From positions 1 through 64,000 of the forward strand of contig NZ_JAGOMQ010000013.1 of NCBI RefSeq assembly GCF_017993425.1: 64,000 bases of DNA, read 5' to 3'. Position 1 is the stretch's first letter; each line of letters begins with the position of its first letter. Both the position numbers and the translations under genes were made by a program. Below the pieces are notes generated by a model. The model did not search any database and was not told the DNA's origin. It was given only the letters and a program-made list of their open reading frames with translations. This DNA comes from Amaricoccus sp. GTDB taxonomy: Bacteria; Pseudomonadota; Alphaproteobacteria; Rhodobacterales; Rhodobacteraceae. Positions 1-64,000 of the stretch are shown one piece after another.

Positions 1-292
1 GGTGACCGGCGCGGAGGGCGAGGCGGGGGCGGTGGACGGGGCCGCGGGGTGACTGGCGCGCAGGGCGTGGCGGGGCCGCTGGACGGGGCCGCGGGATGAC
101 TGGCGCGCAGGGCGTGGCTGGGCCGCTGGACGGGGCCGCGGGATGACTGGCGCGCAGGGCGTGGCGGGGCCGCTGGACGGGGCTGCGGGGTAACTGGCGT
201 GCAGGGCGTGGCTGGGCCGCTGGACGGGGCCGCGGGTGACCGGCGTGCGGGGCGCGGCAGGCGCGGGGCGGAGCCGGGACGGGGCCGCCGGG
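1..292. repeat. 47-bp tandem repeat array (about 5-6 copies, left end cut by window)
   Basis: A GC-rich unit containing TGACTGGCGCGCAGGGCG recurs with its first T at 3, 50, 97, 144, 191 and 237, so five spacings are 47, 47, 47, 47 and 46 bp. The unit continues with GCCGCTGGACGGGGC. Copies differ by a few substitutions, and the last part after 237 is degenerate. The period is not a multiple of three, and in-frame stops arise, so a coding role is unlikely. The stretch 293-415 keeps the same GC-rich flavour and holds no recognisable gene. The array may extend left of the window. Confidence 0.9.
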
Positions 293-415
293 TGAGCGGC
301 GCGTGGCGCTTCCGGGCCGCGGGGCGGAGCGCTGGCCGGGGGCGGGGTCGTCGGGCGACCGGCGGGCGGGGCGCGCGGGCCGCAGGCTGAAGGATCGCCG
401 CGGCCGGGGCGGCGC

Positions 416-1054
416 TCAGTGCAGGTCGCGGGTGTAGACGAATTTCGGCATGCTCCAGCCGTGGCGCAGGGCGAGGAGGCGCAGGGCGAGGCCGGCGAGC
501 ATCGCCCCGGCGAGCGCGAGGTCGTGCGGGACGCCGGCGCGGAGCCCGGCGAGGTAGAGGCCGCCGGTCAGCACGGAGACGGTGGCGTAGAGCTCGGCGC
601 GGAACAGGAGCGGGATCTCGTTGCAGAGCACGTCGCGCAGGACGCCGCCGACGCAGCCGGTGACCATGCCCGCGGCGATCACCACGACGACGGGCAGGCC
701 GAGCCCGTTTGCGACGTTGCAGCCGATGACGGTGAAGAGCACGAGGCCGACCGCGTCGAGGAACAGGAACACCCCGCGCAGCCGGTGCGCCAGGCGGGCG
801 AGCGCGATGGTGGCGAGCGCGGCCCCGCCGGCGACGAGCAGCAGGTGCGGGTGGGCCACCCAGCTGAGCGGGTGGTGGTCGAGGAGGATGTCGCGCACCG
901 AGCCGCCGCCCAGCGCGGTGACGCAGCCGAGGAGGCAGACGCCGACCCAGTCCATGCTGCGCCGTCCGGCGACGAGGGCGGCCGACATCGCCTCGGCGGC
1001 GACGGCGATGACGTAGAGGGCGTCGAGGAACGCCTGCGTTGCTGTCGAGGTCAC
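416..1054 (-). CDS. UPF0126 / trimeric intracellular cation channel (TRIC) family membrane protein
   Basis: A 212-residue, almost wholly hydrophobic protein with about seven predicted membrane helices. It is built as two related halves, each with a glycine-rich arginine motif: GGGSVRD at about residues 49-55 and GGVLRD at about 136-141. This is the signature of the UPF0126 (YicG-like) family, structurally related to TRIC channels. The family is thought to conduct K+ or Na+ across the inner membrane; the physiological role in bacteria is poorly known and that part is inference. It stands alone, transcribed away from the mic60-hemY pair across a 600-bp repeat-rich spacer. Confidence 0.9.
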   Translation of the reverse strand: MTSTATQAFLDALYVIAVAAEAMSAALVAGRRSMDWVGVCLLGCVTALGGGSVRDILLDHHPLSWVAHPHLLLVAGGAALATIALARLAHRLRGVFLFLDAVGLVLFTVIGCNVANGLGLPVVVVIAAGMVTGCVGGVLRDVLCNEIPLLFRAELYATVSVLTGGLYLAGLRAGVPHDLALAGAMLAGLALRLLALRHGWSMPKFVYTRDLH

Positions 1055-1654
1055 CTGTCCGCTCCCCTGTGCCGTGCGCGGGGCGAGCCTAGTGCGTGGC
1101 GGCGTCCGGGGGAAACCGTGCGGAGCGGGCGGGCGGGCGGGCGCGGGGGTGCCGGCCTGCGGCCCCGGGCGCAGAGCCGGCGCCGGGCGGGAGCGGTTCG
1201 GGGGAACCGCGCGGCGGGGGCGGTGCGGAAGGCGTCGGCTCGTGGCCCCCGCCGCCGCCCCGGCGTCGAGCGGGAGCGGTCCGGGAGAACGACGCGGCGC
1301 GGGGCGGTTGCGGGGGGGGGCGTCGCCTCGTGGCTCCCGCCCGCCGCTCCGGCGGCGGGCGGGAGCGGTCGGGGCGAGCCGCCCGGCGGGGCCGGACGGT
1401 TGCGCGGGCGGCGGGCGGCTTCCACGGTATTGCGGAGCCCGCCCGGGGGGTGCGGGCGGATCGTCCCGGGCGACGGGACCGCCGGTTGCGTCGGGCGCGG
1501 TCGGGAAGGCGCGCGGCAGGGCCTCGCGGGGGGCGGGAAGGTGGGTAGAAGGTGGGTCCGTGCGCCTTGTTCCGTCCGGGGGCTTCCCCTAGTATCCCCG
1601 GCCGGAGCCTCGGGACCGCCAGGTGCGGCGGGGCGTGTGCGGGGTGCAGGACAG
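1055..1654. other. 600-bp G-rich intergenic region with degenerate ~85-bp repeats
   Basis: No convincing gene lies here; open frames on both strands are long only because stop codons are rare at this GC content. Three imperfect copies of a block starting GGGAGCGGT are centred near 1190, 1274 and 1363 (spacings 83 and 89 bp), each followed by a GCGCGGCGGGG-like stretch and, in two copies, by CTCGTGGC. A run of nine G lies at 1312-1320. The mic60 promoter must be near the right end, but I could not identify it. Confidence 0.7.
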
Positions 1655-3346
1655 ATGGCGAGAAAGAAATCCGAGGGCGCCACCACGGGCGCCGTCCCGC
1701 CGGCTTCCGCCGAGGACGCGCCCGGGGAAACCGCGGGCGGAGCGGCTGCCGCCGAGACGCTGAGCGGGGCCGGACCGGTGGCGCCGGCGGCGGAGCGGGC
1801 CGCGGGGCCGGACGAATCGGAGGCCGCGGCGCCGATCGAGCACGCGCCCGCCGGGCCGGTCGCGCCGACGCCGGAGGGCGAGGCCGCGCCGCGGGATCTG
1901 TCCGATCCGCTGGCGGACGCCGGGCTCGCGCCGGCGGAGCCGGGGGCCGGGGCGGCGGAGCCGGCGCCGGGCGAGGGCATGGGCGAGGCGGCGGCCGATC
2001 CGGCGCTTGGGCGGCCGTGGCATGAGGAGCCGGGGCCGGCGGATGTGGCGCCGATCGGGGCGCCTCCGGCGGAGGAAGAGCTGCGGGCGGAGGAGCCAGG
2101 GCCGGCGGATGCGGCGCCGGTCGAGTCGATCTTGGCGGCGCCGGCGGCGGAGGAGCGGCGAGCGGAGGAGCCGCGGCCGGCGGTCGCCGAGGTCGCGGTC
2201 GAGGAGGAGTTCCACGAGGAGGGCTGGTCCTTCGCGGCGCGGGCGCTGACGGCGCTCCTGCTGTTGCTGGTCGGGGCCGGGCTCGGGATCTGGGCGGCGC
2301 CGCGGATCGCGCCGCTGCTGCCGTCGGGCATGTCCGGGGCGGCCGCGTGGCTGACGCCGGGATCGCGCGAGGCCGAGGCGCAGGTGGCGGCGCTGCAGGG
2401 CGAGGTCGAGGGCCTGAAGGGGCAGATCGCGGCGCTGCCGGATGCGGCCGCGGTGGAGACGCAGGCGAAGGGCGCGGTCGACGCGCTGCGCGGCGAGCTT
2501 GCCGGGCAGATCGACGGGCTGCGAGAGGAGCTGAGCCGCTCGGCGGCCGGCGACGTCGGCGACCGGGTCGGGCGGCTGGAGACGGCGATGGCGGGGGCGA
2601 CGACGGAGTTCGCCGCGCTGAAGCAGCAGATCGAGACGCGCGCGTCGGGGCTGAGCGCCGAGGCGGCGCAGGGGCTCGACACCTACCGGGCGGAGCTGCA
2701 GGGGCTGAAGGCGGAGGTCGGGCGGCTCTCCGGCTCGGTCTCCGGGCTCGGGACGCGCTTCGACGAGGCGAGCGCCGCGGCGGAGGCCCGCGCGAGCGAG
2801 GCGGAGCAGCAGGCGGCGGCGGTGCAGGAGACGGCGACGGCGGCGCGCGACCGGGCGGCGACGCTCGCCGACATCGCGGCGATCCGCGCGGCGCTGGCGA
2901 GCGGCGAGCCCTTCCAGACGGCGATCGACCGGCTGGCGGCGAGCGGCGTCGCGGTCCCGCAGGGGCTGGCCGGCGCGGCGGCGGACGGGGTGGAGACGCC
3001 CGCGGAGCTGCGCGCCGCGTTCGGGCCGGCCGCCCATGCCGCGATCCGCGCCTCGATCGAGGCGGGCTCGGGCGACGGGGTGGTGGCGCGGGCGCGGGCG
3101 TTCCTCGACGCCCAGCTCGCCAGCCGGTCGCTGGCCCCGCGCGAGGGCATGGACCCGGACGCGGTGCTGTCGCGGGTGGAGGATGCGCTGAAGCGCGACG
3201 ACCTCGCCGCGGCGCTGGCGCAGGCCGGGCAGCTGCCGAGCGAATCGAAGGCGGCGCTCGCGGGCTGGATCGCGGCGGCGCAGCAGCGCGCGGGGGCGAC
3301 GGCCGGGCTCGCCGAGCTCGAAGCCGGCGCGCCGGCGACCAACTGA
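1655..3346 (+). CDS. Mic60/mitofilin-like inner membrane protein
   Basis: Start chosen at the ATG opening MARKKSEG, preceded by AGGA; the frame is open far upstream but that part is not protein-like. The 563-residue product has an Ala/Pro/Glu-rich acidic N-terminal region (to about 195), one membrane helix (about 198-217), a long Ala/Glu coiled coil (about 237-410) and a conserved helical C-terminal domain. This architecture and the position directly before hemY identify the alphaproteobacterial homologue of mitochondrial Mic60 (COG4223). It is known to deform membranes at crista-like invaginations and to contact outer-membrane partners. In related bacteria hemC and hemD usually precede it; here they are absent. 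Confidence 0.85.
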   Translation: MARKKSEGATTGAVPPASAEDAPGETAGGAAAAETLSGAGPVAPAAERAAGPDESEAAAPIEHAPAGPVAPTPEGEAAPRDLSDPLADAGLAPAEPGAGAAEPAPGEGMGEAAADPALGRPWHEEPGPADVAPIGAPPAEEELRAEEPGPADAAPVESILAAPAAEERRAEEPRPAVAEVAVEEEFHEEGWSFAARALTALLLLLVGAGLGIWAAPRIAPLLPSGMSGAAAWLTPGSREAEAQVAALQGEVEGLKGQIAALPDAAAVETQAKGAVDALRGELAGQIDGLREELSRSAAGDVGDRVGRLETAMAGATTEFAALKQQIETRASGLSAEAAQGLDTYRAELQGLKAEVGRLSGSVSGLGTRFDEASAAAEARASEAEQQAAAVQETATAARDRAATLADIAAIRAALASGEPFQTAIDRLAASGVAVPQGLAGAAADGVETPAELRAAFGPAAHAAIRASIEAGSGDGVVARARAFLDAQLASRSLAPREGMDPDAVLSRVEDALKRDDLAAALAQAGQLPSESKAALAGWIAAAQQRAGATAGLAELEAGAPATN

Positions 3347-3359
3347 GGGGAGGCGGGCG

Positions 3360-4769
3360 ATGCTCTGGTCGCTGTTGAAGATCGCGGTCTTCGTCGTCGT
3401 CGCCGCCGCGCTCGCCTGGGGGGCGTCGCTGCTGCTCGACACGCCGGGCGGGGTCACCATCTCGTTCGGCGGGCGGGAGTTCGCGGTGACGCCGCTCGGC
3501 TTCGTCGTGTGGCTGATCGTGCTGGTGATCGCCGCGGTGATCCTGCTCAACGTCGTCGGGCTGATCGTGGCGGTGATCCGCTTCATCTTCGGCGACGAGA
3601 CGGCGCTCAGCCGGTTCTTCAGCCGGGGGCGCCAGCAGCGGGGCGTCGACGCGCTGTCGAGCAGCATGCTCGCGCTCGCCTCGGGCGAGCCGGACCTCGC
3701 CATGCGCAAGGCGCAGAAGGCGGAGCGGCTGCTCGGGCGGCGCGAGATGACGGCGCTCGTGAAGGCGCAGGCGGCGGAGATGGCGGGAGACCGGAAGAAG
3801 GCGCTCGACAGCTATTCGAGCCTGCTCTCCGACGACCATACCCGCTTCGCGGGAATGAACGGGGCGATGCGGCTGAAGCTCGATGAGGGCCAGAACGAGG
3901 TGGCGCTGGCGCTCGCCAAGAAGGCCTTCGCGCTCCGGCCGGACAACAAGCCGCTGCTCGGGACGCTCTTCGAGCTGCAGAGCTCGGCCGGCGACTGGGC
4001 GGGGGCGCGCGAGACGCTGAACGCGCTGATGCACGCGCGGCACATGCCGCGCGACGTCGGCGTGCGGCGGGACGCGATCCTGTCGCTGGCGGACGCCCGC
4101 AAGGCGATCGCCGAGGGCGACGTGGCGCGCGGCCATGCCGCGGCCAAGCAGGCCAACAAGCTCGCGCCGACGCTGGTGCCGGCGGCGGCGCTCGCCTCGG
4201 AGGCCTATGCGGCCGAGGGCGCGAAGCGCAAGGCGACCAAGGCGCTGACCCGGGCCTGGGCCGAGGACCAGCATCCCGACATCGCCGTGGCCTTCGCCGC
4301 GCTGGAGCCGAACGAGACGCCCTCGGCGCGGCGGCGGCGGTTCGAGACGCTGGTCGCGGCGGCGCCGGCGAGCGCGGAGAGCCGGCTCCTCGCCGCCGAG
4401 CTCGCCATCGCCGACGAGGACTTCCCCGGCGCGCGCAAGGCGCTGGGCGACCTCGCGCAATCGGAGCCGACGACGCGCAGCCTCGCGGTGATGGCGGCGA
4501 TCGAGCGCGGCCAGGGCGCGCCCGACGCGGTGGTGCGCGGCTGGCTCGCCAAGGCGGTGAGCGCGCCGCGCGGGCCGCAATGGACCTGCGCGAAATGCCA
4601 CCACGTCCACGCCGCCTGGACCCCGGTCTGCGGCGAGTGCGGGGCTTTCGACACGCTCGACTGGCGCTCGCCGGCGCATTCCGAGGGCGTCGAGGCCTCG
4701 ATGCTGCCGCTGATCGTCGGCGCCGACGCGCCGCACCCCGATCCCGAGCCACAGGCGCAGCCGGCCTGA
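3360..4769 (+). CDS. hemY: HemY-family TPR membrane protein
   Basis: A 469-residue protein with two N-terminal membrane helices (about 5-25 and 48-68), the conserved HemY N-domain, then TPR-like helical repeats to about residue 400. It begins 13 bp after the mic60 stop, so the two form an operon. HemY of this type is not the protoporphyrinogen oxidase of the same name; its link to heme synthesis is by gene context and its biochemical role is unsettled. Unusual feature: a C-terminal zinc-ribbon-like segment with two CxxC pairs, CAKC and CGEC, near residues 409-431, resembling the rubredoxin-type tail of LapB. Confidence 0.88.
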   Translation: MLWSLLKIAVFVVVAAALAWGASLLLDTPGGVTISFGGREFAVTPLGFVVWLIVLVIAAVILLNVVGLIVAVIRFIFGDETALSRFFSRGRQQRGVDALSSSMLALASGEPDLAMRKAQKAERLLGRREMTALVKAQAAEMAGDRKKALDSYSSLLSDDHTRFAGMNGAMRLKLDEGQNEVALALAKKAFALRPDNKPLLGTLFELQSSAGDWAGARETLNALMHARHMPRDVGVRRDAILSLADARKAIAEGDVARGHAAAKQANKLAPTLVPAAALASEAYAAEGAKRKATKALTRAWAEDQHPDIAVAFAALEPNETPSARRRRFETLVAAAPASAESRLLAAELAIADEDFPGARKALGDLAQSEPTTRSLAVMAAIERGQGAPDAVVRGWLAKAVSAPRGPQWTCAKCHHVHAAWTPVCGECGAFDTLDWRSPAHSEGVEASMLPLIVGADAPHPDPEPQAQPA

Positions 4770-4799
4770 GGAGGGAGCGGGCAAGGTTGCGACTTCAGC

Positions 4800-4839
4800 T
4801 TGCGGGGAGCGGTTGGAGGTATTATACAGTCGTATATAC
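4800..4839 (+). promoter_or_regulatory. Putative promoter and operator of the AbrB-Doc pair
   Basis: An AT-rich patch in an otherwise GC-rich region. TTGCGG at 4800-4805 and TTATAC at 4822-4827 are separated by 16 bp and look like sigma70 elements. Two related boxes, GTATTATAC (4819-4827) and the palindrome GTATATAC (4832-4839), overlap and follow the -10 region and could bind the AbrB-type antitoxin. Assignment is inference from pattern and from the known autoregulation of such modules. Confidence 0.45.
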
Positions 4840-4859
4840 GCCTGCGGGCAGGAAGCGCC

Positions 4860-5084
4860 ATGATCGAGACCAAGGTTCGCAAGGTCGGCAACTCCGCCGT
4901 CATGACGCTCACGTCCGAGATGCTCGCCATCCTCGACGTCAAGGAGGGCGACGCACTTTTCGTCGCGCGCAGCGACGATGGAGGTCTGCGGGTGTTCGCG
5001 CATGATCCCGATCTGGTCGCGGCGCTGAGGGCGGCCGAGATCGTCATGGACGAGAACCGGGAGCTGCTCGCGGCGCTGGCGTGA
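4860..5084 (+). CDS. AbrB/MazE-family antitoxin
   Basis: A 74-residue protein whose N-terminal half (TKVRKVGNSAVMTL) is a typical swapped-hairpin AbrB/SpoVT DNA-binding domain; the acidic C-terminal half would wrap the toxin. The ATG at 4860 is chosen over an upstream in-frame ATG because it gives the family-typical start and follows a purine-rich AGGAAG. The stop overlaps the GTG start of the Doc-family gene downstream, so the two are translationally coupled. Expected role: neutralise the Doc toxin and repress the shared promoter. Confidence 0.85.
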   Translation: MIETKVRKVGNSAVMTLTSEMLAILDVKEGDALFVARSDDGGLRVFAHDPDLVAALRAAEIVMDENRELLAALA

Positions 5085-5476
5085 CGCCGCCGGTCTGGAT
5101 GCCGGTCACCGCCGTCGTCCTCATCCACGACAGACAGATCGCGCGGCACGGCGGAGCCCCGGGGCTGCGGGACCGCGGGTCGCTCGAGATGGGCTGCGAC
5201 CGGCCGAGGAACCTTTTCGCCTACGGGGAGCCGACGCTCGCGGATCTGGCGGCTGCCTATGCCTTTGGCGTCATCAAGGCGCATGCCTTTGTCGACGGCA
5301 ACAAGCGGACGGCGCTGGTGACGGCGCTCGCCTTCCTGCGCCTGAACGGACAGGCCTTTCGGCCGGAGACGCAGGAGGGGCTGAGGATGGTCGAGGGGCT
5401 CGCCTCGGGCGCCGTCCGCAAGCCGGAGTTCGCGCGGTGGCTGGGGCACGGAATGCGGCCGGTTGCGGCGCGCTGA
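5081..5476 (+). CDS. doc: Doc-type Fic-domain toxin (death-on-curing family)
   Basis: A 131-residue protein with the Doc active-site motif HAFVDGNKR at residues 68-76 (family pattern HxFx-D/N-A/G-NKR). Doc phosphorylates elongation factor Tu and arrests translation; the catalytic His and the NKR arm are both present, so the toxin looks intact. The GTG start at 5081 overlaps the antitoxin stop (GTGA). The pair sits between hemY and the ribosomal protein operon, which runs on the other strand. Pairing of an AbrB-type antitoxin with Doc, rather than Phd, is known in many proteobacteria. Confidence 0.88.
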   Translation: MTPPVWMPVTAVVLIHDRQIARHGGAPGLRDRGSLEMGCDRPRNLFAYGEPTLADLAAAYAFGVIKAHAFVDGNKRTALVTALAFLRLNGQAFRPETQEGLRMVEGLASGAVRKPEFARWLGHGMRPVAAR

Positions 5477-5561
5477 TACGTTCGGGGCGCCAGAGCGGAG
5501 TCCGTCCCGGTAGAACCGGGAGGTCCGCCCTGGAGTCCTGAATTTGCGCAATATCTTGGTC

Positions 5562-5581
5562 ACCGGACGATTCCGTCCGGT
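5562..5581 (+). terminator. Weak hairpin after doc
   Basis: ACCGGAC and GTCCGGT form a 7-bp stem with a 6-nt loop, followed by TTGGACATT rather than a clean T run. A second small hairpin, CCCGGT/ACCGGG, lies at 5506-5520. Either could end the toxin-antitoxin transcript. Confidence 0.35.
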
Positions 5582-5610
5582 TGGACATTGCTCCTAGCCC
5601 GGAAGCAAAA

Positions 5611-5634
5611 GGGCCCCGGATCGCTCCGGGGCCC
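5611..5634 (-). terminator. Rho-independent terminator of rplM-rpsI
   Basis: A perfect 10-bp stem, GGGCCCCGGA/TCCGGGGCCC with loop TCGC, lies 25 bp beyond the rpsI stop. Read on the minus strand it is followed immediately by TTTTGC, giving a standard intrinsic terminator. Confidence 0.85.
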
Positions 5635-5658
5635 TGTCCAGAAACCCGTCTTGCGGGA

Positions 5659-6147
5659 TCAGCGCTTGGAGAACTGGAAGCTGCGGCGCGCCTTGCGCTT
5701 GCCGTACTTCTTGCGCTCGACGACGCGGCTGTCGCGGGTCAGGAAGCCGGCGGCCTTGAGCGGGGCGCGGAGCGACGGCTCGTAGAGCTGCAGCGCCTGG
5801 GAGATGCCGTGCTTGACGGCGCCGGCCTGCCCGGAGAGGCCGCCGCCCTTGACGGTGGCGAGCACGTCGAACTCGCCGACGACGTTGGCGACCGAGAAGG
5901 CCTGGCCGATCACCATCTGCAGCACCGGCCGCGCGAAGTACTGCGCCATCGGCTTGCCGTTCACGGTGACCTTGCCGGAGCCCGGCTTGATCCAGACGCG
6001 GGCGACCGCGTCCTTGCGCTTGCCGGTGGCGTAGGAGCGGCCGAGCGCGTCGCGCTGCGGCTCGCGGACCGGGGCGGCCTCGGCGGCGGGGGTGGAGACG
6101 CCGACGGCGTCCTTGAGCTGGTCGAGCGAGGTGAGGACGTCGGCCAT
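5659..6147 (-). CDS. rpsI: 30S ribosomal protein S9 (uS9)
   Basis: A 162-residue protein whose last 130 residues are classic S9: a [17 protein letters not shown] entry, the [10 protein letters not shown] loop, and the basic tail ending [11 protein letters not shown] that reaches the tRNA in the P site. The N-terminal extension of about 35 residues, rich in Ala and Pro, is typical of alphaproteobacterial S9. The start lies two bases after the rplM stop, so the genes are co-transcribed as in most bacteria. An intrinsic terminator follows. Confidence 0.97.
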
Positions 6148-6149
6148 GA

Positions 6150-6614
6150 TCAGGCGCTCCGGGTGTTCTTCGGGTTCATCGCGCCGAGGTCGACGACCTC
6201 GGGCTGCTGGGCGGCGTGCGGGTGCTCGCCGCCGGCGTAGATCTTGAGGTTGCCCATCTGCTTGCGCGAGAGGGGCCCGCCGGGGAGCATCCGCTCGACC
6301 GCCTTCTCGATGACGCGCTCGGGGTGCTTGCCCTCGAGGATCTGGCCGGCGGTGCGGTGCTTGATGCCGCCCGGGTAGCCGGTGTGCCAGTAGTAGCGCT
6401 TGTCGGCGCGCTTGTTGCCCGTCAGCTGCACCTTGTCGGCGTTGATGACGATGACGTTGTCGCCCATGTCCATGTGCGGGGTGAACGACGGCTTGTGCTT
6501 GCCGCGCAGGCGCATGGCGACGAGCGACGCGAGCCGGCCGAGCACGACGCCCTCGGCGTCGATCAGGAGCCACTTCTTGTCGATGTCCGCCGGCTTGGCG
6601 CTGAAGGTCTTCAT
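6150..6614 (-). CDS. rplM: 50S ribosomal protein L13 (uL13)
   Basis: A 154-residue protein with all L13 landmarks: [17 protein letters not shown] near the N-terminus, the [16 protein letters not shown] strand, the [12 protein letters not shown] segment and the [14 protein letters not shown] helix. The ATG at 6614 opens MKTFSAKP, the normal N-terminus. It is the first gene of the rplM-rpsI operon; its promoter should lie in the 137-bp gap before the small membrane protein gene upstream. Confidence 0.97.
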
Positions 6615-6751
6615 CGGATGCCTCTCGTGTCGGCGGTTCGGCTGTTCTCGGCGGGCCACGGGCGAACGGCCCGATCCCGCGGGCAGGCGCGGCTTATGGC
6701 GGAGATTCGCCGGCGCGTCAACGGCGGAAGCGGCGAATTTCTCCCGTGGGA

Positions 6752-6955
6752 TCAGTCGTCTGGAAATGGGGTAACATGATACCCCATCGGGGCGCGGGTA
6801 GGCGCGATGGCCTCGATGACGCCGGTCGCCTTCAGGACGGCGTAGAGGGCGAGGAGGATGAGGATCGTCCAGATCGCCTGCCGCGCCCGGGCCGAGCGGG
6901 TCAGCCAGGCGAAGACGGCGAGGAGGACGACGGCGAGGACGATGAAGCGCAGCAT
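6752..6955 (-). CDS. Small two-helix membrane protein of unknown function
   Basis: A 67-residue hydrophobic protein, starting [15 protein letters not shown], with a first helix (about 3-17), a basic loop (TRSARAR) and a second helix (about 27-46), then a short polar tail. The longer open frame upstream is low-complexity and shows no protein character. I do not recognise a named family. The membrane-like composition and orderly topology argue that it is real. It is transcribed toward rplM and divergently from the AI-2E family transporter gene. Confidence 0.55.
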
Positions 6956-7172
6956 CGCTTCGCAGTAGCGCGGGCTTCCGGGCGGGGGCAAGGGCGGGCC
7001 TGTCGCCGGACGGCGTGACGCCATCGACGGGGCGGCCGGGCTCCGGGAGCCGGTCTCCTCGCGGAGGCGACGGAAGCCTTGGGGCGATCGCCGGTCGCGG
7101 GACGGGCGAGCCGTTGCCAGGGCGGGGCGGTTCGCCGTATGTGAGGGCGACCCGCAGCCAGCCCGGCGAGAG

Positions 7173-8258
7173 ATGCATCCCGACGCGCCGCCCCCGCCGC
7201 CGCCGCGCAGCCCCGAGCGGGTGGCGGTCGAGGTGGCGCTGCACCTCGCGGTGGTGGCGGTGTTCCTCTGGCTGGCGGTCGACCTGTTCCGGCCGTTCCT
7301 GCACCTGGCGCTGTGGACCGCGGTGATCGCGGCGGTGACGCATCCGGCGTTCCTGTGGGTGCGCGAGCGCACCGGGCTGCGGCCGGGGATCTGCGCGGCG
7401 CTGGTCACGCTGGCGGCGGCGCTGGCGGCGCTCGGGCCGCTCGCGGTGCTGACGGTGAGCCTCGCGGAATCGGCGGCGTGGCTCGCGGCGCAGGCGCGCT
7501 CGCCGGGCTTCGCCATTCCCGACCCGCCGCCCTGGATCCTGGAGCTGCCGGTCGCCGGCAAGGTGGTGGCGGCGAACTGGGACCTCGCCACCACCAACCT
7601 CGAGGGGTTCTTCGCGCGCTATGCGCATCTGCTGATCGGCGCGGGCGAGCGGGCGGCGCTGCCGGCGCTGCATTTCGCCGAGACCGCCGGGGTGATCCTC
7701 GCGGCCGTGGGGCTGTCGGGGTTCCTGCTCGTGCCCGGCGAGCGGCTGGGCGGGGCGCTGCGCCGGCTCACCGCGCGCGTCGCCGACGAGCGCGCGGCGC
7801 GCTTCGTCGACATCGCGGTCAGCACGGTGCGCAACGTCGCCCGCGGGGTGATCGGCGTGGCGGCGGTCCAGGCGCTGTTCTTCGGGATCGGCGTCCTGGT
7901 GGCCGAGGTGCCGGGCGCGGGGCTGCTCACCCTCGTGGCGCTGGTCTGCGCCATCGTGCAGATCGGGCTCGTGCCGCTGACCGCGCCGCTGCTGCTCTGG
8001 GCCTGGCTGACCCGCGACGCGGCGACGGCGGCGCTGATGTCGGCCTGGTTCGTGCCCGTGGCGCTGCTCGACATGCCGCTGAAGCCGCTGATGCTCGGGC
8101 GGTCGCTGTCGACGCCGACGCTGGTGATCTTCGCCGGCGTGATCGCCGGGACGGTGGCCTACGGGCTGATCGGGCTCTTCGTCGGCCCGATCCTGCTCGC
8201 CATCGTCTACGAGACGGCGCGGGCGGAGGTGTGGGGGGCGTCGCCGCCGGAGGCCTAG
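7173..8258 (+). CDS. AI-2E family transporter (PerM/YdiK-like)
   Basis: A 361-residue membrane protein with a Pro-rich cytoplasmic start and about eight helices. It has the family's two-block layout: helices 1-3 early, a long extracytoplasmic segment (about 110-160), then a five-helix C-terminal block ending [14 protein letters not shown], the most conserved stretch of the AI-2E/PerM exporter family. Members include TqsA (autoinducer-2 export) and Na+/H+ antiporters; the substrate here cannot be told. The gene ends tail-to-tail with, and overlaps by 3-4 bp, the broken YitT gene. Confidence 0.85.
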
Positions 8259-8870
8259 ATCGCCACGTACCAGTCGCGGCGGTGGTTGATGGCGATGGAG
8301 GCGTTGAGCACGACCGCGCCGAGGAGCGACAGCGCCACCGACTTGGGCGGCAGCAGGACGAGCGCCGCGACGAAGACGCCGGCGTCGACGACCATCTGGG
8401 TGTAGCCGGCGCGAAAGCCGGTCCGGTCCTGGAGCCAGACGCCGAGAACGCCGATCCCGCCGAGGCTCGCGCCGTGGCGGAAGAGCGCGAGGAGGCCGGC
8501 GCCGGAGATCATCCCGGCGAGGATCGCGCCGGCGACCGGATCGACGGCGCCGAAGTTGACGAGGCGGGGCTGCAACGCGGTCAGCAGCGACACCAGCGCG
8601 ACGGCGAGCAGCGTCCTGATGGTGAAGCCCGGACCCATCCGGGTCCAGGCGAGCCACATGAAGGGCAGGTTCAGCGCCAGGAAGACCGCCCCGAACGGCC
8701 AGCCCGTCGCCATCGCGACGAGGAGCGCGATCCCCGCGGTCTGCCCGGTCACGAGGCCGAGATGGGCGAGGAGCGCAATCCCGAGCGCCCCATCGAGGCG
8801 CCGAAGATCACGCCCTGCGCGTCGGCGAGCGCCCCGTGACGGGACGCTCCCTCGGGGATCGGCGGCCGCG
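8255..8870 (-). pseudogene. YitT-family membrane protein, frameshifted
   Basis: The region 8255-8752 encodes 165 residues of a YitT (DUF161) protein, including [20 protein letters not shown] and the family C-terminus, but begins abruptly at an internal GTG ([11 protein letters not shown]). The missing N-terminal part is present just upstream in another frame: [17 protein letters not shown], joined in family order to [18 protein letters not shown]. The join needs one extra base in the G-run near 8787-8795. No ATG, GTG or TTG start of sensible position is visible before the N-terminal part, whose frame runs into icd. Either a real pseudogene or a one-base sequence error combined with an unusual start. 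Function of YitT proteins is unknown. Confidence 0.75.
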
Positions 8871-10082
8871 TCAGCCCAGCGCCTTCTGCAGGTTGGCGTC
8901 GACCTTGTCGAGGAAGCCGGTCGTCGACAACCACTTCTGGTCCGGCCCGACGAGGAGCGCGAGGTCCTTGGTCATGTCGCCGGCCTCGACGGTGGCGACC
9001 GTCACCTCCTCGAGCGCGTCGGCGAAGCGGGCGAGGGCGGCGTTGTCGTCGAGCTTGGCGCGGTGCTTGAGGCCGCCGGTCCAGGCGTAGATCGAGGCGA
9101 TCGAGTTGGTCGAGGTCTCCTTGCCCTTCTGGTGCTCGCGGTAGTGCCGGGTCACCGTGCCGTGGGCGGCCTCGGCCTCGACGGTCTTGCCGTCTGGCGT
9201 CATCAGCACCGAGGTCATCAGGCCGAGCGAGCCGAAGCCCTGGGCCACGGTGTCGGACTGCACGTCGCCGTCGTAGTTCTTGCAGGCCCAGACGTAGCCG
9301 CCCGACCATTTCAGCGCCGAGGCGACCATGTCGTCGATCAGGCGGTGCTCGTAGGTGATCCCGGCCTTCTTGTAGGCGTCGGCGAACTCCTCGTCGAAGA
9401 CCTTCTGGAACAGGTCCTTGAAGCGGCCGTCATAGGCCTTGAGGATGGTGTTCTTGGTCGAGAGATAGAGCGGCCAGCCGAGGTTCAGCGCGTAGTTCAT
9501 CGAAGCGCGGGCGAAGTCGATGATCGACTGGTCGAGGTTGTACATCGCCATGGTCACGCCGCCGCCGGGCGCCTTGAACACCTCGCGCTCGATCGTGACG
9601 CCGTCCTCGCCGACGAACTTCAGCGTCACCGTGCCCTTGCCCGGGAACACGAAGTCGGTGGCGCGGTACTGGTCGCCGAAGGCGTGGCGGCCGACGACGA
9701 TCGGCCGGGTCCAGCCCGGCACGAGGCGCGGCACGTTCGTGCAGATGATCGGCTGGCGGAAGATCACCCCGCCGAGGATGTTGCGGATGGTGCCGTTCGG
9801 CGACTTCCACATCTCCTTGAGGCCGAACTCCTCGACGCGGGCCTCGTCCGGGGTGATCGTGGCGCATTTCACGCCGACGCCGTACTGCTTGATCGCGTTG
9901 GCGGCGTCGATGGTGACCTGGTCGTTGGTGCGGTCGCGCTCCTCGATGCCGAGGTCGTAGTAGTGCAGGTCGATGTCGAGATAGGGCAGGATCAGCTTCT
10001 GCTTGATCACGTCCCAGATGATCCGGGTCATCTCGTCGCCGTCGAGCTCGACGACCGGGTTCGCCACCTTGATCTTCGCCAT
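8871..10082 (-). CDS. icd: NADP-dependent isocitrate dehydrogenase
   Basis: A 403-residue enzyme of the dimeric, mitochondrial-like class, decarboxylating isocitrate to 2-oxoglutarate in the TCA cycle with NADPH formation. Start set at [20 protein letters not shown]; the upstream in-frame extension is not conserved in kind. Visible landmarks: the isocitrate-binding KSPNGTIRN at about 93-101, [10 protein letters not shown] at about 131-140, the metal-binding acidic patch around the [11 protein letters not shown] segment, and the NADP-binding [10 protein letters not shown]. Monocistronic by spacing; the broken YitT gene follows on the same strand. Confidence 0.97.
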
Positions 10083-10181
10083 GCGCACAGGCCCCTCACA
10101 ACGTTTCAAGATCCGTCTAGGAGGTGATCCCGCCGACCACAAGCGCAGATCTCGCCTCGCCCGGCATCACGCGGAGGGAAA

Positions 10182-10244
10182 TGGCGGACCGCCGAAGGGC
10201 GGATCCGCCAAAGCCGACGCCGCCCGCGGCCAGGGGGCCGCGGG
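10182..10244 (-). terminator. Double hairpin after the VPLPA-CTERM gene
   Basis: Two strong inverted repeats in the gap between the VPLPA-CTERM gene and icd: GGCGGA-CCGCC-GAAG-GGCGG-A-TCCGCC at about 10182-10208, and CCCGCGGCC/GGCCGCGGG with a 4-nt loop at 10223-10244. They lie just beyond the stop of the upstream minus-strand gene. No T run follows, so factor-independent termination is uncertain. Confidence 0.45.
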
Positions 10245-10259
10245 AGATCCGGAGAGCCT

Positions 10260-11051
10260 TCAGTCCGCGGGACGCCGGCCCCGCCGCCGGCCGAGACCGA
10301 CGAGCAGCGCGACTGCGGCTCCGAGCATCGGCGCCGCCGCGGGGACGGGCACCGGAACGACGGCCTCGCCCGAGTAGGCGGCGCCGAAGGCGATGCCGAG
10401 GCCCTGGCCGCCGTAGTCGGCGATCTCGGCGGCGGCGCCCGTCGCCTGGTCGATTCGCAGGATCGACGTGCCGGCGACGCCGAAGAGCGCGCCGTTCCGG
10501 GCGAAGAGGCCGAAGACCCCGCTGCGCCCGAAACCGCCGACCGCCCGGCCGGCGCCGGTCGCCGCGTCGACGCGGACGAGCGTGTCGGCGATCGGGGTCG
10601 TGGAGCTCAGGTAGAGCTTCCGTCCGACGAAGGCGAGGTCGCCGGAGGAGGTGAAGTTTCCCGGGCCGACGCGGGCGGATTTTCCGGTCCCGAGATCGAG
10701 CGTGTAGAGCGCGTCGCTCGACCCGTAGAGCTTGCCGTCGCGGCCGAAGGCGAGCCCGTTCGCGGACCCGGCCATGCCGTGCGCGCCGATCTCCCGGGTG
10801 GTCGAGCCCTCGATCACCGACAGCTCGGAGAAGTCCAGGCCGTAGAGCTTCCCCTGCGGGTCGTAGGCGAGATCGGTGAAGTTGCGGTCGAGCCGCCGAA
10901 GGTTGGTGACCGCTCCGGTCCTGAGATCGACGTCGCCGATCCGGCCCGTGTCGTCGGAGATCGTCAGGAGCGGCGCGGCGGCGCCGAGGCCGGGCGCCAT
11001 CAGCGCGAAGGCGACGCCGAAGAGGATGCTGCGCATTCGAGGCGTCTCCAT
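10260..11051 (-). CDS. Secreted beta-propeller-like protein with VPLPA-CTERM sorting signal
   Basis: A 263-residue protein with a signal peptide (about 1-25), a repetitive body reading like propeller blades (LYGLDFSELSVIEG, LAFGRDGKLYG, LDLGTGKSARVG) and a C-terminal tripartite sorting tail: VPVPVPAAAPMLGA, a hydrophobic stretch and an arginine cluster GRRRGRR. This matches the VPLPA-CTERM class, processed by an exosortase in alphaproteobacteria; no exosortase gene is in the window. An alternative start at 11036 gives a shorter signal peptide; 11051 is preceded by GGGGAAAG. The substrate or role is unknown. Confidence 0.75.
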   Translation of the reverse strand: METPRMRSILFGVAFALMAPGLGAAAPLLTISDDTGRIGDVDLRTGAVTNLRRLDRNFTDLAYDPQGKLYGLDFSELSVIEGSTTREIGAHGMAGSANGLAFGRDGKLYGSSDALYTLDLGTGKSARVGPGNFTSSGDLAFVGRKLYLSSTTPIADTLVRVDAATGAGRAVGGFGRSGVFGLFARNGALFGVAGTSILRIDQATGAAAEIADYGGQGLGIAFGAAYSGEAVVPVPVPAAAPMLGAAVALLVGLGRRRGRRPAD

Positions 11052-11151
11052 GCTTTCCCCGTGTCCATGCAGGGAACCTCGCCGCCGCCGCCCGGGTCAA
11101 CCGATACCTGCCCGCGACCCCGGCATAGGCGGCGCACCGCACTTCGCCTCT

Positions 11152-11166
11152 CGACTAAATCAGTCA
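11152..11166 (+). promoter_or_regulatory. RirA-type iron box candidate upstream of the siderophore receptor
   Basis: CGA-N9-TCA at 11152-11166 differs by one base from the alphaproteobacterial RirA iron-responsive box TGA-N9-TCA, and contains the inverted repeat GACT-AAATC-AGTC. It lies about 70 bp before the receptor ATG in an AT-richer patch that continues to TATTCTAG. Iron regulation of such receptors is well established; this particular site is inference. Confidence 0.4.
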
Positions 11167-11236
11167 GGTATTCTAGGTCCGGGGCGACCGGAACGGCAAA
11201 CGGCTGCGGCGGCACATATCGACGGCCTGGAGACAA

Positions 11237-13498
11237 ATGCGGATCACCTCTCGAACCACGACGCGGCGCCCCTCGGCGGCGCTCCTCCTCGGCGCCGCCT
11301 GGGCGCTGAGCTTGCAGCCCTCGCTCGCGCAGGAGGTGGGGACAGAGACCGAGGAGGCGGCGGTCGCCGGGGAGGAGCAGGCCGGGCTCGCCGAGGGGAG
11401 CATGGTCCTCGACACCATCGCCGTCACCGCCGCCCCGGGCACGACCACCGAGGACACCGGCTCGTGGACCACCGAGTGGATGCGCTCGGCGACCGGCCTG
11501 CCGCTCAGCCAGCGCGAGACGCCTCAATCGACCAGCGTCATCACCGACGCGCAGATGAAGGACCGCAACATCACGTCGGTCAGCGAGACGATGGACGCGG
11601 CGACCGGCGTCACCGTCCTGCCCTTCGACAGCGAGCGGCAGAACTACTTCGCGCGCGGCTTCGCGATCGACGCCTACCAGTACGACGGCGTGCCGATCCC
11701 CCGCGACGGCGTCTGGCAGTTCGGCGACAACAACGCCGACATGATCCTCTACGACCACGTCGAGATCGTGCGCGGCGCCACCGGGCTGATGCAGGGAGCG
11801 GGCGAGCCCGGCGCCTCGATCAACTTCATCCGCAAGCGGCCGACGAGCTTCGTGCGCCGCGAGGTCGCGGCGGCGCTGGCCTACCCCACCGGCGGGCGGA
11901 TGGAGGCCGACATCTCCGGCCCGCTGAACGAGAGCGGCACGATCCGCGGCCGCCTGCTCGGCGCCGCCGACGCCCGCGAGGGCACGCTCGACCGCTACTT
12001 CAAGGAGCGTTACGTCGGCTACGGCGCGCTCGAGGTCGACCTGACGGACACGACGCTCCTGAACCTCGGGATCAGCTACCAGGAGACCGACGCCGACAAC
12101 GCCACCTGGGGCGGCCTGCCGCCCTGGTACGCCGACGGCTCGCTGATCGACTGGGACAAGGGCTTCAACCTCGGCGCCGACTGGACCTACATCGACACCC
12201 AGCGCACCGAGGCCTTCGCCTCGGTGGAGCACGTCTTCGAGAACGGCTGGACCGGCCGCATCGTCTACACCTTCGCGCGGAACGACTTCCAGGGGAACCT
12301 CGGCTGGTTTCCGGCGCAGGATCCCGTCACCTACGCCACGACCTTCATCGACCCCGTGACCGGCGAGGGGGTCTATGCCTCGGGCGCCGGCTACTTCGAC
12401 GGCGGCTACACGCAGAACTCGCTGAACGCGGTGGTGAACGGCGACTACCAGGCGTTCGGCCGGACGCACGCGTTCGTCGTCGGCCTGTTCGGCTCGAAGG
12501 GCGAGGGCGACTACGACCAGCACAGCGCCGACATGGGCGGGGTCCCGATCGGCGACGTCTTCGAATGGGACGGCTCCTGGCCCAAGCCCGATTTCGACGA
12601 CGAGCCCGGCAAGTACACCAGCGAGACCCGGCAGCTCGGCCTCTACGCGACCACCCAGTTCCACGCCACCGACGCGCTTGCGATCATCGCCGGCGCCCGG
12701 GTGAACTGGTGGGACGGCGAGTCGGACGACACCTGGAGCGACCCGTCGAGCTACGAGTTCAAGGGCGTCGTCACGCCCTATCTCGGCTTCACCTACGACT
12801 TCAACGACACGTACACCGCCTACGGCAGCATCACGAGCATCTACAAGCCGCAGCTGGCGCAGGACATCGACCGGCAATACCTCGATCCGACCTTCGGCTG
12901 GAACTACGAGCTCGGCGTCAAGGCCGGCCTCTTCGGCGGCGCGATGTACGCTGCGGCGGCGGTGTTCCAGACCAACCAGAAGGACGTGGCCGAGTGGGCG
13001 GGCGAGGCGATCGCGCCCGACGGCGCCCCCTACAGCTACTACGAGCTGATCGACGGCACGACGACGCGGGGCTTCGAGCTGGAGGCGGCGGGCGCGATCA
13101 ACGCGCGCTGGAACGCCTCCTTCGGCTATACCTACGCGACCTCCGAGGACGACAACGGCGACGAGGTCAACAGCGACACGCCGCGCCACACGCTGAAGGC
13201 CGCGACCGACTACCGCATCGCCGGCATTCTGGACGAGAGGCTGACCGTCGGCGGCGCGGTGCGCTGGCAGAGCGCGATCGACAGCATGCCGTGGGACGGC
13301 GGCCTGCCCAACATCGAGCAGGACGCCTACGCCGTCTTCGACCTCAACGCCTCGTACGACGTGACGGAGACCTCGGTGCTGACGCTCTCGGTCAACAACG
13401 TGCTCGACGAGAAGTACTACGCCAGCACCGGCTTCTACAACACGGTGCTCTACGGCGACGGAATCGGCGCCGAGCTGATGCTGCGCTCCCGGTTCTGA
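11237..13498 (+). CDS. TonB-dependent siderophore receptor
   Basis: A 753-residue outer-membrane receptor with a signal peptide cut near residue 31, a TonB box-like DTIAVTA at about 59-65, a plug domain (about 85-200, with NYFARGFAIDAYQYDGVP and the EIVRGATGLMQG-GEPGASINFIRKRP signature), and a 22-strand barrel ending in aromatic Phe (MLRSRF). The plug sequence places it with ferric hydroxamate/coprogen or pyoverdine-type receptors such as FhuE and FpvA. No TonB, permease or siderophore enzyme genes are adjacent, so it probably scavenges exogenous siderophores. A RirA-like box precedes it. Confidence 0.92.
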   Translation: MRITSRTTTRRPSAALLLGAAWALSLQPSLAQEVGTETEEAAVAGEEQAGLAEGSMVLDTIAVTAAPGTTTEDTGSWTTEWMRSATGLPLSQRETPQSTSVITDAQMKDRNITSVSETMDAATGVTVLPFDSERQNYFARGFAIDAYQYDGVPIPRDGVWQFGDNNADMILYDHVEIVRGATGLMQGAGEPGASINFIRKRPTSFVRREVAAALAYPTGGRMEADISGPLNESGTIRGRLLGAADAREGTLDRYFKERYVGYGALEVDLTDTTLLNLGISYQETDADNATWGGLPPWYADGSLIDWDKGFNLGADWTYIDTQRTEAFASVEHVFENGWTGRIVYTFARNDFQGNLGWFPAQDPVTYATTFIDPVTGEGVYASGAGYFDGGYTQNSLNAVVNGDYQAFGRTHAFVVGLFGSKGEGDYDQHSADMGGVPIGDVFEWDGSWPKPDFDDEPGKYTSETRQLGLYATTQFHATDALAIIAGARVNWWDGESDDTWSDPSSYEFKGVVTPYLGFTYDFNDTYTAYGSITSIYKPQLAQDIDRQYLDPTFGWNYELGVKAGLFGGAMYAAAAVFQTNQKDVAEWAGEAIAPDGAPYSYYELIDGTTTRGFELEAAGAINARWNASFGYTYATSEDDNGDEVNSDTPRHTLKAATDYRIAGILDERLTVGGAVRWQSAIDSMPWDGGLPNIEQDAYAVFDLNASYDVTETSVLTLSVNNVLDEKYYASTGFYNTVLYGDGIGAELMLRSRF

Positions 13499-13565
13499 GG
13501 AACGCCGTGGCGGCCGGCGCGCACCCGCCCGGGACCGGACGGCGCGCGTGGCGCTGGCCCGCCTG

Positions 13566-13891
13566 CTTCGGCGGCAGCATCGCGACGAGGTCTCGCGCCA
13601 TGCCGAGGAGCCACGTCCGCAGCCCGGGGGCGGCGAGGGTCGCGGCGTCCGCCTCGACGTAGCCGCCCATCGGCCGGCCGCCCATCGCCATGCGGGTCAC
13701 CCCGGGCAGGGCGAGCGCCGCCGGCGCGGCCGCCTTGCCGACGCGGAACATCGCCCGGTCGCGGCAGGTCCCGCAGACCATGTCGCCGTCGAGGCGGAAG
13801 CACAGCCCCCGAGCATCTGGCGCTCGGCGAGGCCGGGCCGGCCAGAGAGGTCGGCGCGCAGGTCGGCGGCGAGGCGTTCGTCCCGGGCCAT
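13566..13891 (-). pseudogene. TfoX N-terminal-domain protein, frameshifted
   Basis: The first 29 residues (MARDERLAADLRADL to ERQMLGG) start at the ATG at 13891. The rest of a TfoX/Sxy N-domain (MVCGTCRDRAMFRVGK, MGGRPMGGYVEAD, LPPK) continues in another frame from about 13805. Restoring one G in the G-run around 13806-13810 would rejoin them as ERQMLGG-LCFRLDGDMVCG. After LPPK, where homologues end, the frame runs on without a stop to 13392, overlapping the receptor gene tail-to-tail. TfoX proteins influence competence in gammaproteobacteria; this short form is of unknown role. One-base sequence error is a live alternative. Confidence 0.75.
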
Positions 13892-13957
13892 GCGCGCTCC
13901 CTTGTCGGCTGCGGGGCCCGAGCGTATCACCCGCGGGCGCCGGCAGGGAGGGTCGTC

Positions 13958-14728
13958 TTGGCGGGAACCGATCACGGGCGGGCCGTCGGCGCGGAGCCGG
14001 GGCCGGTCTTCATCCTCGTCGAGCCGCAGATGGGCGAGAACATCGGCGCGGCGGCGCGGGCGATGTGGAATTTCGGGCTCGACCGGATGCGGCTGGTGGC
14101 GCCGCGCGACGGCTGGCCGAACCCGAAGGCGCAGGCGACGGCGAGCGGCGCCGCCCCGGTGCTCGACGCGGTGCGGGTGACGGAGACGCTGGCCGAGGCG
14201 ACCGGCGACCTCGGGCTGGTCCTCGCCACCACGGCGCGGCCGCGGGATCTCACCAAGCTGGTGCTGACGCCGGAGCGGGCGATGGCCGAGGCGCGGGCGG
14301 CGATCGCCGCGGGCGTGCGGGTCGGCGTGCTGTTCGGGCCGGAGCGGGCGGGGCTCGCCAACCCGGACATCGCGCGCGCCAACGCGATCGTCTCGGTCCC
14401 GGTCAATCCGGCCTTCGGCTCGCTCAACCTCGGGCAATGCGTGCTGCTCCTCGCCTACGAGTGGATGCGCTCGGCCGACGCGACACCGCCGGCGGAGCTG
14501 GCGCTGGCCGGGGCGCGGCGGGCGAGCGGGATCGAGATCGAGCGGCTGCGCGACCATCTGGTCGGGCGGCTGGACGCGGTGGGGTTCTTCTTTCCTCCGC
14601 ACAAGCGGCCGAGCATGGTGCAGAGCCTCGAGAACCTCTTGGCCCGCGCGCCGCTGACCGACGCCGACGTGCGCACGATCCACGGCATCGTGCGGGCGCT
14701 GGCGGTCAAGGTGAAGGGGCGCAAGTAG
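13958..14728 (+). CDS. trmJ: TrmJ-type tRNA (Cm32/Um32) methyltransferase, SPOUT family
   Basis: A 256-residue SPOUT methyltransferase. The N-terminal VFILVEPQMGENIGAAARAMWNFG, the GVLFGPERAGL segment and the knot motif NPAFGSLNLGQCVLLLAYE are all intact; together they bind S-adenosylmethionine and place the enzyme with TrmJ/LasT, which 2'-O-methylates position 32 of tRNA anticodon loops. The start is a TTG at 13958, chosen because GGGAGG sits 8 bases upstream and the reading begins a few residues before conserved sequence. It is followed by ctaA after about 105 bp. Confidence 0.9.
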   Translation: MAGTDHGRAVGAEPGPVFILVEPQMGENIGAAARAMWNFGLDRMRLVAPRDGWPNPKAQATASGAAPVLDAVRVTETLAEATGDLGLVLATTARPRDLTKLVLTPERAMAEARAAIAAGVRVGVLFGPERAGLANPDIARANAIVSVPVNPAFGSLNLGQCVLLLAYEWMRSADATPPAELALAGARRASGIEIERLRDHLVGRLDAVGFFFPPHKRPSMVQSLENLLARAPLTDADVRTIHGIVRALAVKVKGRK

Positions 14729-14833
14729 AAGCGGCGGCGAGGAGCTCGCCCGGCTGTCGCAGGGTCGCCGCGAAGCGCGGCGGTCACATGGTTGCCGCGG
14801 GGCGCGGCGGGGAATATGTCCGGCGGAGACGTC

Positions 14834-15973
14834 ATGGCCACGAAGAAGCGCAGCATATTCGAGGAGGTCGCCGCGAAGCCCTCCGAGCCGGTCGCGGCCC
14901 CGCCGCGGCGGCCGGCGACGTCGCGGCGGGCCATCGCGGCCTGGCTCTCCGTGCTGTTCGCGCTCGTGGTGGCGATGATCGTCGTCGGCGGGCTGACCCG
15001 GCTGACCGACGCCGGGCTGTCGATCACCGAGTGGAAGCCGATCGCCGGGGCGCTGCCGCCGGCCGACGACGCGGCCTGGGAGGCGGAGTTCGCCAACTAC
15101 CGCGCCATTCCGCAGTTCGAGCTGACGCGGCCCGACATGACGCTGGCCGAGTTCAAGCGCATCTACTGGTGGGAATGGGGCCACCGGCAGCTCGGCCGGC
15201 TGATCGGGCTCGTCTGGGCCGGCGGGTTCCTGTGGTTCCTGGCGCGGCGGCGCATCCCGCCGGGCTGGACGGGCCGGCTGCTCGGGCTCGGCGCGCTCGG
15301 CGGGCTGCAGGGCGCGGTGGGCTGGTGGATGGTCGCCTCCGGGCTCGCGCCGGAGATGGTCGCGGTCGCCTCGCACCGGCTCGCCATCCATCTCGGCATC
15401 GCCTTCGTGATCCTCGGGGTGATCGCCTGGTGGGTGATGACGCTGCGGCGCGAGGACGCCGACCTGCTGCAGGCGCGCCGGCAGCGCAGCGCACCGCTGA
15501 TGCGCTGGGGGAGCGCGCTCGCCGCGGTCGCCTTCGTGCAGGTGCTCCTCGGCGCGCTGGTCGCCGGCATCGACGCCGGCCGCGGCTTCCCGGAATGGCC
15601 GCTGATGGGCGGCCAGCTCGTGCCGCCCGACGCCTTCGCGCTGGAGCCCGGCTGGCGCAACTTCCTCGACAATCCGGGGCTGGTGCAGTTCAACCACCGG
15701 ATGGTCGGCTACCTGCTGCTCGTCCTCGGCGTCGTCGCCTGGGCGCGCAGCCGCCGCAGCGCCCTCGGCGACATCCGCGGCGCCTTCGACGCCATGGCGG
15801 CGATGCTGGTCGCCCAGCTCGGCCTCGGCATCCTCACCGCGCTCTACGCCGCGCCCTGGCAGGTCGCCATCGTCCACCAGCTCGGCGCCGTGGCCCTCTT
15901 CGCCCTGATCCTCCGCGCCCGCTTCGCCGCGCTCTACCCCCGCGCCCAGAAGATCGCCCGCGGGCCGCGCTGA
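14834..15973 (+). CDS. ctaA: Heme A synthase
   Basis: A 379-residue, eight-helix membrane enzyme of the COX15 type that converts heme O to heme A for the aa3 oxidase encoded at 40509-44193. The four heme-ligand histidine motifs are visible: EWGHRQLGRLIGL, the SHRLAIHLG segment, FNHRMVGYL and VHQLGA. The helix-1 motif GGLTRLTDAGLSITEWKP is diagnostic. Start set at MATKKRS (14834) with GGAG upstream; an alternative ATG lies 18 bp earlier. The gene stands apart from the cta operon, as is common. Confidence 0.96.
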   Translation: MATKKRSIFEEVAAKPSEPVAAPPRRPATSRRAIAAWLSVLFALVVAMIVVGGLTRLTDAGLSITEWKPIAGALPPADDAAWEAEFANYRAIPQFELTRPDMTLAEFKRIYWWEWGHRQLGRLIGLVWAGGFLWFLARRRIPPGWTGRLLGLGALGGLQGAVGWWMVASGLAPEMVAVASHRLAIHLGIAFVILGVIAWWVMTLRREDADLLQARRQRSAPLMRWGSALAAVAFVQVLLGALVAGIDAGRGFPEWPLMGGQLVPPDAFALEPGWRNFLDNPGLVQFNHRMVGYLLLVLGVVAWARSRRSALGDIRGAFDAMAAMLVAQLGLGILTALYAAPWQVAIVHQLGAVALFALILRARFAALYPRAQKIARGPR

Positions 15974-16005
15974 AGCCGCATCGCGTAGCATCCGGGCGGA
16001 GAGAC

Positions 16006-16135
16006 GGCGCCGCTTGCGCAACGGCGAAGCGCGCCGCGGGCGGAACGGCGCAGCCCGCGCGACCTTGACGCGGCGCCAGGGTCCGCCCGGCGGCGGCGGC
16101 CGCAAGGCCGCCGACGACGGGTGGAGCTGCCGGCG
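16006..16135 (-). repeat. 3'-module repeat, copy after lpdA (partner at 26701-26830)
   Basis: The sequence 16006-16085 is almost identical over its 58-bp core (16028-16085, two mismatches) to 26723-26780, and shares GGCGCCGCT at the same offset. The following 50 bp to the lpdA stop align with the partner's 50 bp to the mrcA stop and contain a hairpin, GGCGGCC/GGCCGCC with a GCAA tetraloop at 16095-16112. Read on the minus strand the order is gene stop, hairpin, conserved core. It also separates convergent ctaA and lpdA, so the hairpin may terminate both. Confidence 0.85.
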
Positions 16136-17530
16136 TCAGAAGTGGATGGCGCGGCCGTAGGCGTCGAGGACGCTCTCGTGCATCATCTCCGACAGCGTCG
16201 GGTGCGGGAACACCGTCTCCATCAGCTCCGCCTCGGTGGTCTCCAGCGTGCGGGCCACCACGTAGCCCTGGATCAGCTCGGTCACCTCCGCGCCCACCAT
16301 GTGCGCGCCGAGGAGCTCGCCGGTCTTCGCGTCGAACACCGTCTTGATCATCCCCTCCGGCTCGCCGAGCGCGATCGCCTTGCCGTTGCCGATGAACGGG
16401 AAGCGGCCGACCTTGACCTCGTAGCCCGCCTCCTTGGCCTTCGCCTCGGTCATCCCGACGCTCGCCACCTGCGGCTGGCAATAGGTGCAGCCGGCGATCG
16501 ACGAGGGCTTCACCGGATGGGCGTGCCTGCCGGCGATCAGCTCGGCCACCATCACCCCCTCGTGGCTCGCCTTGTGCGCGAGCCACGGCGCGCCGGCGAC
16601 GTCGCCGATCGCATAGAGCCCCTCGACGCCGGTGCGGCAGTACTCGTCCGTCACCACATGGGTGCGGTCGATCTTCACCCCCAGCGCCTCCAGCCCGAGG
16701 TTCTCGACGTTGCCGACGATGCCGACCGCGGAGATCACCGTGTCGAAATCGGCCGTCGTGGTCTTGCCGCCCTGCTCGATCGTCGCCGTCACCTTGTCGG
16801 CGCCGCGGTCGAGCTTCTTGACCGTCGCGCCCTCGAGGATCGTCATCTTCTGCTTGGCGAACTGCTTCTTGGCGAAGGCCGAGATCTCCTCGTCCTCGAC
16901 CGGCAGGATGCGCGGCAGCACCTCGACCACCGTCGTCTCGGCCCCGAGCGTGTTGTAGAAGCTCGCGAACTCGATGCCGATCGCGCCCGAGCCGATCACC
17001 AGGAGCTTCTTCGGCTGGTGCGGCGGCACCAGCGCGTGGCGGTAGGACCAGACCCGCTTGCCGTCGGCCTCCAGGCCGGGCAGGTCGCGGGCGCGGGCGC
17101 CGGTGGCGAGGATGATGTTCTTCGCCGCGATCTCCTCGGTCCCCTTGTCGGTCTTGACCGTGATCTTGCCCTTGCCGGCGAGCGTGGCCTCGCCCATCAC
17201 CACCGTGACCTTGTTCTTCTTCAGCAGGTGGCCCACGCCGCCGGCGAGCTGCTTCGCCACGCCGCGCGAGCGCTTCACCACCGCGTCGAGGTCGTAGCCG
17301 ATGCCGTCGGCCTTGAGCCCGAACTCCTTGGCGCGGTGCATCAGGTGGTAGACCTCCGACGAGCGCAGGAGCGCCTTGGTCGGGATGCAGCCCCAGTTGA
17401 GGCAGATGCCGCCGAGGTTCTCGCGCTCGATCACCACCGTCGACAGGCCGAGCTGGGCCGCGCGGATCGCCGCGACGTAGCCTCCGGGCCCGGAGCCGAT
17501 GACGGCGACGTCGTAGGTCTTGGCGGCCAT
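16136..17530 (-). CDS. lpdA: Dihydrolipoyl dehydrogenase (E3)
   Basis: A 464-residue flavoenzyme that reoxidises dihydrolipoamide in 2-oxoacid dehydrogenase complexes and the glycine cleavage system. Seen in order: FAD motif GSGPGGYVAAIRAA, redox pair in GGICLNWGCIPTKALL, NAD motif GSGAIGIEFASFY, and the interface catalytic HPTLSEMMHE. Start set at MAAKTYDVAVIG, with GGAGGAA seven bases upstream, rather than the in-frame ATG 15 bp earlier. The E1 and E2 genes are not in the window. It is preceded by the DUF924 gene on the same strand. Confidence 0.96.
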   Translation of the reverse strand: MAAKTYDVAVIGSGPGGYVAAIRAAQLGLSTVVIERENLGGICLNWGCIPTKALLRSSEVYHLMHRAKEFGLKADGIGYDLDAVVKRSRGVAKQLAGGVGHLLKKNKVTVVMGEATLAGKGKITVKTDKGTEEIAAKNIILATGARARDLPGLEADGKRVWSYRHALVPPHQPKKLLVIGSGAIGIEFASFYNTLGAETTVVEVLPRILPVEDEEISAFAKKQFAKQKMTILEGATVKKLDRGADKVTATIEQGGKTTTADFDTVISAVGIVGNVENLGLEALGVKIDRTHVVTDEYCRTGVEGLYAIGDVAGAPWLAHKASHEGVMVAELIAGRHAHPVKPSSIAGCTYCQPQVASVGMTEAKAKEAGYEVKVGRFPFIGNGKAIALGEPEGMIKTVFDAKTGELLGAHMVGAEVTELIQGYVVARTLETTEAELMETVFPHPTLSEMMHESVLDAYGRAIHF

Positions 17531-17569
17531 GGGCGATTCCTCCATTGAGTCGTTGCGTCTCGTTAACCT

Positions 17570-17598
17570 ATCGCCGGACCTGTCGCCAACCCGGCGAT
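17570..17598 (-). terminator. Hairpin between the DUF924 gene and lpdA
   Basis: ATCGCCGG and CCGGCGAT form a perfect 8-bp stem with a 13-nt loop, directly after the stop of the minus-strand DUF924 gene. It could end that transcript or attenuate read-through into lpdA. A CtrA half-site-like GTTAACC lies beside it at about 17562. Confidence 0.4.
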
Positions 17599-17603
17599 CG
17601 CAA

Positions 17604-18194
17604 TCAGGAGACGGCGCGGACCGCCGCCTGGTAGCCGCCCTCGGCGAGCCAGTCGGCCTCGGCCCGCGACGAGCGCCGGCCGAGCGCCTCGTTGCGGAAC
17701 GGGAATCGGCCGAAGCGGCGGATCACCTCGCGATGCGCGCGGGCGTGCAGCACGTCGAGGTCGGCCGCCCCGCCGAGCAGGCAGCGGCGCACTCCCTGCT
17801 CCTGGTCCTGCAGCGACTCGGAATGGATGAGCGGCAGGCGGATGAACTGGCGCGCGTCCGGCTCCAGCGCGGCGTCGAGGTTGCGGCCGAGCATCCACTT
17901 GGCGGTCGCCTGCGCCTGCGCGTCGGTGGCGTAGGAGAGCGCGCTGCCGCGGAACATGTTGCGCGGGAACTGGTCGAGCAGGATCACCAGCGCGAGGCCC
18001 GAGCGCGGCGCGATGATCCAGTCGCGCAGCGCCCCGTCGCGGGCCTTCTCCCAGAGCGCGAGGTAGCGGCTGCGGCAGGCCTCGTCGACCGCCCCGCCGC
18101 CGTTGTACCAGCCTTTGGCCCCGATCTCGTCGAACCAGAAGCGCAGGATGCCTTGCCAGTCGCGCACGCCCGATTCCCCCTTTGTTTTCCTCAT
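17604..18194 (-). CDS. DUF924 family protein
   Basis: A 196-residue soluble protein with the DUF924 landmarks: ILRFWFDEIGAKGWYNGG at the start, LALVILLDQFPRNMFRG in the middle and LIHSESLQDQEQGVRR further on. The fold is TPR-like and the function unknown. The ATG at 18194 fits the family start. It lies 32 bp after the MFS gene on the same strand, suggesting co-transcription. Confidence 0.88.
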   Translation of the reverse strand: MRKTKGESGVRDWQGILRFWFDEIGAKGWYNGGGAVDEACRSRYLALWEKARDGALRDWIIAPRSGLALVILLDQFPRNMFRGSALSYATDAQAQATAKWMLGRNLDAALEPDARQFIRLPLIHSESLQDQEQGVRRCLLGGAADLDVLHARAHREVIRRFGRFPFRNEALGRRSSRAEADWLAEGGYQAAVRAVS

Positions 18195-18226
18195 TCTCGC
18201 CGAGCCAAGGGGAAAAAGAAAGCGGA

Positions 18227-19465
18227 TCAGCGCGGCGGCGCGTCCGGCGACGACAGCGCCGCCTCGACGGCGACCGGGGTGGCCGTGGCGAGGACCGGCG
18301 CATAGGAGGAGGTCTGCGCCACCGTGGGCGCCGCGCGGCGGGTCATCCGCCAGGCCGCATAGGCCGCGATCAGCGCGAGGCAGCCGCCGACGACGGCGAA
18401 GAACGCGTCCGGCCCGAAGGCCGCCATCACCCAGCCGATCAGGATCGGGCCGATCGCCGCGCCGATTCCGTGGATGAAGAGGAGCCCGCCGGAGGCGGCG
18501 GCCATGTCGGAGGCGTCGAGGAAGTCGTTGGTGTAGGCGATGATCAGCGAATAGAGCGGGTTCGCCACCGCGCCGAGCACGAAGCCGATCGCCATGACGA
18601 CGGCGACGTGGCCCGCGAGGAAGATGCCCGCGAAGGTGAGGGACGCGCCCGTCGCGGTCAGCCCCATGATCAGCAGGCGGCGGTCCATCCGGTCGGAGAT
18701 CCAGCCGACCGGGAACTGGAAGACGAGGCCGCCGGTGTAGGTGAGCGCGACGAAGAGCGCGATCTGGTTGACGCTGAGGCCCTTCTCCGCGCCGAACACC
18801 GCCGACATCGAGAAGATGCCGGCGAAGACGCCGCCGAGCAGGAAGGTGCCGACGCAGCCGAGCGGCGAGATGGCGAAGAGCTGGCCGAGCGACATGCGCT
18901 TGCCGGCCTGGTAGGCGGGCGCGGCGACGGGCGTGAGCAGGATCGGCAGGAAGGCGACCGAGACCAGCACCGACATGACGATGAAGAGCGTATAGCCCGA
19001 GGCGTCGGCGAAGGTGACGAAGGCCTGCGCCGCGATGATCCCGACGATCTGGGTCAGCATGTAGAGCGACAGCGTCTGGCCGCGCGTCTCGTTGGTGGAG
19101 GCCGCGTTGATCCAGCTCTCGGCGACCACGTAGACGCCGGCGAAGCAGAAGCCGACGATCATGCGCATCAGCGTCCAGGCGAGCGGGTCGGGGATCGCCG
19201 GATAGAGCACGAAGACCGCCGAGATCATCGAGGCGAGCGCCGCGAAGACGCGCACGTGCCCGACGCGCCGGATCATTCGCGGGGCGCGGTAGGAGCCGGC
19301 GAGGAACCCGAGGAAGTAGCCGCTCATCACGTAGGACATCGTCTCGGCGTCGTAGCCCTCGAGCGAGCCGCGGATGCCGAGCACCGTCGCCTGCAGGCCG
19401 TTGCCGAGCAGGAGCAGCAGCATGCCGAGGAGGAGGGCCCAGGACTGCTTCAGGACGGCGCGCAT
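18227..19465 (-). CDS. MFS transporter (YcaD-like)
   Basis: A 412-residue, twelve-helix major facilitator protein. Helix 1-2 region LGNGLQATVLGIRGSLEGY and the loop motif VGWISDRMDRR between helices 8 and 9 are typical of the YcaD subgroup. The substrate is unknown; family members are presumed exporters or sugar/drug porters. The C-terminal tail of about 35 residues is Ala/Pro-rich and cytoplasmic. It is followed by the DUF924 gene. Confidence 0.85.
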   Translation of the reverse strand: MRAVLKQSWALLLGMLLLLLGNGLQATVLGIRGSLEGYDAETMSYVMSGYFLGFLAGSYRAPRMIRRVGHVRVFAALASMISAVFVLYPAIPDPLAWTLMRMIVGFCFAGVYVVAESWINAASTNETRGQTLSLYMLTQIVGIIAAQAFVTFADASGYTLFIVMSVLVSVAFLPILLTPVAAPAYQAGKRMSLGQLFAISPLGCVGTFLLGGVFAGIFSMSAVFGAEKGLSVNQIALFVALTYTGGLVFQFPVGWISDRMDRRLLIMGLTATGASLTFAGIFLAGHVAVVMAIGFVLGAVANPLYSLIIAYTNDFLDASDMAAASGGLLFIHGIGAAIGPILIGWVMAAFGPDAFFAVVGGCLALIAAYAAWRMTRRAAPTVAQTSSYAPVLATATPVAVEAALSSPDAPPR

Positions 19466-19486
19466 GGCGGCTCCCCGTGTTCACGA

Positions 19487-19618
19487 TTGCGGCCGAGCCT
19501 GGCGGCCGGCCGGCTGCATGTCGAGACCGCGACGATCGAGGGCGTCGGCCATGGCGGCCCGATCCAGGCCGGCGACGCCTTCGGCAAGCTGGCGCTCGGC
19601 TTCATCGACGCAAGGTAG
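19487..19618 (+). pseudogene. Remnant of an alpha/beta-hydrolase C-terminus
   Basis: About 43 codons ending in TAG at 19616-19618 read as the tail of an alpha/beta hydrolase: VETATIEGVGHGGPIQAG, with a catalytic-type histidine, then [14 protein letters not shown]. There is no room for the rest of the enzyme, because the divergent MFS gene starts at 19465. The stop overlaps the queA 3' end by 17 bp tail-to-tail. Most likely a leftover of a deleted gene; family assignment is by eye and tentative. Confidence 0.4.
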
Positions 19619-20651
19619 CGCCCTCCGGCAGCAGGAGCGAGCTGTCGCCGTAGGAGAAGAAGCGATAGCCCTCCGCGATGGCGTGGGCGTAGATGCGCCG
19701 GATGCGGTCGAGGCCCATCAGCGCCGCGACGAGCATCAGGAGCGTCGAGCGCGGCAGGTGGAAGTTGGTCATCAGCCCGTCCACGGCGCGGAAGCGGTGG
19801 CCGGGGCGGATGAAGATGTCTGTCTCGCCGCGCCAGGGCGCGAGGCCGCCGCGCGCGGCGGCGGTCTCCAGCACGCGCAGCGCGGTGGTGCCGACCGGGA
19901 TGACCCGGCCGCCGGCGGCTCGGGCGGCGCGGACCGCCTCGACGGCGGCGGCGTCGATCTCGCCCCATTCGGCGTGCATCCGGTGGCTGGCGAGATCCTT
20001 CACCGGCAGGAAGGTCCCTGCCCCGACATGCAGCGTGACCCGCGCCGTGGCGACGCCGGCGGCGGCGAGCGCGGCGAGAAGCGGCGCGTCGAGGTGCAGC
20101 GCCGCGGTCGGGGCGGCGACGGCGCCCGGGCGGGCGGCGAAGACGGTCTGGTAATCCTCGCGGTCGGCGGCGTCGGCCTTGCGGCGCGCGGCGATGTAGG
20201 GCGGCAGCGGCGTCTCGCCCGCGGCGTCGAGCGCGGCGGCGAAGGCCTCGCCGGCGCGGTCGAAGCGCAGCCGCACCTCGGCGCCCTCCTTGTCGACGAC
20301 CTCCGCCGACAGGGCCCCGAAGTCGATCCGGTCGCCCGCCGCGAGCCGCTTGCCCGGCCGGGCCAGCGCCCGCCACACCGGCCCGCCGTCGCCCTGCACC
20401 AGCGTGACCTCGATCCGCGCCCCTGCCCCGCCCGCGCGCGGCCTTGTGCCGGTCAGCCGGGCGGGAATCACCTTCGTGTCGTTCAGCACCAGCAGGTCGC
20501 CCGGGGCGAGCCACGCCGGCAGCCGCGCCACGGTGGAATCGGCGATGCCGTCGCCCGCGGCGACCAGCAGCCGCGACGCCGGCCGCGGGCGGGCCGGTCG
20601 GAGCGCGATAAGCTCCTCCGGCAACGTGAAGTCGTAGTCCTCGAGGCGCAT
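19602..20651 (-). CDS. queA: S-adenosylmethionine:tRNA ribosyltransferase-isomerase
   Basis: A 349-residue enzyme that transfers and isomerises the ribose of S-adenosylmethionine onto 7-aminomethyl-7-deazaguanine in tRNA, making epoxyqueuosine. Seen: [18 protein letters not shown] start, [36 protein letters not shown] and the C-terminal [16 protein letters not shown] with [13 protein letters not shown]. The ATG at 20651 gives the normal N-terminus. Divergent from bcp across about 100 bp. Confidence 0.96.
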
Positions 20652-20752
20652 GGCGGGCCCGTATAGTCGCGCCGGCCGCCGCCCACAATCGAGGCTTGAC
20701 CGGCCGCCGCCGCCAGTGTCACGCCTGCGGACCGGCATTCCAGGAGGTTCCC

Positions 20753-21223
20753 ATGTCGACCGAGCTCGCCCCCGGAGAGACCGCGCCCGGCTTCCGCCTG
20801 CCCCGCGACGGCGGCGGCGAGGTGGCGCTGTCGGACCTCGCGGGGAAGAAGGTCGTGCTCTACTTCTACCCCAAGGACGACACCTCCGGCTGCACGCTGG
20901 AGGCGGTGGAATTCTCGGCCAGGGCGGCGGAATTCGACGCCGCGGGCGTCGCCGTCCTCGGCGTCTCCAAGGACAGCGTCCGCAGCCACGACAAGTTCCG
21001 CGACAAGCACGCCCTCGGCGTGATCCTCCTCTCCGACGAGGGCTCGGACGTCTCCGAGCGCTACGGCGTGTGGGGCGAGAAATCCATGTATGGCAGGAAA
21101 TACATGGGGATAGAGCGCGCGACCTTCCTGATCGACGCCTCGGGCCGGCTCGCCCGCATCTGGCGCAAGGTCAAGGTCCCGGGCCATGTCGAGGAGGTCC
21201 TCGCGGCGGCGAAAGCCCTCTGA
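20753..21223 (+). CDS. bcp: Thioredoxin-dependent peroxiredoxin, BCP/PrxQ family
   Basis: A 156-residue thiol peroxidase with the peroxidatic cysteine in [17 protein letters not shown] strong AGGAGG sits just upstream of the ATG at 20753. The usual second cysteine five residues after the first is absent (Leu-Glu-Ala follows), so this is a one-cysteine form or uses a distant partner; the only other features are normal for the family ([25 protein letters not shown]). It reduces hydrogen and organic peroxides in the cytoplasm. Confidence 0.93.
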
Positions 21224-21407
21224 CCGACCCGCCGCTCGCCCCCCGGGTGAGCAGATATCCGCCGACCGAACGCCCCCGCGGTCATTCTCCGCCCCGTCGC
21301 ATTGCCTTGCCCGGAAGCCGTCCATATGAGTCCCCGCGGCGTCCGAGGGGGGCCAAGCGGAGCGCAACCACCGGGCAGGCGGACGAATGGCGGGACGAGG
21401 TCGAGGG

Positions 21408-22724
21408 ATGAAGGGAGCCGTCTCCGCGGCGTTTCCGGAGCGGCGGGTCTTCATCCACACCGACCAGGGCGCCCGCTATCTGCGGCTCTCCACCACCGTC
21501 CAGGCCCTTCTCGTCCTCGTCGGCCTCGCGCTCGCCGGCTGGCTCGTCGCCGCCACCGCCGACTTCGCCGTCGACCGCATCGCCGCGGACGGCGAGGCCG
21601 ATCCGCAGGTGGCGCTGGGCGAGGCCTACCGCGCCCGGCTCGACGCGCTGATCGCCGAGCGCGACGCCCGCGCCGTCGACGCGCTCGCCGCGCAGAAGCG
21701 CTTCCAGACCGCCATGGACCAGATCGCCCGCCAGCAGGCCGCGATCATGGAGGCGCTCGAGGGCCGCCGCGAGCTCGAGAGCGCGCTCGACGTCACCCGC
21801 GCCCGCCTGCGCGACACCATCGAGGAGCGCGACGCCGCCGTCGCCGAGGCGGCCCAGGTCGCCGCCGAGGCCGAGGCCGCCCGCCTCGCCGCCGCCGGCG
21901 GACCCTCGCCGGCCGACCTCGTCGCGACGCTCCAGGCGGTGACCGGCAAGCTCGCCGACGTGGTCGAGGACCGCGACGCCGCCGTCGCCGAGCGCGCCGC
22001 GCTGACCGGCGAGCTCGCCTCGGCGGAGCTCGACCTCCGCCTCGCCAACCGCCGCCAGGACGAGATGATCGGCGAGCTGCGCGACGCCGTCGCCACCTCG
22101 AGCGGCACGCTCGAGAAGGCGCTCTCCGAGGCCGGGCTCGACGTCGACAGCACGCTCGCCGCCACCCGCATGGCCTATTCCGGCCAGGGCGGCCCGCTGG
22201 TGCCGATCGGCGTCTCCAGCCGCTCCGCCCCGGGCGACGACCCCAACGCCAGCCGCTTCGACGAGCTGATGGTCGACGTCGACCGCATGAACCTGCTGCG
22301 CATCGCGCTCGGCAAGGTGCCCTACGCCATGCCGGTCAAGGACGCCTACCGCTTCACCTCGGGCTTCGGCTACCGCAGCGACCCCAAGGGCCGCGGCCGC
22401 CGGATGCACGCCGGCGTCGACTTCGCCGCGCCGCAGGGGACGCCGATCTACGCCGCCGCCGACGGCGTGGTGGTCGGCGCCGAGCGCGAATCGGGCTACG
22501 GCAACGTCGTGCGCATCCGCCACGAGTTCGGCTTCGAGACCCTCTACGCCCACCAGAGCCGCATCCTCGTGAAGCCCGGACAACGGATCTCGCGCGGTGA
22601 CCACATTGGTGATATGGGACGCACGGGGCGCGTGACTGGGGTCCACCTCCACTACGAGGTGCACCTGAACGGCCGCGCCGTGAACCCTATGACCTATGTG
22701 GAGGCCGCCCGGGATGTTTTCTAA
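21408..22724 (+). CDS. M23 (LytM) endopeptidase with coiled coil, partner of bactofilin
   Basis: A 438-residue inner-membrane-anchored cell-wall peptidase: one N-terminal helix (about 30-50), a long coiled coil (about 75-260), and a C-terminal LytM domain. The zinc ligands are all present: H and D of RRMHAGVDFAAP and the HLH of GVHLHYEV. Such enzymes cut peptide crosslinks in peptidoglycan. The stop overlaps the bactofilin start by 11 bp. In other bacteria bactofilin-M23 pairs act together in localised wall remodelling and cell shape; that role here is inference. An alternative start lies 21 bp upstream. Confidence 0.92.
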   Translation: MKGAVSAAFPERRVFIHTDQGARYLRLSTTVQALLVLVGLALAGWLVAATADFAVDRIAADGEADPQVALGEAYRARLDALIAERDARAVDALAAQKRFQTAMDQIARQQAAIMEALEGRRELESALDVTRARLRDTIEERDAAVAEAAQVAAEAEAARLAAAGGPSPADLVATLQAVTGKLADVVEDRDAAVAERAALTGELASAELDLRLANRRQDEMIGELRDAVATSSGTLEKALSEAGLDVDSTLAATRMAYSGQGGPLVPIGVSSRSAPGDDPNASRFDELMVDVDRMNLLRIALGKVPYAMPVKDAYRFTSGFGYRSDPKGRGRRMHAGVDFAAPQGTPIYAAADGVVVGAERESGYGNVVRIRHEFGFETLYAHQSRILVKPGQRISRGDHIGDMGRTGRVTGVHLHYEVHLNGRAVNPMTYVEAARDVF

Positions 22725-23232
22725 GAGCCGCACGCCGGACGTCGTTCCGCAGCCAGCCTCGACCCAGCCGCCGGGCCTCGCGGAAGCGCCGTCCGAGCCG
22801 CGGGCGAGCTTCGCGCCGAGCGCCCCCAAGGCGAAGCCGGCCGCCTCGGTGCTGTCCTCCGACCTCACGATCAGCGGCAACATCCGCTCGAGCGGCGACA
22901 TCCAGATCGAGGGCAACGTCGAGGGCGACGTGCGCTCGCAGGTGGTGATCGTCGGCGAGAGCGCGACGGTCCAGGGCGAGATCGTCGCCGACGAGGTGGT
23001 GGTCCACGGCCGGGTGGTCGGCCGGCTGCGCGGCATCAAGATCCGCCTGACCTCGACGGCGCGGGTCGAGGGCGACATCGTCCACAAGACGATCGCGATC
23101 GAGAACGGCGCGCATTTCGAGGGCTCGGTGCAGCGCCAGGACGACCCGACCGGCCAGCAGGGCCAGCCCGCCCGCATCGCCGGCCCGTCGTCGTCGCGCC
23201 CCCTGCCCGCTCCCGCCGAAGCGACCTCCTGA
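22714..23232 (+). CDS. Bactofilin (polymer-forming cytoskeletal protein)
   Basis: A 172-residue protein with a Pro-rich N-terminal tail, the bactofilin beta-helix core (about 50-145: LSSDLTISGNIRSSGDIQIEG, VVVHGRVVGRLRG, ARVEGDIVHKTIAIENGAHFEG) and a Pro/Ser-rich C-tail. Start set at MFSKSRTPD, with GGAGG nine bases upstream, overlapping the end of the M23 gene, so translation is coupled. Bactofilins form membrane-associated filaments that recruit wall enzymes; the adjacent M23 peptidase is the likely client. Confidence 0.93.
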   Translation: MFSKSRTPDVVPQPASTQPPGLAEAPSEPRASFAPSAPKAKPAASVLSSDLTISGNIRSSGDIQIEGNVEGDVRSQVVIVGESATVQGEIVADEVVVHGRVVGRLRGIKIRLTSTARVEGDIVHKTIAIENGAHFEGSVQRQDDPTGQQGQPARIAGPSSSRPLPAPAEATS

Positions 23233-23315
23233 CACGGGCTCCGGCTTCCGGTTCCGAAGGGCTCCGGCCTCTCCGGGTTTCCCGGGAGGCCAGGTCGGCC
23301 CCGCGACGGCGCTTA

Positions 23316-23406
23316 CCGGGAGACATGTCTCCCGGCCCGACGCGGAGCGGCCGGGGCGGGGACGGCGGAACCTCCAAGTGAGTCGAACGGCGCCGCGAAA
23401 TGCGCC
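23316..23406 (+). repeat. Palindrome-headed dispersed repeat, copy A (partner at 40380-40476)
   Basis: It opens with the perfect palindrome CCGGGAGACATGTCTCCCGG (23316-23335) and continues for about 70 bp that match the reverse complement of 40380-40450 at roughly 89%, without gaps. A short frame inside, MSPGPTRSGRGGDGGTSK then TGA, is preserved in the partner copy. It lies in the 312-bp tail-to-tail spacer between bactofilin and the DUF2189 gene (23233-23544), which otherwise holds only the partial hairpin-chain repeat at 23446. Confidence 0.85.
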
Positions 23407-23445
23407 GGCGCGCGCCGGCGATCTCCGCCCCTCCCCGGAGCTGCC

Positions 23446-23506
23446 GATCGACCGAAGCGGGCTCGCCCCGCGCGGCTCCGCGCAACAGGCGAAGGCGCCG
23501 CTTTCG
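23446..23506 (-). repeat. Partial, degenerate third copy of the hairpin-chain repeat
   Basis: Read on the minus strand, this 61-bp segment aligns with the last two hairpins of the elements at 33334 and 61016: CGAAAGC-GCGCC-TTCGC, a GCGCGGGGCGAGCCCGC block, then the invariant CCGCTTCGGTCGATC. It is clearly related but less conserved than the other two copies. Confidence 0.65.
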
Positions 23507-23544
23507 ACCCGGGTTCTCCTCCGCCGTAGCGGCGCGTCCCGCCC

Positions 23545-24339
23545 TCACCCGTGCGGCAAGGGCGCGATCACCCGCCGGTAGAGATGCCACGTCGCGTGCC
23601 CCAGCACCGGAAGCGCGACCAGCAGCCCGAGGAAGAACGGGACCATCGCCGCCGCGAGCGAGACGGCGATGACCAGCGCCCAGGTCAGCATCGGCAGCGG
23701 GTTCCTCTTCACCGCCTCGACGCTCGTCGCCATGGCGGTGACGAAGTCCACCTCGCGGTCGAGCAGGAGCGGCAGCGACACCGCGGTCACCGAGAACAGC
23801 GCCAGCGCGATCGCGCCGCCGACCAGCGTGCCGACGACCAGCATCCCGAGGCCGGCGCCGGTGGTGAACAGGATGTCTATGTCGGAATAGACCGCGAAGC
23901 GCATCCGCCCGAGGAAGATCGCCAGAATCAGCCGGGCGAACCACATCCAGATCAGGAACCCCGCCAGCATGACGAAGGCCATCATCGGCATCTGCCGGTT
24001 TCGCTCGGCCCAGATCACCCCGAGCACGCCGGCCCAGTCGAGCGGCTCGCCCGCCTCGCGGCGGCGGCTCACCTCGTAGAGGCCGATGGCGAGGAAGGGC
24101 CCGATCAGCGGGAAGGCGAGCGCCAGCGGCACGATCCAGAGCGGCTGCTCCAGGCGCCAGAGCTCGAGGAAGATCGCGATGCCGCAGAGCGCGTAGACCG
24201 CGCCGAAGAACAGCCCGAACTGCGGCGCGGCGCGGAAGTCGAGCCAGCCGGCATGGAGCGACTCGTAGACGTCGTCCTTGGTGATCGGCCGTACCAGCGG
24301 CCTCGGCGCGCCCGTCGTCGGCGTGGCGGTCGTGGTCAT
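23545..24339 (-). CDS. DUF2189 family membrane protein
   Basis: A 264-residue integral membrane protein with about six helices and the family entry motif RPITKDDVYESLHAGWLDFRAAP, followed by GPFLAIGLYEVSRRREAGEP. Function is unknown; relatives are common in alpha- and betaproteobacteria. Start set at MTTTATPTT because GGGAGAGAA lies at a good distance, not at the ATG 15 bp upstream. An FNR-like half box lies about 60 bp upstream. Confidence 0.88.
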   Translation of the reverse strand: MTTTATPTTGAPRPLVRPITKDDVYESLHAGWLDFRAAPQFGLFFGAVYALCGIAIFLELWRLEQPLWIVPLALAFPLIGPFLAIGLYEVSRRREAGEPLDWAGVLGVIWAERNRQMPMMAFVMLAGFLIWMWFARLILAIFLGRMRFAVYSDIDILFTTGAGLGMLVVGTLVGGAIALALFSVTAVSLPLLLDREVDFVTAMATSVEAVKRNPLPMLTWALVIAVSLAAAMVPFFLGLLVALPVLGHATWHLYRRVIAPLPHG

Positions 24340-24372
24340 CCGGTTCTCTCCCATCTGCGGCGTCGCGGGCGC

Positions 24373-24402
24373 AAGGTAGGCCGCCGCTTCGCGGCCGGCC
24401 TT
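24373..24402 (-). terminator. Hairpin between the methyltransferase and DUF2189 genes
   Basis: AAGG-TA-GGCCGC and GCGGCC-GG-CCTT pair with a 6-nt loop, directly after the stop of the minus-strand methyltransferase gene. Probable transcript end, without a T run. Confidence 0.45.
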
Positions 24403-24414
24403 ACTCTAGATCAA
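24401..24414 (-). promoter_or_regulatory. Partial FNR/FnrL-like box upstream of the DUF2189 gene
   Basis: On the minus strand the sequence reads TTGATCTAGAGTAA: a perfect TTGAT half site, 4-bp spacer, and a second half matching ATCAA at three of five positions. It is 62 bp before the gene start. A single good half site can occur by chance; offered as a weak candidate only. Confidence 0.2.
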
Positions 24415-24435
24415 GCCGCGTCGCGGGAAAACCGG

Positions 24436-25275
24436 TCAGGCCCGGGCCTCGATCAGCCAGATGCGGCCGCCCATGCGCACCCAGCCGTCGCGGACGCAGG
24501 GAGCGAAGACGGCGCGGAGCGCCGCGCCGACGCGCGCGACCGCCGCCGGGTCCTCGTCGGCGAGGCGGCGGGCGACCACGCCGATGCGCTGGGTGACCGC
24601 CCAGGCGCGCTCGACCGGGTCGGGGTCGTCGCCGGCCCCGATGGTCATGCTCACGTCGCGGCCCTCCCAGCCGACGTCGCGGAAGCCCGCGGCCGCGAGG
24701 GCCGCCTCGAAGACCGCCGGATCGCCCCAGGAGAACGGCCCGCCGGGCGGCGGGTTGGCGACGGGGGCCGCCGGCCCGAGCGTCGCCTCGACGACGGCCA
24801 TCGGCGTGCTCGCCCAGGGGTTCCCGGCGAGCGGCGCGAAGGCCGACAGCGCGACGCGCGCCCCGGGGCGCAGCCCGCGGCGCAGGTTGGCGAAGGCGGC
24901 GGCCGGGTCGGCGAAGAACATGCAGCCGTGGCGCGAGAACAGCGCGTCCGCGCGCCCCGGCGCAAAGGCGTGGCGCGCGGCGTCGGCGAGGATCACCTCG
25001 GCCTGCGGCAGCCCGGCCACGATCCGGCGCGCCTGCGCCGCCAGATCGCCCGAGACGTCGACGCCGAGGACATGCCCCTCGGGCCCGACCGCTTCGGCGA
25101 TCGCCCGCGTCGTCGTGCCGGCCCCGCAGCCGAGGTCGATGATCCGCTCGCCCGGCCGCGCGTCGAGCCGCTCGAGGACGAGCGCCCCGATCTCCTGCAT
25201 GTGCCGGTCGGTCGCCTCGTGCATCGCGGCCCAGACCCGGCCCACGTCGCCCGCCCAGGTCGGATCGCTCGCCAT
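24436..25275 (-). CDS. Class I SAM-dependent methyltransferase (Ubi/Coq-type fold)
   Basis: A 279-residue Rossmann methyltransferase: motif I IIDLGCGAGTTTRAIAE, motif II acidic GVDVSGD, and motif IV with FSRHGCMFFADPAAAF. The start at MASDPTWAGDVG is preceded by GGGAGGCGGG; the frame upstream is rich in repeats of the intergenic region and unlikely to be coding. The substrate cannot be told. It lies downstream of prfB across a 200-bp spacer that carries a repeat element. Confidence 0.87.
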   Translation of the reverse strand: MASDPTWAGDVGRVWAAMHEATDRHMQEIGALVLERLDARPGERIIDLGCGAGTTTRAIAEAVGPEGHVLGVDVSGDLAAQARRIVAGLPQAEVILADAARHAFAPGRADALFSRHGCMFFADPAAAFANLRRGLRPGARVALSAFAPLAGNPWASTPMAVVEATLGPAAPVANPPPGGPFSWGDPAVFEAALAAAGFRDVGWEGRDVSMTIGAGDDPDPVERAWAVTQRIGVVARRLADEDPAAVARVGAALRAVFAPCVRDGWVRMGGRIWLIEARA

Positions 25276-25415
25276 CGCCCGCCTCCCGCGCCACGTCGCC
25301 CGCCGCGGATCATACCCCCGGCGCGCCGCGGCGGCAGTCACGAATCCCTGCGACGGTCGCCGGGCGGGCAAACGTGCAATATCATGCATGATCGTGCAGG
25401 TTCGTGCATCCTCAC

Positions 25416-25451
25416 ACACGAAATCAATGACTTAGCCCCTGTTCACGCGTG
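25416..25451 (-). repeat. 36-bp dispersed element, copy after prfB (partner at 33225-33260)
   Basis: Read on the minus strand it starts CACGCGTGAA and ends with CTAAGTCATTGATTTCGTGT, matching 30 of 36 positions of 33225-33260; the last 20 bases differ at one position. It begins 25 bp after the prfB stop. Next to it, 25375-25410 is packed with TGCA motifs, including the perfect palindrome ATCATGCATGAT at 25381-25392 and two TCGTGCA repeats. No gene is seen in 25276-25476. Confidence 0.75.
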
Positions 25452-25476
25452 GGCGCCCCGGGCGCGGGGCGGCGGA

Positions 25477-26604
25477 TCAGTCCGCCGCCTGGGCCTCGGC
25501 GCGCGACTTCCCGGCGACCTGCCGGGCGAGCGCGCCGGCCATGAAGGCGTCGAGGTCGCCGTCGAGCACGCCCGCCGTGTCCGAGGTCTCGACGTTGGTC
25601 CGCAGGTCCTTGACCATCTGGTAGGGCTGCAGGACGTAGCTGCGGATCTGGTTCCCCCAGCCGGCGTCGCCCTTGGCCTCGTGCGCCGCGGTGATCGCCT
25701 CGTTCCGCTTGCGGAGCTCCATCTCGTAGAGCCGCGACTTCAGCGCCGCCATGGCGTTCGCCCGGTTCTGGTGCTGCGACTTCTCCGACGAGGTCACCAC
25801 GATGCCGGTGGGGATATGGGTGATCCGCACCGCCGAGTCGGTGGTGTTGACGTGCTGCCCCCCGGCGCCGGACGAGCGGTAGGTGTCGATCCGGATGTCG
25901 TTCGGGGCGACCTCGATCTCGATGTTGTCGTCGACGACCGGATAGACCCAGACCGACGAGAACGAGGTATGCCGCCGCGCCGCGCTGTCGAAGGGCGAGA
26001 TCCGCACCAGCCGGTGCACCCCGCTCTCGGTCTTCAGCCAGCCGTAGGCGTTCGGCCCGCTGATCTTGTAGGTCGCCGACTTGATCCCCGCGCCCTCGCC
26101 CGCGCTCTCCGACTGGAGCTCGACCTTGTAGCCATGCGCCTCCGCCCAGCGGACGTACATCCGGGCGAGCATCGCCGCCCAGTCGCAGCTCTCGGTGCCG
26201 CCGGCGCCGGCGTTCACCTCGAGGAAGGTGTCGTTGCCGTCCGCCTCGCCGTCGAGCAGCGCCTCGATCTCCTTCTGCGCCGCCCGCTCGCGCAGGGCCT
26301 TCAGCGCCGCCTCGGCGTCGGCGACCACCGCGGCGTCGCCCTCCGCCTCGCCGAGCTCGATCAGCTCGACATGGTCGGCGAGATCCTGCGCGAGGCCGCG
26401 ATAGCCCGCGACCGCGTCGGCCAGCGTCTGGCGGTCGCGCATCAGCTTCTGCGCCCGGGCCGGATCGTCCCAGAGCTTCGGGTCCTCGGTCATCGCGTCG
26501 AGCTCCTCGAGGCGATGCGGCGCGGTCTCCCAGTCCAGCCGCTGGCGCAGCAGCGCGAGCGACTTCTCGATCTCTTCGACCAGACGTTCGGTCTCGGCGC
26601 GCAT
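25477..26604 (-). CDS. prfB: Peptide chain release factor 2
   Basis: A 375-residue class I release factor. The stop-codon recognition tripeptide SPF is in [15 protein letters not shown], and the catalytic GGQ is in [20 protein letters not shown], so it terminates at UGA and UAA. The frame is continuous from ATG 26604: there is no internal UGA and no programmed +1 frameshift of the E. coli kind, which is normal for alphaproteobacteria. It follows mrcA on the same strand, 226 bp away with a repeat module between. Confidence 0.97.
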
Positions 26605-26700
26605 GGGTCGGTCCTCCGGAGCGGCGCCGGTTCTAGCCCCGGCGACCCTGGGGGTAAAGGCCCGCCGCCGCGCGTCGCCCGCGGCCCCGGACCAGGCCCC

Positions 26701-26830
26701 GGCGCCGCTCTCCCCACCTCGCAGCGCGCCGCGGGCGGAACGGCGCAGCCGGCGCGACCTCGACGCGGCGCCAGGGTCCGGCGGACGGCGGCGGCCGCAG
26801 GCCGGCGGCGGCCGGCGGAAGCGGGTCGGC
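26701..26830 (-). repeat. 3'-module repeat, copy after mrcA (partner at 16006-16135)
   Basis: The 58-bp core 26723-26780 matches 16028-16085 with two mismatches. The distance from core to the upstream gene's stop is 50 bp in both copies, and a GGCC-GCA-GGCC hairpin sits in the same place near 26795-26805. Downstream toward prfB the similarity fades after GGCGCCGCT at 26701. Confidence 0.85.
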
Positions 26831-29380
26831 TCAGTAGAGGCCGCCGGACGAGAGCGCGCCGCGCTTGGGGTTCTTCGGCAGCGCGCGGGTGGCGCCGCGG
26901 ACCTGGACGCGCTCGATCTCGGTGGCGGCGCTCTCGCCCTCGGCGAAGAGCGGCACGTCCTCGCCCATGCGCCAGCCGCCGTCGACGGTCTGGGCATAGG
27001 CGCCGACCGCCACGCGCTCCTGGCCGTCGCGGACGTACTCGGCCTGCACGCCGGCGCCGGAGGCGTCGTCCGACAGGCGCTGGCCGGAGCGGCGGTCGAC
27101 CTTGATCCAGTAGCCGCCCGGCGGGGCGTCCCACTTCACCGGGCCCTGCCCCGCCATCGCGGTCTCGATGAACTCCTTGAAGATCGGCGCGCAGAGCGTG
27201 CCGCCGAAGGCGCTGTCGCCGAGCGAGCGCGGGTTGTCGTAGCCCATGAAGCAGCCCGCGGCGATCCGCGGCGAATAGCCGATGAACCAGACGTCCTTGG
27301 CGTCGTTGGTGGTGCCGGTCTTGCCGGCGAGGTTGAGGTTGAGCTTGCCGACGGTGTTCGCGCCGGTGCCGCGGGCCACGGCGCCCTGGAGCATCGAGGT
27401 GATCTGGAACGCGGTGATCGGATCCATGATCCGCTCGGCGTTCGCCCGCACGATCGGCTGGGTCGCCGCCGAGATGTCCGGCGCGGCGCAGTCCTCGCAG
27501 GGCCGCGTGTCGTGGCGGTAGATGGTGCGGCCGTAGCGGTCCTGCACCCGGTCGACCAGCGTCGGCTCGACCCGCAGCCCGCCATTGGCGAACATCGCAT
27601 AGGCGGCGACCATGTCGAAGAGCGTCGTCTCGCCGGCGCCCAGCGAATAGCTCAGGAGCTGCGGCATGTCGTGGTAGACGCCGAACCGCTCGGCGTATTC
27701 CGCGACGACGTCCATGCCGACCTGCTGGGCGATGCGCACCGTCATCAGGTTGCGCGACTGCTCCAGCCCGGTGCGCATCGGCGTCGGCCCGTAGAACTTC
27801 TCGTTGGAGTTCTGCGGCCGCCAGATCTCGCCGCCGGACAGCACCTCGATCGGCGCGTCGACGACGATCGTCGCCGGCGAGAAGCCGTTGTCGAGCGCCG
27901 CGGCGTAGACGAAGGGCTTGAACGACGAGCCCGGCTGCCGCAGCGCCTGGGTGGCGCGGTTGAACACGCTCGACTGGTAGGAGAAGCCGCCCTGCATCGC
28001 GAGGACGCGGCCGGTCCGGGTGTCCATCGCCATGAAGCCGCCCTGGATCTCGGGCACCTGGCGGTAGGACCAGCGCTTGCCGTCGCCGTCCTCGATCTCC
28101 TTGACGAGGATGACGTCGCCGACGTCGAACGTGTCGTCCGGCCCGCGCGACTCGCGGAAGCGCACCCCGTCGCGCAGCCGCGCCCATTTCACGTCGGCGA
28201 AGGGCAGGAAATGCCCGTCCTCGTCCTCGGGCACGTCCTCGATCCCGATGCGGACCGAGCTCTCGCCGATCGAGAGCACCACCGCCGGCGACCAGCCCTC
28301 GATGTCGCGCGGGACCTGGGTCTCGGAGAGCGACCGGCGCCAGCTCGCCTCGTCGGTCGGGTCGAAGCCCTCGGGCGCCACCTTGCCGGCCGGGCCGCGG
28401 TAGACGCGCCGGTCGCGGTCGAACTTCTCCAGCCCGTCGCGCAGCGCCTTCGCGGCCACGGCCTGGAGGTCGGGATCGACGGTGGCGCGGATGGTCAGGC
28501 CGCCGGTGAAGAGCTCCTCGTCGCCGAGCGAGGCGGAGAGCTGGCGGCGGATCTCGTCGGTGAAATAGTCCCGTGGCGGCAGCGCCCGGCGCGCCGAGGC
28601 GATGGCGCCGCCCTGCACGGTGACGAGGTCCTCGGCCTTGGCCGCGTCGGCCTCGTCGCGCGTGACGTAGCCGTTGTCGGCCATCTGGTCGATGACGTAG
28701 TCCCGCCGCGCGATGGCGCGCTCCTTCTGGCGCACCGGATGCAGGTTCGACGGCTCCTTGGGCAGCGCGGCGAGATAGGCCATCTCCGCCAGCGTCAGCT
28801 CCTCGAGCGACTTGGCGAAATAGACCTGCGCCGCGGCGGTGACGCCGTAGGAGTTCTGCCCGAGGAAGATCTCGTTGAGATAGAGCTCGAGGATCTTGTC
28901 CTTGGTCAGCGTGTTCTCGAGCCGGGTGGCGAGGATGATCTCCTTGATCTTGCGCTCGCCGGAGCGATCGCCCGTCAGCAGGAAGTTCTTCATCACCTGC
29001 TGGGTGATCGTGGACGCGCCGCGCAGCCGGTCGCCCTGCGAGGCCTGCCAGATCGCCGCCGCGATGCCGACGGGGTCGAAGCCGTGATGGTGGTAGAAGT
29101 TCTTGTCCTCGGCCGAGATGAAGGCCTGCTTGATCCGGTCCGGGATCTCGTCGATCGGCGTGAAGATCCGGCGCTCGCGGGCGAACTCGTCCATGAGCCG
29201 GCCCTCGCCGGAATAGATGCGGCTGAGCGTCGCCGGCTCGTAGCGGGCGAGTTGGGCGTGGTCCGGCAGGTCGCGGCCGTAGATGTAGAACACCCCGGCC
29301 AGCACGCCGAGCGCCATGATCGAGCCGATGGCCAGCCAGCTGAACAGAAAGCCGAAGAACCGCAGGATGAAGCGCAGCAC
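26831..29380 (-). CDS. mrcA: Penicillin-binding protein 1A (bifunctional glycosyltransferase/transpeptidase)
   Basis: An 849-residue class A PBP that polymerises and crosslinks peptidoglycan from lipid II. One membrane anchor (about 10-33). GT51 domain: [12 protein letters not shown] with catalytic Glu91, GASTITQQ at 121-128, ERKIKE near 142. Transpeptidase: SSFKP near 485, SRN near 540, KTGTT near 690, all intact. A long OB-like insert lies between the domains, as in other 1A proteins. In relatives an N-acetylmuramoyl-alanine amidase gene usually sits between rne and mrcA; it is absent here. Confidence 0.96.
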
Positions 29381-29967
29381 GATTCGAGCCTCAGGGAGTT
29401 TTCCGGCAATCTACAGACCGCGCGCCGAAAGGTCAAAAAACCATCCGCGAGCGACGGCCCGCCGGCGGCGATCCCCGCCGCATTTTGTGCGGGCGCGAAG
29501 GCCGCGGATCGCGGAAATTGCGGACGGCGCAGGGAAAATGCCCGATTTTTACCATAACCCGATTGTCATCGCCGGGGGATCACGACTATGTTGCGCGGAT
29601 GGGCCGGGCGAAGGAAGCCCGACCCATAATCGTATTTGTCGCAGGCCCGCGGTATTTGGATGACACCAGAGACGGTTATCCGTGAACCCGGCACTTCGGC
29701 GACAGGCGCTTGCGCCAGACATGACCTCCGGGGCGCGCATCGGATCGTCCCGGGCCAGAACGGACGCCGCCTCCCGCGGGACGCGGGCGGGGCGTCGGAG
29801 TAGAACCGCGGTGGAACGCGCAGGACCAAGGTCGAACGCAACTCGGGGCCCGGAACGGCCGCGGGAGCGTTCGGGCGTCGGGCGCGCCCGCCCAATTCCA
29901 ACTGAACGAACGCGCCCGGGGACGGCTCTCGCCGAGCCGCCGCCGAGGCGCGTCCACGAAAGACGCC
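29381..29967 (+). promoter_or_regulatory. 587-bp divergent spacer holding the rne promoter and long leader
   Basis: No gene is recognised. The central part (29530-29690) is AT-richer than its surroundings. TTGTCA at 29563-29568 and TATGTT at 29587-29592, 18 bp apart, form the best sigma70-like promoter toward rne, which would give a 5' leader of about 370 nt. A long leader fits the known autoregulation of rne mRNA by RNase E. The minus-strand promoter of mrcA should lie left of 29530. Confidence 0.45.
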
Positions 29968-32694
29968 ATGAACAAGAAAATGCTGATCGACGCCACCCAT
30001 GCGGAAGAAACCCGCGTGGTCGTGGTGGATGGAAACAAGGTTGAGGAGTTCGACTTCGAGTCGCTGAACAAGCGACAGCTCGCCGGGAACATCTACCTCG
30101 CCAAGGTGACGCGCGTCGAGCCGTCGCTCCAGGCGGCGTTCGTCGACTACGGCGGAAACCGGCACGGCTTCCTCGCCTTCTCGGAGATCCATCCCGACTA
30201 TTACCAGATCCCCAAGGCGGACCGCGAGGCGCTCCTGCGCGAGGAGGCAGAGGCGGCGCGCGCCGAGGAGGAGGCGGTCGCCAAGCCGAAGTCGCGCAGC
30301 CGCTCGCGCGGCGGGCGCAAGGCGCTGGCCTCGACCGTCGAGGCGCCGGCCGTCCAGCTCTCGGACCCGGTCGAGGAGGCCGCGGAGGCGCCCGCGCCGG
30401 TCGTCGCCGAGTTCGACGACGCGCCGCCGCCCAACGCCGCCGCGGGCGAGGTCGAGATCGAGGTCGCCGAGGAGCCGGCCGAGGACGCCGGCGCGGCCGC
30501 GGACGAGTACGAGAGCGTCGGCGGCGACGACGTCGCCGAGGAGCGCGCCCAGCCGCGGGCGAAGCCGCGGATGCGGCGCTACAAGATCCAGGAGGTCGTC
30601 AAGGTCCGGCAGATCCTGCTCGTGCAGGTCGTCAAGGAGGAGCGCGGCAACAAGGGCGCGGCGCTGACCACCTATCTGTCGCTGGCGGGGCGCTACTGCG
30701 TCCTGATGCCGAACACCGCGCGGGGCGGCGGGATCTCCCGCAAGATCACCAATGCGGCCGACCGGAAGAAGCTGAAGGAGATCTCGTCGTCGATCACCGT
30801 GCCCGAGGGCGCGGGGCTGATCATCCGCACCGCCGGGGCGGCGCGGACCAAGACCGAGATCAAGCGCGACTACGAGTACCTGCTGCGGCAGTGGGAGCAG
30901 ATCCGCGAGCTGACGCTGAAGTCGATCGCGCCGGCGCCGATCTACGAGGAGGGGAGCCTGATCAAGCGGGCGATCCGCGACCTCTACAACCGCGAGATGG
31001 ACGAGGTTCTGGTCGACGGCGAGCGCGGCTATCGCGAGGCCAAGGACTACATGAAGATGCTCATGCCTTCGCACGCGAAGAACGTGAAGCACTACGCCGA
31101 CGTCCTGCCGCTGTTCTCGCGGTTCCAGGTCGAGAGCTACCTCTCGGCGATGTTCAACCCGGTGGTGCAGCTCAAGTCGGGCGGCTACATCGTCATCGCC
31201 GTCACCGAGGCGCTGGTGGCGATCGACGTCAACTCCGGGCGGGCGACGCGGGAGGCCTCGATCGAGGACACCGCGCTCAAGACCAACCTCGAGGCCGCCG
31301 AGGAGGCGGCGCGGCAGATGCGGCTGCGCGACCTCGCCGGTCTGATCGTCATCGACTTCATCGACATGGAGGACCGCAAGAACAACGCGGCCGTCGAGAA
31401 GAAGCTCAAGGACAAGCTGAAGAGCGACCGGGCGCGCATCCAGCTCGGGCGGATCTCGGGCTTTGGCCTGCTGGAGATGAGCCGGCAGCGGCTGCGGCCG
31501 GGGATGATCGAGGCGACGACGAAGTCCTGCGCGCATTGCCACGGGACGGGACGGGTGCGCTCGGACGATTCGATGGCGCTCGCGCTGCTGCGCGAGGTCG
31601 AGGAGGAGGGCGTGCGGCAGCGCTCGAAGGAGGTGCTGATCGCCTGCCCGGTCGACATCGCCAACTATCTCCTCAACCAGAAGCGCGAGCATATCGCGAT
31701 GATCGAGGGGCGGTTCGGCCTGTCGGTGCGGGTCGAGGGGGATCCGTCGCTGATCAGCCCGGATTACCGGCTCGAGCGGTTCAAGACGGCGTCGCGGATC
31801 GTGCCGGCGGCGCCGACGCTCAACCTTCCGAAGGTCGACTATCCGGAGGAGGACGAGATCGAGGTCGAGGCCGAGATCGAGGAGGCCGAGGAGACGGGCG
31901 GCGAGGACGCCGGGGCCGCGGCCGACGCCGGCGGGTCCGAGCAGCGCAACGGCAAGCGGCGGCGGCGGCGGCGGCGGCGCGGCGGGCGGGGCGAGGGCGA
32001 GAACGGCGCCGACCGCGCCGCCGAGGCCGCGCCGGAGGATGACGCCGAGGCGGTCGCCGCCGAGGAGGCGCCCGCGGAGGCCGCCGAGACGCCCGAGGCG
32101 GAGGTCGCGGCCGAGCCGCCGGCCCGCGGGCGGTCGCGCCGGCGGTCGCGGACGCGCGACGCCGAGCCGGCCGCGGAGGCCGCTCCGGCGGCGTCGCCGT
32201 TCGGCGAGGTGATCGATGCGGTCGAGCCGGAGTCGGAGATCGTCGAGGTGCCCGAGGCGGGCGCACCGCAGCGACGCGGCCGCGGCCGCCCGCGGGTCCG
32301 GGCCGCCGTCGCGGCGGTGATCGCGGCCGTGACGCCCGAGCCGGCGGCGTCGGCGGAAGCCGAAGCCGAGCCGGCGGCCGAGGCTGCGGCCGAGCCGGAG
32401 GCTGTCGCGGCGCCCGAGCCGGAGGCCGTCGCGGCGCCCGAGGCGGAGGCCGCTGCGCCCGAGCCGGAGGCGGCTGCTGAGCCGGAGGCGGCTGTTGAGC
32501 CGGAGGCGGCTGCTGAGCCGGAGCCGGAGATTGCTGCTGAGCCGGAGGCCGCCGACACGCCTGAACCGGGGGGTGCCGCCGAGGCGGCGGCTGCGCCGGA
32601 GGCGGAGCGGGAGAAGGTTGCGGCGGACGGGTCGGAGCCGGCGCCGGAAGGGCCGAAGCGTCGCGGCTGGTGGTCGCGCGCGATCGGCGGCTGA
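29968..32694 (+). CDS. rne: Ribonuclease E
   Basis: A 908-residue endoribonuclease that starts mRNA decay and matures rRNA/tRNA. The N-terminal S1 RNA-binding domain is split by an acidic Ala/Glu-rich insert (about 88-205), as usual in alphaproteobacteria. The catalytic core follows: AIDVNSGRATREASIEDTA near 417 and IVIDFIDMED near 458 hold the metal-binding aspartates; the zinc link is CAHCHGTG near 520. The C-terminal third (about 620-900) is disordered, with arginine patches (RRRRRRRR) for RNA binding and a Pro-Glu-Ala repeat tract, ending RRGWWSRAIGG. It would scaffold a degradosome. Confidence 0.96.
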   Translation: MNKKMLIDATHAEETRVVVVDGNKVEEFDFESLNKRQLAGNIYLAKVTRVEPSLQAAFVDYGGNRHGFLAFSEIHPDYYQIPKADREALLREEAEAARAEEEAVAKPKSRSRSRGGRKALASTVEAPAVQLSDPVEEAAEAPAPVVAEFDDAPPPNAAAGEVEIEVAEEPAEDAGAAADEYESVGGDDVAEERAQPRAKPRMRRYKIQEVVKVRQILLVQVVKEERGNKGAALTTYLSLAGRYCVLMPNTARGGGISRKITNAADRKKLKEISSSITVPEGAGLIIRTAGAARTKTEIKRDYEYLLRQWEQIRELTLKSIAPAPIYEEGSLIKRAIRDLYNREMDEVLVDGERGYREAKDYMKMLMPSHAKNVKHYADVLPLFSRFQVESYLSAMFNPVVQLKSGGYIVIAVTEALVAIDVNSGRATREASIEDTALKTNLEAAEEAARQMRLRDLAGLIVIDFIDMEDRKNNAAVEKKLKDKLKSDRARIQLGRISGFGLLEMSRQRLRPGMIEATTKSCAHCHGTGRVRSDDSMALALLREVEEEGVRQRSKEVLIACPVDIANYLLNQKREHIAMIEGRFGLSVRVEGDPSLISPDYRLERFKTASRIVPAAPTLNLPKVDYPEEDEIEVEAEIEEAEETGGEDAGAAADAGGSEQRNGKRRRRRRRRGGRGEGENGADRAAEAAPEDDAEAVAAEEAPAEAAETPEAEVAAEPPARGRSRRRSRTRDAEPAAEAAPAASPFGEVIDAVEPESEIVEVPEAGAPQRRGRGRPRVRAAVAAVIAAVTPEPAASAEAEAEPAAEAAAEPEAVAAPEPEAVAAPEAEAAAPEPEAAAEPEAAVEPEAAAEPEPEIAAEPEAADTPEPGGAAEAAAAPEAEREKVAADGSEPAPEGPKRRGWWSRAIGG
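32461..32550 (+). repeat. 18-bp in-frame tandem repeat in the rne tail
   Basis: Units of GAGCCGGAGGCGGCTGCT recur at 32461, 32479 and 32497, then in altered form at 32515 and 32533. Each adds Glu-Pro-Glu-Ala-Ala-Ala/Val to the disordered tail of RNase E. The period keeps the frame, so copy number could vary between strains without breaking the gene. Confidence 0.8.
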
Positions 32695-32704
32695 TATCTG
32701 ACGT

Positions 32705-32726
32705 GGCCGGCCCTGCGGGGCCGGCC
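32705..32726 (+). terminator. Terminator-like hairpin after rne
   Basis: GGCCGGCCC/GGGCCGGCC, 9-bp perfect stem with loop TGCG, starts 10 bp after the rne stop. It is followed by GCAGCTTCCCCCCTT, not a clean T run. Confidence 0.55.
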
Positions 32727-32752
32727 GCAGCTTCCCCCCTTGGACGCTTGCC

Positions 32753-33184
32753 ATGCGCCTTGCCCTCGCCGCCGCCCTGCTTCTCGCGATCCCGGCCCTC
32801 GCCGCCGAGACCGGGCCGGCGCCCGGGCCGGTGGACGGGCTCGCCGACATTCCGGTCGAGGACTGGACCGCGATGGCGTCCGGGCGGACGCTGACGTACA
32901 CGATCGGCGGCGAGTTCTGGGCGATGGAGCATTACGAGCCCGGCTCGAACCGGGTGAGCCTGCAATTCTACGACGGGACCTGCCTGACCGGGACCTGGGA
33001 CTACTCGGCGCCGCTCTACTGCTTCCACTGGGAGGGCGAGGGCACCTCCTGCTTCCGCCATGCGCGGCTGGGCGAGCAGATCCTGATCCTGGAGACCCGG
33101 GAGGGGGCCGAGACCGGCTCCATGCAGCTGATGTCCGGCGTGTCCGACGCGCCGCTTTCCTGCGGACCGCAGGCGATCAGCTGA
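32753..33184 (+). CDS. Small secreted protein with four cysteines, function unknown
   Basis: A 143-residue protein with a clear signal peptide (MRLALAAALLLAIPALAAE) and mature sequence rich in Trp, Tyr and Gly. Four cysteines (about 77, 90, 100, 137) could form two disulfides in the periplasm. The pattern of GRTLTYTIGGEFWAMEHY, then GTCLTGTW, LYCFHW and TSCF resembles DUF995-type small periplasmic proteins of alphaproteobacteria; I hold that assignment as tentative. It follows rne after a hairpin and precedes a repeat-filled tail-to-tail spacer. Confidence 0.75.
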   Translation: MRLALAAALLLAIPALAAETGPAPGPVDGLADIPVEDWTAMASGRTLTYTIGGEFWAMEHYEPGSNRVSLQFYDGTCLTGTWDYSAPLYCFHWEGEGTSCFRHARLGEQILILETREGAETGSMQLMSGVSDAPLSCGPQAIS

Positions 33185-33224
33185 GCTTCCGGCCCGCCGA
33201 CAGGGGCGCCACGCACGGCGTGTT

Positions 33225-33260
33225 CACGCGTGAAAATCCCCTAAGCCATTGATTTCGTGT
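33225..33260 (+). repeat. 36-bp dispersed element (partner at 25416-25451)
   Basis: Starts CACGCGTGAA and ends CTAAGCCATTGATTTCGTGT, 30 of 36 identical to the partner read on the minus strand. Here it includes the perfect palindrome TTCACGCGTGAA (33223-33234). It begins about 40 bp after the stop of the upstream gene, as the partner does after prfB. It is part of the 485-bp gene-free spacer 33185-33669. Confidence 0.75.
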
Positions 33261-33280
33261 AATCGTGAACGAAACCTTGC

Positions 33281-33635
33281 CACGTTCGCCACGCTGCACG
33301 GCACTGAAGGCGAGACCCGGTCCGGGGAAGGGCGCGACGGCGACGACAGACGGATTTGACCCGTGGCAAATCCGTCCGCGCTCGCCCCCCCGAGGGCGAG
33401 CGCGATTCCGCGCCCGCCGGGGCGATCCCGGACGGATTGCGAGCGACGGGGAAATCTGGACCCCCGCCGGCCTCCGCGCCAACGCGCTCCGGCCGCCGGC
33501 GCGGCGAAAGCCGTGCTTTCGCTTGTCGCGCCGGGGCCTCGCGGGCAGAGCCCGCTTCGGTCGATCCACATCTCCCCGGCCTGGGCAGGGCAGGTTTGGT
33601 GTCGTGCAGTGCGCACGTTCGCCACGCTGCACGGC
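33281..33635. repeat. 22-bp direct repeat pair flanking the hairpin-chain element
   Basis: CACGTTCGCCACGCTGCACG followed by GC occurs identically at 33281-33302 and 33614-33635, 333 bp apart, and the bases after each copy are also similar (ending GGCGAG). The pair brackets the structured repeat 33334-33567. It could mark an insertion or a recombination product. Confidence 0.8.
33334..33567 (+). repeat. Hairpin-chain repeat, copy 1 (partner 61016-61250)
   Basis: About 234 bp, closely matching 61016-61250. It is a string of inverted repeats: GACGGATTTG/CAAATCCGTC (33349-33376), CGCTCGCCC/GGGCGAGCG (33379-33402), an imperfect GCCGGCC/GGCCGCC stem enclosing GCGC-CAAC-GCGC (33466-33497), GGCGCG-GCGAAAGC/GCTTTCGC-TTGT-CGCGCC (33498-33532) and GCGGGC-AGA-GCCCGC (33541-33555). 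It lies in a tail-to-tail spacer. Frames through it show no protein character. Confidence 0.88.
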
Positions 33636-33669
33636 GGAGGCGGCGAGGGTCGGCCGACGCATGCGGGCC

Positions 33670-35094
33670 TCAGGCCGGGGGCAGGGCGGCGCCGGGGTTG
33701 AGGATGCCGAGGGGGTCGAGGGCGTCCTTGATGGCGCGCATCGCCCGGAGCTTGGCGGGGTCGGCGTAGCGGGTCATGTCGTCGAGCTTGATGCGGCCGA
33801 CGCCGTGCTCGGCCGCCACCGAGCCGCCGAAGGCGTGGACGAGGTCGTGGACCGTGGCCTTCACCACGTCCTTCACGGCGTCGTAGTCCGCGCGCGGCCG
33901 GCCGCGGGCCGGGAAGACGTTGTAGTGCAGGTTGCCGTCGCCGAGATGGCCGAAGGCGTTGATCCGCATCCCCGGGTCGATCGCCGCCACCGCGGCGTCG
34001 GCGGCGGCGAGGAACTCCGGCAGGCGCGCCGGGGGGAGCGCGACGTCGTGGCTCGACACCGAGCCGATGAGCCGATTCGCCTCCGGGATGGTCTCGCGCA
34101 CCGTCCAGAAGGCGCGGCGCTGCGCCTCGTTCTGCGCCACGAGGGCGTCGGTGGCGAGCCCCTCCTCGATCGCCGCCGCGAGCGCCTCCTCGAGCCGCGG
34201 GCCGACCGCGGCGCCGGGGCCGTCGGCGACCTCGACGAGGACGATCCAGTCCGAGGGGCTCGCCTGCGGGATCGCGACGTGCGGCACGGTCTCGCCGAGG
34301 AAGTCGATGCCGGCGCGGTGGATCAGCTCGAAGGCGGAGATCGCCTGCCCGAGCCGCGCCCGCATCAGCGCGAGGAGCGCCAGCGCCTCGGCCGGCCCCG
34401 GGACGGGCGCCCAGGCGGCGGCGGTCTCCGCGGGGAGCGGGTGCAGGCGCAGGCTCGCGCCGGTGATGACCGCGAGCGTGCCCTCCGAGCCGATGATCAG
34501 GTGGCGCAGGTCGTAGCCGAGGTTGTCCTTCAGCACGTGGGCGAGCCCGTGCATGACGCTGCCGTCGGCCATCACCGCCTCGATCCCGAGGCAGAGGTCG
34601 CGGGCGTTGCCGTAGCGCAGGACGCCGACCCCGCCGGCGTTGGCGGCGAGGAGGCCGCCGATGCGCGCCGAGCCCTCGGAGGCGAGCGAGAGCGGGAAGA
34701 GCCGCCCGGCGGCGCGGGCGGCGGCCTGCACGTCGGCGAGCACGCAGCCGGCGTCGACGATGGCGACGCCGCCGACGGGGTCGAGCTCGCGGATGCGGGT
34801 CATCCGCTCCAGCGACAGCAGGACCGGCAGCGGCCCCTCCATCGGGGTATGCCCGCCGACGAGGCCGGTGCCGCCACCGAAGGGGACGATTCCGACCCGC
34901 GCCTCGGCGCAGAGCGCCACGACGCGGGCGACCTCCGCGGTCGAGGCGGGCAGCGCCACGGCGGCGACGCGGCCGCGGCGGCGGCCGCGCGGCTCCTCGA
35001 GGTGGCGCGGCTCGGGCGGCCGGACGGCGCCCGCGCCGAGCGCGGATTCGAGCCGGGCAAGGAAGGCGGGGTGGGCGGGGTTCAGGTCGGCCAT
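33670..35094 (-). CDS. FAD-binding oxidoreductase, D-2-hydroxyacid dehydrogenase type
   Basis: A 474-residue flavoprotein of the vanillyl-alcohol oxidase fold. Seen: FAD loops PFGGGTGLVGGH and GGLLAANAGGVGVLRYGNARD, then in the C-domain the metal-site HLGDGNLHYNV and EHGVGRIK. These match D-lactate, glycolate (GlcD) and D-2-hydroxyglutarate dehydrogenases, which pass electrons to quinone, cytochrome c or ETF; ETF is encoded at 59189-60879. Exact substrate unknown. The start overlaps the GNAT gene's end by 13 bp, so it is the last gene of the long minus-strand run from ctaC. Confidence 0.9.
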   Translation of the reverse strand: MADLNPAHPAFLARLESALGAGAVRPPEPRHLEEPRGRRRGRVAAVALPASTAEVARVVALCAEARVGIVPFGGGTGLVGGHTPMEGPLPVLLSLERMTRIRELDPVGGVAIVDAGCVLADVQAAARAAGRLFPLSLASEGSARIGGLLAANAGGVGVLRYGNARDLCLGIEAVMADGSVMHGLAHVLKDNLGYDLRHLIIGSEGTLAVITGASLRLHPLPAETAAAWAPVPGPAEALALLALMRARLGQAISAFELIHRAGIDFLGETVPHVAIPQASPSDWIVLVEVADGPGAAVGPRLEEALAAAIEEGLATDALVAQNEAQRRAFWTVRETIPEANRLIGSVSSHDVALPPARLPEFLAAADAAVAAIDPGMRINAFGHLGDGNLHYNVFPARGRPRADYDAVKDVVKATVHDLVHAFGGSVAAEHGVGRIKLDDMTRYADPAKLRAMRAIKDALDPLGILNPGAALPPA

Positions 35095-35687
35095 GACGCT
35101 GTCTCGGCGGCGCGGCCGCGGCGGTCGGCGCGCAGGTTGGCGTAGAGGACGTGGTCGCGCCAGCGCCCGGCGATCTGCAGGTATCCGGCGGCCACGCCCT
35201 CGTAGACGAAGCCGGAGCGCTCGAGGAGCCCGCGCGAGGCGACGTTCTCCGGCAGGCAGGCCGCCTCGATGCGGCCGAGGTCGAGCGCGTCGAAGGCATG
35301 GCGCACGGTGGCGGCGAGCGCCTCGGTCATGTAGCCCTGCCGGGCGAAGGGCGCGCCGATCCAGTAGCCGACCTGCGCCGACTGCGAGGGGCCGCGGCGG
35401 ATGTTGTCGAGGGTGATGGCGCCGAGCAGCCGCGCGTCGGAGCGGCGGACGAGGAAGAGCGCCAGCGCCCTGCCCTCGTCGCGGGCGCGCTGCGCCCAGT
35501 AGACGCGGCTGCGGAAGGCCTTGCGGCTGAGGTGGTCGGGGGCCCAGGCCGGCTCCCAGGGGCGCAGGAAGCCCTCGCCGTCGCGGCGCAGGGTGGCCCA
35601 GGGCGCGTGGTCGATCATCTCCGGAAGGCGCAAGGTGAGACGGGGGGTCTCGATCGCGAGGCTGGCCTGGCGCCGGAAGGTCAGCAC
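35082..35687 (-). CDS. GNAT acetyltransferase, RimJ/RimL type
   Basis: A 201-residue GNAT protein with the acetyl-CoA loop in QVGYWIGAPFARQGYMTEAL and the late helix NVASRGLLERSGF. Family members acetylate N-termini of ribosomal proteins or small amines. It starts one base after the M16 peptidase stop and overlaps the FAD oxidoreductase gene, so it belongs to the same transcript. The substrate is unknown. Confidence 0.9.
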   Translation of the reverse strand: MLTFRRQASLAIETPRLTLRLPEMIDHAPWATLRRDGEGFLRPWEPAWAPDHLSRKAFRSRVYWAQRARDEGRALALFLVRRSDARLLGAITLDNIRRGPSQSAQVGYWIGAPFARQGYMTEALAATVRHAFDALDLGRIEAACLPENVASRGLLERSGFVYEGVAAGYLQIAGRWRDHVLYANLRADRRGRAAETASWPT

Positions 35688-35688
35688 G

Positions 35689-36951
35689 TCAGGCGGCCAT
35701 CCTTCGTGCGAGCGCGGCCTGGGACGGGGCCTTGCGGACCGGGCCGAGCAGCGCGACCGCCGGCGCGGCGCGGGCGACCAGCGTCTCGGCGAAGGCGCGG
35801 ACGTCGGCGCCGGTGACGGCGGCGATGCGGGCGAGGGTCTCCTCGACGGGGATCGGCCGGCCCCAGACGGCGACGGTGCGGGCGAGGCGCTCGGCGCGGC
35901 CGGAGGGGCTCTCGAGGTTCATGACGAGGCCCGCGGTCATCTGGGCGCGGGCGCGCTCGACCTCCTCGGGGGCGAATCCCCCGGCGGCGCGGCGCAGCTC
36001 GTCGATGGCGACCTCCTCGAGCTCGCGGAGCTGATCGCCGCCGGTGCCGGCGTAGATGGTGAGGAGGCCGGTGTCCTCGAAGGCGGCGGCGTGGGCGCCG
36101 ACGGCGTAGCAGAGGCCGCGCTTCTCGCGGATCTCCTGGAAGAGCCGCGAGGACATGCCGCCGCCGAGGGCGATGGCGTAGATCTGCGAGGCGTAGACGG
36201 CGGGGTCGCGGTTCGAGGGGGCCTCGAAGGCGAGGGCGACGTGGGCCTGCTCGAGCTTGCGGACGACGCGGCGCTCGCCGGCGGCGAAGCGCGCCGGGGC
36301 GACCTCGACGGGGGGGCGGGCGGCGAGGTGGCCGAAGCGGCGCTCGACGGCGGCGAGGAGGGCGTCGGGATCGACCGCGCCGGCGGCGGCGACGATGAGC
36401 TGGTCGGGACCGTAGCGCTCGGCGACGAAGCCGGCGAGGTCGTCGCGGCCGAAGGCGGAGACCCGCTCCGGCGCGCCGAGGATGCCGCGGCCGAAGGGCT
36501 GCTCGGGGTAGGCGACCTCCTGGAGCCAGTCGAAGATCACGTCGTCGGGCGTGTCGAGGCTCATGCCGATCTCCTGCAGGATCACCCCGCGCTCGACCTC
36601 GATGTCCGGGGCGTCGAAGAGCGGGTGGAGCAGGATGTCGGCGAGGATGTCGAGGCCGCGCTCGACGTCCGCCGCGAGCGTGCGGGAGAAGTAGGCGGTC
36701 ATCTCCTTGCCGGTATAGGCGTTGATGTAGGCGCCGACGTCCTCGATCTCCTCGGCGATCTGGCGGGCGGTGCGGGTGGGCGTGCCCTTGAAGGCCATGT
36801 GCTCGAGGAAGTGCGCGACGCCGTTCTGCTCGGGCCGCTCGTGGCGGCCGCCGGCGGTGACGTAGACGCCGACGGAGGCGGAGAGGAAGCCCGGCATCGG
36901 CTCGGCGACGACGCGGAGCCCGTTCGGGAGCGTGTGGAGGTGGGCGGTCAT
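35689..36951 (-). CDS. M16 zinc peptidase (mitochondrial-processing-peptidase-like)
   Basis: A 420-residue M16B peptidase with the inverted zinc motif HFLEH at residues 47-51 and the third ligand Glu127 in VILQEIGM, 76 residues later as expected. The C-terminal domain carries the substrate-binding GGGMSSRLFQEIREKRGLCY. Homologous to the beta subunit of mitochondrial processing peptidase. The ATG at 36951 overlaps the thrC stop (ATGA), so translation is coupled. This thrC-M16-GNAT order is conserved in Rhodobacterales. Confidence 0.93.
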   Translation of the reverse strand: MTAHLHTLPNGLRVVAEPMPGFLSASVGVYVTAGGRHERPEQNGVAHFLEHMAFKGTPTRTARQIAEEIEDVGAYINAYTGKEMTAYFSRTLAADVERGLDILADILLHPLFDAPDIEVERGVILQEIGMSLDTPDDVIFDWLQEVAYPEQPFGRGILGAPERVSAFGRDDLAGFVAERYGPDQLIVAAAGAVDPDALLAAVERRFGHLAARPPVEVAPARFAAGERRVVRKLEQAHVALAFEAPSNRDPAVYASQIYAIALGGGMSSRLFQEIREKRGLCYAVGAHAAAFEDTGLLTIYAGTGGDQLRELEEVAIDELRRAAGGFAPEEVERARAQMTAGLVMNLESPSGRAERLARTVAVWGRPIPVEETLARIAAVTGADVRAFAETLVARAAPAVALLGPVRKAPSQAALARRMAA

Positions 36952-38339
36952 GCGAGCTCCCGCGTGATGAGCGCCTCGATGGCGGCGAGGTCGTTGGGGA
37001 CGCGGGTCATCCGCTCGGGGCGGTCCATCAGGTCGGCCATGTGCGGGGGCAGCGGCGGGCGGAGGCCGGTCGCGGCCTCGACCGCGTCGGGGAACTTGGC
37101 CGGGTGGGCGGTGGCGAGGATCACCATGGGGGTCTTCGGGTCGCCGCGGCGCAGGCAGGCGGCGTGCATGCCGACGGCGGTGTGGGGGCAGATGGTCATG
37201 CCGGCGGCGTCGTGGACGGCGGCGATGGCGGCGGAGGTTTCCTCCTCGGAGGCGCGGGCGCTGTCGAAGTCGGCGCGCAGGCGGTCGAGGGCGCCCTGGG
37301 AGAGGGCGAAGCCGCCCTTGTCGCGGAGCTCGGCCATCAGCGTGGCCACGGCGGGGCCCTCGCGGTCGTAGAGCTCGAAGAGCAGGCGCTCGAAGTTGGA
37401 GCTGACCTGGATGTCCATGGAGGGGGAGATGGAGGGGGCGACGCCTTCCTTGACGTGGCGGCCAGTTTCCAGCGTGCGGTGGAGGATGTCGTTCTGGTTG
37501 GTGGCGATCACCAGCCGGTCGATGGGCAGGCCCATGCGCTTCGCCACGTAGCCGGCGAAGACGTCGCCGAAGTTGCCGGTGGGGACGGTGAAGCTGACCT
37601 TGCGGTGCGGCGCGCCGAGGGCGACGGCGGCGGTGAAGTAGTAGACGGCCTGGGCGAGCACGCGGGCCCAGTTGATCGAGTTGACGCCGGCGAGGCGGGC
37701 GCTCTCGCGGAAGGCGTGGTCGTTGAACATGTCCTTGACGCGGGCCTGCGCGTCGTCGAAGTCGCCGGCGATGGCGAGCGCGCGGACGTTGGGCTCGGCG
37801 GGCGTGGTCATCTGGCGGCGCTGGACCTCGGAGACGCGGCCGTCGGGGAAGAGGATGAAGACGTCGACGCCCTCGCGGCCGCGGAAGGCATCGATGGCGG
37901 CGGAGCCGGTGTCGCCGGAGGTGGCGCCGATGATGGTGATGCGCCGGCCGGAGCGCCTGAGGCTCGCCTCGAAGAGCTGGCCGATGAGCTGCATCGCCAC
38001 GTCCTTGAAGGCGAGCGTGGGGCCGTGGAACAGCTCCATCACCCATTCGTTCGGGCCGACCTGGACGAGGGGCGCGCGGGCGGCGTGGTCGAAGCAGCCG
38101 TAGGCGCGGGCGATGACGCCGCGGAGCTCGGCCTCGGGGAAGGCGTCGCCGATGAAGGGGGCCATCACCCGGAAGGCGGCCTCCTCGTAGGGGAGGCCGG
38201 CGAGGTCGGCGATCTCGGCGGGCGAGAGGGTCGGCCAGGTCTCGGGGACGTAGAGGCCGCCGTCGAGGGCGAGGCCCGCGAGCATCGCCTCCTCGAAGCC
38301 GAGCTTCGGGGCGGCCCCGCGGGTCGAGACGTAGCGCAT
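36948..38339 (-). CDS. thrC: Threonine synthase
   Basis: A 463-residue PLP enzyme converting O-phosphohomoserine to threonine. The PLP lysine is K112 in GPTLAFKDVAMQ; the phosphate loop and substrate pocket are marked by GATSGDTGSAAIDAF and VPTGNFGDVFAGY. Length and motifs fit the class II (fungal/proteobacterial) form. Ten bases separate it from surf1 upstream, and it overlaps the M16 gene downstream. Confidence 0.96.
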   Translation of the reverse strand: MRYVSTRGAAPKLGFEEAMLAGLALDGGLYVPETWPTLSPAEIADLAGLPYEEAAFRVMAPFIGDAFPEAELRGVIARAYGCFDHAARAPLVQVGPNEWVMELFHGPTLAFKDVAMQLIGQLFEASLRRSGRRITIIGATSGDTGSAAIDAFRGREGVDVFILFPDGRVSEVQRRQMTTPAEPNVRALAIAGDFDDAQARVKDMFNDHAFRESARLAGVNSINWARVLAQAVYYFTAAVALGAPHRKVSFTVPTGNFGDVFAGYVAKRMGLPIDRLVIATNQNDILHRTLETGRHVKEGVAPSISPSMDIQVSSNFERLLFELYDREGPAVATLMAELRDKGGFALSQGALDRLRADFDSARASEEETSAAIAAVHDAAGMTICPHTAVGMHAACLRRGDPKTPMVILATAHPAKFPDAVEAATGLRPPLPPHMADLMDRPERMTRVPNDLAAIEALITRELA

Positions 38340-38349
38340 TCCGGCTCCT

Positions 38350-39021
38350 TCAGACGGTGCGGCGCTTGATACGCCAAAGCAGGTAGCCTGTCATCACCGC
38401 CCAGACCGCCGCCAATGAGAACCAGGTGAGCGCGTATTGCAGGTGGTCGTTGGGGATGTTGACCCCGACGGGGAGCGGGGTGGGGCCGGTCGGGTCGTCG
38501 GTCGCCGAGGCGACGATGAGGACCGGCTCGGTCCCGAGCGCGGCGGCCATCGCGGGGACGTCGCGGGCGAGCCAGATGTTCTTGTCGAGGTCCGGGGCCG
38601 CGGTCCAGCCGTCGGTCTCATCCGGCCAGAGCAGCGCCCCCTCGATGCGGATGCGGCCCGGCGGGCGGGGGGCCTCCTTGTCGGCGATCGGCACGAAGCC
38701 GCGGTCGAGCAGCACGCGCCGGCCGTCGCCGAGGCGCAGGGGCGCTACGATGCGGTAGCCGACGCCCCAGGGCGGCGCGGAGGTGTAGACGTGGACCTCG
38801 CCCGGCTCCAGCGTGCCGGCGACGGCGACGTGGCGGTATTCGTCCGCCGCCTCGGTCGGGGAGGCGGGCACGTCGGTGGCGGCGGCGGTCATCCGCGCCT
38901 CGATCTCGGCGAGGACCCCGCGCTTCCATTCGAGGCGGTGCAGCTGCCAGACGCCGAGGGCGATCAGGATCGCCACGCCGGCGAGGCCGAAGATCAGAGG
39001 GCCGATCATGCGGCGGGTCAT
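38350..39021 (-). CDS. SURF1 family cytochrome c oxidase assembly protein
   Basis: A 223-residue protein with two membrane helices at its ends (about 6-24 and 198-217) and a periplasmic loop, the SURF1 layout. GVWQLHRLEWK after helix 1, VLLDRGFVP in the middle and NDHLQYALTWFSLA before helix 2 are diagnostic. It binds heme a and helps load subunit I. Its ATG overlaps the stop of the RES toxin gene (ATGA), although in related genomes it directly follows ctaE. Confidence 0.94.
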   Translation of the reverse strand: MTRRMIGPLIFGLAGVAILIALGVWQLHRLEWKRGVLAEIEARMTAAATDVPASPTEAADEYRHVAVAGTLEPGEVHVYTSAPPWGVGYRIVAPLRLGDGRRVLLDRGFVPIADKEAPRPPGRIRIEGALLWPDETDGWTAAPDLDKNIWLARDVPAMAAALGTEPVLIVASATDDPTGPTPLPVGVNIPNDHLQYALTWFSLAAVWAVMTGYLLWRIKRRTV

Positions 39022-39722
39022 CCGACGGCCCTCGCCGAGAAGGCGGGCGAGCCGTCCCAGACCAGCTCCCAGCGCGCGCCGGGGCGGACGTTCTGCACGA
39101 TCTGCGGCTCGAAGGCGACGAGGCAGACGCCGCCGGGCTTGCGCACGGAAGGATAGACGAGGCCGCGCGCGCCGCCGGCGCGCAGCTCGCGGGCGAGGGC
39201 CTGCCCGAGCGGGTAGGCCGCCTCGGTGTCGGGGTCGAGGCAGGGGGGCACGGGCGTGACGCCGTGGAGGTCGGGGAACGTCCCCACGAAATCGGCGACC
39301 AGCTCGACATAGGTCGCCGTCTCGTGGAGCCAGCGCGTCGCGCGGAGCTCGCGGGTCTTGTGGAAGCCCACCTCCTCGATCGAGACCAGCGTCTCGGTCG
39401 CGCAGTACCAGGCGCCGCGGCGCTCGTCGTTGAAGCGGTTGCCGCCCGCGCGGGCATAGGCGAAGGCGGCGTTGACGGTGACGTCGCCCCAGGTGCGCAG
39501 GGCGCGCTCGCGGGCGCTGTAGGCGAGCTCGCGGGCGTCGAGGTCGGGCAGGCCCTCGCGCTCGGCGAGGAGGCGTCCCGAGGTCAGGCCCTCGATGCGG
39601 GCGAGGCGTTCGAGGTCGTCGGGACGCTCGACCAGGGGCGACAGCACCGGGGGCTTGTGCCAGGCGCTGGCGATCAGCCGGACCGTGCCGAGGATCGGCC
39701 CCTCGCGGCGGCCGAGCTTCAC
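39018..39722 (-). CDS. RES-domain toxin (NAD+ phosphorylase type)
   Basis: A 234-residue protein with the RES domain signature: an Arg-rich N-part with VRLIASAWHKP, then GGNRFNDERRGAWYCATETLVSIEEVGFH, where the Arg, Tyr and Glu are the core residues. RES toxins degrade NAD+ by phosphorolysis or hydrolysis. Start is the GTG at 39722, overlapping the antitoxin stop (GTGA). Its own TGA overlaps the surf1 ATG. The toxin is thus embedded, frame-coupled at both ends, inside the cytochrome oxidase gene run. Confidence 0.88.
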   Translation of the reverse strand: MKLGRREGPILGTVRLIASAWHKPPVLSPLVERPDDLERLARIEGLTSGRLLAEREGLPDLDARELAYSARERALRTWGDVTVNAAFAYARAGGNRFNDERRGAWYCATETLVSIEEVGFHKTRELRATRWLHETATYVELVADFVGTFPDLHGVTPVPPCLDPDTEAAYPLGQALARELRAGGARGLVYPSVRKPGGVCLVAFEPQIVQNVRPGARWELVWDGSPAFSARAVG

Positions 39723-40129
39723 GCGCCGCCCCGCAGCGCGTCGACGTAGCCGCGCGCCGCGAGGATGGCGGGCAGGCCGCCGGCCAGCATGTAGGCGACC
39801 GGCGAGCGCCCGGCGAAGACACGGCCGGTGTTCGGGCGCTTTGGCCAGGCGTCGGCCAACTCGTCGGAGAAGTAGAGGTGCAGGCCCTTGTAGAGCCCGA
39901 CCAGTCCGCTCGCCCGCAGGAGCTGGTCCTGCCCGAGCCGGCCGGACCAGCCCGGGGCCTTCATCCGCGCCCAGGTGCGGGCGGAGACCCCGGCGAGCGC
40001 CGCCGCCTCGTCGCCGGTCAGCCGCCACGCCGCGGCGAGGCGGCGCAGCGCCGCCAGCGCGACGCGGGCGTCGGCCTCGGGGTCGTCCTCGACATGGGCC
40101 GCGTAGAGGGGTTGGGCGATGGCCGTCAT
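39719..40129 (-). CDS. Xre/MbcA/ParS-family antitoxin of the RES toxin
   Basis: A 136-residue protein with a helix-turn-helix-like N-half (LTGDEAAALAGVSARTWARMK) and the toxin-binding C-half typical of Xre-MbcA-ParS antitoxins (FAGRSPVAYMLAGGLPAILAARGYVDALRGG). Start at 40129 has AAGGAG nine bases upstream; the longer open frame to 40321 crosses the AT-rich promoter region. An inverted repeat over its promoter suggests autorepression. Overlaps the RES gene by 4 bp. Confidence 0.9.
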   Translation of the reverse strand: MTAIAQPLYAAHVEDDPEADARVALAALRRLAAAWRLTGDEAAALAGVSARTWARMKAPGWSGRLGQDQLLRASGLVGLYKGLHLYFSDELADAWPKRPNTGRVFAGRSPVAYMLAGGLPAILAARGYVDALRGGA

Positions 40130-40142
40130 GCGGGGCTCCTTC

Positions 40143-40185
40143 TGCCATCTGTCCGTAAAGTGATGGTCAGATGGCAGGGAGTCAA
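40143..40185 (-). promoter_or_regulatory. Promoter and operator of the RES-Xre module
   Basis: TGCCATCTG (40143-40151) and CAGATGGCA (40168-40176) form a perfect 9-bp inverted repeat with 16 bp between, just upstream of the antitoxin. On the minus strand TTGACT (40185-40180) is a good -35; a -10 near CACTTTAC would lie between the operator arms. Binding of the Xre antitoxin here would block transcription; inference from layout. Confidence 0.6.
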
Positions 40186-40201
40186 GCGTGGGGTTGGAGG
40201 T

Positions 40202-40379
40202 GGGTCTACTCGTCCTTGCGCCGTCGAGCAGGTGATTGCGACGGGCCGTATTCGTTCTTAATGCTTGATTGAATAGCGCAAGAATCAACCGCCGAGTTGG
40301 CGAAAATGCGATTTTGCGCACAAATATATTTCGAAATATTTTGAATTTAAACGGTGAAAATCATTGCATCGTTATCAGC
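40202..40379. other. AT-rich island upstream of the toxin-antitoxin module
   Basis: No gene is seen. By hand count 40251-40380 has about 37% G+C, against roughly 70% around it. It contains the perfect palindrome ATATTTCGAAATAT (40326-40339) and GCGAAAAT-GC-GATTTTGCGC-like symmetry at about 40301-40319. Base composition this different suggests that the module and its promoter region were acquired from outside. Together with repeat B it fills the 379-bp gap 40130-40508. Confidence 0.75.
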
Positions 40380-40476
40380 GCCGCATTTCGCGGCGCCGTG
40401 TGCCTCACTTCGAGGTTCCGCCGTCCCCGCCGCTGCCGCTCCGCGTCGAGCCGGGTGACATGCGCATGTCACCCGG
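40380..40476 (-). repeat. Palindrome-headed dispersed repeat, copy B (partner at 23316-23406)
   Basis: On the minus strand it opens with a 26-nt perfect palindrome (40476-40451) made of CCGGGTGACATG, GC and its complement, then about 70 bp that match copy A at about 89%. The inner frame reads MRMSPGSTRSGSGGDGGTSK then TGA. It begins 33 bp after the ctaE stop, hairpin first, the same relation as copy A has to the bactofilin gene. Confidence 0.85.
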
Positions 40477-40508
40477 CGGGCGCCGTCGCAGGACGAATGG
40501 CGTCGCTC

Positions 40509-41321
40509 CTAGTGTCCGCCGCTGACGGCTCCTGCGGAGCCCCAGATGTAGATGACGGCGAAGAGGAAGAGCCACACCACGTCGACGAAGTGCCAGTACC
40601 AGGCCGCCGCCTCGAAGCCGACATGCTGCTCGGAGGTGAAGTGGCCGTTGTAGACGCGGATCAGGCAGACGGCGAGGAAGATCGTCCCGATGAGGACGTG
40701 GAACCCGTGGAAGCCCGTCGCCATGAAGAAGTTCGCGCCGTAGATGTTGCCCGAGAAGCCGAAATGAGCGTGGCTGTACTCGTAAGCCTGCACGACGGTG
40801 AAGAGGGCGCCGAGCGCGATGGCGAGCCAGAGCCCCGCCTTCATCTCGTCGCGCTTGTTGCCGTGGACGAGCGCGTGGTGCGCCCAGGTCGCCGCGCAGC
40901 CCGAGCAGAGCAGGATCAGCGTGTTGATCAGCGGCAGGTGCCAGGGATCGAAGACCTGGATGCCCGGCGGCGGCCAAGTGTGGTCGATCGCCGCCATCGG
41001 GTACATGGCGTGCTTGATGAACGACCAGAACCAGGCGGAGAAGAACATCACCTCGGAGATGATGAACATCATCACGCCGTAGCGCAGGCCGATCTGCACG
41101 ATGGGCGTGTGGTCGCCCGCATGGCTCTCGGTCACCACGTCCGACCACCACGAGAACATCACGTAGAGGACGAGCACGAGGCCCATCAGCATGACCCACG
41201 GGCCGTGGTCGTGGAAGAAGAGCACGGCGCCGAACAGCAGGACGAAGGCGCCGACCGCGCCGGCGAAGGGCCAGATGCTGGGCGCTATGATGTGGTAGTC
41301 GTGGTTCTTGTGGCCAGCCAT
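40509..41321 (-). CDS. ctaE: Cytochrome c oxidase subunit III
   Basis: A 270-residue, seven-helix subunit III of the aa3 oxidase. It starts [18 protein letters not shown], and contains [15 protein letters not shown] and the conserved [19 protein letters not shown] near the C-terminus. It stabilises proton uptake into subunit I, whose gene is not in the window. It follows ctaG by 12 bp. Its usual downstream neighbour surf1 is displaced by the RES-Xre module. Confidence 0.96.
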
Positions 41322-41333
41322 TCCGGGGTCCCT

Positions 41334-41948
41334 CTAGTTCTCGATCGCCGCGGGCTCGACTTGCGCGGCCGCCTTGGCGAGCCGCGTGGACCCGGTCGCG
41401 CCGGCCGCGTCGGCGGCGGGCGGCGGGTCGCTCGGGTGCATGGTGTAGGAGAGCGTGATCTCGCGCACGTCCCGGGCCTCGGCGTCCTCGAGGATGGCGG
41501 GGTCGACGAAGAAGCTCACCGGCATCTCGATGCGCTCGCCCGGGGCGAGGGTCTGCTTCTCGAAGCAGAAGCAGGCGATCTTGGAGAAATAGGCGCCGGC
41601 CGCGTAGGGCGTGACGTTGAAGCTCGCCGCGGCGGTGATCGGGTGGTCGGAGAGATTGACGAACTCGTAGAAGGCGAGCCCGGTCTCGTCGAGCCGCACC
41701 TCCATCTTGCGCGCCACGGGCCGGAACTCCGCGGGCAGGCCGGGGGCCGTGTTGGCGTCGAAGCGGATGGTCATCACCTCGGGCCGGGCGGGGCCGGGCG
41801 GGGCCTCGGCGACGTTCGGGGTGCCGTTGTAGCCGGTGACGCGGCAGAAGAGGTTGTAGAACGGCACCGCGGCGAAGCTGCCCGCGAGCATCACCGCGGC
41901 CACCGCGGCGAGCCGGCCGGCGATCCGCCTGTTGGGGCTGGCGGTCAT
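41334..41948 (-). CDS. ctaG: Cytochrome c oxidase assembly protein CtaG (Cox11 family, copper chaperone)
   Basis: A 204-residue protein with one N-terminal helix (about 12-30, ending AAVPFYNLFCRVTGYNGT) and a periplasmic immunoglobulin-like domain carrying the copper motif CFCF at residues 126-129. Cox11 delivers Cu(I) to the CuB site of subunit I. It overlaps the small membrane protein gene upstream by 4 bp and precedes ctaE, the standard order. Confidence 0.95.
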   Translation of the reverse strand: MTASPNRRIAGRLAAVAAVMLAGSFAAVPFYNLFCRVTGYNGTPNVAEAPPGPARPEVMTIRFDANTAPGLPAEFRPVARKMEVRLDETGLAFYEFVNLSDHPITAAASFNVTPYAAGAYFSKIACFCFEKQTLAPGERIEMPVSFFVDPAILEDAEARDVREITLSYTMHPSDPPPAADAAGATGSTRLAKAAAQVEPAAIEN

Positions 41949-42136
41949 TTTCCGGGCTCCGTCGCCGGCAGCAGGGACGGCCGGACCTGGTGGTCGAAGC
42001 CTTCCATCGCCTCGCCATGCGACATCTTCACGATGGTGACGGCGAAGATCATCAGCACGAGCGCGCCGAGGACGATCCCCAGCCCGACGTTGCGGCTGCG
42101 CCGCCGGCCGTAGATCTCGTGGCTGTCAGGACGCAT
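41945..42136 (-). CDS. Small single-helix protein of the cta operon (CoxF-like)
   Basis: A 63-residue protein: basic N-terminus (MRPDSHEIYGRRRSRN), one helix (about 17-37) and a short polar tail. Small proteins of this shape lie between ctaB and ctaG in many alphaproteobacteria and are presumed oxidase assembly or stabilising factors; no activity is established. Its stop overlaps the ctaG start (ATGA), and it follows ctaB by 13 bp, so it is in the operon. Confidence 0.75.
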   Translation of the reverse strand: MRPDSHEIYGRRRSRNVGLGIVLGALVLMIFAVTIVKMSHGEAMEGFDHQVRPSLLPATEPGK

Positions 42137-42149
42137 GGCGACGGCCCCC

Positions 42150-43106
42150 TCAGAGCAGCGTCGGCCAGCCCGTCGCCACGAGGCCGGCGGCGCGCAGGCC
42201 GGCCTCGACGAGGAGCAGGCTGAAATGCAGGAACAGGTAGACGATCGAGAAGCCGAAGAAGCGCTTCTCGGTCCGGCAGCGGTCGGCCGCCGCCGTCGCC
42301 TCGTCGCGCCGCCAGATCGCCCAGGCGCCGCGGAGGAAGAGCGCGTTGAGGACGAGCGCGCCGGCGAGGTAGACCGGGCCGCCCACCGCGGAGAAGGCGG
42401 GCGCGATCGCCGCGGGGGCGAGGATCAGCGCGTAGGCGAGGATGTGGTTGCGGGTCGAGCGCTCGCCGGCCGCCACCGGCAGCATCGGCACGCCGGCGCG
42501 GACGTAGTCGTCGTTGCGGAAGAGCGCCAGCGCCCAGAAATGCGGCGGCGTCCACAGGAAGATCAGCAGGAACATCAGCACGCTCTCGGGCGCGACGCCG
42601 CCGGTCGCAACCGCCCAGCCGACCATCGGCGGGAAGGCCCCGGCGGCGCCGCCGATGACGATGTTCTGCGGCGTCGCCCGCTTGAGCCACATCGAGTAGA
42701 TCACGACGTAGAAGAAGATCGTGAAGGCGAGGAACGCCGCCGCGAAGAGGTTGGCGACGAGGCCGAGGAACACCACCGAGAAGGCCGAGAGCGTCAGCCC
42801 GAGGGCAAGCGCGGCGTTGCGCTCGACCCGGCCGGAGGGGATCGGGCGGCCCTTGGTGCGCGCCATGACCGCGTCGATGTCGCGGTCCCACCACATGTTG
42901 AGAGCGCCCGCCGCGCCGGCCCCGACGCCGATGCAGGTCAGCGCCGCGACGGCGATCACGGGATGCACCGGCACGGGCGCGCAGACGAGGCCGACCAGCG
43001 CGGTGAAGAGGACGAGCCGCATCACCCTCGGCTTCAGCAACTCGACGAAGTCGCCGAACTGCGCCTCGGGCGCCCCCGTCTTGTCGGTCCAGACGACCTC
43101 GGTCAT
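42150..43106 (-). CDS. ctaB: Protoheme IX farnesyltransferase (heme O synthase)
   Basis: A 318-residue UbiA-family membrane prenyltransferase with nine helices. The first aspartate motif is in [19 protein letters not shown] (about 70-88), and the second conserved loop is [12 protein letters not shown]. It attaches farnesyl to heme B to give heme O, which CtaA (14834-15973) converts to heme A. It lies 34 bp after ctaC. Confidence 0.96.
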
Positions 43107-43140
43107 CGCTCGCTCCGCCCTCGGGCTGGCTGGCGCCGGC

Positions 43141-44193
43141 TCAGTTCGCCGGCGCGGCCGTCGCGGCCACGTCCGCCTCGCCGCGGACGCCGCCGTACTC
43201 GTCGATCGCCCAGTCGAGCCAGGCGGCGTAGTCCTCGGGCTCCAGCGCCTTCACCACGATCGGCATGAAGGCGTGGTCCTTGCCGCAGAGCTCCGAGCAC
43301 TGGCCGAAGTAGATCCCCGGCTCCTCGACCCGGAACCAGGTCTCGTTGAGCCGGCCCGGCACCGCGTCGATCTTCACGCCGAAGGCCGGCATCGCCCAGG
43401 AATGGATCACGTCCGCGCCGGTGGTCTGCAGCTTCACCACCTCGCCCACGGGGACCACCAGCGCCGTGTCGGCGGCGAGGAGGTAGAGGTCCTGGGTGTA
43501 GCCGGCGGCCTCGAGATCCTCGCGCGGGAGCAGCAGGCTGTCGTAGGAGAACTCGTTGTCCGGGTATTCGTAGTTCCAGTACCACTGGTTGCCGGTCGCC
43601 TTCACGGTCAGCTGCGGATCGGGAATCTCCAGCTGCTTGAAGAGGATCGGCAGCGAGAACGAGCCGATCACGATCAGGATCAGCACCGGGCCGAGGGTCC
43701 AGGCGATCTCGAGCTTCGTGTTGTGGGTGAAGCGGGCCGGCTCGGGATTGGCGCGCCGGTTGAAGCGCAGGACCACCATCGCGAGGAGCACCGTCACCAG
43801 CGCCACGATCAGCACCATGATCGTGTGGACCATGTGCGAGAGCCAGTGCATGTCGTGGGCGACCTCGGTCACCGCCGGCTGGTAGCCGGTGCCGCCCGGC
43901 ACGGGCACGCCGATGATCGGCAGGTCGGGCATGGCGAAGGCGGCCACCGGCTCGCCGGTCTCGGGCGGCGTCTCGGCGGGCGTGTCCGCCGCCGGCGCCT
44001 GCGCCTCGGCCTCGGGCGACTGCGGGGCCTCCGCCGCGGGAGCCTCGACCGCCGGGGCTTCCGCTGCGGGAGCCTCGGCCGCGGGGGCTTCCGCCGCGGG
44101 AGCCTGGGTCTGGGTGTCCTGGGCGAGCACGGCCGGCGCGAAGGCGACCGCAAAGGCCAGGTGGAGCGCCGTCGCGAGGCTTAGCGTCTTCAT
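43141..44193 (-). CDS. ctaC: Cytochrome c oxidase subunit II
   Basis: A 350-residue subunit II with signal peptide (cut near residue 25), an Ala-Pro-Glu repeat linker (about 30-75, units EAPAA), two helices, then the periplasmic cupredoxin domain. CuA ligands are in [12 protein letters not shown] (near 262) and [12 protein letters not shown] (near 298). It accepts electrons from cytochrome c. The repeat linker is unusually long and low-complexity. First gene of the cta operon, divergent from tldD. Confidence 0.95.
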
Positions 44194-44234
44194 GCCGTGA
44201 TCCCACCGTCCGCCGGACGCCTGCCGCGTCCGAG

Positions 44235-44262
44235 TTGCATCTTGCTGCCGGTGAACCATATT
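44235..44262 (+). promoter_or_regulatory. Possible sigma70 promoter of tldD
   Basis: TTGCAT (44235-44240) and CATATT (44257-44262), 16 bp apart, in the divergent gap between ctaC and tldD. It is the only AT-richer patch there. Weak match; the ctaC promoter could overlap it on the other strand. Confidence 0.3.
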
Positions 44263-44332
44263 GAGGCGCGAAGGACAAGACGCGGGATCCGCTCCCCGGC
44301 GTCGAAAGCCCAACTCCGGGAACCCCTCCGCC

Positions 44333-45757
44333 ATGTCGCAGACGCCGCGTTTCCGCCCCTTCGAGACCGACATCGATCCCGAGCGCGCCCTCGGCACGCT
44401 GCGCGAGGCGACGGCCGGCGCGGACGACGGCGAGCTCTTCCTGGAGCGCCGCCGCTCCGAGGGCCTCGTCTTCGACGACGGCCGGCTCAAGACCGCGAGC
44501 TACGACGCCGCCGAGGGCTTCGGCCTGCGCGCCGTGCGCGGCGAGACCGCCGGCTACGCCCATTCCACCGAGATCTCCGAGGCGGCGCTGAAGCGCGCCG
44601 CCGAGACCGCCCGTCTCGCCGTCGGGGCCGGCGGCGGCGTGATGGCCGCGCCGCCGCGGCCGACCAACCAGCGGCTCTACACCGACCACGACCCGTTCGA
44701 GGACGCGGGCTTCCCGGTCAAGGTCGACACGCTGCGCGAGATCGACGCCTACCTGCGCGGCAAGGACCGCCGCGTCGTGCAGGTCTCGGCGACGCTCGCC
44801 GCCTCGATGCACGAGGTGGAGATCCTGCGCCCCGAGGGCGGCCGCCTCGCCGAGGCGCGGCCGATGGTGCGGCTGAGCGTCTCGGTGATCGTCGAGGAGA
44901 ACGGCCGCCGCGAATCGGGCGGCTTCGGCGGCGGCGGCCGGCACGGGCTCGCGCCGCTGCTCGAGACCGGCCACTGGAAGGCCGTCGCCGACGAGGCCCT
45001 GCGCATCGCGACGGTGAACCTGCGCGCCGAGCCCGCCCCCGCGGGCGTCATGGACGTGGTCCTCGGCCCCGGCTGGCCCGGCATCCTGCTCCACGAGGCG
45101 GTCGGCCACGGGCTGGAGGGCGACTTCAACCGCAAGGAGACCTCGGCCTTCGCCGGCCTGATGGGGACGCGCGTCGCCGCCCCCGGCGTGACCGTGGTCG
45201 ACGACGGCACGATCCCCGACCGGCGCGGCTCGATCTCCTTCGACGACGAGGGCACGCCCTCGCAGCGCAACGTGCTGATCGAGGACGGCATCCTCGTCGG
45301 CTTCATGCAGGACCGCCAGAACGCCCGGCTGATGGGCGTCGCGCCGACCGGCAACGGCAGGCGGCAGAGCTTCGCGCACATCCCGATGCCGCGCATGACC
45401 AACACGATCATGCTCGGCGGCAAGGACGACCCGAGGGACATCCTCGCCAGCCTCAAGGACGGCATCTACGCCGTGGGCTTCGGCGGCGGGCAGGTCGACA
45501 TCACCAACGGCAAGTTTGTGTTCTCCTGCACCGAGGCCTACCGGGTGAGGGACGGCAAGGTCGGCGCCCCGGTCAAGGGCGCGACCCTGATCGGCGACGG
45601 CGCGACGGCGCTGAAGCACGTGCGCGCCATCGGCGACGACATGGCGCTCGACCCCGGCATCGGCAATTGCGGCAAGAACGGCCAGTGGGTGCCGGTCGGC
45701 GTCGGCCAGCCGACCCTGCTGATCGGCGGCCTGACGGTGGGCGGCAGCGCGACCTGA
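44333..45757 (+). CDS. tldD: Metalloprotease TldD
   Basis: A 474-residue member of the TldD/PmbA family. The zinc motif HEAVGHGLEGD lies near residue 253, with the downstream Cys region GKFVFSCTEAYRVRDG. With TldE (PmbA, not in the window) it forms a protease that processes small peptides such as microcins and CcdA. The ATG at 44333 opens MSQTPRFRPFETD, the usual start. tldD divergent from ctaC is conserved in Rhodobacterales. Confidence 0.95.
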   Translation: MSQTPRFRPFETDIDPERALGTLREATAGADDGELFLERRRSEGLVFDDGRLKTASYDAAEGFGLRAVRGETAGYAHSTEISEAALKRAAETARLAVGAGGGVMAAPPRPTNQRLYTDHDPFEDAGFPVKVDTLREIDAYLRGKDRRVVQVSATLAASMHEVEILRPEGGRLAEARPMVRLSVSVIVEENGRRESGGFGGGGRHGLAPLLETGHWKAVADEALRIATVNLRAEPAPAGVMDVVLGPGWPGILLHEAVGHGLEGDFNRKETSAFAGLMGTRVAAPGVTVVDDGTIPDRRGSISFDDEGTPSQRNVLIEDGILVGFMQDRQNARLMGVAPTGNGRRQSFAHIPMPRMTNTIMLGGKDDPRDILASLKDGIYAVGFGGGQVDITNGKFVFSCTEAYRVRDGKVGAPVKGATLIGDGATALKHVRAIGDDMALDPGIGNCGKNGQWVPVGVGQPTLLIGGLTVGGSAT

Positions 45758-45822
45758 CGCGGCTGGCGCTTTCCGCGGGACGGCCTATTCTGGGCGGCCG
45801 ATCCCGGGGAGGAGCCCGCGCC

Positions 45823-46143
45823 TTGAGCCACAACATCGCCGACGTTGCCGAGCACGACGTGGTGCCCGGCTTCCATGGCCGCTTCATCCACAGCGAGCGG
45901 ATGACCTTCGCCTACTGGCGGATCGACGCGGGCTCGGCGATCCCGGTCCATGCGCATCCGCACGAGCAGGTGGTGAACATGCTGGAGGGCGAGCTGGAGC
46001 TGGTGGTGGACGGGGAGCCGCGCCTGCTGAAGGCGGGCGACGTCTACGTGGTGCCCGGAGGGGTCGAGCACGGGGCGCGGGCGGTCACGGACGTGCGCGT
46101 CCTCGACGTGTTCGCGCCGGTCCGCGAGGATTACCGGTTCTGA
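45823..46143 (+). CDS. Cupin-domain protein
   Basis: A 106-residue single-domain cupin. Metal ligands are in PVHAHPHEQVVNMLEGELEL (motif 1) and VYVVPGGVEHGARA (motif 2). Start is TTG at 45823, giving LSHNIADVAEH, chosen because GGGGAGGAG lies upstream and no ATG fits; the frame further up is only shadow of tldD. Its stop overlaps the YdcZ gene's ATG. Function unknown; small cupins often bind sugars or act as isomerases. Confidence 0.85.
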   Translation: MSHNIADVAEHDVVPGFHGRFIHSERMTFAYWRIDAGSAIPVHAHPHEQVVNMLEGELELVVDGEPRLLKAGDVYVVPGGVEHGARAVTDVRVLDVFAPVREDYRF

Positions 46144-46586
46144 TGCGGACGCTGATCCTGCCGGCGCTCGCCGCGCTCGCGGGGGCCGGGATCGTCCTGC
46201 AGCAGGCGCTGAACGCCCATCTGCGGATCGCGCTCGGCTCCGGCGCGTGGTCGGGCTTCGTGAGCTTCCTCGTCGGCGTCACCTGCATGGCGGCCTTCGC
46301 GCTCGCCTTGCGCGATCCGGTTCCCCTCGTCGCGGCGGCGGGGCGGCTGCCGTGGTGGGCGTGGTGCGGCGGCGTCTTCGGCGCGATCTTCGTCGGGCTC
46401 GGGCTCTATCTCGTCCCGGTGATCGGCGCGGCGACGTTCTTCGCCTTCCTGGTCGCCGGGCAGATGGCCGCCTCGGTCGCCTTCGACCATTTCGGCTGGC
46501 TCGGCGTCCCCGAGCGCCCGGTCGACCTGACGCGCCTCCTCGGCGCCGCCCTGCTCGTTGGCGGCGTCGTGCTCCTCCGGCGGTAG
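46143..46586 (+). CDS. YdcZ (DUF606) family membrane protein, DMT superfamily
   Basis: A 147-residue protein with five helices and the YdcZ signature QQALNAHLRIALGSGAWSGFVSFLVG then FVGLGLYLVPVIGAATFFA. It is half the size of a typical drug/metabolite transporter and probably works as a dimer; substrate unknown. The ATG shares a base with the cupin stop (TGATG), so the two are coupled. The 226 bp after it hold no recognisable gene. Confidence 0.85.
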   Translation: MRTLILPALAALAGAGIVLQQALNAHLRIALGSGAWSGFVSFLVGVTCMAAFALALRDPVPLVAAAGRLPWWAWCGGVFGAIFVGLGLYLVPVIGAATFFAFLVAGQMAASVAFDHFGWLGVPERPVDLTRLLGAALLVGGVVLLRR

Positions 46587-46812
46587 TCTGCCGACGAATG
46601 CCGGACTTGCCGGCCGGTTGATGGCGTGATTCCGTGGATGTCGGCACGGCGGCGACGGAAGGGATTTCGATGCGGGGCTCGGATCGGAGGGCGGGAGATC
46701 CCTACTCCCGGTTGGGACGGTCGGACGTCCCGTCCGGGCGGCCGTTGCGGGGGCTGCTGCACTGCTTCCACCCGGTGCGCTGGCAGGGGCAGCTCCGGCG
46801 TGGCGTCTCCGG

Positions 46813-47145
46813 ATGAGCGCCCCGATGGATTGCCAGCTGATCGGCCGCTGGCGGATCGTCGCGGCGGATCTCTGGGAGAGCGGCTATCTGGACCTCTGCG
46901 CGCCAGCCATGCTGACGATCCGCGCCGACGGCAGCGGCGAGATCGCCTTCGGCGCGCTTCAGGCGAGCCTCGATCTCGCCTACGGACATCAGGACGTCTC
47001 CTTCGACTGGGAGGGAGACGACGACATGCACGAGGTCAGGGGCTCGGGGTCCGCAGAGCTGCTGGAGGATGGCTCGCTGGAGATCGAGATCGAGTACCGT
47101 CACGGCGACGACGCCATCCTCAAAGCCGTCCGCGACACTTCTTAA
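46813..47145 (+). CDS. Conserved small hypothetical protein
   Basis: A 110-residue acidic soluble protein. LIGRWRIVAADLWESGYLDLCAPA, ADGSGEIAFGAL and SFDWEGDDDMHEVRGSGSAEL follow the pattern of a widespread bacterial hypothetical family that reads as a small beta-sheet domain. No catalytic motif is visible and function is unknown. It stands alone between YdcZ and dprA; the 206 bp after it hold only the dprA promoter region. Confidence 0.75.
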   Translation: MSAPMDCQLIGRWRIVAADLWESGYLDLCAPAMLTIRADGSGEIAFGALQASLDLAYGHQDVSFDWEGDDDMHEVRGSGSAELLEDGSLEIEIEYRHGDDAILKAVRDTS

Positions 47146-47312
47146 GCGGCGCCGCTGGGCTGGCCGACCGGGGAAGTTGCAGACGTGCGGCGCCGCTCCG
47201 GGGGAGCCGGCCGGGGTGCAGGACCCGCCCGGGCAGGGCCGCCGCGCCGGGGGCCGGAGCGTCTCGTCCGGGTTCAGCGGGGCGTGACATGAGCGGGCGC
47301 GCCGGCCCGGCG

Positions 47313-47327
47313 TTGACCGCGCGTTAA
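47313..47327 (+). promoter_or_regulatory. CtrA-like site upstream of dprA
   Basis: TTGA-N7-TTAA at 47313-47327 matches the alphaproteobacterial CtrA site TTAA-N7-TTAA with one change, and ends in the preferred TTAACC. It is 24 bp before the dprA ATG. CtrA control of dprA and other DNA-uptake genes is established in Rhodobacter capsulatus and some Roseobacter relatives; the site here is inference from sequence. Confidence 0.5.
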
Positions 47328-47351
47328 CCCGCGGGCGGGAAGGCTCGCGCC

Positions 47352-48479
47352 ATGAACGCGCCCCGTTCCGCCAAGATCCCGCCCGAGGCCTTGCCCCGCT
47401 CGGACCGCGAGCGGCTGGACTGGCTGCGGCTGGCGCGCTCGCGTCGCGTGGGGCCCGCGACCTTCATCCGGCTGATCCGCGAGCACGGCTCGGCCGCGGC
47501 GGCGCTCGGCGCGCTGCCGGGGCTCGCCGCGGCGGCCGGCGTGCGCGGCTATGCGCCGGCGACGCGGGAGGACGCGCTGGCCGAGACAAAGGCCGCCGAC
47601 GCCGCCGGGGCGCGGCTGCTGCTGCTCGGGGCCGACGACTACCCGGCGGCGCTCGCCGCCATCGCCGATCCGCCGCCGGCGCTCTGGGCGCGGGGGGAGC
47701 CGGGACTGGCGGCGCGGCCGGCGGTGGCGCTGGTCGGGGCGCGCAACGCCTCGGCGCTCGGCTGCCGCATGGCGGCGCGGCTCGCGCGCGAGCTGGGCGC
47801 GGCCGGCCTCGTCGTGGTCTCGGGCCTTGCCCGCGGGGTCGACGCGGCGGCGCACGAGGCGGCGCTGGCGACCGGGACGATCGCGGCGATGGCGGGGGGC
47901 GTCGACGTCGTCTACCCGCCCGAGAACGCCGCGCTGACGGCGCGGATCGCCGCCGAGGGGCTGGCGCTCTCCGAGATGCCGCCCGGCCATGCGCCGCGGG
48001 CGCAGGACTTTCCGCGGCGGAACCGGGTGATCTCCGGCCTCGCGCTCGGCGTCGTGGTCATCGAGGGCGCCGAGCGGTCGGGGAGCCTGATCACCGCCCG
48101 CGACGCGCTCGACCAGGGCCGCGAGGTGATGGCGGTGCCGGGGAGCCCGCTCGACCCGCGCGCCGCCGGCTGCAACGCGCTGATCCGCGACGGCGCGACG
48201 CTGGTGCGCTCCGCCGCGGACGTGCTGGAGGCGCTGGCGGCGAGCCTGCCCGCGGCCCCGCGCCGCCCGCCGGCGCCCGCGCCCGACCGGCCCGCCCCCG
48301 CGGCGCCGGGGCTGGGCGGGCGGCTTCTCGCGCTCCTCGGCCCCAGCCCGACGCCGGAGGACCTGCTGATCCGCGAGACCGGCGCCGCGCCCGCCGAGGT
48401 CGCCGCGACCCTGCTCGAGCTCGAGCTCGACGGCGCCGTCGCCCGCCATCCCGGCGGACTGGTCAGCCGTCCCGCCTGA
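47352..48479 (+). CDS. dprA: DNA-processing protein DprA
   Basis: A 375-residue protein with an N-terminal SAM-like domain, the extended Rossmann fold (GARNASALGCRMAARLARELG, VVSGLARGVDAAAHEAAL, MAGGVDVVYPPEN, SEMPPGHAPRAQDFPRRNRVISGL) and a C-terminal winged helix. It binds incoming single-stranded DNA and loads RecA in transformation; in Rhodobacterales it also serves recipients of gene-transfer agent DNA. A CtrA-like site lies just upstream. Confidence 0.95.
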   Translation: MNAPRSAKIPPEALPRSDRERLDWLRLARSRRVGPATFIRLIREHGSAAAALGALPGLAAAAGVRGYAPATREDALAETKAADAAGARLLLLGADDYPAALAAIADPPPALWARGEPGLAARPAVALVGARNASALGCRMAARLARELGAAGLVVVSGLARGVDAAAHEAALATGTIAAMAGGVDVVYPPENAALTARIAAEGLALSEMPPGHAPRAQDFPRRNRVISGLALGVVVIEGAERSGSLITARDALDQGREVMAVPGSPLDPRAAGCNALIRDGATLVRSAADVLEALAASLPAAPRRPPAPAPDRPAPAAPGLGGRLLALLGPSPTPEDLLIRETGAAPAEVAATLLELELDGAVARHPGGLVSRPA

Positions 48480-48545
48480 CGGGCTTCACCGCGGGCCGCG
48501 CCCGCGCTAGCGTCGCCGCCGACAGGAAGCCCGGAGCTCGCGCCG

Positions 48546-50168
48546 ATGCCGCATGCCCATGCCCGACTCGCGAAGACCGCGGCCAACTACGCGCCGCTCA
48601 CTCCGGTCGTCTTCCTGCGCAAGGCGGCCGCCACCCATCCCGATCACCCGGCGGTCGTCTACGGCGAGGTGCGCCGCAGCTGGGCCGAGACCGCGGAGCG
48701 CTGCCGCCGCCTCGCCTCGGCGCTGGAGGCGCTCGGCCTGAAGCCCGGCGAGACGGTCGCGGTGATGGCGGCCAACACGCCGGAGCTGTACGAGGCGCAT
48801 TTCGGCGTGCCGCTCGCCCGGGGCGTGCTCTGCACCATCAACACCCGCCTCGACGCCGACACCGTCGCCTATATCCTCGACCACGCCGAGGCGAAGGTCT
48901 TCCTCGTCGACCGCGAGTTCGGCGCCGTCGCCCTCGACGCCGTCGCCCGCTCGGCGGCGAAGCCCGTCCTCGTCGACATCGCCGACCCCGCCGCCCCGGG
49001 CGCAGCCGTGGGCCGGCTCGAATACGAGGAGATCCTCGCCGGCGGCGACCCCGCGCAGCCCTGGCGGACGCCGGACGACGAATGGGACGCCATCGCCGTC
49101 AACTACACCTCCGGCACCACCGGCCGGCCGAAGGGCGTCGTCTACCACCACCGCGGCGCCTACCTGAACGCGCTCGGCAACACGCTGGAATGGGACCTCG
49201 GGATGCACCCGACCTATCTCTGGACGCTGCCGATGTTCCACTGCAACGGCTGGTGCTTCCCCTGGACGATCGCCGCCAAGGCGGGGACCAACGTCTGCCT
49301 GCGCCGGGTGACGGCGCGGACGATCTACGACGCCATCGCCGACGAGGGCGTGGACCACCTCTGCGGCGCGCCGATCGTGCTCGGCTTCATGATCAACGCC
49401 ACCGCCGAGGACGCCCGCGACTTCCCGCAGCGGGTGGCGGTGATGACCGCCGCCGCGCCGCCGCCGGCGAGCGTCCTGCAGGCCATGGCCGAGCGGGGCT
49501 TCGACGTCACCCATGTCTACGGCCTGACCGAGGTCTACGGGCCGGCGGTCGCCTGCGCCTGGAAGCGGCCGTGGAACGCGCTCCCGATGAGCGAGCAGGC
49601 TCGGCTGAAGTCGCGCCAGGGCGTCGCCTACGTCGTCGAGGAGGAGGTCGTCCCGATGGACCCGGCCTCGATGGTCGCGGTCGACCCCGACGGCGCGACC
49701 ATGGGCGAGGTGATGTTCCGCGGCAACATCGTGATGAAGGGCTACCTCAAGGACCCCGAGGCGACCGAGAAGGCCTTCGCCGGCGGCTGGTTCCACTCCG
49801 GCGACCTCGGCGTCCGCCACCCCGACGGCTATATCGAGCTGAAGGACCGGGCCAAGGACATCATCATCTCGGGCGGCGAGAACATCTCGTCGATCGAGAT
49901 CGAGAACGCGCTGATGTCCCATCCGGCCGTCGCGCTGGCCGCCGTGGTGGCCCGCCCCGACGAGAAATGGGGCGAGACGCCCTGCGCCTTCGTCGAGCTG
50001 AAGGCGGGCGCCGAGGCCGCCGAGGCCGAGCTGATCGCCTGGTGCCGCGCGCGCATGGCGCACTTCAAGGCCCCGCGCCGGGTGGTTTTCGAGGAGCTGC
50101 CCAAGACCTCGACCGGCAAGATCCAGAAAGGCTCCCTCCGCACCGTCGCCGCCGGCCTCCCCGACTGA
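48546..50168 (+). CDS. Acyl-CoA ligase of the medium-chain / 3-methylmercaptopropionyl-CoA ligase type
   Basis: A 540-residue ANL-superfamily enzyme. ATP-binding YTSGTTGRPKGV near residue 188, GWFHSGDLGVRHPDGYIELKDR in the hinge and the catalytic lysine in KTSTGKIQK near the C-terminus are intact. Sequence feel (NYAPLTPVVFLRKAA, MFHCNGWCFPW) is that of AlkK- and DmdB-like ligases of Roseobacter relatives, which activate medium-chain acids or the DMSP product 3-methylmercaptopropionate. The actual substrate is undecided; no dmd genes are nearby. Confidence 0.9.
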   Translation: MPHAHARLAKTAANYAPLTPVVFLRKAAATHPDHPAVVYGEVRRSWAETAERCRRLASALEALGLKPGETVAVMAANTPELYEAHFGVPLARGVLCTINTRLDADTVAYILDHAEAKVFLVDREFGAVALDAVARSAAKPVLVDIADPAAPGAAVGRLEYEEILAGGDPAQPWRTPDDEWDAIAVNYTSGTTGRPKGVVYHHRGAYLNALGNTLEWDLGMHPTYLWTLPMFHCNGWCFPWTIAAKAGTNVCLRRVTARTIYDAIADEGVDHLCGAPIVLGFMINATAEDARDFPQRVAVMTAAAPPPASVLQAMAERGFDVTHVYGLTEVYGPAVACAWKRPWNALPMSEQARLKSRQGVAYVVEEEVVPMDPASMVAVDPDGATMGEVMFRGNIVMKGYLKDPEATEKAFAGGWFHSGDLGVRHPDGYIELKDRAKDIIISGGENISSIEIENALMSHPAVALAAVVARPDEKWGETPCAFVELKAGAEAAEAELIAWCRARMAHFKAPRRVVFEELPKTSTGKIQKGSLRTVAAGLPD

Positions 50169-50188
50169 GGGCCGCTCCCGCCCGGCCG

Positions 50189-50207
50189 CCCCGGCCCGAA
50201 GCCGGGG
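50189..50207. terminator. Hairpin between convergent acyl-CoA ligase and SRPBCC genes
   Basis: CCCCGGC/GCCGGGG with loop CCGAA, 20 bp after the ligase stop in a tail-to-tail gap. May serve the plus-strand gene; no T run. Confidence 0.45.
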
Positions 50208-50271
50208 GCCCTTCGAGGCTCCTGCCGGGGGCGGCGACCGGCCCCCTGCCGGTTGACCGCCGCCGCGGAAC

Positions 50272-50748
50272 CTACCGCGTCAGCCCCTTTGCATAGGCGT
50301 CGAGCTGGTCGGCCACCGTGCCCCAGCCGTCAAAGAAGCCCATCTCCTCGTGGGTCCTGCGCGTCTGCGGATTGCGGTGGCGGGCGATCGCCGTGTAGGT
50401 CGTGCCGCCGCCCGGCGCGTCCGCGAGGAGAAGGATCGCCGTCATGAACGGCTCCGGCGCCGGCTTCCAGCCCTCGGTATAGGCGTCGGTGAAGACCAGC
50501 CGCTCCTCCGGGACCACGTCGAGGTAGACGCCCTTGTTCTCCATGACGTTCCCCTCGACGTCGAAGGTGGTGTTGAACCGCCCGCCCACCCGCACGTCCA
50601 TGTCGACCGCCGTCACCTTGTGCGGCGCCGGCACGAAGAAGTGCGGGATGTGCCGCGGGTCGGTCCAGCATTCCCAGATCAGGCGCCGCGGCGCGGCCAG
50701 CGTGCGGGTGAAGCTCAGGTCGGTCTCCGGGTCGAGCTCGGGCGTCAT
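50272..50748 (-). CDS. SRPBCC (AHSA1/CalC-like) domain protein
   Basis: A 158-residue START/Bet v1-fold protein: LSFTRTLAAPRRLIWECWTDP at the start, VGGRFNTTFD in the middle and GWGTVADQLDAYAKGL at the end are typical of AHSA1-like activator-of-Hsp90 homologues. Its ATG overlaps the ArsR-family gene's stop by 4 bp. Such regulator-SRPBCC pairs are common and the SRPBCC member is thought to bind hydrophobic ligands; function unproven. Confidence 0.9.
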   Translation of the reverse strand: MTPELDPETDLSFTRTLAAPRRLIWECWTDPRHIPHFFVPAPHKVTAVDMDVRVGGRFNTTFDVEGNVMENKGVYLDVVPEERLVFTDAYTEGWKPAPEPFMTAILLLADAPGGGTTYTAIARHRNPQTRRTHEEMGFFDGWGTVADQLDAYAKGLTR

Positions 50749-51098
50749 CTCTCGCGTTCCTCCATCAGCTTCGTCACGTAGTCGTCCAGCCGGTCGAGCC
50801 GGCCCTCCCAGATCGCCCGCTGCGCGTCGAGCCAGCCCCGGACCGGCGCCAGCGCCTCCGGCACGATGGCGCAGGAGCGCACCCGGCCGTCCTTCGCGGT
50901 GGCGACGAGCCCCGCCGCCTCCAGCACCGCGAGATGCCGCATCACCGTCGGCAGCCTGAGCCCCGTCGGCGCCGCCAGCTCCGTCACCCCCGCCGGCCCC
51001 GCCGCCAGCCGCGTCAGCATCCCCCGCCGCGTCGGGTCCGCCAGCGCATGGAACAGCAGGGACAGGTCGGGCTCATGCTTAGCCATTTGGCTAAGCAT
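50745..51098 (-). CDS. ArsR-family transcriptional regulator
   Basis: A 117-residue winged-helix regulator: LLFHALADPTRRGMLTRLA, then the recognition helix region TGLRLPTVMRHLAVLEAAGLV and wing KDGRVRSC. No metal-binding ELCVCDL motif, so it belongs to the SRPBCC-associated, non-metal group. Start is uncertain among 51122 (TTG), 51098 and 51086 (both ATG); I give 51098. A perfect 10-bp inverted repeat covers the 51098 start, pointing to autorepression. Confidence 0.87.
   Translation of the reverse strand: MLSQMAKHEPDLSLLFHALADPTRRGMLTRLAAGPAGVTELAAPTGLRLPTVMRHLAVLEAAGLVATAKDGRVRSCAIVPEALAPVRGWLDAQRAIWEGRLDRLDDYVTKLMEERER
51075..51098. promoter_or_regulatory. Operator of the ArsR-SRPBCC pair
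   Basis: ATGCTTAGCC-ATTT-GGCTAAGCAT is a perfect inverted repeat of 10-bp arms. It spans the start codon region of the ArsR gene, so binding would block either RNA polymerase or early elongation. The size and symmetry fit an ArsR dimer. Confidence 0.65.
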
Positions 51099-51228
51099 AG
51101 CGACGGCGACCCGGCGACGCAAGGAAAAGTTCGCCGATCAGCTAAGTGTTGGAGCTTGTCTTATGGGCCGAGGTCGTCCGGGCGCGCCGGCGGTGCCAAT
51201 GAAAGCGGCCCGGGCCCTGCCGGCATGG

Positions 51229-51250
51229 CGAGCCCGGACGCATCCGGGCT
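51229..51250 (-). terminator. Terminator-like hairpin after the DUF1127 gene
   Basis: GAGCCCGGA/TCCGGGCTC, 9-bp stem with loop CGCA, 22 bp past the DUF1127 stop. No T run follows on the minus strand. Confidence 0.5.
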
Positions 51251-51271
51251 CGCGTCAGTGGCGCGGGGTGG

Positions 51272-51484
51272 TCAGTCCTCCATCATCCAGCGCGTCAGGC
51301 CCTCGCGGGTGTGGCCCATGCGGGCCAGCTGGGCGTCGTCGAGGCGGAGGAGGTGCTCGATCGCCTCGGCGCGGCGGGCGGCGCGGACGGCCGCCGGGAT
51401 GCTGGCGAGGAAGGCGCCCACGGGCGCGAGCGCGCGGCCGAGGCGGTTGAGGAAGTTGTTGTTGGCTTGACTTATGGTCTGCAT
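51272..51484 (-). CDS. DUF1127 family small protein
   Basis: A 70-residue basic protein ending in the DUF1127 motif LLRLDDAQLARMGHTREGLTRWMMED. The N-terminal part adds a hydrophobic stretch (LAPVGAFLASIPAAV). DUF1127 proteins in alphaproteobacteria include RNA-binding regulators tied to phosphate, carbon and stress responses; this member's target is unknown. GGGAGA precedes the ATG at 51484. The palindrome CTTGTCGACAAG at 51519-51530 lies in its leader. Confidence 0.85.
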   Translation of the reverse strand: MQTISQANNNFLNRLGRALAPVGAFLASIPAAVRAARRAEAIEHLLRLDDAQLARMGHTREGLTRWMMED

Positions 51485-51962
51485 GGAAATCTCCCAAGCT
51501 GAGGGTTAGATTTCCTCCCTTGTCGACAAGATGGGCCATGTGAATCGCGTGAGCAAGGCCGGAACGGACAGGGCCGATATGCGCAGGGCGCAAGGCAGGA
51601 ATTGTTCAAAAACTGTTCAATGCAGATATCGTCGTGAGAATTGCTTGCCGCGAAGCATCGGGCCGGGAACGGCCACGGGCGCGCGCAAGGGGCGGAAAAA
51701 TCGGGCCGGGCCGCTACAGAAAGTGGAGCGGGGCGCGAGGACGCCAAGGCCGAGCGGCTCAACCTCCGGTAGGGCCTTGGAGCCGCTTTGGCGCGCGGAG
51801 GGAGAGAAGGACGCCCCTGAACGGCGCGGCGGCGGCCCCGGGCGGGGGCGCCGCGGGTGGGAAAGGCGCCGCAAAGGGGGTCCCGCGATACAGTTGCTGA
51901 ACTGGCGGGAACCGCGGCGCTCGTGAGATTTCGGCGGCTCTGACGCAACCGGAGATTTCATT
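51485..51962. other. 478-bp divergent spacer before the RTX protease
   Basis: No gene is seen. It holds the perfect palindrome CTTGTCGACAAG (51519-51530) near the DUF1127 start and an AT-richer patch at 51598-51650 with the direct repeat TTGTTCAAAAACTGTTCAA, followed by GATATCG. These are the likely promoter elements for the two divergent genes. The right half is plain GC-rich sequence. Confidence 0.5.
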
Positions 51963-54107
51963 ATGCATGCCATTGCGCGCAAGCTCGCATTCCTCGACCT
52001 GCCCGGCGTCGGCCTCGACGACGGGATGTTGGCCGCGCCGACGGCCGCCGACGCCGCGGCGGAGGAGCGGCGGCACGACCTCGGGCCCGGGCTCGACCTC
52101 GGCCTGCCTTCCGGCGCGCCCGGCGCCGTCGCGGCGGCACCGTCGTGGCGGGACTGGCGGCCGACGCAGGGCGACGACGCGCGCCACGCCCCCGACCTCC
52201 CCGGCGACGACGAGCGGGGCACGCCCGGCATCGGCATCAACACCGTCCCGCGCAGCGGCGTCTCCTATGTCGACGGGCTGCTGCAGGGCGCGAAGTGGAA
52301 CGCCGCGACGATCACCTACAGCCTGCCGGACAGCGTGTCGGACTACCAGGCGGGCTATCCGGCGAACGACCTCAAGGGCTTCTCCGGCGTCGGGGCCGGG
52401 CAGGCCAACGCCATCCACCTCGCGCTCGGGATCGAGGCCTTCGTGCCGGGGATGCTCGGGGCCTACGGCTTCTCCATCGAGGGGTTCACCAACCTCAACG
52501 TCGACTTCGCGGGCTACGGCAGCGGCGCCGGCACGCTGCGCTTCGGCAACAACACCAACTCCAACACCGCCTACGGCTACTACCCGGCCGAGAGCGTCAC
52601 CGGCGGCGACGTCTGGTTCGGGCCCTCGGGCAAGGCGCCGATCGCCGGGAACTACGACTACCACACGGTGCTCCACGAGATCGGCCACGCGCTCGGGCTG
52701 AAGCACGGCCACGAGGACGGCGGCTACGGCAAGTTGCCGCTCGACACCGACGCGATGGAGTACTCGGTGATGACCTACCGCTCGTTCGCGGGCGGCGGGC
52801 TCGGCGGCTATTCCAACGAGGACTGGGGCTATGCGCAGTCCTACATGATGTACGACATCGCCGCGCTCCAGCACATGTACGGGGCGGATTTCGGCATCAA
52901 CTCGGGCGACACCCGCTACTCGTGGGATCCGTCGAACGGGCGGACCTTCGTCAACGGGCAGCTCGCCATCAACCCGGGCGGCAACCGGATCTTCCAGACG
53001 ATCTGGGACGGCGGCGGGACCGACACCTACGACCTCTCGAACTACGCGACCAACCTCGAGATCAACCTGACGCCGGGCTACCACAACGTCTTCGACCGCG
53101 CGCAGCTCGCCTATCTCGGCGGCGGGCCGAACGGCGGCTACGCGCGGGGCAACGTCTTCAACGCGCTGCAGTATCACGGCGACACGCGCTCGCTGATCGA
53201 GAACGCCTTCGGCGGCTCGGGCGACGACGACCTGATCGGCAACGCCGCGGCGAACTGGCTGGTGGGCAACGCCGGGGCCGACGACCTCGTCGGCTTCGAC
53301 GGCGACGACTGGCTGGAGGGCGGCGAGGGGAACGACTGGCTGGACGGCGGCGTCGGCGCGGACGTGATGATCGGCGGCGCGGGCGACGACTTCTACTACG
53401 TCGACAACTCTGGCGACGTGACGCTCGAGCCGTTCGTGGCCGGCGGGCGCGACACGGTGGCGGCCTATGTCTCGCACGTCCTCGGCCAGGGGATCGACGA
53501 CTTGTTCTTCGTCGCGGCCGGCGCGCTCGACGCGACCGGCAACGAGCTGGCCAACCGCCTCACCGGCAACTCCTCGGCCAACGTGCTGTCGGGGCTGGCC
53601 GGGGCGGACCGTCTCGACGGCGGCGGCGGCGCGGACCGGCTCCTCGGCGCGCAGGGCGGCGACACGCTGATCGGCGGCGCGGGCGACGACATGCTCTCGG
53701 CCGGGTCGGGCGGCGACGTGCTGCGCGGCGGCGCCGGCGGCGACGTGCTGATCGGCGGCGGCGGGGCGGACGTCTTCGACTTCGACCTCGCAGTCGAGTC
53801 GCGGCCGGGCGCGCGCGACGAGCTGCGCGAGGAGGCCGGCCGGGCGCCGGCCTTCGAGGGCGCGGGCGTGGCGGGCGGCGACCGCATCGACCTCGCGGGG
53901 ATCGACGCCGACACGACGCGCGGCGGCGACCAGGCCTTCCACCTCGGCGGGGGCGCGGCGATCGGCCGGCTGATCGCGGTCGAGGTCGGCGGCGACACGA
54001 TCCTCCGCGGCCAGTGCGACGGCGACGCGGCGTTCGAGTTCGAGCTGCTGATCGCCGACGGAGGCGTGCTGGCGTCCGACTACCGCGCCATCGACTTCGT
54101 GCTCTGA
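51963..54107 (+). CDS. Serralysin-type RTX metalloprotease (M10)
   Basis: A 714-residue secreted zinc protease. N-terminal propeptide without a signal peptide; catalytic domain with HEIGHALGLKHGH near 238 (three His zinc ligands) and the Met-turn SVMTYRSF near 268. C-terminal RTX region from about 415: GGSGDDDLIGNAA, GGEGNDWLDGGVG, GGAGDDFYYVDN, GGGGADRLLG and more, binding calcium, then a peptidase M10 serralysin C-domain. Export is by a type I system recognising the C-terminus; none of its genes are in the window. GGAG precedes the ATG. Confidence 0.93.
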   Translation: MHAIARKLAFLDLPGVGLDDGMLAAPTAADAAAEERRHDLGPGLDLGLPSGAPGAVAAAPSWRDWRPTQGDDARHAPDLPGDDERGTPGIGINTVPRSGVSYVDGLLQGAKWNAATITYSLPDSVSDYQAGYPANDLKGFSGVGAGQANAIHLALGIEAFVPGMLGAYGFSIEGFTNLNVDFAGYGSGAGTLRFGNNTNSNTAYGYYPAESVTGGDVWFGPSGKAPIAGNYDYHTVLHEIGHALGLKHGHEDGGYGKLPLDTDAMEYSVMTYRSFAGGGLGGYSNEDWGYAQSYMMYDIAALQHMYGADFGINSGDTRYSWDPSNGRTFVNGQLAINPGGNRIFQTIWDGGGTDTYDLSNYATNLEINLTPGYHNVFDRAQLAYLGGGPNGGYARGNVFNALQYHGDTRSLIENAFGGSGDDDLIGNAAANWLVGNAGADDLVGFDGDDWLEGGEGNDWLDGGVGADVMIGGAGDDFYYVDNSGDVTLEPFVAGGRDTVAAYVSHVLGQGIDDLFFVAAGALDATGNELANRLTGNSSANVLSGLAGADRLDGGGGADRLLGAQGGDTLIGGAGDDMLSAGSGGDVLRGGAGGDVLIGGGGADVFDFDLAVESRPGARDELREEAGRAPAFEGAGVAGGDRIDLAGIDADTTRGGDQAFHLGGGAAIGRLIAVEVGGDTILRGQCDGDAAFEFELLIADGGVLASDYRAIDFVL

Positions 54108-54115
54108 GAAAACCA

Positions 54116-54147
54116 GGCCCGTCGCGCGTCGACACGCGCGACGGGCC
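54116..54147. terminator. Strong bidirectional terminator between protease and nlpD-like gene
   Basis: A perfect 14-bp stem, GGCCCGTCGCGCGT/ACGCGCGACGGGCC with loop CGAC, fills the 44-bp tail-to-tail gap. On the minus strand it is followed by TGGTTTTC, giving a short T tract for the nlpD-like transcript. Confidence 0.8.
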
Positions 54148-54151
54148 GAGG

Positions 54152-55252
54152 TCAGCCGCCAAGGTAGATCGTCGGGTCGAGCGGCTCGGCGCCGCGGAAG
54201 ACGTCGAACTGCAGCTCCTGCTTGTCGCGGGCGGCGACCGTGCCGATCACCTGGCCGGCCTCGACGCGCTGGCCCTTCTTCAGGGTGACGTTGTCGAGGA
54301 TCGAGTAGGTGGTGAGCAGGTCGTCGGTATGGCTGAGCAGCACGATCGCCCCGCCGCCGCCGATCTCCTCGGAGATCAGCGCCACCGTGCCGTCGGCCGC
54401 GGCGCGCACCGGCGTGCCGACGGCCGCGTCGTAGCCGACGCCGCTCGGGTTGGCGGCGTTGTACTTGCGCTTGATCGGGGCGCTCACCGGAGCCTTGAGC
54501 TTGCCGCCGGGGGGCGTGCGGTACTGCGCGAGGTCGGGGCTGGCCGGGTTCTCGCCGGGGGCGACGTTCTCCGGCAGCGGCTGCGCGCCGATCGGCGGCG
54601 GCGGCACCTGGGTGCCGGTCCCGGGATTGCTCTCGAAGGTCGAGGAGATGCGGTTGGCGCCGGAGGCGACGGGGATCAGGAGCTCCTGCCCGACCCGGAT
54701 CGCGAAATCCGGGCCGAGCCCGTTCCACGAGGCGAGCGAGGTCACCGAGACGCCGTAGAGCCGCGCGATCGAATAGACCGTCTCGCCGGCCTCGACGCGG
54801 TGGCGCACCGGGTCGATCAGCGGATCCTTCTGGCCGCGGTTGAACGGGTTCTGCGGCTGGGCGGCCGGGGCGGGGGCGTTGTCGATCGCCTGCGCGGCGC
54901 CCTCGGGCGTCCAGCCGGTCGCGGAGCCGAGCGCCTCGGGGCGCGGCACGCTGTCGGGCAGCACCAGCACCTCGCCGGCGCGCAGGCGATAGTCGGCGGG
55001 GAGCCCGTTCAGCCGCGAGATCTCGTCGGCCGAGCCGCCGACCCGGGCGGCGAGGGTCGCGACGGTGTCGCCGTCGCGGGCCACCGCCACCTGATAGCTC
55101 GCATAGGTGATGACGCCGCGGCCGTCCGGCGTGGCGTTCGCCACCGCGCTCGGCGAGGGGCTGACGTTGCCGCCGGCGCAGGCGGCGAGGCCGAGGCAGA
55201 GCGCCGTGGCGACGATCAGGCGGCGGAGCGGAAGGGGGGCGCGACGTGGCAT
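54152..55252 (-). CDS. NlpD-like LysM/LytM lipoprotein, probably non-catalytic
   Basis: A 366-residue lipoprotein: lipobox LGLAAC near residue 24, two LysM domains (about 45-95 and 155-200; HRVEAGETVYSIARLYGVS), and a C-terminal LytM fold. The zinc residues of active M23 enzymes are missing: the HxxxD position reads PSGVGYDAA and HxH reads ELQFDVF. It should therefore bind glycan and activate an amidase, like NlpD and EnvC, rather than cut. It follows surE and pcm in the standard order. An alternative start is 55264. Confidence 0.9.
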   Translation of the reverse strand: MPRRAPLPLRRLIVATALCLGLAACAGGNVSPSPSAVANATPDGRGVITYASYQVAVARDGDTVATLAARVGGSADEISRLNGLPADYRLRAGEVLVLPDSVPRPEALGSATGWTPEGAAQAIDNAPAPAAQPQNPFNRGQKDPLIDPVRHRVEAGETVYSIARLYGVSVTSLASWNGLGPDFAIRVGQELLIPVASGANRISSTFESNPGTGTQVPPPPIGAQPLPENVAPGENPASPDLAQYRTPPGGKLKAPVSAPIKRKYNAANPSGVGYDAAVGTPVRAAADGTVALISEEIGGGGAIVLLSHTDDLLTTYSILDNVTLKKGQRVEAGQVIGTVAARDKQELQFDVFRGAEPLDPTIYLGG

Positions 55253-55280
55253 GGGTCCGACCATATCTTGAGCGTGCCGG

Positions 55281-55928
55281 TCAGTCCAACACATCCTGTG
55301 CGAGGCCCTCGACCAGCGGCACGAACCGCACGGCGCCGAGCTCGGTATAGTCGAGCCCCGCCTCGGTCTTGGTGATGCGCAGGAGCGTCTGCACGGCGTG
55401 GATCTGGCCGACCGGCAGGACCATGACGCCGCCGGGGCGGAGCTGGTCGAGCAGGAGCTTCGGCGGGTCCTCGGCGGCGGCGGTGACCAGGATGCGGTCG
55501 AAGGGCGCCTGCTCGGGCAGGCCGAGCGCCCCGTCGCCGATCACCACGGTGATGTTGTGGAGATCGAGCCGGGCGAAGAGCGTCCGCGCGGCGCGGGCGA
55601 GCGCGCGATGGCGCTCGATCGTGTAGACCCGCCGCGCCAGCCGGGCGAGGATCGCCGCCTGGTAGCCGGAGCCGGTGCCGATCTCCAGCACCTTGCAGCG
55701 CCGCGTCACCTCCAGCGCCTGGGTCATCAGCCCGACGACCGAGGGCTGGCTGATGGTCTGGCCGCAGGCGATCGGCAGCGGCGTGTCCTCGTAGGCGCGG
55801 TCGCGGAACACCCCCTCGATGAAGGCGTCGCGAGGGGTGGATTCCATGGCCGTGAGCACGTCGGGATTGGTGACGCCGTGCGAGCGCAGCGCGAAGACGA
55901 ACTGCATCCGGCGCTCGGCCTCGTCCAT
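55281..55928 (-). CDS. pcm: Protein-L-isoaspartate O-methyltransferase
   Basis: A 215-residue repair methyltransferase. Motif [20 protein letters not shown] and the family [25 protein letters not shown] stretch are intact. It methylates isoaspartyl residues so that they revert to aspartate. It starts 4 bp after the surE stop and precedes the nlpD-like gene, the conserved surE-pcm-nlpD stationary-phase set. Confidence 0.95.
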
Positions 55929-55932
55929 CGCG

Positions 55933-56718
55933 CTACTCCAGGGCGGCCGCGAGCGGCGCGACGAGGTCGTGCGCGGTCAGGTCGGCGCGGAGCGGCGTGA
56001 CGGTGACGAAGCCGTCGTGGCACTCGCGCGAGTCCGAGCCGGGCAGCGTATCGCCGTTGCCGTGGGCATGGGTCAGCCACAGGTATTGCCGCCCGTTCGG
56101 CGCGACATGCGGCTGGACCCCGAAGGTCGGCGCGAGGCGCTGGCCCTGCACGGTGGCGCGCACGCCGCGCACCTCGGCGGCGGGGAGCGGCGGGAAGTTC
56201 AGGTTGTAGAAGACCCCGTAGGGCGCGGGCGCCCAGGCCGCCGTCTCGATCAGCCGCCGGCAGACCCGGGCGCCCCAGACCCGGGCCGCGTCGAACGGGT
56301 CGCCCTCGACGCGGTCGAGCGGCCCGAAATACTGCGACAGCGCCACGGCCCGCAGCCCGGTCAGCGCCGCCTCCATCGCGCCGCCGACGGTGCCGGAATA
56401 GAGCGTGTCCTCCGCGAGGTTGTGGCCGCGGTTCACCCCGGAGATGACGAGGTCGGGCGGCCGGTCGCGCAGTATCTCGCCCACCGCGGCGAGCACGCAG
56501 TCGGCTGGCGAGCCCTCGACGGCGAAGCGGCGGGCCTCGAGCCGCTCGAGCCGCATCGGCCGGATGTAGGAGACGCAATGCCCGACGCCCGACTGCTCGA
56601 AGGCGGGGGCGACGACCCAGACGTCGGCGTCGGTTCCCGCGAGCTCGGCGGCGATCGCCTCGGCCACGGCGAGGCCCGGCGCGCTGATGCCGTCGTCGTT
56701 GGTGATCAGGATGCGCAT
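55933..56718 (-). CDS. surE: 5'/3'-nucleotidase SurE
   Basis: A 261-residue phosphatase with the metal-binding NDDG at residues 7-10, [14 protein letters not shown], and [25 protein letters not shown]. It dephosphorylates nucleoside monophosphates and short polyphosphates. Start at 56718 gives the invariant [10 protein letters not shown]; the open frame upstream is not conserved sequence. First gene of the surE-pcm-nlpD run. Confidence 0.96.
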
Positions 56719-56851
56719 CTCGGGCCCTCGTGTCGCCGTCCCGCCCGGGAGGCAGCCCACGCCCGGCCGACGGCTTCCCCTTTTTCACGAGGGCTCGCCG
56801 GCTGTCAACGGAACCGCCTCGCCGGACCCTCCGAGGCGGGAGGCGGCCCGG

Positions 56852-57160
56852 TCAGACCACCGAATCGCGCCACTCGATCGCCGCGCCGACCGCAGCCAGC
56901 GCGTCGTCCACGTCGATCACCGGGTCGATCTGGAAATTCAGCATCGCGAAGGCCGCGGTCTCGCGATGCACCGCGGCGAGGTTCTCGGCCTCGAACACCA
57001 CGAAGCCGCCCGGCTCGCCGACGCGGACCACGAACTCGTGGATGCGCACCCGGTCGGGCCGCCGCCAGGCGCGCATCAGCTCCAGCACGCGGCGCTGGCC
57101 TTCCTCGTATTCCGCCGTGGTGCCGTGACGCTTCTTCTTCCAGGTCAATACGTACTTCAT
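56852..57160 (-). CDS. DUF3303 family protein
   Basis: A 102-residue ferredoxin-like small protein: MKYVLTWKKKRHGTTAEYEEGQ, then IHEFVVRVGEPGGFVVFEAEN and a conserved MLNFQIDPVIDVDDAL near the end. Length and pattern fit DUF3303, related to dimeric alpha-beta barrel proteins; function unknown. It is separated from surE by 133 bp. Confidence 0.85.
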   Translation of the reverse strand: MKYVLTWKKKRHGTTAEYEEGQRRVLELMRAWRRPDRVRIHEFVVRVGEPGGFVVFEAENLAAVHRETAAFAMLNFQIDPVIDVDDALAAVGAAIEWRDSVV

Positions 57161-57507
57161 GCAGGCTTCCTTGCCGAAGGCCGGGGGTCCCGGGGGGCGA
57201 AATGGCCCGCGCGGGGCGCGCCGCGGAGGAAAGACGCGAGTGCCAATGCGCCGAACCTACCGGAAATCGGGCGATTCTCCCAGCGCCGCGGCCGGCGCGC
57301 CCCACATGATCGAGATGTCGCCCGTTCGCATCTGCTCGGCCTCGTCCAACAGCCTCGCGACGATTGGCCATGAGGATGCACCGCCCGGGCGTCGTGTGGG
57401 ACAAGGCAAGAGTCGTATAGCGGGGCCGGCGCGGCCGCGCCGGGTTCCTTGGGGCTTGCGTCCCCGGCGGATTCCGCTACCCCCTCGGCCCAGCCAGGAG
57501 GTCCGCA
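57161..57507. other. 347-bp divergent spacer without recognisable gene
   Basis: Open frames on both strands show no protein character. A modest promoter for the HIG1 gene is expected near the right end (GACAAGGCAAGAGTCGTATAG at 57400-57420 is the only AT-richer patch), but no clear elements stand out. Confidence 0.4.
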
Positions 57508-57714
57508 ATGGCCCGCGATCCGCTGTTCCTCGTCGTCGCCTTCGCCTGCCTCGCCGTGCTCGGCGTGCTCGTGGTCGGGGTCGGCGGCTTCGCCCGGGGC
57601 GGCGCGTTCAACCGCAAGTACGGCAACAAGCTGATGCAGCTCCGGCTGCTCCTGCAGTTCATCGCGGTGATCCTGATCGTCCTCTTCGTCTGGATCTCGC
57701 GCCGCGGAGGCTGA
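57508..57714 (+). CDS. HIG1-domain / twin transmembrane small protein
   Basis: A 68-residue protein with two helices (about 5-27 and 45-64) joined by the conserved basic loop AFNRKYGNKLMQLRLLLQ. This is the bacterial HIG1 domain, related to mitochondrial Rcf1, which associates with cytochrome oxidase supercomplexes; the bacterial role is inferred. The gene is followed after 2 bp by the cobalamin adenosyltransferase gene, a pairing common in Rhodobacterales. Confidence 0.88.
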   Translation: MARDPLFLVVAFACLAVLGVLVVGVGGFARGGAFNRKYGNKLMQLRLLLQFIAVILIVLFVWISRRGG

Positions 57715-57716
57715 GC

Positions 57717-58289
57717 ATGGTCGTCCTCAACCGCATCTACACCCGCACCGGCGACCGCGGCGAGACCGCGCTCGGCGACGGCAGCCGGGTGCCGAAGCAT
57801 GCGCCGCGCGTCGCCGCCTACGGCACCGTCGACGAGACCAACGCCACGCTCGGCCTCGCCCGGCTGCACGCGGCCGGCGAGCTCGCGGAGGCGCTGGCGC
57901 GCATCCAGAACGACCTCTTCGACCTCGGCGCCGACCTCTGCACCCCGGATCTCGAGAACGACGCCACGGCGAAGTATCCGCGCCTGCGCGTCGTCGCCGC
58001 GCAGGTCGACCGGCTTGAGGCCGAGATCGACGCGATGAACGCCCGGCTGACCCCGCTCCGCAGCTTCGTCCTGCCCGGCGGCTCGGCGCTCGCGGCGCAC
58101 CTGCACCTCTGCCGCACCGTGTCGCGCCGCGCCGAGCGGCTGGCGGTCGAGCTCGCCGGGATCGAGCCCGTGAACCCGGAGGCGGTGAAATACCTCAACC
58201 GCCTGTCCGACTGGCTCTTCGTCGCCGCCCGCATCGCCAACGACGAGGGCCGCGCCGACACGCTCTGGACGCCGGGCGCCAATCGCTGA
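57717..58289 (+). CDS. Cob(I)alamin adenosyltransferase, PduO type
   Basis: A 190-residue ATP:corrinoid adenosyltransferase. N-terminal RIYTRTGDRGETALGDGSRVPK binds ATP, and RRAERLAVELAG and PEAVKYLNRLSDWLFVAAR mark the trimer core. It makes the adenosyl form of vitamin B12. The ATG lies 2 bp after the HIG1 stop. A small intrinsic terminator follows. Confidence 0.93.
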   Translation: MVVLNRIYTRTGDRGETALGDGSRVPKHAPRVAAYGTVDETNATLGLARLHAAGELAEALARIQNDLFDLGADLCTPDLENDATAKYPRLRVVAAQVDRLEAEIDAMNARLTPLRSFVLPGGSALAAHLHLCRTVSRRAERLAVELAGIEPVNPEAVKYLNRLSDWLFVAARIANDEGRADTLWTPGANR

Positions 58290-58354
58290 GGCAGGGGCGC
58301 CCGCGGCGGCGGCGCCTGCGCCCCCCGCAGGGGCGCCGGTAACCACTTCGTGTC

Positions 58355-58373
58355 ACCGACCGCTTCGGTTTTT
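58355..58373 (+). terminator. Intrinsic terminator after the adenosyltransferase gene
   Basis: ACCGA/TCGGT, 5-bp stem with loop CCGCT, followed directly by TTTT. Short stem but good T tract, 66 bp after the stop. Confidence 0.5.
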
Positions 58374-58445
58374 CGCGAATCGAGGTAATATATCAGTGAC
58401 GGCGGCCGTGGGGTGGCGCCGCCGCCAAACGGGCGGGACCTGGCG

Positions 58446-59099
58446 ATGGGAGCGAGGAACTTCGGAGGCTATTCGCGGGCGGAGCGTCTGTCGGACGCCG
58501 TCGTCCACGTCGCCGGCGTGACGTTCGGCGTGGCGGCGGCGGGGGCGATCGTGACGCTCGCCGCGGTCTGGGAGGGCGCCGGGCGCCATCTCGCCGCCGC
58601 GGCGGTCTACGGCTTCTGCCTCGTCGCCATGCTGGCCTGCTCCGCGCTCTACCACATGACGCCCGCGCCCGAATGGAAGGACCGGCTGCGCCGGCTCGAC
58701 CAGTCGGCGATCTACCTCAAGATCGCCGGGGCCTACACGCCCTTCGCGGTGATGACCGGGCCGCAGGCGATGCCGTTCCTCGCCGGGCTCTGGGCGGTCG
58801 CCGCGGCCGGGGTGTCGCTGAAGCTCCTGTCGGCGCGCCAGCTCTTCGGGCTGACCGTCGCGCTCTACCTCGCCATGGGCTGGGCGGCGGTGCTGGTCGG
58901 CGGCCCCGTCCTCGAGCGGATGACGCCGGAGGGCTACCGGCTCGTGCTGACCGCGGGCGCGCTCTACACCATCGGCGTCGCCTTCCTCTGCTGGGACCGG
59001 CTGCCGTTCCACGTCACCATCTGGCACCTCTTCGTGCTCGCGGGGAGCCTCAGCGTCTACGCCGCGCTGGTGATCGAGCTCCGCGGCGTCGCCGCCTGA
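58446..59099 (+). CDS. Hemolysin III / PAQR family membrane protein
   Basis: A 217-residue seven-helix protein. CSALYHMTP in helix 2-3, LDQSAIYLKIAGAYTPF and the late FHVTIWHLFVLAGS give the histidine and aspartate set that forms the PAQR zinc site. Related eukaryotic proteins are ceramidase-like receptors; the bacterial role is uncertain and the hemolysin name is historical. Start at 58446; TAATATATC at about 58386 upstream could be its -10 region. Confidence 0.9.
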   Translation: MGARNFGGYSRAERLSDAVVHVAGVTFGVAAAGAIVTLAAVWEGAGRHLAAAAVYGFCLVAMLACSALYHMTPAPEWKDRLRRLDQSAIYLKIAGAYTPFAVMTGPQAMPFLAGLWAVAAAGVSLKLLSARQLFGLTVALYLAMGWAAVLVGGPVLERMTPEGYRLVLTAGALYTIGVAFLCWDRLPFHVTIWHLFVLAGSLSVYAALVIELRGVAA

Positions 59100-59188
59100 C
59101 CGCGCCCCCCGGCCGCGGGCAACTTTCTGTTGCGCGGCCCCGCCCCCCCTCGTAGGAGAGCGCGAACATTTCCGGGGGAGCTCAGCCG

Positions 59189-59950
59189 ATGAAGATCCTC
59201 GTGCCCGTGAAGCGGGTGATCGACTACAACGTCAAGCCGCGGGTCAAGGGCGACGGCTCCGGGGTCGAGCTCGCCAACGTCAAGATGAGCATGAACCCCT
59301 TCGACGAGATCGCCGTCGAGGAGGCGATCCGGCTCAAGGAGAAGGGCGTCGCCACCGAGATCGTCGTGGTCTCCATCGGCGTCAAGCAGGCGCAGGAGAC
59401 GCTGCGCACCGCGCTCGCCATGGGCGCCGACCGGGCGATCCTGATCGAGGCCGCGCCGGACGTCTCCACCGACATCGAGCCCCTCGCCGTGGCGAAGCTC
59501 CTCAAGGCCGTCGCCGACGCCGAGGCCCCGGGGCTGATCATCGCCGGCAAGCAGGCGATCGACAACGACATGAACGCCACCGGCCAGATGCTCGCGGCCC
59601 TCCTCGGCTGGCCGCAGGCGACCTTCGCCTCCGAGGTCGCGGTCGAGGGCGACAAGGCGACCGTCACCCGCGAGGTCGACGGCGGCCTCCAGACGATCGC
59701 GGTCCGGCTGCCGGCGGTGGTCACCGTCGACCTGCGCCTCAACGAGCCGCGCTACGCGTCGCTGCCGAACATCATGAAGGCCAAGAAGAAGCCGCTCGAG
59801 GAGAAGACGCCCGCCGACTACGGCGTCGACGTCAGCCCGCGGCTCAAGGTGGTCAAGACCGTCGAGCCGGCGACCCGCAAGGCCGGGGTGAAGGTCGGCT
59901 CGGTCGACGAGCTGATCGCGAAGCTCAAGACCGAAGCGGGGGTGATCTGA
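59189..59950 (+). CDS. etfB: Electron transfer flavoprotein beta subunit
   Basis: A 253-residue beta subunit. [19 protein letters not shown] start, [21 protein letters not shown], and the ETF signature [22 protein letters not shown] are present. With EtfA it carries electrons from acyl-CoA and other dehydrogenases to ETF:quinone oxidoreductase. The start follows GGGGGAG, and the stop shares a base with the etfA ATG. Confidence 0.97.
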
Positions 59951-60879
59951 TGGCCGTCCTGGTCCTCGCCAAGCACGACAACGCCCACCTGAACGACGCC
60001 ACCGCCCGGGCCGTGACCGCGGCCAGGGCGCTCGGCGGCGACATCACCGTGCTCGTCGCCGGCGAGAACGCCGGCGCCGTCGCCGAGGCCGCCGCGCAGC
60101 TCGACGGGGTGACGAAGGTGGTCCACGTCGAGGGCGCCGGCCTCGGCCACCGCCTTGCCGAGCCGCTGACCGACCTCGTCGTGTCGATGGCCGGGCCTTT
60201 CGAGCACATCGTCTTCCCCGCGACCACCTCCGGCAAGAACGTCGCCCCCCGGGTGGCGGCGCTCCTCGACGTCATGGTGATCTCCGACGTGACCGGCGTG
60301 GTCGGCCCCGACACCTTCGAGCGGCCGATCTACGCCGGCAACGCGGTGCAGACCGTGCAGTCGGCCGACGCGAAGAAGGTGATGACCGTGCGCGGGACCG
60401 CCTTCGAGCCCGCCGGCGCCCAGGCCGCCGCCCCGGTCGAGACCGCCGCCGCTCCGGCGGACGCCGGCCTCTCCGCCTGGGTCGAGGACAAGGTCGCGAC
60501 CTCCGACCGGCCGGAGCTGACCAGCGCGAAGATCGTCGTCTCCGGCGGCCGCGGCGTCGGCTCGGAGGAGAACTTCCGCATCATCGAGGCGCTGGCCGAC
60601 AAGCTCGGCGCCGCGGTCGGCGCCTCGCGCGCCGCGGTCGACTCGGGCTTCGCCCCGAACGACTGGCAAGTCGGCCAGACCGGCAAGGTCGTCGCGCCGG
60701 AGCTCTACGTCGCGGTCGGCATCTCCGGCGCGATCCAGCACCTCGCGGGGATGAAGGACAGCAAGGTCATCGTCGCGATCAACAAGGACGAGGAGGCGCC
60801 GATCTTCCAGGTCGCCGACTACGGCCTCGTCGGCGACCTCTTCGCCATCGTCCCCGAGCTGACCGGCAAGCTCGGCTGA
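59950..60879 (+). CDS. etfA: Electron transfer flavoprotein alpha subunit
   Basis: A 309-residue alpha subunit. The C-terminal FAD domain shows [32 protein letters not shown] and [19 protein letters not shown], then [19 protein letters not shown]. Translation is coupled to etfB by a TGATG overlap. The FAD-linked oxidase at 33670 and the incomplete flavoprotein at the right edge are possible electron donors, but that is inference. Confidence 0.97.
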
Positions 60880-60914
60880 ACGCCTCGCGGCGCAAGCCGC
60901 GGCCCTCGCCTTTC

Positions 60915-60969
60915 GCGGCCCCACCACGTGGGGCCGCCGCCGTTTGAGGGCGCTCCCGACGGAGCGCCC
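60915..60969 (+). terminator. Double hairpin terminator after etfBA
   Basis: GCGGCCCCAC/GTGGGGCCGC with loop CAC at 60915-60937, then GGGCGCTCC/GGAGCGCCC with loop CGAC at 60948-60969. Both stems are perfect. T content after them is low. The rest of the 381-bp tail-to-tail spacer 60880-61260 is taken by the hairpin-chain repeat. Confidence 0.65.
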
Positions 60970-61015
60970 GCCCCTGCTGCGCGACGGGTAAGAGACAGCC
61001 CGGCGGGAACAGGCC

Positions 61016-61250
61016 GCGACGTCGAAGCCAGACGGATTTGACCCGTGGCAAATCCCGTCCGCGATCGCCCCGCCGGGGGCGAGCGCGTCGCCGCGCTCGC
61101 CGGGGCGATCACGGCCGGATTGCGCGCGACGGGGAAATCTTCACCCCTGACGACCTCCGCGCCAACGCGCTCCGGTCGTCGGCGCGGCGAAAGCCGTGCT
61201 TTCGCTTGTCGCGCCGTGGCCTCGCGGGCAGAGCCCGCTTCGGTCGGTCC
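61016..61250 (+). repeat. Hairpin-chain repeat, copy 2 (partner 33334-33567)
   Basis: About 235 bp. Stems: GACGGATTTG/CAAATCCCGTC (one extra C, 61031-61059), a nested 48-nt hairpin GATCGCCCC..GGGGCGATC enclosing GGCGAGCGCG-TCGC-CGCGCTCGCC (61063-61110), GACGACC/GGTCGTC enclosing GCGC-CAAC-GCGC (61149-61180), GGCGCG-GCGAAAGC/GCTTTCGC-TTGT-CGCGCC, and GCGGGC-AGA-GCCCGC. It ends 10 bp before the stop of the minus-strand Gfo/Idh/MocA gene. Confidence 0.88.
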
Positions 61251-61260
61251 GTGTGGCCCC

Positions 61261-62301
61261 CTATTCCCCGACCGGGGCGACCGCCACCCGCCGGCCCGTC
61301 TCCGCCGAGACGCGCACCGCGTCCATCACCGCCATGTTGCGCGCGCCCTCGACGGCGCCGACATGGGTGGGCAGGCCGTCCTCGACCACCGCGCGGAAGT
61401 GCCGGATCTGCCGGACGTACGGATCCTCGCGCGCCGTCGCGTCCCGCGTCATCCGCATCGGCACGGTCCAGTCGCGCGCCCCGTCGTGGCGCCAGACCTC
61501 CAGCCGCGGCAGGGTCAGCGCCGCCTCGGTCCCCACCACCCGGTGCGAATCGACGTCATGGACCGCGAAGCGCCCGCTGTCGTCGGCGGTCAGGTCCCAG
61601 CTCCACGGCCCGGCCGCCGTGTCGGAGACGACGAGCGAGGCCAGCGCCCCGCTCGCGAGCTCGAAGGTGATCGCCCCGGTGTCCTCGACCGCGAGCCCCC
61701 GCGTGGCGCTCGACGCATAGGCCGACAGCGACACGATCTCGCCGCACAGATAGCGCAACAGGTCGATCTCGTGGATCAGGTTGATGAGGAACGTGCCCCC
61801 CACCCCCGGCGTCCGCCGCCATTCCGGCGCGAAATAGTCGTCCGGCTTCATCAGGCAGGCCGCCACGCTGACGCAGACCAGCCGCCCGAGCGTCCCCGCC
61901 TCGATCAGCGCCCGCGCCCGCTGCACCCTTGTGTCGTGCCGGCGGTGATGGCCGACCAGCACCGGCAGCCCCGTCCGCCGCGCCGCGGCGAGCAGCGTCT
62001 CCGCCTCGGCGAGCGTATTGGCGAGCGGCTTCTCCACGATCGCCGGCACGCCCGCCGCGAGGCAGTCCAGCGCGATCGCGACATGGGTCTCGTTCGGCGT
62101 CGCCACGATCGCCCCGTCGGGACGCTCGGCCGCGAGGAGTGCTCCGTGGTCGCGGTAGTGCCGCGTCCCGAAGCGGGCGGCGAGCGCCGCGCCGCCGTCG
62201 AACGGATCGGCGATCCCGGCGAGCTCGAAGCCCTCCGTCCCGGCGATCGCCTGGCAATGAGTGAGGCCGATCGCCCCGGCGCCGATCACGGCGATGCGCA
62301 T
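61261..62301 (-). CDS. Gfo/Idh/MocA family oxidoreductase
   Basis: A 346-residue NAD(P)-dependent dehydrogenase. Rossmann motif GAGAIG at 7-12, the EKPLAN motif at 90-95 with catalytic-type lysine, and the C-domain GGTFLINLIHEIDLLRYLCGE with its His. The family oxidises sugars, inositols and related polyols. It is the last of four same-strand genes (after a TIM-barrel isomerase, NIPSNAP protein and FAD dehydrogenase), so it likely serves one catabolic route; substrate unknown. Confidence 0.93.
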   Translation of the reverse strand: MRIAVIGAGAIGLTHCQAIAGTEGFELAGIADPFDGGAALAARFGTRHYRDHGALLAAERPDGAIVATPNETHVAIALDCLAAGVPAIVEKPLANTLAEAETLLAAARRTGLPVLVGHHRRHDTRVQRARALIEAGTLGRLVCVSVAACLMKPDDYFAPEWRRTPGVGGTFLINLIHEIDLLRYLCGEIVSLSAYASSATRGLAVEDTGAITFELASGALASLVVSDTAAGPWSWDLTADDSGRFAVHDVDSHRVVGTEAALTLPRLEVWRHDGARDWTVPMRMTRDATAREDPYVRQIRHFRAVVEDGLPTHVGAVEGARNMAVMDAVRVSAETGRRVAVAPVGE

Positions 62302-62314
62302 CTCGCTCGTCCCC

Positions 62315-63136
62315 TCAGGCCGGCACGGCGGCGGCGACCACGGCCTTCGTGGTCCGCAACGCCAACGCCGCCCGCTCCGCCGGGCCGAGCCGCTCGGCGA
62401 GCGCGTGGTTCGGGATCTCGACGCTGATCACCGCGTCCGCCGGGATCGCCCGCGCCAGCCCCGCGAGGTCGATCCCGCCCTCGCCCGGCATCAGCCGCGC
62501 GCGCCGGGCGATGTCGATCAGCCCGGCGTCGGAGGGATCGTATTCCGCCGGCCCGTCGCAGAACTGCACGTAGTGGACGAGCCGCGGCGGCAGCGCCGCG
62601 ATCTCGGCCAGCGTGGTGTCGGAGCGGTCGCAGTGCAGCGCGTCGACCAGCACCCCGCCGTTCGGCTCGCCCGCCGCCTCGACGATGCGCCGCGCCGCAG
62701 CGAGGTTCGGGACCTTCGTCCACGGCATGAACTCGAGGTCCACCGTCAGCCCGAATCCGGCCGCGAGCCGCGCCAGCGCCGCGAAGCGCTCGGTCAGCCG
62801 CGCCTCCTCGGGATCGTCGCCCGCCACCAGCACGTTCCGCGCCCCGAGCCGCGCCCCCCGCTCGAAGAACGGCGCGAAGCCGGCGACGTCCGTCTCCGCC
62901 TTCAGCCGGGCGATCTCGATGTCCGCCACCCCGATCCCGCTGTCGCGGACCGCCGCCGCCGTCTCGGCGAGCAGGCGGTCGTCGGTCATGATCGGATACG
63001 CCGCCTCCCCCGACGCCGCCGCCGGCAGGAGCCGCAGCCCGACGAGGTCGTAGCCGGTCGCCGCCGCGACCTTCACCGCCTCCACCGGGCCGACGTCGAA
63101 GACCGTCAGGAAGGCGAGCGAGAACCTGTGCGCCAT
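62315..63136 (-). CDS. Sugar phosphate isomerase/epimerase-type TIM-barrel protein
   Basis: A 273-residue xylose-isomerase-like TIM barrel (AP endonuclease family 2). Metal-site residues are suggested by DLEFMPWTKVPNL, LVDALHCDRS, HYVQFCDGP and ISVEIPNHAL, each at the end of a strand. Such proteins act in inositol, ketose and aromatic acid (dehydroshikimate dehydratase-like) catabolism. Thirteen bp separate it from the Gfo/Idh/MocA gene. Confidence 0.87.
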   Translation of the reverse strand: MAHRFSLAFLTVFDVGPVEAVKVAAATGYDLVGLRLLPAAASGEAAYPIMTDDRLLAETAAAVRDSGIGVADIEIARLKAETDVAGFAPFFERGARLGARNVLVAGDDPEEARLTERFAALARLAAGFGLTVDLEFMPWTKVPNLAAARRIVEAAGEPNGGVLVDALHCDRSDTTLAEIAALPPRLVHYVQFCDGPAEYDPSDAGLIDIARRARLMPGEGGIDLAGLARAIPADAVISVEIPNHALAERLGPAERAALALRTTKAVVAAAVPA

Positions 63137-63145
63137 GACCGGCCC

Positions 63146-63757
63146 CTACTGCAACGGCGAGAAGGCGAGCGGCATGGCGATGGTCGAGGTCATCGCCGGC
63201 GTCAGCCAGTCCGGGCCGCCCTTGGCCGGCCAGGCCCCGTCGGCGAAGGACTGCGACCGCGCCTTCGCCCGCGCCTCCAGCGAGGGATAGGGCCAGAGCT
63301 GGGTCAGCCGCGGGCTGCCGTCGAGCGAGTACATCGCGATCGTCAGCCGCGAGTAGGCGCTCCGCCCCGGCACGGCGCCCTGCCACTTGCCCATGGTCGG
63401 CATCAGGCCGTTGAGCTTCATCCGGTAGCTCCGCAGCTCGTAGAACGGCCCGAACCTGCCCGGCTCGACCGGCGGCAGGAAGTCGAGCGGCCTGTAGGTG
63501 TCGAAGCTCATGTCGACCAGATGCTCGACGCAGCCGAACGGGTTGTCGCTCCTGAGCGCCCGGTCGCGCTCCTCGACAAGCGCGTCGAGGCTGTCGAAGC
63601 CGCGCAGCACGTAGATCTCGTTCAGCGCCCCGATGTCCGAGGCGAAGGCGCCGAGCAGCCGCCCGCCGCCCTCGGCCACCCAGGCCTCCACCGCCGGCGC
63701 GGCCTTGCCGGCGCCGAAGATCACCGTCTTCAGCGTCGCGATCTCGTAGAACGTCAT
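63146..63757 (-). CDS. NIPSNAP family protein
   Basis: A 203-residue protein with two NIPSNAP-type dimeric alpha-beta repeats: MTFYEIATLKT and GPFYELRSYRMKLNGLMPTMGKW. Found in many proteobacterial catabolic clusters; biochemical role unknown. The ATG overlaps the stop of the FAD-dependent dehydrogenase gene by 4 bp, and the TIM-barrel gene follows after 9 bp. Confidence 0.88.
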   Translation of the reverse strand: MTFYEIATLKTVIFGAGKAAPAVEAWVAEGGGRLLGAFASDIGALNEIYVLRGFDSLDALVEERDRALRSDNPFGCVEHLVDMSFDTYRPLDFLPPVEPGRFGPFYELRSYRMKLNGLMPTMGKWQGAVPGRSAYSRLTIAMYSLDGSPRLTQLWPYPSLEARAKARSQSFADGAWPAKGGPDWLTPAMTSTIAMPLAFSPLQ

Positions 63758-64000
63758 GCCGAGGCTTCCTCCAGTCTCTCTGTCTCGTCGAGCCCGTCCA
63801 CGAGCAGTCCCGCGAGCACGCGGCCCGCGACGTATCCGAAGGTCATCGCCGGCCCGAGCGTGATGCCGCCGCTCGGATAATTGCCGCCCATGACGCTGGT
63901 CATGTCGTTGCCCACCGCGAACAGCCCCGGGATCGCCGCGCCGTCCGCGCCCGTCACCCGCGCCGCCGCATCGGTGCGCAGCCCCGCGAAGGTGCCGAGG
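63754..64000 (-). CDS. FAD-dependent oxidoreductase, C-terminal part (cut by window edge)
   Basis: The last 81 codons of a larger flavoprotein whose start lies right of 64000. LGTFAGLRTDAAARV followed by IPGLFAVGNDM, MGGNYPSGGITLGPAMTFGYVAGR is the C-terminal FAD-binding signature of the fumarate reductase / 3-ketosteroid dehydrogenase (FAD_binding_2) family. It is the first visible gene of the four-gene catabolic run and overlaps the NIPSNAP gene. Confidence 0.9.
   Translation of the reverse strand, partial: LGTFAGLRTDAAARVTGADGAAIPGLFAVGNDMTSVMGGNYPSGGITLGPAMTFGYVAGRVLAGLLVDGLDETERLEEASA

Follow-up and report, generated by a model that had tools for sequence, protein, structure and literature searches.

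A MITE of IS4-family type in Amaricoccus with an unusually conserved interior able to take two folds

The window analysed here, a stretch of 64,000 nucleotides from the genome of Amaricoccus sp., contains two distant spacers that carry nearly the same chain of hairpins, and the question arises what kind of repeat this might be. The original prediction had described a 235-bp sequence and named a structured RNA, a terminator island or a non-autonomous mobile element, not decayed coding DNA, as candidates. Both copies are present (C75:33334-33567 and 61016-61250; 90% identical by BLAST), but 235 bp falls short of copy 1: the chain is the covarying core (33334-33567, + strand, by BLAST and covariance model) of a larger element, a complete 324-bp MITE at 33290-33613 (+) with terminal repeats and a flanking 9-bp direct repeat. 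Copy 2 (+ strand) is a core without terminal repeats recognizable by BLAST and the end search, and has as neighbours etfA (59950-60879, +) and the gene of a GFO/IDH/MocA oxidoreductase (61261-62301, -). With high probability, the locus represents a MITE that an IS4-family transposase would mobilize in trans, with a separately conserved core capable of two folds, persistence at gene 3' ends and motif-linked targeting.

Ends, target duplications and a partner IS

A search of the whole genome and of relatives by BLAST and with a covariance model built from 26 copies returned many copies with covarying stems. In the 4.24-Mb Amaricoccus genome all 150 of 150 scored candidates matched the model, corresponding to at least 144 non-overlapping cores, far above chance. 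Across the genus, the core was found at E ≤ 0.001 in seven of 11 genomes, with 60 matches in G007, 30 in G006, 23 in G003, four in G005, two in G004 and one in G009 besides the 150 of the own genome, counts which include some antisense matches of the palindrome; G010, G001, G008 and G002 gave no model match at this threshold, and G010 and G001 showed short, weak BLAST matches. Among 198 genomes sampled across the family the core was detected in 14, two of them of this genus and several by weak matches. The core is thus present in six other Amaricoccus genomes and patchy in other genera, and a distant DNA search found no plasmid copies of the element. Eight same-strand core pairs, 93-114 bp apart, were seen on the own-genome contigs C4, C46, C48, C55, C59, C68, C78 and C92.

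Outside the core, the copies have in common 14-nt inverted ends with the consensus CACACTGCACGACA. In copy 1 these are CACGCTGCACGGCA on the left (33290-33303, +) and TGTCGTGCAGTGCG on the right (33600-33613, -), each 14 nt long, adjoined by the perfectly matching 9-bp target duplications CACGTTCGC at 33281-33289 and 33614-33622. With up to four substitutions allowed per 14-nt end, a left end was called in 102 of the 144 own-genome copies, a right end in 107 and both in 92, and 52 copies, copy 2 included, are without one or both recognizable ends. The two-ended copies measure 311-374 bp, most often 323-324, and 56 of the 92 carry 9-bp duplications matching at 8 or more of 9 positions (37 perfectly), as compared with 14 of 8372 flank pairs taken from different copies; the other 36 are without such a duplication. 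A 17-nt end pattern matched the genome 100 times, its reversed control not once; seven of these matches have no listed core nearby, five of the seven at contig ends. Of the 163 matches to a 14-nt end pattern, 100 were listed, and five among these lie away from a listed core; C8, met in this search, carries the start of an IS. An autonomous parent between the MITE's own ends was ruled out for the 30 end loci fetched, since all 30 contain the core.

The ends vary between species. Terminal repeats were not seen in the G006 copies examined (5 and 14 in two readings), and the copies of G007 and G003 have different ends that appear degraded by eye. One G003 subfamily (L108, L140, L142, L146, L150 and L158) possesses other inverted ends (approximately CCAACTCCGCTTGATC), the model match being shortened to 165-166 nt. 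In the own genome, the cores L006 and L026 lie in a larger common flank whose ends differ (CACACTTCTCCTCCAGCC...) and which may represent a second mobile form, and at L174 (C25:44736) the MITE ends after fold B and continues into coding-like sequence (perhaps a glycosidase, by eye), a structure that represents either a truncation or an assembly join.

The partner of the MITE is best seen in genome G060 (genus g51), which holds a complete 1168-bp IS with CATACTACACGACA ends and a perfect 9-bp duplication, AAGTCCAAG. Its protein of 360 residues contains DDE_Tnp_1 (PF01609) and the YREK motif (YRKRWAIERLFRNTK), and scores 159.3 bits against NCBIfam NF033591, the IS4-family transposase equivalog (cut-off 152); these family tests refer to the G060 protein, the own-genome IS being known from fragments. 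In G232, two such IS ends stand 1.2 kb apart with a perfect 9-bp duplication. In the own genome, IS fragments with CACACTACACGAC ends occur at the contig ends C8, C24, C99 and C19, the IS being assembled as contig-end pieces only, with the middle missing and no full-length copy. C8 and C19 show the end CACACTACACGACAC of an element distinct from the MITE, behind which a reading frame begins in C8; the C8 start (MSHRAVAALSRTLRGHV) is similar to the start in G060 (MDRPVIAALAEVLGGFV). C24, C65 and C99 hold the last codons of a transposase-like frame, whose stop codon falls within the terminal repeat in C24 and C99; C65 diverges earlier. The transposase tail is present in six of 394 family genomes (Rhodobacteraceae), the own genome among them; taken alone it had no Pfam or NCBIfam match, and it was not found on plasmids. 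Matches to the tail in G007 were followed up and yielded no convincing transposase.

The IS4Sa subgroup of the IS4 family is characterized by 5'-CA ends, 8-10 bp repeats, a length of 1150-1750 bp and the YREK motif, as far as the cited excerpt describes it (PMC2266710), and the related IS resembles it in its 1168 bp, CATACT ends, 9-bp duplication and YRKRWAIERLFRNTK. On the other hand, the end consensus given in that excerpt has T at position 9, where CATACTACACGAC and CACACTACACGAC have A (PMC2266710). On these features, the partner IS is not filed in IS4Sa.

IS and MITE have in common just the terminal ≈ 14 bp, and the 234-bp interior of the MITE is no remnant of the IS but a palindromic module conserved in its own right. 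The matching ends, the 9-bp duplication and the IS4-family transposase of the related IS identify the element as a MITE of IS4-family type. It can be rationalized that the transposase would recognize 5'-CACACTRCACGACA ends, mobilize the MITE in trans and make the 9-bp duplications; the ends, the duplications, the copy number and the matching IS are observed, and the movement of the MITE by this transposase is inferred. The idea of a non-autonomous mobile element was borne out by the terminal inverted repeats, the 9-bp duplications, more than 100 copies and a matching IS4-family IS, and past mobility of the MITE is well supported by sequence.

In general, MITEs are short, have no transposase gene, are bounded by terminal inverted repeats and target duplications, occur in many intergenic copies and have ends that match an IS. 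The Amaricoccus element has all of these features: it is short and high in copy number, with terminal inverted repeats, duplications of fixed length, no internal transposase and ends matching an autonomous element. Measured against these general features only, it differs in that its interior is conserved and covaries across genera and its ends vary between species, in that it has two exclusive folds, and in that its copies are allele mosaics. Bacterial examples include MITEAba12 (PMC6382973) and the Coxiella MITEs (PMC5896051), according to the excerpts of these two papers. A limited literature search on MITEs of Amaricoccus and Rhodobacteraceae found no earlier description of the element.

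Two exclusive folds of the interior and their upkeep

The interiors of MITEs are usually treated as filler. The predicted fold of copy 1 reaches -139.6 kcal/mol compared with -120.1 ± 5.3 kcal/mol for shuffled sequences (z = -3.7; 0 of 200 as good), and its stems can be arranged in two ways. The long stem of fold B, AATCCGTCCG ... CGGACGGATT (33369-33438, +), encloses an inner hairpin, and its 5' arm shares nucleotides with the 3' arm of hairpin 1 of fold A (GACGGATTTG / CAAATCCGTC; 33349-33376, +), such that the one excludes the other. The original prediction of a second stem that is a 9-bp hairpin in copy 1 and a 48-nt nested hairpin in copy 2 did not hold up in this form: the same strands exist in both copies, and the two pairings are mutually exclusive. 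Its strands for the third stem are in the DNA as quoted, GCCGGCC/GGCCGCC in copy 1, with one mismatch, and GACGACC/GGTCGTC in copy 2; in copy 1 this hairpin 3 spans 33466-33497 (+) and has an inner CGCG/CGCG. It is followed by hairpin 4 (GGCGCGGCGAAAGC / GCTTTCGC-TTGT-CGCGCC; 33498-33532, +), whose 4-nt bulge is present in relatives too, and by hairpin 5 (GCGGGC / GCCCGC; 33541-33555, +), which varies between species.

A plain MAFFT alignment of 26 copies already showed changes on both sides in 17 of 51 predicted pairs. The larger alignment A4 comprises 56 sense copies from 11 genomes and six genera, with L092, L158 and all own-genome copies but one left out. Fold B is paired there in 92.7% of the cells, a percentage which leans towards this fold since A4 was fitted to it, and has 260 two-sided cells compared with 73 ± 7 after shuffling (0 of 500 shuffles); its covariation score is 0.264 vs 0.088 when shuffled and at most 0.038 when slid. 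Fold A, whose hairpins are absent from the covariance model, is paired in 90.2% of the cells, with 72 two-sided cells vs 25 ± 4 (0 of 500); in one of five measures, further pair types, 58 of 500 shuffles did as well. The middle strand AAATCCGTC can pair with either neighbour, and the three strands tend to change together. At some of the three-strand columns nine G003 rows look broken by eye, which seems to reflect a local shift of the alignment by one position. Across species, these comparisons show two mutually exclusive folds that are both kept by paired changes. The expectation of a structured element, not decayed coding DNA, is backed by stems that covary across 11 genomes, and the opposing case of no covariation across further copies did not occur.

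With the interior stems kept in 11 genomes of six genera, the interior is conserved well enough that the meaning of covariation in a repeat, be it RNA function, DNA hairpin function or template switching, becomes directly testable. It may be considered that the core is a functional RNA, acting as a 3'-UTR element or switch that controls or terminates transcripts through its two exclusive folds and is merely carried by the transposon. The covariation of both folds, with three strands changing together, fits this idea, as does the placement at gene 3' ends in the own genome and in G007. Selection on pairing in a + strand RNA predicts an excess of G.U over A.C, and it is here that the idea runs into difficulty. 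In A4, fold B has 38 G.U vs 77 A.C cells and fold A has 19 vs 27, the distinct pair-level events being 30 vs 31; within the own genome, fold B has 15 vs 43 cells and hairpin 1 seven vs two, with 16 vs 10 distinct events. Hairpin 4 alone speaks for RNA with 21 G.U vs 3 A.C, dropping to 8 vs 3 minus one column. Overall, the comparison of G.U with A.C gave no consistent support for + strand RNA selection. Along these lines, the own-genome tandem copies comprise 37 in sense and 29 in antisense orientation; Rfam returned no match for the window at gathering thresholds, nor any at the element for one G007 locus (L033) at E up to 1; and no intrinsic terminator (GC hairpin plus T run) was found in 33150-33750, around copy 1. 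Of the proposed structured RNA, the covarying structure stands, whereas a match in Rfam and an excess of G.U over A.C in the pooled stems did not appear. Base variants confined to one copy are rarer in stems, with 32 in 119 stem columns vs 57 in 115 others among the 144 own-genome copies (Fisher p = 0.006), a difference in favour of RNA function which has to be read with the choice of copies by model score in mind, as this may favour intact stems. On balance, an RNA function of this kind is regarded as unlikely.

The stems could also be kept perfect by mutation, not by selection, if template switching or hairpin-templated repair copied one arm onto the other. Template switching has been reported to create and maintain RNA stems, in the excerpt cited (PMC8794818); 260 two-sided cells, far above 38 G.U cells, and the concerted change of the arms of a trio would be in keeping with such a process. 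Acting alone, it would leave unexplained why the same stems and the same bulge position recur across the six genera of A4, and equally the rarity of singletons in stems, so that this explanation, while possible, is rather less probable than not. DNA-level upkeep or template switching is at least as likely as RNA function for the core. Most likely, the core would be kept at the DNA level, or by hairpins working in either orientation.

The own-genome copies differ from each other in a particular manner. The 144 cores contain only 89 singleton base variants, at a mean difference of 9.6% within a 60-copy subset, and 49 sites have alleles common to at least seven copies. All four allele combinations, each at least three times, occur at 696 of 1175 site pairs, and the mean r2 falls from 0.124 below 10 bp to 0.057 at 10-30 bp and ≈ 0.03 beyond. 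Between the distance matrices calculated for each half of the core, the correlation is 0.22, compared with a mean of 0.96 and a lowest value of 0.81 in 30 clonal simulations; the permuted mean being 0, some shared ancestry remains. The outer parts retain more linkage (0.37-0.62; 92 copies). The copies are read as mosaics that would stem from frequent gene conversion or template switching among them, and with few private mutations and shuffled shared alleles they offer a natural system for gene conversion among dispersed bacterial repeats. An assembly artefact was considered as well and seems unlikely, since alleles are strongly shuffled even at distances of 10-30 bp, a range shorter than usual assembly word lengths.

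Gene 3' ends and a second repeat beside the MITE

Convergent and divergent spacers are expected in roughly equal numbers across a whole chromosome. Of the 144 own-genome copies, 134 could be placed: 60 in convergent spacers, 66 in tandem spacers (37 sense, 29 antisense) and eight in divergent ones, with one overlap. The genes were called from codon usage by a script rather than with a standard gene finder. Convergent counts are compared with divergent ones since the spacer background (spacers of at least 60 nt: 70 tandem, 30 divergent, nine convergent) was drawn largely from spacers next to element sites and under-represents convergent pairs. In the three relatives, none of the copies examined is divergent: 20 convergent and six sense-tandem in G007 (26 of 60 matches, none antisense), seven convergent, five sense and three antisense in G006 (15 of 30), and five, five and two, respectively, in G003 (12 of 23). 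It can be rationalized that insertions would persist at gene 3' ends since they are harmless there.

Such a distribution also recalls a host-selected device, in which the element would serve as a bidirectional terminator or as a REP-type stabilizer of transcripts. It is intergenic with one overlap in 134, and prefers 3' ends also where the motif described below is lacking (28 convergent, 41 tandem, five divergent); a terminator role has been proposed for hairpin clusters, including those that lack a U trail, as the cited excerpt has it (PMC8355165). The same placement is expected, however, if insertions elsewhere are harmful or if a target motif sits at 3' ends; moreover, there is no U tract at copy 1, and four of the 11 genus genomes are without a model match, two of these having short weak BLAST matches only. 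Of the earlier suggestion of a terminator island, the location mostly at gene 3' ends stands, whereas no intrinsic-terminator-like site was found around copy 1; a selected terminator or stabilizer seems quite improbable.

The placement at 3' ends is joined by a second feature, a repeat M of 33 bp found mostly just behind stop codons and composed of the palindrome GTTCACGCGTGAA plus AAGNCATTGATT. In the window, repeat M (GTTCACGCGTGAA...AAGCCATTGATT; 33222-33254, +) lies 37 nt past the stop codon of a predicted + strand gene (32753-33184) and ends 35 nt before the MITE of copy 1. The motif GTTCACGCGTGAANATTNNNNAAGNCATTGATT has 105 matches in the own genome at up to two mismatches and none in the 10 other genus genomes; when up to three mismatches are allowed, it has 113 matches here, and the 393 other family genomes have none. 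Among the 100 motif copies listed of these 105, 62 are followed by a core at no more than 250 nt (60 of them at no more than 150 nt), none is preceded by one, and 38 are without a listed core downstream. Of 57 measured distances from motif to MITE end, 53 fall at 31-36 nt and 42 at 34-35 nt. Viewed from the MITE, 56 of the 117 copies with at least one identified end lie near the motif, six near a sister palindrome and 55 near neither; in the flanks of these six own-genome copies, the sister motif (like CCACAGTGGGAC) and the MITE end are separated by a comparable distance. The IS starts at C8 and C19 are likewise 34 and 33 nt from a motif, by eye.

Motif sites exist without the MITE as well. 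Of 35 such sites that were read, one has a core 199 nt on, and for 34 a gene was called upstream; this gene is on the same strand as the motif in 27 cases and ends within 50 nt in 24. Since the spacers differ between sites, the motif-adjacent copies look like separate insertions, not copies of one joined block. Motif and MITE are associated, and the location of about half of the end-identified copies beside the motif, mostly at 31-36 nt, points to a target choice that would be directed by the REP-like 33-bp motif past stop codons.

In this context, ISRm22 of Sinorhizobium meliloti, a member of the IS4 family, is of interest, which inserts into REP sequences with 6-bp direct repeats (PMC1525189). 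As portrayed in that excerpt, it is likewise an IS4-family element with insertions tied to an intergenic palindromic repeat, and it differs in that it inserts inside the REP, whereas IS and MITE here stand beside the motif, mostly at 31-36 nt, and with 9-bp repeats (PMC1525189). REPs themselves, in the part of the account cited, measure 20-40 bp, those of GTAG type are tied to RAYT transposases, and G-T pairing is frequent in their stems (PMC3733652). The Amaricoccus element shares with them a high copy number of palindromes near gene 3' ends and subfamilies with alternative complementary stem residues; in contrast to the frequent G-T pairs of REP stems, G.U is not favoured in its core (PMC3733652). 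A near-fixed offset beside a separate motif was not found in the portions consulted of the literature on MITEs, the IS4 family and REPs, and such an offset of MITE and IS from the motif would be a clear example of an IS4-family element that chooses its targets by a motif. A more elaborate scheme is also conceivable, and is considered doubtful: transposase and MITE would target the REP-like motif behind stop codons and cut about three helical turns (34-35 bp) away, with 3'-end repeats serving as landing pads, and the core would act as a hairpin switch with two states, retained across genera and reshuffled between copies as gene conversion goes on, so that the swarm would form one recombining population giving gene 3' ends a standard structured module.

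Two smaller features are found in the same surroundings. In G060, the right flank of the complete IS (L295) is adjoined by a palindrome and AACCCATTGATTTCAT, like part of the own-genome motif in a different arrangement. Directly 3' of the right duplication of copy 1, the window has a solo end-like sequence, CACGCTGCACGGCGGAGGCGG (33623-33643, +), and a similar one occurs near the right end of 11 of the 92 two-ended copies. Such solo end-like boxes (CACGCTGCACGACGGAGGCGG) stand either directly after the MITE duplication, as in the window, or 34-35 nt past the motif, as at the motif sites L308, L336, L343 and L355, and perhaps derive from an older family of elements.
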